Virus record (IMG/VR): IMGVR_UViG_3300006875_000218
Location: 1-20,876 of that record
Reading direction: 5' to 3' (one strand)
DNA: 20,876 nucleotides
Source of the DNA: a virus
Part shown: one piece after another, positions 1 to 20,876 of the stretch
Layout: each line of letters starts with the position of its first letter
How positions within the stretch are numbered: position 1 is the first letter of the stretch
Made by a program: the position numbers and the translations under genes
The notes under the pieces: generated by a model
Databases searched by the model: none
Told to the model about the DNA's origin: nothing
The model's input: the letters and a program-made list of their open reading frames with translations, nothing else

Positions 1-773
1 GCATTTGTTGCATCTGTAATTGTTAGTACACCACCAGCAAATACAGCGCCTGCAATACCTACACCACCTGCAACTGTTAATGCGCCCGTTGCTGTACTTG
101 TACTAGCAGTTGTTTGTAGTAGGTTTAGTTTTGTTCTGTCAAGCTGTGCGACTTCTACTGCAGCATTGCCAGCAGCATTTTCTGCGTAGAAGTGTAGTAT
201 ACCATCACTACCACCAGGGGTTGCTTCGGCTATAATATAGGTGTAGCCATCAACACTTTTAACGCCACCAAGACTACCCCAGTTAGTGCCACTATATCCC
301 TCAAACTGGCTAGTGTCGCTGTTATAGCGAATAGTACCTTGTACAGTTGGTCCACGTTGTGCGGTTGTACCAACAGGTATTTTTACACCGTTTGTACCAC
401 TAACACTTACATAACCTGTGCCATTAGGTGTTAAGGTAATATTACCATTAGTATCCGTGCTGCTAATAACATTGCCATTGATAGTAATGTTATCAACATT
501 CCACTCATCAACCTTTTTGTTAGCGTCTACAAGTACAGCGCTACTAGCTGTAACTGTACCGTGTACATGATCTAACAAGTCAGTAAAGTATTTACCACCA
601 ACTACGTAATGATTGGCTGCGTTACCACTAGTTTCGCTACCAAAACCAATGTATAATCTATCGCCACCATTTGCTTGTGTTCCAGCTAACGCTGAATAAG
701 CTAATTCACCAGCACCAAGTGTGGTTGGATCTCCAGCAGTACTAGAACGCTTGATACGAATAATTGAAGCCAT
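1..773 (-). CDS. Fiber-like phage structural protein (C-terminus beyond left edge)
   Basis: The frame is open from an ATG at 773 to the left edge, giving 257 codons without a stop. GGAG lies about seven bases before the start. The N-terminus reads MASIIRIKRSSTAGDPTTLG, the opening I associate with fiber or appendage proteins of aquatic tailed phages. Further in are low-complexity beta-rich repeats rich in Gly, Thr, Val and Asn (for example GNVISSTDTNGNITLTPNG) and, near the edge, a GALTVAGGVGIAGAVFAGG stretch typical of repeated beta-structured fiber shafts. No catalytic motif is visible. It is the last visible gene of the left operon, 13 bases after the stop of the 79-residue gene. The likely role is a virion appendage or tail fiber; the part that would settle its receptor or enzyme function is missing. 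Confidence 0.8.
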   Translation of the reverse strand, partial: MASIIRIKRSSTAGDPTTLGAGELAYSALAGTQANGGDRLYIGFGSETSGNAANHYVVGGKYFTDLLDHVHGTVTASSAVLVDANKKVDEWNVDNITINGNVISSTDTNGNITLTPNGTGYVSVSGTNGVKIPVGTTAQRGPTVQGTIRYNSDTSQFEGYSGTNWGSLGGVKSVDGYTYIIAEATPGGSDGILHFYAENAAGNAAVEVAQLDRTKLNLLQTTASTSTATGALTVAGGVGIAGAVFAGGVLTITDATN

Positions 774-786
774 TTAATATCTCCGA

Positions 787-1026
787 TTAATAGAAGCCAC
801 CTTCCATATTTTGGGCATCAAGCGTTGTAGTTGCTACCCATTTTTGTACTAAAGTTTTATAAACTAACAAACCACCATCTGTTAAATTTGTAGTGTCTAC
901 GTTTGTTAGACCTTGTATTGTAGTAGCCCCTGCTGGGCCCATTAAACCAGCAACCACAACCTGAGGTTCTTTACGCTGAATTACTACTTGATTATTTTTC
1001 TCGGTGACAATTACCTCAGTTGTCAT
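787..1026 (-). CDS. Small phage structural protein of unknown role, 79 aa
   Basis: This is a short complete gene ending in TAA, with an excellent Shine-Dalgarno (AGGAGG) seven bases before its ATG. That ATG overlaps the stop of the preceding gene as ATGA, which suggests coupled translation. The protein begins MTTEVIVTEKNNQVVIQ, then has a hydrophobic patch QVVVAGLMGPAGATT and a second half reading LTNVDTTNLTDGGLLVYKTL. That second half, followed by a KWVATTTLD-type segment, is a pattern I recognise from small proteins next to phage fiber genes, where it resembles one unit of a fiber repeat. The GPAGAT triplets echo the collagen-like segments of the large fiber. There is no signal peptide or clear membrane span. 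It may be a fiber-attachment or tip accessory protein; this is inference from context. Confidence 0.75.
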   Translation of the reverse strand: MTTEVIVTEKNNQVVIQRKEPQVVVAGLMGPAGATTIQGLTNVDTTNLTDGGLLVYKTLVQKWVATTTLDAQNMEGGFY

Positions 1027-1619
1027 CGTGTAACCTCCTGTATTAAGGTTAGGTTGCCCTGTATAAATGTTGTTACATCACCGTTACTATCTGTTAACTC
1101 TAAACTATAAACTGCTGTTGGAAATGAAAATAGCGCTGTTTGCAGACTAGTCATTGTTACCGTAATTGTATAGTATGTTGGATCTATTGATATGCCACCA
1201 TTAAGATTAGTAAGCTCTAATATAGTACTACTATCAATAGTTTCACGTAACTGCATTTTAGCTGATAAACCTGTTAGTGATACTGGTGTATTCCATTCTA
1301 CAACACCACCACTAGTATAAGCAGTATAGGTGCTACTGTTCACTTGATTAAGAGTAATAGTATCAGTAGTAACAGCAGTAGCTATGTAATAACTATCTTC
1401 AGCGGTCATGTTAATTTCTTTCATACCGCCCACACCGTTTACTCGTACACGCCAACCTACTGGAACAGTATGGCCCGGTGCTGTAATTACACAAGGTGCT
1501 GCTTTTGTAATTGCAGTAATATTTGCATATTTTTTTGTTTGTGATTCCCAACGAAACACTTCTCTAAAAGTACTGCCTTGATAAATTTTGTAATTAATTT
1601 TTGCAGGTGTCATTGTCAT
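1023..1619 (-). CDS. Phage tail-tip/appendage protein with FCCH-like inserted domain
   Basis: The 198-residue protein starts MTMTPAKINYKIYQGSTF. ATG 1619 and a second ATG at 1613 (codon 3) are both possible; the first follows an AGGT-rich leader one base after the stop of the upstream gene. Residues 8-28 and about 113-198 match in style a small beta-rich phage protein family (QGSTF... SLTGLSAKMQLRE... SLELTDSNGDV). Between them, residues about 34-108 look like an inserted module. It runs from ITKAAPCVITAPGH through VNGVGGMKEIN and TTDTITLNQVN to YTSGGVVEW, the signature of the FCCH-like module often annotated in phage tail proteins after the ubiquitin-activating E1 FCCH domain. The resemblance is to the fold module only; no ubiquitin chemistry is implied. 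Context suggests a structural role in the tail tip or fiber assembly. Confidence 0.75.
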   Translation of the reverse strand: MTMTPAKINYKIYQGSTFREVFRWESQTKKYANITAITKAAPCVITAPGHTVPVGWRVRVNGVGGMKEINMTAEDSYYIATAVTTDTITLNQVNSSTYTAYTSGGVVEWNTPVSLTGLSAKMQLRETIDSSTILELTNLNGGISIDPTYYTITVTMTSLQTALFSFPTAVYSLELTDSNGDVTTFIQGNLTLIQEVTR

Positions 1620-1620
1620 G

Positions 1621-1965
1621 TTACACCTTTACCTTTCTAAGAGCTGCTAGTTTCTTAAAACTATTTAACTCTATAGTAAGTGCAGCAATTTCTTCCTGCA
1701 ACTTATTATTTTCAATATTAAGTTTAGTTAGTTGACTATTTAACTCAACTATGTCTAGCTGTAACTTGCTTAATTCTTCAGTAAGTTTGCTGTTTTGTTG
1801 ACCCATACGTTCCAGTTCTTCATGCATCATTTTGATTACACTGGTTTCTGCATCAGTACTTCGCCAATCTTTTACTAATTTTTGCACACCTACTGATAGA
1901 GCAATTATTGCCATAGCCCCTACAGAAATAGTCTGTATCAAGCTATGATTTTCTACCATTTCCAT
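1621..1965 (-). CDS. Membrane-anchored coiled-coil protein, spanin- or holin-like in layout, unassigned
   Basis: The protein is 114 residues, with GGAG seven bases before the ATG. Residues about 9-27 (LIQTISVGAMAIIALSVGV) form one hydrophobic span followed by positively charged KLVKDWR. Residues about 43-107 are a long coiled coil with hydrophobic positions at L61, L65, L68, I72, L75, L79, L82, L89, I93, L96 and L100. An N-terminal anchor followed by a coiled coil is the layout of inner-membrane spanins (Rz type) that help disrupt the outer membrane at lysis. The basic residues after the span would favour the coiled coil staying inside, however, and no outer-membrane partner or endolysin is visible. 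It sits inside the tail-appendage operon, 9 bases from the gene before it and one base from the gene after. A virion-associated or assembly role is equally open. Confidence 0.7.
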   Translation of the reverse strand: MEMVENHSLIQTISVGAMAIIALSVGVQKLVKDWRSTDAETSVIKMMHEELERMGQQNSKLTEELSKLQLDIVELNSQLTKLNIENNKLQEEIAALTIELNSFKKLAALRKVKV

Positions 1966-1974
1966 AGTTTCTCC

Positions 1975-2823
1975 TTACCAACCAGTAATCGAGAAACTAG
2001 TACTATAGTAGTTATGTACTAAATAACTAATACTGGAAGTTTCTCTTTTTCCATATATAATATAATCTTGTTCATTTCTGGTGTTTCCTTCTGGGAATAC
2101 ACTTACTGCTATATTTTTATAACTACCTACGTTTTTTAATATTTTTATTAATTCTTCTCGATCAGTTTTTGTAAGTATACCAAGATTAAAATTAAGTTGA
2201 TCGTATATAGTTCCACGATCACTTATTAGGTCACCACCGTCGCTACGACTAGTTTGTGTAGTATCCCCAACTGTTAGTTCTAGTCCATCCTTATCTACAC
2301 CAACTTGTGGTTCCCAATATTTTCCGCAAACTATTCTACTACAATCTATATAGCTAGGGTATGCTGGATTAGCTGTTGGATTAGTGCCACGATTTAAGGT
2401 TATTTCTAAACTTCTAACTGTTGTAGGTGTACTTGTAAACCATATTGCAGTTTTACTTAATCCGCCATAAGGAAAACTATTTACGTTTTTAACACCAGAA
2501 TAACCGTCTAAAGTAGTATTTGTGCACGCGCTAACTGCTGTTCCAGCATTGTGAGTATATACAGCGCTTCCACCACTATTTTTAGCTACTACACTAATAG
2601 TACTTGCACTACTTAAATTAGTAGCTGGTAATATAATTCCGTTTATAGTCTCGTCACTGGCCCAAGTTAGTGTGTAGGTAACACTAGTAGTACTAGTCCG
2701 ATGAGCTAAACTTTTTGTATTACTTTTTAAACCTAATGGGTCGTATCCACTAGCAGATGATGAAGCAGTAATATTAGTAGTACGTTCAGCCGCATCATCG
2801 TGTATAATTCTAACATTTGCCAT
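1975..2823 (-). CDS. Phage tail protein, Dit-like or galactose-binding-like
   Basis: This 282-residue protein is the first gene after the strong promoter at 2888-2916, with GAGGA seven bases before its ATG. It starts MANVRIIHDDAAERTTNITA and has a beta-rich first half in which TYTLTWASDETINGIILPAT resembles the core of discoidin/F5-8C-like carbohydrate-binding folds. CSRIVCGKYWEP follows around residue 160. The second half (GVDKDGLELTVGD, then LISDRGTIYDQLNFNLGILT and a C-terminal IIYGKRETSSISYLVHN) is typical of a tail protein family I know from siphoviruses of Gram-negative hosts, usually placed next to tail-tip genes. A likely role is a distal-tail or receptor-contact component. No enzyme motif is visible. 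Assignment rests on overall sequence feel and position, so the exact role is uncertain. Confidence 0.8.
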   Translation of the reverse strand: MANVRIIHDDAAERTTNITASSSASGYDPLGLKSNTKSLAHRTSTTSVTYTLTWASDETINGIILPATNLSSASTISVVAKNSGGSAVYTHNAGTAVSACTNTTLDGYSGVKNVNSFPYGGLSKTAIWFTSTPTTVRSLEITLNRGTNPTANPAYPSYIDCSRIVCGKYWEPQVGVDKDGLELTVGDTTQTSRSDGGDLISDRGTIYDQLNFNLGILTKTDREELIKILKNVGSYKNIAVSVFPEGNTRNEQDYIIYGKRETSSISYLVHNYYSTSFSITGW

Positions 2824-2841
2824 ATTATTCCTCGGCTGATG

Positions 2842-2874
2842 AATTTAACCAAGTATTTTTACTTTGGTTAAATT
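2842..2874 (-). other. 5' leader hairpin before the 282-aa tail gene
   Basis: On the minus strand AATTTAACCAAAGTA pairs with TACTTGGTTAAATT around an AAAA loop, with one bulged A, giving about 14 base pairs. It begins a few bases after the predicted transcription start and ends about 10 bases before the GAGGA ribosome site. It is not followed by a T-run on the minus strand, so it is not a terminator for this unit. A stem at the extreme 5' end could protect the mRNA from decay or shape ribosome access; that role is inference. Confidence 0.55.
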
Positions 2875-2887
2875 TTTATTCTTGTAT

Positions 2888-2916
2888 ATTATAACATAAG
2901 AGCAAAAGGTTGTCAA
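2888..2916 (-). promoter_or_regulatory. Perfect-consensus sigma70 promoter with extended -10
   Basis: On the minus strand TTGACA (2911-2916) is followed by exactly 17 bases and TATAAT (2888-2893), with TGT directly before the -10 as an extended -10 element. The predicted start is near 2881. It lies directly after the terminator at 2921-2956 and ahead of the five-gene left operon, so it would restart transcription by the unmodified host RNA polymerase. Confidence 0.9.
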
Positions 2917-2920
2917 CTAG

Positions 2921-2956
2921 AAAAAATACCCTGCCCAAGCTTTGTTGAGCAGGGTA
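2921..2956 (-). terminator. Rho-independent terminator after the fiber gene
   Basis: On the minus strand TACCCTGCTCAA pairs with TTGGGCAGGGTA (12 pairs, one G-T wobble) around the loop CAAAGC, followed at once by TTTTTT (2921-2926). It closes the tape measure-fiber unit and is immediately followed by the next promoter. Confidence 0.92.
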
Positions 2957-2970
2957 CGGAATAGTACTTG

Positions 2971-3036
2971 TTAAGTTTTTTGTCGACTCGATGTGTAGTT
3001 TCCAAACTGGTTTAGTGAAACTGGTCGCCCAGTCAT
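2971..3036 (-). CDS. Candidate 21-codon small ORF between fiber and terminator
   Basis: On the minus strand ATG at 3036 opens a frame of 21 codons ending in TAA: MTGRPVSLNQFGNYTSSRQK then T. It almost fills the gap between the fiber stop and the terminator, ending 14 bases before the terminator stem. The composition looks protein-like rather than random, but no clear Shine-Dalgarno is visible (the leader is AACAAAATTACT). A five-pair hairpin with a GCGA loop (3020-3033) covers codons 2-6, and AAACTGG occurs twice within it. It could instead be a structured 3' untranslated RNA. The product is not recognised. Confidence 0.3.
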   Translation of the reverse strand: MTGRPVSLNQFGNYTSSRQKT

Positions 3037-3059
3037 AGTAATTTTGTTATGTAAAATTT

Positions 3060-6000
3060 TTAATTATTTAATCTTGCTTCCAATGCTGCGACTTTTTGTT
3101 GTAATTGTTCTACAGCTAGCACAAGATCATACACTGCTTTATTATGTAACGCTGTTAATTTACCTGTATCGTAAGTTTGTATTTTAAAGTCATATTCTGT
3201 AAGTTTAGGGTCATTAGGTAAGATAGGTGCTTCAATCATACCACCAGGTATAGCAGCACCTACTTGTTGTGCTGTATATCCCCAGGTAGGTTCGTCATAT
3301 GGATCACTTTTCCAGTCATAAAGTATAGGAGGTCCTAGTGTTTTAATAGCACTAAAACTATCACTAATAGGTATTACACCTAATACATTTTTGAGTCTAG
3401 CATCGGAACTGTAAGCTGTCCAGCTACTGGCGCCTTGATTCCAATAAACTCCTCGCCAATCCGTATATGCACGACCATTTGTAGTAGCATGATAAAATAC
3501 AATATTAGTGCCGTCACTACCAGCAATACTATTTTTAGCACTTTGTGGATAAGTAAAATAACTGCTAGTAGTACTTGACTGTAACTGTACTGTGTTAGTT
3601 CCACTGCCTGTAGCACCTTGAGCACCTTGAGCACCTGCTGGACCTTGAGCACCTGCTGGACCTTGAGCACCTGTAGCACCTTGAGCACCTTGAGCACCTG
3701 CAGGACCTTGAGGACCTTGAGCACCTGTAGCACCTGTAGCACCTGCAGGACCTGTAGCACCCGTAGCACCTGTAGCACCTGCTGGACCTTGAGGGCCTTG
3801 AGCACCTGCAGGACCTTGAGCACCTTGAGCACCTGCTGGACCAGAAGCTGCTCCCCATGTGCCATCTGCTCTTAAAAAGGTAGTTGTATTACCAGGCGGA
3901 GGACTAATATTATATCCACCCCAACCAAAGTTTCTAAAAGTATAATCACCACCACTAGTAGTTCCTAGATCAGTTACAGCTGTACCACGTAATTGTAATG
4001 GTCTAATAGCATTACTAGTTACTACAAAGCCACCATTAGTTATTTCTCTGCCAACTATGGCCGCCATAGCACTATTATCATAATCTAGGATTTTTTTACT
4101 GACGCCGCCACTAATACCATAATAGCCGCCGCTTGCAGCAGGATTTACAAGTTGTGGACTATCCGTCCAGGTACCATTACCAATTAATACTTGTGTAGCA
4201 GTGCCACCACTAGGTAAACCGGAAACACTACTCCAAGTACCATCAGCACGTAAATATGTTGTAGTATTATTAGGTGGTGCACTAATATTTACACTACCCC
4301 ATCTAAACGTGCCAGTAACTAGGTGGATAGCATAGCCATTATTAGGATCTGCTAATCTAACTTCAGCAACATTACCGTTGCTTCCTGTATAAGCTGCTTC
4401 AAATAATCCGCCTACGCACCAGCCAGCTGCTGACCAATAGCCTAGTACTCCAGTACCTGCATGTACTACGGTAGGTGTTTCTGTAGTATAATTTATTTGA
4501 CTGCCATAAACTGCTAAGGATTCAGCTGCGGCTGTACCACTTTTATAATAGCTGCATAGTTCGGTTACAGAACTAAAATCACTTTGCTGTGCTCTTATAG
4601 CAGTGCCAAATGTTGCTCCAGTTGGTACAGTTGAGCTATCGTAGTTAGTAAGAAAAACTGTTTGACCTACGCCATAAGTAAAAATACCATCAGTAATTGG
4701 TCTAGCATTTACAACTATAGTTGGTTCTGTATTATTTCCGGTTCCGCCTATAGATACTAATTCGCTATTGCTGCTACTAAGAGCTTTTAATCTATTACTA
4801 TTAGATAAATTTATTTCAATGCGCTGAGCACCGCTTACGCCTGTTACTAATTGACCGCGTAAATATGCATTAGTAGCGTACAAACTTCCTTCAGTTCTGT
4901 TTAAATAGTATCCTGTAGTACTAGTAAATGTTCCACCCGTAGGAGTACCACCAGTCCAGTTATCACTGCGTATATCTTGAAACACACTAGCAGCAATTGG
5001 TACGCTCCATACCGTAGTATTAGCGGGTATACTATCAACAGCTGTAGCATTGGGGTTATATCTACCAAATGTATACCAAACTACTTCGCCAACTGTAGCA
5101 CTTGGAGCAGTTAGAGTGTAGTCTGTAGGAGCAGTTGCTCCAGTAGTATTACTAGGTGCTGTAGTTAATGCTGAGTCTGATTGATTTCGTTTTCTATAAG
5201 CTGTTATACTACGTATACCTTCTGTACCATTAGTACCTGTACCTGCAGCACCTTGTGCACCTTGTGCACCTTGTGCACCTTGTGCGCCTGTAGCACCCTG
5301 CGCACCATTAATACCTCCAACAGCAGATACTACAGCTGTAGAAAATTCAGTAGCTGCTATTGTATCAGTACTTGTATTACTACTAGCTACAGCATACCTA
5401 ACCCATAAATATTCACCGTTAGTAATACTAGGAGCCGTAGTAGTCCAACTATTTAGTGTACCACCAGTTAATGCTGCTGTGCTAAACGTATAAGTAAATG
5501 TACCACTAAATGCTGCAGGAGCTGAACTGCTACTAGTATTTTTATTGTAGAGTGCTATAGTTGCAGTATTTATACCTGCAGCACCTTGAGCACCATTAGT
5601 ACCTCCAACAGCAGATACTACAGCTGTAGAAAATTCAGTATCTGCTATTGTATCAGTAGTTGTATTACTACTAGCTACAGCATATCTAACCCATAGATAT
5701 TCGCCATTGGTAATACTAGGAGCTGTAGTAGTCCAACTATTTAATGTACCACCACTTAATGTTGCTGTGCTAAACGTATAAGTAAATGTTCCACTAAATG
5801 CTGCAGGAGCTGAACTGCTGCTGGTATTTTTATTGTAAAGTGCTACAGTAGCGGTGTTTACACCATTAGTACCGGCGGTTCCGGCCTTACTTTTACTTAG
5901 CGAATAAGTTTTGGTACTAGTAAGACTGCCTTTTGTAGCAGTAACAGTTGTAATAGCTGAATCAGTAACTAATGCTGTAGGTGTTAAAGTATAATTATTA

Positions 6001-7472
6001 TTACCTTTAGCTACTCCTCCAATTGGTCCCGCCACAGGTGTTGTACCACCAGTAACAGTATATGTAATTGAAGTTGAATTTGGTATTGTAGCTACTACTA
6101 CACTTGTAGGACTTCCACCATACAACTTACCAGTACTATTTTCTACGGCAGATATTGTATCACCAACAGTTAAACCTGTAGTAGTAGACATGCCAGTAAT
6201 AGTAGCTGTCCAAGGACCGGTACCAGTTATAGTACCAATAGTACCTGTTGTACTAATTAAAGTTGGAGTAGTTAACGTAGTAGTAATTTTTGTACCACTA
6301 GGAGTATTAGCTTCATCAACTTTGGTAATAGTCCAGTTCATAGTTTCATTAACTGTGCCCTTAAATATTGCTCCATATGTTAAGGCACCAGTAAAGCTAG
6401 CTACAGCTCCGGTACTATCAGCGGCTACTACATGACTTTCATTAGTCATTATTTGAGTAATCGCATCTCCGCCATTATCGCCCCTAACAACAGTTATAGT
6501 ATCACTTAAAGTATTTAAAGTTGCGGTAACTTTTATATACCTAGTTGTAGTAGCACCTAAACTATTAAAATTAGCTGCTGATATAGATCTAACATCTCCT
6601 GATCCTGTTAGAGTTCCTGTTAAAGATCCTAAAGAATTATTAGATGAGTCGTATGCAGTTGCTGTAAAAGTAGGGTTACCAGTAACATTTTGCTTTGTTA
6701 CTGTAAATGAAATACTTGCTGGAAAAGTAGCTGTAGTAGAAGTACTATTATCAAATATAAATGCAAAATCTGATGTATCTAATTTAAATAGTTGAGCACT
6801 AGCTCCTGTGGCTCCTGCTAAACTTTTTACTACTACAAAATCTTTAGTTTGTGTAGTATATCCAGTTTTAGTTGCTGTACATGTTAGTGTAACCGGTGTA
6901 TTAACACTAATTGCCGTAACATTAATAGTTCTTGTTGAGGCACCGCTGGCCGTAACAGTAGCTGGAACAGTCCAACTATATGTCCAATTATTACTATCAT
7001 CTGTATTTCCAATTAGTATAGTCATAGTACTAGTAGCGGCGGTAAAATCGCCTCCAGTACCGTCACTAGCAGTAGGTACATTAACACTGCTTTTACTTAG
7101 AGTAGAAACTATAGTTTCTTGTAAACTATTAAGAGTAATGCTTGTACTATAAGTTATACCCAAAAATACTAATGTAGCAGTAAAAGTTATAGCTGTGCCA
7201 ATTGTGACATTACTAGAATTAATAGTAATAGTTTTGTCGCCGGCTTCGCTATAAGTTACTGCTGGTGATACACTCCATGTTAAATTAGATAAATTATTAA
7301 GGATACCAGTTAGTACTGGTTTAATAGTTATTGAACTAGGCTGTATTCCGCCCGAAGTTTTTACAAAATTTGTAGCACTAGGTAGGAGTATTATTTTATT
7401 ACTACCTATTTCTTCTAACCTAGGTGTAGTTGCTTGTAAAGTAAGATCTCTATCATTAATAATTGTAGCCAT
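3060..7472 (-). CDS. Large tail fiber with collagen-like repeats and S74 self-cleaving chaperone
   Basis: This is a 1470-residue receptor-contact fiber. The start overlaps the preceding stop as TAATG, with AGGGG ten bases upstream. The N-terminal third is made of beta-rich Ig-like or fiber modules rich in Thr and Ser. Residues about 404-484 look like an inserted FCCH-like module, followed by [13 protein letters not shown]. Residues about 535-726 are two tandem 96-residue modules ([20 protein letters not shown] onward). Residues 723-743 form a short Gly-X-Y run. There are two LRADGTW motifs, and 26 Gly-X-Y triplets occupy residues about 1211-1288. The C-terminus, from SSDARLK at about 1355, matches the intramolecular chaperone of endosialidase-type fibers (peptidase S74); Ser1356-Asp1357 is the likely cut, releasing about 114 residues after trimerisation, and the last residues form a coiled coil. 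The receptor cannot be told from sequence. Confidence 0.9.
3609..3842 (-). repeat. Collagen-like Gly-X-Y repeat, 26 triplets, in the fiber gene
   Basis: Twenty-six consecutive nine-base units encode GPA, GAQ, GPQ and GAT triplets without interruption. Gly is almost always GGT and Gln CAA, so the DNA is itself repetitive. It would form a stiff triple-helical stalk just before the S74 trimerisation domain. Repeats of this kind are prone to length change by slippage or recombination. Confidence 0.92.
5244..5306 (-). repeat. Short collagen-like run, 7 triplets, in the fiber gene
   Basis: Seven nine-base units encode GAQ, GAT, four GAQ and GAA, flanked by looser Gly-X-Y sequence (GIN on one side, GTG on the other). 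It follows the second copy of the 96-residue module and probably forms a short triple-helical hinge in the fiber. Confidence 0.8.
5294..5869 (-). repeat. Tandem duplication of a 288-bp (96-residue) fiber module
   Basis: Two adjacent copies with a 288-base period are almost identical in protein and differ at scattered, mostly silent bases. For example, ACCTCCAACA begins at 5313 in one copy and 5601 in the other on the given strand. Each copy encodes NTATxALYNKN, a Ser/Ala stretch, [30 protein letters not shown] and a conserved [17 protein letters not shown]-like end. The module resembles repeated units seen in other phage fibers. Confidence 0.92.
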
Positions 7473-9043
7473 TATACAAGTACCCCTAGTTCTATTCTAC
7501 CTCTTATCCAATCTCTGGAAACTGTGACTACTGTTCCCAAAGTATTACTTAAACCAAATCTACGATTAGTTAATCTTACAAAATCCCCTAGCTGTATATC
7601 AAACATGTGTGGATAAGCTACCAAGGTATAAATTGTTCTTGGCGTAGACCATAAAGCATTTCTCAAACTAGATTCTTCACTAGCCCCAGTTTGCGTGATT
7701 AGATAGGTATCTTCCTGTTCTGGTTCACTAGTAGTTTTATAATTTGTTTTGACAGTATTATTACTAGTTGTACTATAATACCATTCACTAGCAAAATCAG
7801 CACTATTTTTTACAGGTAAACCAGAAGCTAAACCACTAGTTTGAACAGTATAATTTTTACAATAAGCAATTTTAGTAGCTGCTCTAACAGGAGGCCTTTC
7901 GCTAATACTTATTGAAAATTCTTCTATATCACTGGCAACTATATCTATACTTGCGCTAGTTGCTTGATCTAATTTTATTAGCTTTAATTTACCTACATCA
8001 CTGTCATTAGTTAGTGGGCCTATATTAATAGCTAATTTTGCTCTAACACTTCCCGCCAATCTATTGCATATATCCAATAAATTTTCTCGGGAGCTGCTGT
8101 AAAACCCAATAGGGCGTTTATAAGTACCACTAACAGTAAAGTTAGCATCAAAATTAGTAAAATTGGTTAAATCCAAGTCGCTGTCGGTTAGTCTTGTAGA
8201 TGAAGGCCCATAATTTTTAAGTATATTTTTTATTGTTTCACCAATTTTATTAGTATACGTACCAGTAGTTTTATCCCCTTGCACGCTGCAAGTAATTTGA
8301 CCAAAATTAGCTTGAGTAAGCCTAAATCGACCGCGCGTCAAGTCTTTTTCTACACCAGTTATAGGCACTCCCATGTCTCGTACTTCAATTATATCTTCAA
8401 TAGCCCCATTGTGTACAACATAATATGTTTTTCCGGCCTCATCTATACCAGCAGTGGTTGCATCATCAGTAATTCGCTGATTTATTAACGGAGTGACATT
8501 AAAACATTCACCAAAACATACAGGTTTTAAATCTAATATATTGTTTTTTGTTTCCTGTAGTACAGTATCTTCCGACAATGTAGTATCTAATTGTTTTAAT
8601 TTATCTGCTATAATAATATTAAACGTAGTCCTGTCTCTAGCTACTAATTCTGCAGTAGTTCCACGAAATAATACCTTAAAATCACTTTTTGACCAATTAG
8701 GGTCACCTATGTATATAGTAATATTTTTATTAACAAATATTAAATTTAAATAGGCTGTGTCAAGAGCTCCGGTAGTATTGTCTAGTTCAATATCACCATA
8801 GCTTATATTTACTGTTCCATCTAGTGATAAGCTTTGGGTAAAGCTTACTCCTCCAACAATAATTGGTATATAAGCTTTATTACTTGGTGTATCTGATGTT
8901 GAACTAGTATAGGCACCGTTTGATAAATAAAGAGTGGTGCCGTTGGCACCACTCAAATCTGTTACATTATCAATTTCAACAAGTATTCGCCTAATATGTT
9001 TAGGCGTTTTTAACCAGGCTTTTAACTCTGATAATGTTGTCAT
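7472..9043 (-). CDS. Tail-tip (distal tail/hub-like) protein
   Basis: This 523-residue protein is encoded directly after the tape measure (11-base gap), with AGAAGGA before its ATG. Its stop overlaps the fiber start as TAATG, so the two are probably translated together. The N-terminus reads [21 protein letters not shown] segment around residues 85-140 ([15 protein letters not shown], then [20 protein letters not shown] and a [18 protein letters not shown]-like end) matches a tail protein pattern found after tape measures in many phages of Gram-negative bacteria. The C-terminus ([36 protein letters not shown]) resembles the end of hub or tip proteins that close the tube. The expected place is the tail tip, joining tube, tape measure and fiber. 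No peptidase or lysozyme motif is visible. The function is inferred from position and family feel. Confidence 0.75.
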
Positions 9044-9054
9044 TATCTATCCTT

Positions 9055-12000
9055 CTATCGCTCTTGCATAGGTGCAAGTAAATTCTGTGTTTTACCAAAA
9101 CTACCAACATTTACATATTTTGTAGTTTTTATTTCGTCTACGACATTATCACTTGTATTAGTTAATACTTGTGATAATACTACTGTTTGAGCATCTATAG
9201 CTGCTTTAATTTCTGCTGCGGCTTTTGCTGCATCTTCAGCGGCTTTTTTAGCAGCTGCTTCTGCTGCGGCTTTTTCTGCTGCGGCTTTTTCTGCTGCGGC
9301 TTTTTCTGCTGCGGCTTTTGCGGCTGCTGCGGCTTTTGCTTCTGGTGTTAGTTCTAATGGAGTTACTATTATATCAGGCGCAATAATTTTTAGTTGTTCA
9401 GTAAATGCATTGCTTAAACTACTTGTTGCAGTATTACCTGCTTGTATAGAAGCAGCTGCGGTTTGGCCAACTGTTGTTGGATTTACAGCATTTACCGCAT
9501 TATATAAAGTAACTAATTCTGTAAATTTTTGTGCAGTTGTTTTTGTATTTGCTTCAATTAATCCTAGTGTTATGCCTTGGGCTGTTAGCAATTCTAGTTG
9601 TCGCTGAGCATCTGTTAATTTAGTATTAACGATTTCAGTTGTAGTATCTAAATCAGCTAATATAGATTTGTGTAACGTTTGATATAGCTCGCCACTACCG
9701 TACAGTGTACTAGCAGCTGTTAGTAGCTGTTGCGATAATGCTGGAAATTTTTCTGCAGCTTTTTCTGCTACAGCACTATCACTAGATCTTACATCCTGTA
9801 ATAACTTATCATATTCAGTACGTAATTGACTAAATTTGTCTAAGTCAGACAGTGGTGATAGATTACCTTGCAGCAGTTGAGTTTTAAAATCTACTAAACT
9901 AGTTTTTATTTTCTCTAGTGCTGATATACTACTTTCCAATTCTCGTTTACGATCTTCAAAAGTAGTTTTTAGTTGTGCTCTTAATTCCTTAAGTGTTGCT
10001 GCTTTAGTCCAACGTGCAATTACCGCTATATTTTCAGCAGTTGCTTGTTTAGCTTGATAAAGTGTTTCTACATATTCACTTGCTTTTGTACTTATTTCTG
10101 CTATTGCTTTTTCTAAAGGCGAACTTGTAGATTCTAACTCTAGAATTTCATTGTTTAAATCTTTTAATAATTTAGCTACTGCATTCGAGCTTTCGTCATA
10201 TACTTTCTGAAATGCTGGTGCTAGTTTCAATAAAGTTGTATATAAGTCTATACTAGCTTTATCGACCGGTTTTATACTTTGAACCAATTGTTTAAATTCT
10301 TCTTTTGTATCTACGCTTTCTAAGCCTAGTCTCTTTAAATCTTCTACTAATGCTTTTTGTACTGGGGCTAATCTTTCTGCTTCAGTTAAGAAATTATCAC
10401 GGAAGAACTCAGTTTGCTTTAAGAATTCGTCAAAGCCGCCTGCTGCGTCTGCAAGTGATTCAGTAATATCAAATTTATTTAGTAGGTCTATTGTTCCACC
10501 AAGATTTAATATTTGCTGAGCAATTTTTTCATTTGTATCAGTGACTCGCACTACTGTTAATAATAAATCTTCACCAAAATCTGCAAATTGTTCAAACTCA
10601 CTAAATATTGCTGCAGATGCGTCAGATATTAAACTACCTAATACAGCCTCTACTTCTGCTTTAATTTCTTCTCCAGTTTTACCTCTAAAACTAATCTTAG
10701 TTTCTGGCATTGCTTGATTTAGAACAGAATTTACTTCGTCTATTGTAGCTGTACCTGTTCGTTGTGCAACGTCTTTAATCAATCTTCCAGCACTAGTAAA
10801 GACTTGAGTAAAATATCTGGAAACGTCGTCGTCAACTTCTTTATAGTTATTTTCTATACTAGTTTTTGTTTTTCCATACCATTTTTTCTTTGTAACTTTT
10901 AATTGTTCAAAAAATTCTAAAGCTGTTTTATTTGCGGTACTTGCTAGTTCGGCAAAAGATCCTTGTATAACAATTCCAGAATCTTGGATTTCTTTAGTAG
11001 TTTTACTAGCAAATATACCTGTACCAAATAACCCTCTACCACTTTGTGTACCTTCAACTGTATTAAACATGCTACCAGTCGCTAAACCACTTACTCTAAC
11101 TAAAGACTTTGCAGTATTATTAATACCATTATCAATAGATTGCAACACTGATAACATTTGATTGTTAACACTTAACCCATCTACACTGGTTTCTTTAATT
11201 TTTTCAATGCCACGACTTATAGCTTCGCTTTTAGCATCAGTATCGCCAAACACGCCGCGACGTACTTGTACTTTTTGACCCTTTTCGTTATAACCCATGG
11301 CAGTGCCCTGGGTTTCTTGGCGTTGTTCGGCATTAGGTACAAAACCTCCGCCACCTTTGCCCCGACCCATACTGCCAAATGCTAATGCTACTAGTGCTGC
11401 TGCAACTGGTGGACCAAATATACCTAGTTGGCCAAAAGTTTTACCATATATTTCACCAATCATAAATGGCATACGTGTCATCATACCATTTATTTGTAGC
11501 ATGGTTTGAGCTGCTTCACTTGTAGCCTTTGAACTTACTTCAACGGCAGCTTTCTTGACAGACGTTACCATTTCTATGCCCATATTTACCATGCGCATAA
11601 TATGATAAGCTTTTTCTAGGGCTGCCAATGTTTTATAAGCTGCAGTATGCTGCTTAAACATTGTTTTCATTGAACCAAGTGCTTTTGCATTACCAGCTAA
11701 TTCGTCATCATTTATTTGTTTTTTCTTTTTTGCCTCAGCGTCTAATAAACCTTGTTTTTCATTAATGAAACCTATTTCTTCTTCACTACCTTGCGAAGCT
11801 TGAATTTTTTGATTAACATTTAATATATCTTGCTGAATTTTCTTTAAGGCTTCTTGGCCTTGTTGTTGTTTAATATTACTCTCTATAATAGTTGTAACTA
11901 TAGAGCCTAATTTAGTACCAACATTACCAAAAGCTCCGCCTAGTGCGTCTGCTAATTTAGCCGCTTGTTCTGTTCTATAAGAAATCTCTGCTTGTTTAAG

Positions 12001-15000
12001 TGCTTGCTGTCTTTGAATTTCTAATATTTCTAATCTTTTTTGTCTTTCGGCTTCTAGTGCCGCTAGCTGATTATTTGCTATATCAGTAATTCTTTGTTGT
12101 TCTTCAGTTAATTTTGCAGCTAAAGCTATTCCCTCTAAACCAAGGGCCTTAACTCTGGCTTCGGTTTCTAATCGTTTAGTACCTAAATTAGCTTCAATTT
12201 CTCCACGCTGTTTTATTGCATCAAAATTAGCTCGTTCTATATCCAACTCAGCAGTTTTATTGATTATAAACTTTTTATCAAGATCGTACAGTTCAGCTGC
12301 ACTTGTAAACTGAGCACGTTGAATTTCTAATCTTGTTTCTTCTTGGGCAATAATTGTATCTCTAGCAGATTTTTCTAATTCTGCGCGTTTTTGAATATCT
12401 TGGATTGTTAGTTCTGTTTGTCGCTGCTTTGTACGTATATCGAGATTTTTTAAATCTTCTGCATTTTTATCTCTGGTAGCATCATATAATTTTTGCTGGT
12501 ATGCGGCTTCTTGCTGAAACTTTACTTGCTTGGTTTCATCAAATTTAGCGTCAGCCTGATTTCTAGCTAATTCAATAGTGCTTAATTCTATACTTTGCCT
12601 ATTAATCATTGCTTGACGTTCAGATTGCGCGTCAGCTGCAATAACTTGTTGTGTAGTTAATCCAGCTATACCTTGAAGTAATCCAGAGCGAGCAGCTATT
12701 ACTTGATTAGTTTCATTTTCTATACGCAGGAGTTTATTTCTATCTTCTAAGCGTTGGCGTTCTTTTTGAATTTGTCCTTCTATTCCTGCGGCTCGCTTTT
12801 CGCCACCAAGCTCAATCAATCTGGCTTGTTGTTCTCCCTCTTTGCGACGAACTGCCCCAACAGCAGCATTTACTTGACGTGTTATCATCTTGGGATCTAC
12901 GCCACCAGGAACACTAAGTATTTCGTCCGATTTAGAGTAAGCACCGGCTTGTTGAACAGCCTCAGCTTGAGTAACGCGTCCGCTTAATATCGAAGCTACA
13001 AGTCCTGTGGCGACTTTATTTTCATATGCAACTCGTTTTTCTTCTGCTGTAGCATTTTGATCTGCTGAAACTCTAGCATAGTCTACACTAGCGCGAAGTG
13101 CTGCTAATTCTGATTGCAATAATTCATTTTCACGAATTAAATCTAAATTAACTTTAACTGCATTTATCTGTATGTCTATTTCTTGTAGGCGAATTCTAGT
13201 ACTTTCTTCAGCCGCCCTTTCTCCGCTAAGAACCATTGAATTAGCTTTAGCAATAGTAATACCTGCTTTTTCAGCAGCTTGACCTAGAGCTACTCTAATA
13301 TACTCGGCTCCGCGTGCGAACGCTATATCTAATCCCTTAGCAAATAATTCTCTGCCCTTTTCAATTTGATCTGTAGGCAGTTGTATAATTGCATCTTTTT
13401 TGGCAGCTAGATCTTTCTCTAAACTTTCTGCTTTTCTTCCAAGTATTCTTTCATCTCTGGTTTTTATAACTCTGCCAGTTTTTTCTCGCTCTTCTCGCAG
13501 CTCTTTTTCTTTTTGCCTAGTTTCCTCAAGTTCTTGTTGTAACTGCTTTTGTATACCAGTATATATTCTTAATGCGTTTGATTGATCTTTAAAACCCTGT
13601 TCGACTGCAACAAATTGTTGTATAAACTCTTTGCCAAATAACGCAGCTTTTTTGGGGTCTTTGCTTAATTCTTCAAAAGCAGCTTGTATTCCAAGAGTAC
13701 CTCTATTCATAGCACTTATCATACCGTCTGCTAGTATTTCCATACTTTCACCTAATTTAAATAGGGGATTAGTATTGGCTGTACTTTGCAAAAATTCTTG
13801 ATAGCTTTTTACTGCTTTATCACTAGCGTCCTTGAAACTTTCTAAGTCACTTCTAGTTTTATCCAGCTCTTTACGAGCTGATTCTAGTAGAGATGTAAAT
13901 CTATTTCTAACATCTTCACCTAATGTTGATAAGGCTTTCTCAACGGTTCCTGCACTTAAATCTTTAACTTGCAATAGTTGTTTAAATTGTTCGCGATACT
14001 TTTCGTCTATATTACTTCTACGTAATATATCAAGTGCGCTAATTAATTGTTTGCTTAACCCTTTGGCAACTTGATCATCAATACCATAACCAAAAAAATC
14101 TTTAAAACCTTCTACGATGGTATCAAAAAATCCAGTGCTAGCTTCTTTGGCTAGCCTAGCATCTACAACTAGTTTTTGCGCACTACTACTAATTTCCGCA
14201 AAAGCATTACTTAATGAAATTGCAGTATCAGTTAAACTTTTACCTAATCCAGCACGATCTAATTCAGCTAATGTTCTTTTTGTGTTAAGCGTAGATTCAT
14301 TTGCTGCATCAATGCTAGCTTTAAAGGCTTGCATTTGTTTTTCGTTTTTACTAAATAAGCTTTCAAATACAGCAAATACTGCTGCTCCTATAGATATTGC
14401 TGTAAGCGCACTACCTACTCCATTTAGTGTAGATAATAGCTTACCGCCTACAATACCTATGGCTCCTTGTATTAAGGCAGTTCTAGCGGCAAATTTTTCT
14501 ATTGAAGTGCTAGCATTGTCTATATCTATTTTTAATAGTTTCCAGGCTATACCTACTCCAAGAGTATTGGCTCTAGATACTGCCATCTGAACTATTTCGT
14601 CTTTTCTACCTTTAAGTTTAAGTGCTTGTATATCTTTTTCAAGGCTTATACCTAGTCGGCTATTTTTTGCAGCTTCTTCAGCTTGCTGTAGAGCTTTAGT
14701 ACGTAAAGTACTAAAACTTTGTTCACCAGCTAATTGTTCTTCTAAAACTTTTATAAATTCAGCCTCTAGTTTAATTCTTTCTTTTGTTTCAGAGGTTAGC
14801 TTTTGATTGCCACTACTAACTTGACGTAGGTAGTCTGCATGAGCTGCTTTTAGCTTTGTTAGTGCTTGCTGATCTAACTCTAGTGGATTTTCTTTAATAA
14901 TAGTTTGAAACTGTGGTGAAGCAGTTAGCAGTGCTCCTTGCGGCCCAACTTTTGCATTTTGCTTATAAAAATCTAATATTTTCTTTTCAGCAGCTACTAC

Positions 15001-16119
15001 TTTGTCAACTCTGGCATCGGCAGCTTCAGAAGCTTGTTTGACGGAATACTCTGCTAATTGTTTGTAACTATTTTTTAATCCCTCAATTTTTGTCTGAGTT
15101 TCATCAATACTATCTTGTAATTTTTTACCAAAAGCAGCACGTAGATCAGCAACGGCTGGAATAGCTCGTTTAAGAATTGCAGCAATAACGGCTGCAAGCC
15201 CAAGAGCTAGTGCTGTTGGGCTACTGGCTAATACTTCTACTATTGGCTTAAGAACTGTATTTAATAATTCTAGTCCGCTAAAGGCTACGTTTTGTAGGCT
15301 AGCCAACAACTTATCATATGGGTTTGCTTTGGCATCTGCTAGTGCTGCAAATTTTTCTTCGCCCTCTTTAAGCACAGCATTGGCAAATGCTTGACGACGC
15401 TCAAAATCCGTTAGCTGACTAACAGCTTTACCTAACTGTAGCGCATAAGCCTGCGTAGCTGGCTCAATTTTGGTAAAAATACCCAGTTCGTCTAATAATT
15501 CTGGCTCTAGTTTAACAATACCGCGACTAAGTCTGTTTAGTGCATCTGGCATGTTTACACCAAGCGCTAAACTAGCACTTTTTGCTACTGCTCCTAATCT
15601 AAGAATATTCTGACTGGTCATGCCAGCACTGCTAGTCATAGCTACGCTGCTCATAGCATCGCGTAGGCTAATAGCACCATCACTGGCTTGTGTTAGTTGT
15701 TTAGCAACTGTACCAAGTGCTTTTCCACTAACCGCACCTAGTGTATTGAGTCCCTCAATAAGATTGCTAGTGTCAGCAGCATTTCTAAGTACACCAAAAG
15801 CGGCACTAAGTGCAAATACGTTAGCAGCAAATGCAGCGTATAGTCTAATTAGTGGACCAAGTCCACGAGACTGATCTGCAAAGTCTCTAGCGGCTGCACC
15901 TGTTACACCAGCAGTACCACGCATTTGATTATACTCTAAATTTTCGCGAGGTGATTGTGCAGCGGCTTTTCTTCTGCTATCAGATTGTGCACGAGCTAAA
16001 GCATCTGCTGCTTTGGCAGCACCAGCAAGATTCTTATGTATATTTGCACTACTTGTTTCGGTTTCTTTTACGCCTTCAGCCTGTAGTTTTAATCGCTGCG
16101 TAATATCTGGAAGTGCCAT
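9055..16119 (-). CDS. Tape measure protein
   Basis: The product has 2354 residues and is the largest gene here, a hallmark of tail length determination. AGGAGAAG lies just before the ATG. The sequence begins ALPDITQRLKLQAEGVKETE, has a hydrophobic stretch at about 90-111, and from there to about 265 (NLIEGLNTLGAVSGKAL, DELGIFTKIEP, FANAVLKEGEEKF) resembles the phage minor tail/tape measure domain. Hydrophobic segments follow near 272-320, 545-590 and 1505-1590, the last ending in a Gly/Lys-rich turn. Most of the middle is long charged coiled coil, and the tail end holds Ala/Lys/Glu repeats. By the usual rule of about 0.15 nm per residue the tail would be near 350 nm if the whole chain measures length. 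No peptidoglycan hydrolase motif is apparent. It is the first gene of the unit driven from the promoter at 16179-16207 and ends in TAG. Confidence 0.95.
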   Translation of the reverse strand: MALPDITQRLKLQAEGVKETETSSANIHKNLAGAAKAADALARAQSDSRRKAAAQSPRENLEYNQMRGTAGVTGAAARDFADQSRGLGPLIRLYAAFAANVFALSAAFGVLRNAADTSNLIEGLNTLGAVSGKALGTVAKQLTQASDGAISLRDAMSSVAMTSSAGMTSQNILRLGAVAKSASLALGVNMPDALNRLSRGIVKLEPELLDELGIFTKIEPATQAYALQLGKAVSQLTDFERRQAFANAVLKEGEEKFAALADAKANPYDKLLASLQNVAFSGLELLNTVLKPIVEVLASSPTALALGLAAVIAAILKRAIPAVADLRAAFGKKLQDSIDETQTKIEGLKNSYKQLAEYSVKQASEAADARVDKVVAAEKKILDFYKQNAKVGPQGALLTASPQFQTIIKENPLELDQQALTKLKAAHADYLRQVSSGNQKLTSETKERIKLEAEFIKVLEEQLAGEQSFSTLRTKALQQAEEAAKNSRLGISLEKDIQALKLKGRKDEIVQMAVSRANTLGVGIAWKLLKIDIDNASTSIEKFAARTALIQGAIGIVGGKLLSTLNGVGSALTAISIGAAVFAVFESLFSKNEKQMQAFKASIDAANESTLNTKRTLAELDRAGLGKSLTDTAISLSNAFAEISSSAQKLVVDARLAKEASTGFFDTIVEGFKDFFGYGIDDQVAKGLSKQLISALDILRRSNIDEKYREQFKQLLQVKDLSAGTVEKALSTLGEDVRNRFTSLLESARKELDKTRSDLESFKDASDKAVKSYQEFLQSTANTNPLFKLGESMEILADGMISAMNRGTLGIQAAFEELSKDPKKAALFGKEFIQQFVAVEQGFKDQSNALRIYTGIQKQLQQELEETRQKEKELREEREKTGRVIKTRDERILGRKAESLEKDLAAKKDAIIQLPTDQIEKGRELFAKGLDIAFARGAEYIRVALGQAAEKAGITIAKANSMVLSGERAAEESTRIRLQEIDIQINAVKVNLDLIRENELLQSELAALRASVDYARVSADQNATAEEKRVAYENKVATGLVASILSGRVTQAEAVQQAGAYSKSDEILSVPGGVDPKMITRQVNAAVGAVRRKEGEQQARLIELGGEKRAAGIEGQIQKERQRLEDRNKLLRIENETNQVIAARSGLLQGIAGLTTQQVIAADAQSERQAMINRQSIELSTIELARNQADAKFDETKQVKFQQEAAYQQKLYDATRDKNAEDLKNLDIRTKQRQTELTIQDIQKRAELEKSARDTIIAQEETRLEIQRAQFTSAAELYDLDKKFIINKTAELDIERANFDAIKQRGEIEANLGTKRLETEARVKALGLEGIALAAKLTEEQQRITDIANNQLAALEAERQKRLEILEIQRQQALKQAEISYRTEQAAKLADALGGAFGNVGTKLGSIVTTIIESNIKQQQGQEALKKIQQDILNVNQKIQASQGSEEEIGFINEKQGLLDAEAKKKKQINDDELAGNAKALGSMKTMFKQHTAAYKTLAALEKAYHIMRMVNMGIEMVTSVKKAAVEVSSKATSEAAQTMLQINGMMTRMPFMIGEIYGKTFGQLGIFGPPVAAALVALAFGSMGRGKGGGGFVPNAEQRQETQGTAMGYNEKGQKVQVRRGVFGDTDAKSEAISRGIEKIKETSVDGLSVNNQMLSVLQSIDNGINNTAKSLVRVSGLATGSMFNTVEGTQSGRGLFGTGIFASKTTKEIQDSGIVIQGSFAELASTANKTALEFFEQLKVTKKKWYGKTKTSIENNYKEVDDDVSRYFTQVFTSAGRLIKDVAQRTGTATIDEVNSVLNQAMPETKISFRGKTGEEIKAEVEAVLGSLISDASAAIFSEFEQFADFGEDLLLTVVRVTDTNEKIAQQILNLGGTIDLLNKFDITESLADAAGGFDEFLKQTEFFRDNFLTEAERLAPVQKALVEDLKRLGLESVDTKEEFKQLVQSIKPVDKASIDLYTTLLKLAPAFQKVYDESSNAVAKLLKDLNNEILELESTSSPLEKAIAEISTKASEYVETLYQAKQATAENIAVIARWTKAATLKELRAQLKTTFEDRKRELESSISALEKIKTSLVDFKTQLLQGNLSPLSDLDKFSQLRTEYDKLLQDVRSSDSAVAEKAAEKFPALSQQLLTAASTLYGSGELYQTLHKSILADLDTTTEIVNTKLTDAQRQLELLTAQGITLGLIEANTKTTAQKFTELVTLYNAVNAVNPTTVGQTAAASIQAGNTATSSLSNAFTEQLKIIAPDIIVTPLELTPEAKAAAAAKAAAEKAAAEKAAAEKAAAEAAAKKAAEDAAKAAAEIKAAIDAQTVVLSQVLTNTSDNVVDEIKTTKYVNVGSFGKTQNLLAPMQER
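9261..9319 (-). repeat. 15-bp tandem repeat in the tape measure C-terminus
   Basis: The unit CTGCTGCGGCTTTTT (given strand) occurs three times exactly and a fourth time almost exactly. It encodes repeated KAAAE pentads within a longer Ala/Lys/Glu helix (about residues 2266-2310). The repeat would make a rigid charged helix and is a likely site of copy-number variation. Confidence 0.85.
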
Positions 16120-16153
16120 CTCTTCTCCTAACTGTACACCAGCATTTTTTGCC

Positions 16154-16196
16154 TTGTACCTTTGTAAGTTTTATGTTAATTATACCACAGGTACAA
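16154..16196. promoter_or_regulatory. Inverted repeat bracketing the -10 of the tape measure promoter
   Basis: TTGTACCT (16154-16161) and AGGTACAA (16189-16196) are exact inverted copies separated by 27 bases. One arm lies in the -35/-10 spacer and the other just downstream of the predicted start. The placement suits an operator for a phage or host regulator, or a DNA loop across the start. No regulator gene is visible, so the role is inference. Confidence 0.4.
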
Positions 16197-16207
16197 AAAA
16201 ATATCAA
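16179..16207 (-). promoter_or_regulatory. Near-consensus extended -10 promoter for the tape measure unit
   Basis: On the minus strand TTGATA (16202-16207) is followed by 17 bases and TATAAT (16179-16184), with TGG directly before the -10 as an extended -10 element. The predicted start near 16172 leaves a leader of about 52 bases to the tape measure ATG. It stands immediately after the terminator at 16228-16264. Confidence 0.88.
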
Positions 16208-16227
16208 TCTAACATTTTTTGAGCAAT

Positions 16228-16264
16228 AAAAAAGCCTTCTAATATCAACTAGAAGGCTTTTTTT
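16228..16264 (-). terminator. Rho-independent terminator after the tail chaperones
   Basis: A perfect 14-pair stem (AAAAAAGCCTTCTA with TAGAAGGCTTTTTT) has an 8-base loop and A/T runs on both sides, so it could act in either direction. The TGA stop of the second chaperone frame lies in the loop, and the last codons form one arm. It separates the tube/chaperone unit from the tape measure promoter. Confidence 0.9.
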
Positions 16265-16604
16265 CTTGTGCTTTATGTTTTTTGGTTATAATGTCACTGC
16301 GAATTCTATCTGTAGTAGACATTATTTTTAACATTATTCTTTGTTCAGTTTTTTCAGTAATTTCATAAGTATCGAATAGGCTAAATACTATGCTATAGTC
16401 TTTGCCCATAAATGTGGCACTCATGCCTTCCCAGCGATCTGGTAGATAGCTGTACAGTTCTAGTGCTTGTTGAACTATATCTAGTAGGTCATCAAACTCT
16501 ACAGGTATCTCGCTATCAACTGGCTCACTGTTTAACATTTCACACATTTCAAAATACTGATCCTTGGTCATGCCAACATCACTATTTTGAAAATAATTTT
16601 CCAA
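16245..16604 (-). CDS. Tail assembly chaperone, -1 frameshift extension (GT-like T part)
   Basis: The bounds given cover the frame from its first possible start, a TTG at 16604 with no ribosome site. I infer that it is not translated on its own but entered from the first chaperone by a -1 shift at 16640. The open frame reaches back to 16649, before any stop. The fusion then reads ...DLGN followed by LHQEQIADISNQLENYFQNS, adding 131 residues for a 263-residue product. The content (YFEMCEMLNSEPVDSEIPVE, then DDLLDIVQQALELYSYLPDRW and GKDYSIVFSLFDTYEI) matches the second part of siphovirus tail chaperones, which binds the tape measure and brings tube subunits to it. The C-terminus is Lys-rich and its DNA forms part of the terminator. 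Confidence 0.85.
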   Translation of the reverse strand: MENYFQNSDVGMTKDQYFEMCEMLNSEPVDSEIPVEFDDLLDIVQQALELYSYLPDRWEGMSATFMGKDYSIVFSLFDTYEITEKTEQRIMLKIMSTTDRIRSDIITKKHKAQEKKPSS

Positions 16605-16621
16605 TTGATTGCTTATATCAG

Positions 16622-17035
16622 CTATTTGTTCTTGGTGAAGTTTCCCAGATCAGTTACTTGCTCGCTAATAAAGCTGTCAAAATTTACAGAGCTTTTCATT
16701 AAGTATAGTGCATTTTCTTCACTGTACTCTAATTCTGCTTCTGGATCTTGATCACTAACATCAACAGGCGCAAGTTGTTCAAGATAACGCATTTTAAGCC
16801 CAGTCCAACCTTTAATTGATCCTTTAACATATAGTTCTAAGAACAGGTCATCGTTTAGCTCTTCAACAGGCTGACGATTTTTAAAGGTAGTTTTTGTGGC
16901 TTTTTTGCGAATTGTTTGTAGGGTTTCACGACTTAAAAAACATACTTTAACTTCAAACCCAGGCATACCTGGATATTCTACGTTAATTTCCTTGCTAGGA
17001 ACTAGCATGCTTTTTAGGGACAACTGTGCTGACAT
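16622..17035 (-). CDS. Tail assembly chaperone (G-like)
   Basis: This 137-residue protein sits between the major tail protein and the tape measure, the standard place for the lambda gpG-like chaperone that coats the tape measure during tail assembly and is absent from the finished virion. The ATG follows AGGA by about ten bases. The sequence MSAQLSLKSMLVPSKEINVE, PGFEVKVCFLSRETLQTIRK and later EENALYLMKSSVNFDSFISE resembles known members; the length is also usual. The gene ends CTG GGA AAC TTC ACC AAG AAC AAA TAG, so most ribosomes make the short form and a minority slip at GGGAAAC to make the long form. Confidence 0.88.
   Translation of the reverse strand: MSAQLSLKSMLVPSKEINVEYPGMPGFEVKVCFLSRETLQTIRKKATKTTFKNRQPVEELNDDLFLELYVKGSIKGWTGLKMRYLEQLAPVDVSDQDPEAELEYSEENALYLMKSSVNFDSFISEQVTDLGNFTKNK
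16640..16646 (-). other. GGGAAAC slippery heptamer, programmed -1 frameshift site
   Basis: In the frame of the first chaperone the heptamer is phased G GGA AAC, the canonical X XXY YYZ form, with the zero-frame stop 15 bases further on. The second chaperone frame is exactly the -1 frame and is open from 16649. The lambda tail chaperones use GGGAAAG in the same place. I see no clear downstream pseudoknot or stem. Confidence 0.85.
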
Positions 17036-17062
17036 AAAATTAAAATCCTATAAGTTTGTTGT

Positions 17063-17078
17063 GGGGGCTAATGCCCCC
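17063..17078 (-). other. GC-rich hairpin after the major tail protein gene
   Basis: GGGGGC and GCCCCC pair perfectly around a four-base loop (ATTA on the minus strand), starting 7 bases after the tail protein stop. No T-run follows on the minus strand, so it is not a standard intrinsic terminator. It could block 3' decay and so keep the abundant tube message high relative to the chaperones; that is inference. Confidence 0.6.
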
Positions 17079-17085
17079 TAGTTAA

Positions 17086-18378
17086 TTATACTGTGGTATT
17101 AGCTGAGTAGTAGGTGATTTTGGCTTCGTTGTTTTGATCAATTGCGAAGTCACTGCCACTATAACCTTGAGCAGTAAAGTTAATTGTTGAACTAACAACC
17201 TGCTCAGTATTAATAGCTGGGATTGTAAGTACACAAGCTGGTAGCAATAGATTAACACGAGTAGCTGCACTACTATTTCCACCAATATTTAGCTCAATTT
17301 GAAAATCTGGTTCTACGTCTGTAGCACTACCTGTTAACATATCAGCAAGTAGTTGAGCACTACGATTAGTACCACCTGTACGTAAGTAGCAATTTACACT
17401 ACCACTAACTGCTCGCGTACCAGTAAAGTATGTAAATGGTTTATTAACAGTAGCTAAGTTAGCAGGTGTTAAATAGGTAACATTATTACTAAAAGTAATA
17501 TTTCCACCTGTTAATGCTAAGTCATATGTTGTACCAGCGGTACCACTAATGTTACTAGTAATAGTAATTTGACTTAGTTTATTAGCTAAGAAAGGTGCTG
17601 TAGTTACCTTAGCTTTTGCTACATTACCACTAGCGCTAAAGTATGCTCCGCTAAAGGCTACTGGGCTAGCTTTGTCTGCAGTAATTGCTACACTACGTAG
17701 TGTACTACCGCGAGCTGTCCAAGCAATAGTAGCAATTGCATCTAGGCCAAAGTCAATACTTGCTTGGTCTAACACGCAATTATCTATAATATAGCTGCTA
17801 GCATCTACTGTAATAATAACGCCAAACTTAACCATTTGATTTTTGCCGCTATTAGTAAATTCTACAACGCTATAAGGTGCAGCACCAGTAGCTCCTTTTA
17901 CTTGATACCAAGCGGCTTTAAAACCTGCGGTACCAGTAGCACTTACTGGATTTGTACCAGGTGTAGCATTTGCTCTAGCATTAGATGCGCTGGCAATATT
18001 CTCATCTACACCATTAATATAACCAGCAGCAAATGCGTTCCAAAGCACATCTTCTTCAGCGTCTACTAAATCGTCATTATCAAATGCTGCAAGGCTAGTA
18101 CTACCCTCTACGAAAGCTGGGCGAATATAAGTACTAAAACTTAGTTCTACTGGTTCTAGGCTAGTATTGAAACTACGCTGACCACGAATAGGAGCATCAC
18201 CGGCTTCATTAATAGTTACAGTTTCGCTACCAGTAGCCTGGCTAAAACTTAGCCCATCAAGTACTTGTATTTCTTTAGTATTTGCGGCTGTAAATCCTGT
18301 TGTCTTTACAACACCTGTGTTTACATCCACATTAGTTGTAAAGAACATACGCGCGTTACGAATTAAATTAAAACTCAT
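17086..18378 (-). CDS. Major tail (tube) protein
   Basis: This 430-residue protein is encoded directly before the chaperone pair. AAGGAAGTGAG lies just upstream of the ATG. The N-terminal half (MSFNLIRNARMFFTTNVDVN, NTKEIQVLDGLSFSQATGSE, then EAGDAPIRGQRSFNTSLEPV and ELSFSTYIRP) resembles tail tube proteins of a group of Gram-negative phages, and the C-terminus repeats the beta-rich style (VVSSTINFTAQGYSGSDF). Hexamer rings of it would stack along the tape measure to form the tube. The region around residues 265-330 (ITITSNISGTAGTTYDLALT onward) may be an extra surface domain. It stands alone between a 76-base leader and a GC-rich hairpin, which could allow separate, high expression. Confidence 0.88.
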   Translation of the reverse strand: MSFNLIRNARMFFTTNVDVNTGVVKTTGFTAANTKEIQVLDGLSFSQATGSETVTINEAGDAPIRGQRSFNTSLEPVELSFSTYIRPAFVEGSTSLAAFDNDDLVDAEEDVLWNAFAAGYINGVDENIASASNARANATPGTNPVSATGTAGFKAAWYQVKGATGAAPYSVVEFTNSGKNQMVKFGVIITVDASSYIIDNCVLDQASIDFGLDAIATIAWTARGSTLRSVAITADKASPVAFSGAYFSASGNVAKAKVTTAPFLANKLSQITITSNISGTAGTTYDLALTGGNITFSNNVTYLTPANLATVNKPFTYFTGTRAVSGSVNCYLRTGGTNRSAQLLADMLTGSATDVEPDFQIELNIGGNSSAATRVNLLLPACVLTIPAINTEQVVSSTINFTAQGYSGSDFAIDQNNEAKITYYSANTTV

Positions 18379-18454
18379 ATCTCACTTCCTTTTGTTAGGT
18401 GCTTGTTGCTTTTACGAGATATTTATCTGTGATTAGCAAATTTAGCACGGTTGC

Positions 18455-18895
18455 TTACATGATCTGATAACGAACTTGTAAGATAATTTCGCCAACTGCA
18501 TAGGGAGCCAATAATCCTTCGTCTGTAGTAATCGACTGTATTTCTATTTCAGTTGTGCCATATTGATTTGTTGCGTCATATACTAAGGTTCTATTTAAGT
18601 CTACACAAGTTTCTAGATCGCTTAATAGGGCTTCGAGTTGTTCTTGTGATTCTTCCTCACTTTTTACATATGCTTTAACACATACACTTAATAAACCCCA
18701 GGCAAATCCACCAGGTAAATAATCACGAGTTTCACTGGTAGGGTGTACATATACAGCTGGAAAATCATTTACTTCGTCCCAGAACTTTAGTTTGGGGTAG
18801 CTGTTATTTGTTAAATTTGTGGTATATGGACTAGTACCGTCTATGGTTTTGAACACTTCGGCAAGTGCTTTAACTATGCTAACTCTCTTGCTCAT
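18455..18895 (-). CDS. Tail terminator / tail completion protein
   Basis: This 146-residue protein is encoded between the neck protein and the major tail protein, where siphoviruses carry the protein that caps the tube and joins it to the head. The start overlaps the preceding stop as ATGA and has only a weak ribosome site, so translation is probably coupled. The pattern fits the family: an N-terminal helix (IVKALAEVFKTIDG), then FWDEVNDFPAVYVHPTSETR, a strand pair around GLLSVCVKAYVKSEE, an EQLEALLSDLETCVD helix, and a final EIILQVRYQIM strand. No enzyme motif is present. The assignment comes from this pattern and the position. Confidence 0.78.
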   Translation of the reverse strand: MSKRVSIVKALAEVFKTIDGTSPYTTNLTNNSYPKLKFWDEVNDFPAVYVHPTSETRDYLPGGFAWGLLSVCVKAYVKSEEESQEQLEALLSDLETCVDLNRTLVYDATNQYGTTEIEIQSITTDEGLLAPYAVGEIILQVRYQIM

Positions 18896-20373
18896 TGTGC
18901 CACCGCTCTTAGTTTAGTAATCATTTGCTGTGCTGCTAGTTCACGTATTGATCGTGAAATTAACAGTTTAGGGTCTCTACTACGTGGATACTGCTGGCGT
19001 CCACCCTGACTAAAGGTGGCATAAGGATTTTTCATATAACGGTAAAATACTGTTATTGCTCCTTGTTTACTTTGACTTATATTAGTAGCTTCAACACTTT
19101 CTGCAAATCGGCCACTACGCAAGTTTAGTACATCACGGCGATTACCACTACCCATGTTTTGTTTTACTTGTTGCACTAAGCTAGCATCTAGCAATTGTCG
19201 CAACTGTGTAACGCTACTAGGAATAATGCCAGTTGGTTTAGGTAGTGCTTTTGCTGGTGTTTTTGTTCGTTTACCACCAGTAGAAGTTGTAACACTAGCT
19301 GCGGGTTTTTTGGCTTGTTTTGCTCCAATAACCTTTTTACCTAGCTTACCTTTATTTTTTACCTTACCATGCTTTAGTGCTTCATGTACACGTACTTCAA
19401 TGGTTTCTACAATTGATTTTGAAAAACCTAATTTAGCTATTAACTCAAGAATTTGTCTGCCTAAGTCACCTTCTATAAGACGCCCATATGTTTCTTGGTT
19501 TTCTCTGCGCTCTTGTACAACTACTATAATTGCTTCTGCTTTTAAAAGTGCGCTTCTAGTATCTTGTGTAAGGGTTGCCTCGATTTTGGGTCCATAGCCA
19601 CTTTGTGCACGTAAAATACTCAATGTTTGTTGAGTACCTTTTTTTAATTCTTGTAATTTTGTTTGCTCAGCTAAACTACTATATTCTAAAACGGAGTCTA
19701 TATATTCTATTACTCGCTTTAATTTCTCTGCAAGAGGAGTCGTTGCTAGTTTACTATTACCTAAAATATGTCCTACGTCAAAACCTTCACTAAAGTTGCT
19801 TCCTTGATAAATATCTTTATTTAGGAATTTTTTAATTTCTGTGTTTAAAAAGTTTTGAAATAAGTTCTGCCTAGTAGTATCGTAACTTTTATATAGTGCA
19901 CCTATAATATTAGTTGGCGCAACGCTATTTTCGTATACAACTGCTGGAACAGCAGCAACTAAATCTGAGCCCTGTAATAATTGTCCTGCTTGTGAATAAA
20001 ACTGCCCACCTTTTTGTACAATCTTATACTCATGTTTGCTAACTATAAAATTACATAATCTATTTCGTAAATCAGCAATATCTATTAAACCTTCACCACG
20101 AACACCAAAATTCTTTTTTGCAGCCGCAATGGCTTTATCTCTATCTTTTTTACTAGCAAATTTATACTTTTCATTAATTTCTGCTAATACCGCATCTAGG
20201 TCATCAGCATCATTCTCTGTAAATACCAGTTTATCACCTAGTGCTAGATTTAATGCTTCAATATTTATAGGTACAAAATGTAGGGTATCTTTAGATAGCT
20301 TCTTACGTTCAGCTTCAGTAGTAAGTTTGCCTAATGCTCCACTTATTTGATACTCTGTGACTTTACTAGACAT
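18892..20373 (-). CDS. Neck (head-tail joining) protein, HK97 gp10-like C-terminal domain
   Basis: This 493-residue protein is encoded between the connector and the tail terminator. The start overlaps the upstream stop as TAATG. The last 110 residues (SVTQLRQLLDASLVQQVKQN, NLRSGRFAESVEATNIS, FYRYMKNPYATFSQGGRQQY, LLISRSIRELAAQQ) follow the layout of HK97 gp10-type neck proteins: a helix, an R-S/T-G-R-F/L motif, a Tyr-rich strand, then a terminal helix. That family is usually only 100-150 residues. Here it is preceded by a Lys/Ala/Pro-rich linker (about 328-381) and a 330-residue N-terminal part, mostly helical, with GFDVGHILGNSKLATTPLAE near residue 198, which I cannot assign. The extra part may contact the connector, the DNA or the capsid. 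Confidence 0.7.
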   Translation of the reverse strand: MSSKVTEYQISGALGKLTTEAERKKLSKDTLHFVPINIEALNLALGDKLVFTENDADDLDAVLAEINEKYKFASKKDRDKAIAAAKKNFGVRGEGLIDIADLRNRLCNFIVSKHEYKIVQKGGQFYSQAGQLLQGSDLVAAVPAVVYENSVAPTNIIGALYKSYDTTRQNLFQNFLNTEIKKFLNKDIYQGSNFSEGFDVGHILGNSKLATTPLAEKLKRVIEYIDSVLEYSSLAEQTKLQELKKGTQQTLSILRAQSGYGPKIEATLTQDTRSALLKAEAIIVVVQERRENQETYGRLIEGDLGRQILELIAKLGFSKSIVETIEVRVHEALKHGKVKNKGKLGKKVIGAKQAKKPAASVTTSTGGKRTKTPAKALPKPTGIIPSSVTQLRQLLDASLVQQVKQNMGSGNRRDVLNLRSGRFAESVEATNISQSKQGAITVFYRYMKNPYATFSQGGRQQYPRSRDPKLLISRSIRELAAQQMITKLRAVAQ

Positions 20374-20876
20374 TACGCATAATCCGCTATATATTGATCT
20401 AGTACGCGTTTAATATGTGCTGGAAAGTTTGTAGTAGCTACATACTGTATTTGTGTTACATTAGGAGTTACATCACGATTTACATGTACTGCACTATTAT
20501 TCTTCGAATAGTATTCTACTAAATCAAGTACTGCTAGTTTGAGATCTTCTGGTACAAATTCATAGCCAGCAAAATAACTAACTTTATATCCGCGTGGATG
20601 TTCTTGAAACCAGCCGCCGTTTGTTAATGCGCGAACGGTATCACCATCTTGAATCCAGTCTGTATATTCTACAAGTGTAGTTGCATACGTTTTACCATAG
20701 TTGCTGCTTTTGCTAACTTGCAGTACATTAGTTACTGGTGTTTCTTTTAAGATTAATTTATCAAAACCACCATCAAAGTATTCTGTTTTTGCTTCGTCAT
20801 AGTAGTCAGTAAAATTTCTGCGGCAGTAGGTTTTTACTAACTGACTAACTTTGGGTATTAACAGATCAATTTCTGT
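20373..20876 (-). CDS. Head-tail connector, gp6-like (N-terminus beyond right edge)
   Basis: The frame is open from the right edge to a TAA at 20373-20375, giving 167 residues. It reads TEIDLLIPKVSQLVKTYCRR, NFTDYYD, YFDGGFDKLILKETPVTNVL and, near the end, FVPEDLKLAVLDLVEYYSKN. The N-terminal helix with a YCRRNF-type motif, a central beta part carrying the P-V-T-N-V strand, and a P-x-D-L-K-x-A-V-L helix are the marks of HK97 gp6 / SPP1 gp15-type connectors, which dock under the portal ring and prepare the head for tail joining. The stop overlaps the next ATG as TAATG. The usual length is about 100-200 residues, so little should be missing at the start. Confidence 0.78.
   Translation of the reverse strand, partial: TEIDLLIPKVSQLVKTYCRRNFTDYYDEAKTEYFDGGFDKLILKETPVTNVLQVSKSSNYGKTYATTLVEYTDWIQDGDTVRALTNGGWFQEHPRGYKVSYFAGYEFVPEDLKLAVLDLVEYYSKNNSAVHVNRDVTPNVTQIQYVATTNFPAHIKRVLDQYIADYA

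Follow-up and report, generated by a model that had tools for sequence, protein, structure and literature searches.

The analysed DNA, hereafter the window, is a stretch of 20,876 nucleotides from an uncultured phage (IMG/VR record IMGVR_UViG_3300006875_000218, positions 1 to 20,876). On its minus strand, a pair of chaperone genes in two overlapping frames sits between the genes for the major tail protein and the tape measure protein. The major tail protein (17086-18378, 430 aa; PHROG 3575, E 6e-55) is the presumed partner of the T domain, and the tape measure protein (9055-16119, 2354 aa), assigned by its position and by a PHROG match (E 8.8e-10) covering the part translated from 9058-10500, is the presumed client of the chaperones. 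The tail terminator protein is encoded at 18455-18895, also on the minus strand (Pfam PF23818, E 7.5e-40). The window has the module order of T5-like phages (Demerecviridae), namely tail completion protein p143, tail terminator, major tail protein, chaperones and tape measure, as supported by PF25747, PF23818 and PHROG matches; unlike T5, it has no minor tail protein (T5.144 in T5) at the position just before the chaperones. A pattern scan detected a near-perfect sigma70-like promoter, TTGATA-17-TATAAT, before the tape measure gene (16179-16207, minus strand). The same pattern was found at the tape measure gene in 50 of 61 relatives as compared with 0.3% of control stretches, and this conservation suggests that the gene may have its own transcription unit. 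A terminator-like hairpin (16228-16263) overlaps the end and stop of the T frame; its T-run was scored on the plus strand, and the sequence is T-rich on both sides. Elsewhere on the minus strand, 3060-7472 encodes a 1470-aa tail fibre-like protein with long collagen-like repeats, the C-terminal stretch of which presumably resembles an intramolecular chaperone of the peptidase S74 type.

The first chaperone frame, ORF1, extends from 17035 to 16622 on the minus strand and encodes a zero-frame product of 137 aa. Its 3′ end reads GTA ACT GAT CTG GGA AAC TTC ACC AAG AAC AAA TAG and contains the slippery heptamer GGGAAAC at 16646-16640, in phase as G_GGA_AAC. The zero-frame stop codon TAG (16624-16622) follows 15 nt past the heptamer, and the -1 frame is open from 16649 to 16245. 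Counted from the C of the heptamer that is read twice, the -1 frame extension (16245-16640, minus strand) encodes a T-like domain of 131 aa plus a stop. The post-slip reading of these 131 residues starts as LHQEQIADISNQ..., and the predicted fusion is 132 + 131 = 263 aa, with a junction peptide that contains ...DLGNLHQEQIADISNQ.... Recalculation gave the same coordinates and phase of the heptamer, distance to the stop, open -1 frame and fusion length as had been claimed in the earlier note. The slip site is the sole occurrence of GGGAAA(A/C/G) on the minus strand of the window, and among the 41 in-phase heptamers of any kind in the window genes, only the GGGAAAC site has a -1 frame open for more than 41 codons (133 codons).

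Both frames were assigned to tail assembly chaperones. ORF1 matched PHROG 313 (E 1.3e-16) as a G-like tail assembly chaperone, the T-like frame (ORF2) matched PHROG 3914, tail assembly chaperone (E 2.3e-18), and chaperone-family matches were obtained for 64 of 64 sampled members of each of the ORF1 and ORF2 sets. No match to the lambda G family was present in the Pfam and PHROG scans. In the 258-position profile of PHROG 313, T5-type ORF1 proteins matched at 12-141 and T5-type T proteins at 170-258, which indicates that at least some records carry both parts as one chain. AlphaFold2 models based on alignments of the contig-scan loci showed high confidence for both ORF1 (pLDDT 89) and the T domain (pLDDT 91). 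By VIA-align, the ORF1 model was closest to YqbN (3klu, Z 6.0) and the HK97 tail assembly chaperone (2ob9, Z 5.4), followed by a next match of 2.8. The PHROG match and the predicted fold, the latter with modest Z values, identify ORF1 as a tail assembly chaperone. The T model opens with a helix (residues 2-22) that follows straight on from the junction, and it matched predicted phage 'tape measure chaperones', and Foldseek gave no match of the T domain in the PDB. The PHROG matches of both ORFs, the gene order and the fold match of ORF1 agree with the earlier identification of the two frames as a tail chaperone pair.

Viral-contig scans and phage records yielded 226 loci including the window, and a scan of genome contigs found no relative. 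Dereplication at ≥95% protein identity reduced the set to 124 loci, and 104 representatives had the -1 arrangement. An in-phase X_XXY_YYZ heptamer was present at the junction in 102 of these 104 (65 G_GGA_AAC, 35 A_AAU_UUU and 2 A_AAU_UUC), against a background of 0.8% of codons for in-phase A/T-type heptamers in the ORF1 bodies of the family. The two exceptions (L057 and L225) keep the -1 frame and read TCG AAT TTT TCG and AGC AAT TTT CAG, respectively, which leaves a U_UUU slip; they are possibly weaker sites or sequence errors. The earlier note had expected relatives to keep the heptamer and its phase. This proved true of slipperiness and untrue of the exact GGGAAAC, which was kept in 65 of 104 and is replaced by A_AAU_UUY in several lineages. 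AAATTTT or AAATTTC sits one codon downstream of GGGAAAC, and the exchange occurred more than once on the tree. Since the residues at the junction are well conserved, with Asn and Phe nearly invariant or invariant throughout the family, the heptamer might be kept just for a protein need for Leu-Gly-Asn-Phe, with the second frame decayed or separately expressed. This is hardly conceivable, because the synonymous choices are also fixed and because lineages that lose the Gly gain AAATTTY instead; moreover, non-slippery relatives with an intact -1 frame are just 2 of 104. In the GGGAAAC group, the slip Gly codon is GGA in 100% (background 38%), the slip Asn codon is AAC in 100% (background 49%) and the Leu codon before them has G as its third base in every case (CTG background 10%), although these figures are only illustrative since the group was picked by its motif, the unconditional fact being the 102 of 104. 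The largest drop of codon entropy below background was found at Leu-Gly-Asn and one Ser, which places the slip codons among the most constrained of ORF1. A frame change seen in a metagenomic contig can also be an artefact, and assembly error or transcriptional slippage would mimic the arrangement. The same arrangement was, however, found in more than 170 loci, and the homopolymer runs of GGGAAAC are too short for slippage of the polymerase, which makes this explanation extremely unlikely.

Alternatively, the T domain might be synthesised on its own, with translation starting internally or by termination-reinitiation at either the TTG or the ATG that lies 23 codons past the slip. This ATG lies in a conserved GMTKDQY motif in which it is common (at codon 23 in 38 of 102 relatives), and GenBank annotators of T5-like phages often set the start of the second gene near it. 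In the window, scanning 50 codons into the -1 frame revealed no start with a convincing ribosome site: the TTG, which lies 20 nt beyond the first base of the stop codon, has nothing better than a 4-base match (TAAG), and the earliest ATG (codon 23) lacks a ribosome site match. The earlier claim that the second frame lacks a good start was therefore borne out. For comparison, 76 of 95 ORF1 representatives with an ATG start have a Shine-Dalgarno match of at least 4 nt, whereas in 89 of 102 relatives even a 4-nt match is missing from every start, of whatever kind, up to codon 50 of the -1 frame. Most relatives lack a Shine-Dalgarno sequence at the GMTKDQY ATG, four of 102 have no ATG at all in the first 50 codons, and few starts are close to the stop (an ATG within 20 nt of the zero-frame stop is lacking in 98 of 102). 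Initiation at the internal ATG would also remove the first helix of the modelled T domain, and it leaves the fixed slippery heptamers and their swaps unexplained. Across about 100 dereplicated relatives, we found none that combines a lack of slippery site with a well-supported ATG, the combination that the earlier note had named as evidence against frameshifting. Between the zero-frame stop and the first Met in the GGGAAAC clade, differences in the -1 frame numbered 288, 148 and 399 at codon positions 1, 2 and 3, a bias that moderately supports protein-like change in the -1 frame. Separate synthesis of the T domain is thus considered very unlikely.

These results strongly suggest that a -1 programmed frameshift at G_GGA_AAC gives rise to a G-T fusion in this uncultured T5-like phage, a reading in which we have high confidence on sequence grounds. 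Most ribosomes would read ORF1 through to the TAG and produce the 137-aa G-like chaperone, while a smaller share, carrying tRNA-Gly at GGA and tRNA-Asn at AAC, would slip back by one base to GGG AAA and go on in the -1 frame to produce the 263-aa G-T fusion. On the lambda model, the tape measure protein may be bound by G in many copies and by G-T in few, and the major tail protein may be recruited through the T domain. The slippage itself, its efficiency and the mechanism of the chaperones are what we infer from the locus. Frameshifting of this type is ordinary in kind and a known type of device.

The tail assembly chaperone frameshift of lambda G/GT was reportedly described by Xu, Hendrix and Duda, and the slip motif in lambda is G_GGA_AAG. 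The precedent of lambda, which the earlier note had invoked, is apt: both systems have G followed by T before the tape measure gene, a -1 slip near the end of G, a second frame without a start of its own and no obvious downstream stimulator. The window differs in its motif, G_GGA_AAC, and in that YqbN and the HK97 chaperone are the solved structures which its predicted G fold most resembles, with no match to the lambda G family. According to a review covering the lambda G/GT frameshift (PMC5009743), G_GGA_AAG is highly shift-prone in E. coli, and the ratio of G to the fusion is about 30:1. The same review lists G_GGA_AAC as the -1 frameshift site of g-t in HCTV-1, a haloarchaeal siphovirus; this is an archaeal virus, and its likeness to the window is in the shift site.

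Stimulators were sought by folding the 45 nt after the heptamer and calculating a z score for each representative. In the GGGAAAC group, the median z was -0.10, with 9 of 65 below -1.5 and the window at -1.35, and RNAalifold predicted no pairs downstream of GGGAAAC. The earlier observation that no downstream stimulator is obvious thus applies to the GGGAAAC clade, though most AAATTTT relatives have a stem-loop. In the marine AAATTTT clade, the median z was -3.18, with 23 of 26 below -1.5. The stem begins 8 nt past the heptamer in 17 members, in which 5 of 10 pairs have changed on both sides, 88.8% of cells are paired, and the covariation score is 0.299, compared with 0.146 in shuffles and at most 0.109 when the stem was slid. 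A second AAATTTT lineage, lying inside the GGGAAAC clade (L120, L121, L129 and L138), forms a separate stem at a distance of 9 nt from the heptamer on the downstream side (z -3.9 to -5.0). The stem-loop of subgroup A3 is well formed and too conserved to reveal covariation, and the AAATTTT members L075, L077 and L197-L200 are without the stem-loop. An Rfam scan gave sub-threshold matches only. In the marine AAATTTT loci (L147-L192), a second strong fold was observed about 120-180 nt past the slip site, inside the T frame, where the mean z was -3.4 over all AAATTTT loci. A hairpin of the window about 48 nt past the slip site (TTTCAAAATA...TATTTTGAAA, z -3.3) was rejected as a stimulator, since pair changes do not support it (3 pairs with two-sided changes among 45 relatives, versus 5.1 in shuffles); it is rather a by-product of coding for the YFQN and YFEM motifs.

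It might be supposed that AAATTTT is the weaker motif and needs the stem-loop. This is contradicted by measurements in E. coli, which may not be the host of the window phage, in which G_GGA_AAC is the low-efficiency motif and H_HHU_UUY is efficient (PMC4066793). The low efficiency of G_GGA_AAC in E. coli and the absence of a stimulator in the GGGAAAC clade weaken the case for -1 frameshifting. However, the motif is frequent in IS elements, where little product may be wanted (PMC4066793), and a low fusion fraction as in lambda is thus plausible.

The chaperones of T5-like phages (T5.143/T5.142, Shivani and Sugarland) are homologous to those of the window (about 28-41% identity for G and 23-33% for T), have the same gene order, and their overlapping frames meet at the same Asn/Thr/Ser-Phe codons. 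In T5 and its relatives, however, the T frame is +1 relative to G, and in place of a -1 heptamer the junction has UUU_CGU or UUU_CGA; the window does not share this +1 relation. All 17 named phages examined, including T5, Shivani and Sugarland, have exactly one in-phase TTT followed by CGT or CGA in the permitted interval, and environmental +1 members add UUU_CGC and UUU_CAC. The TTT_C codon aligns with Phe133 of the window. From this arrangement, we infer that tRNA-Phe slips +1 from UUU to UUC, which indicates that T5 may achieve an equivalent result by slipping forward at the corresponding codon. The joined CDS deposited for Shivani (277 aa) has a length that fits -2 arithmetic. A -2 shift in the T5 group is less likely, because in Vibrio D120, 70E35.5a and My1 the whole permitted interval is AAC/TCC TTT CGT TAA, in which the cognate re-pairing that can be discerned is from UUU to UUC (+1). 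The +1 codons from UUU_C to the annotated T start were compared in 19 T5-type genomes, and the pairwise counts, which are not independent events, amounted to 16, 6 and 190 differences by codon position and to 188 synonymous and 19 non-synonymous codon differences. Both patterns indicate that this stretch is selected as protein, though most records leave it unannotated. According to the Sugarland paper, no signal is predicted in either Sugarland or T5 (PMC6256483), and we found no earlier report of a T5 +1 site in the open-access literature, while subscription journals could hold one. The UUU_CGU core proposed for the T5 group is also that of the +1 frameshift at UCC_UUU_CGU of influenza A PA-X (PMC3498833), and Pectobacterium phages DU_PP_V and My1 read UCC UUU CGU; PA-X is translated by eukaryotic ribosomes from an unrelated gene, and only the motif is convergent.

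On an ORF1 tree built with the junction columns removed, the change between -1 and +1 needs a single step, and the -1 clade has a support of 93/92, although long branches and the small number of columns make the deep joins unsure. The GGGAAAC and AAATTTY motifs replace each other repeatedly on this tree. It is therefore likely that a homologous chaperone family switched the direction of its shift once, with UUU_C (+1) in the T5 group and G_GGA_AAC or A_AAU_UUY (-1) in the clade of the window, two A_AAU_UUY lineages having an added stem-loop. Given a +1 slip on UUU_C in this family, it is likewise probable that T5 makes a G-T fusion despite the reported lack of a signal.

The rule of tail-chaperone frameshifting is thereby extended to a large environmental phage group, and a possible answer is offered for the model phage T5, in which annotation treats the two chaperone genes as encoding separate proteins. 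GGGAAAC without a stem-loop, AAAUUUU with one and UUU_C in +1 form a natural series, in which one could study how the required ratio of proteins is maintained as the mechanism of slipping varies. In hundreds of matching T5-like records, annotators could join the chaperone genes, and the parts worth specialist testing are the switch in shift direction within the family and the +1 site proposed for T5. Several minor features were observed in the T5 group. In loci such as L083 and L112, a hairpin (TAGATGCTG/CAGCATCTA; TAGATGCCG/CGGCATCTA in L112) lies about 22 nt past TTT_C, the proposed +1 site, and ahead of the annotated T start. The UUU_C stretch is missing from ORF1 of the +1 member L201 (2501-2899), owing to a deletion or an assembly fault. 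In Aeromonas phage AhSzq-1 (L090, MG676224), the unannotated chaperone gene at about 2001-2402 contains in-frame stops including TAG, which reflect either sequencing errors or unusual decoding.
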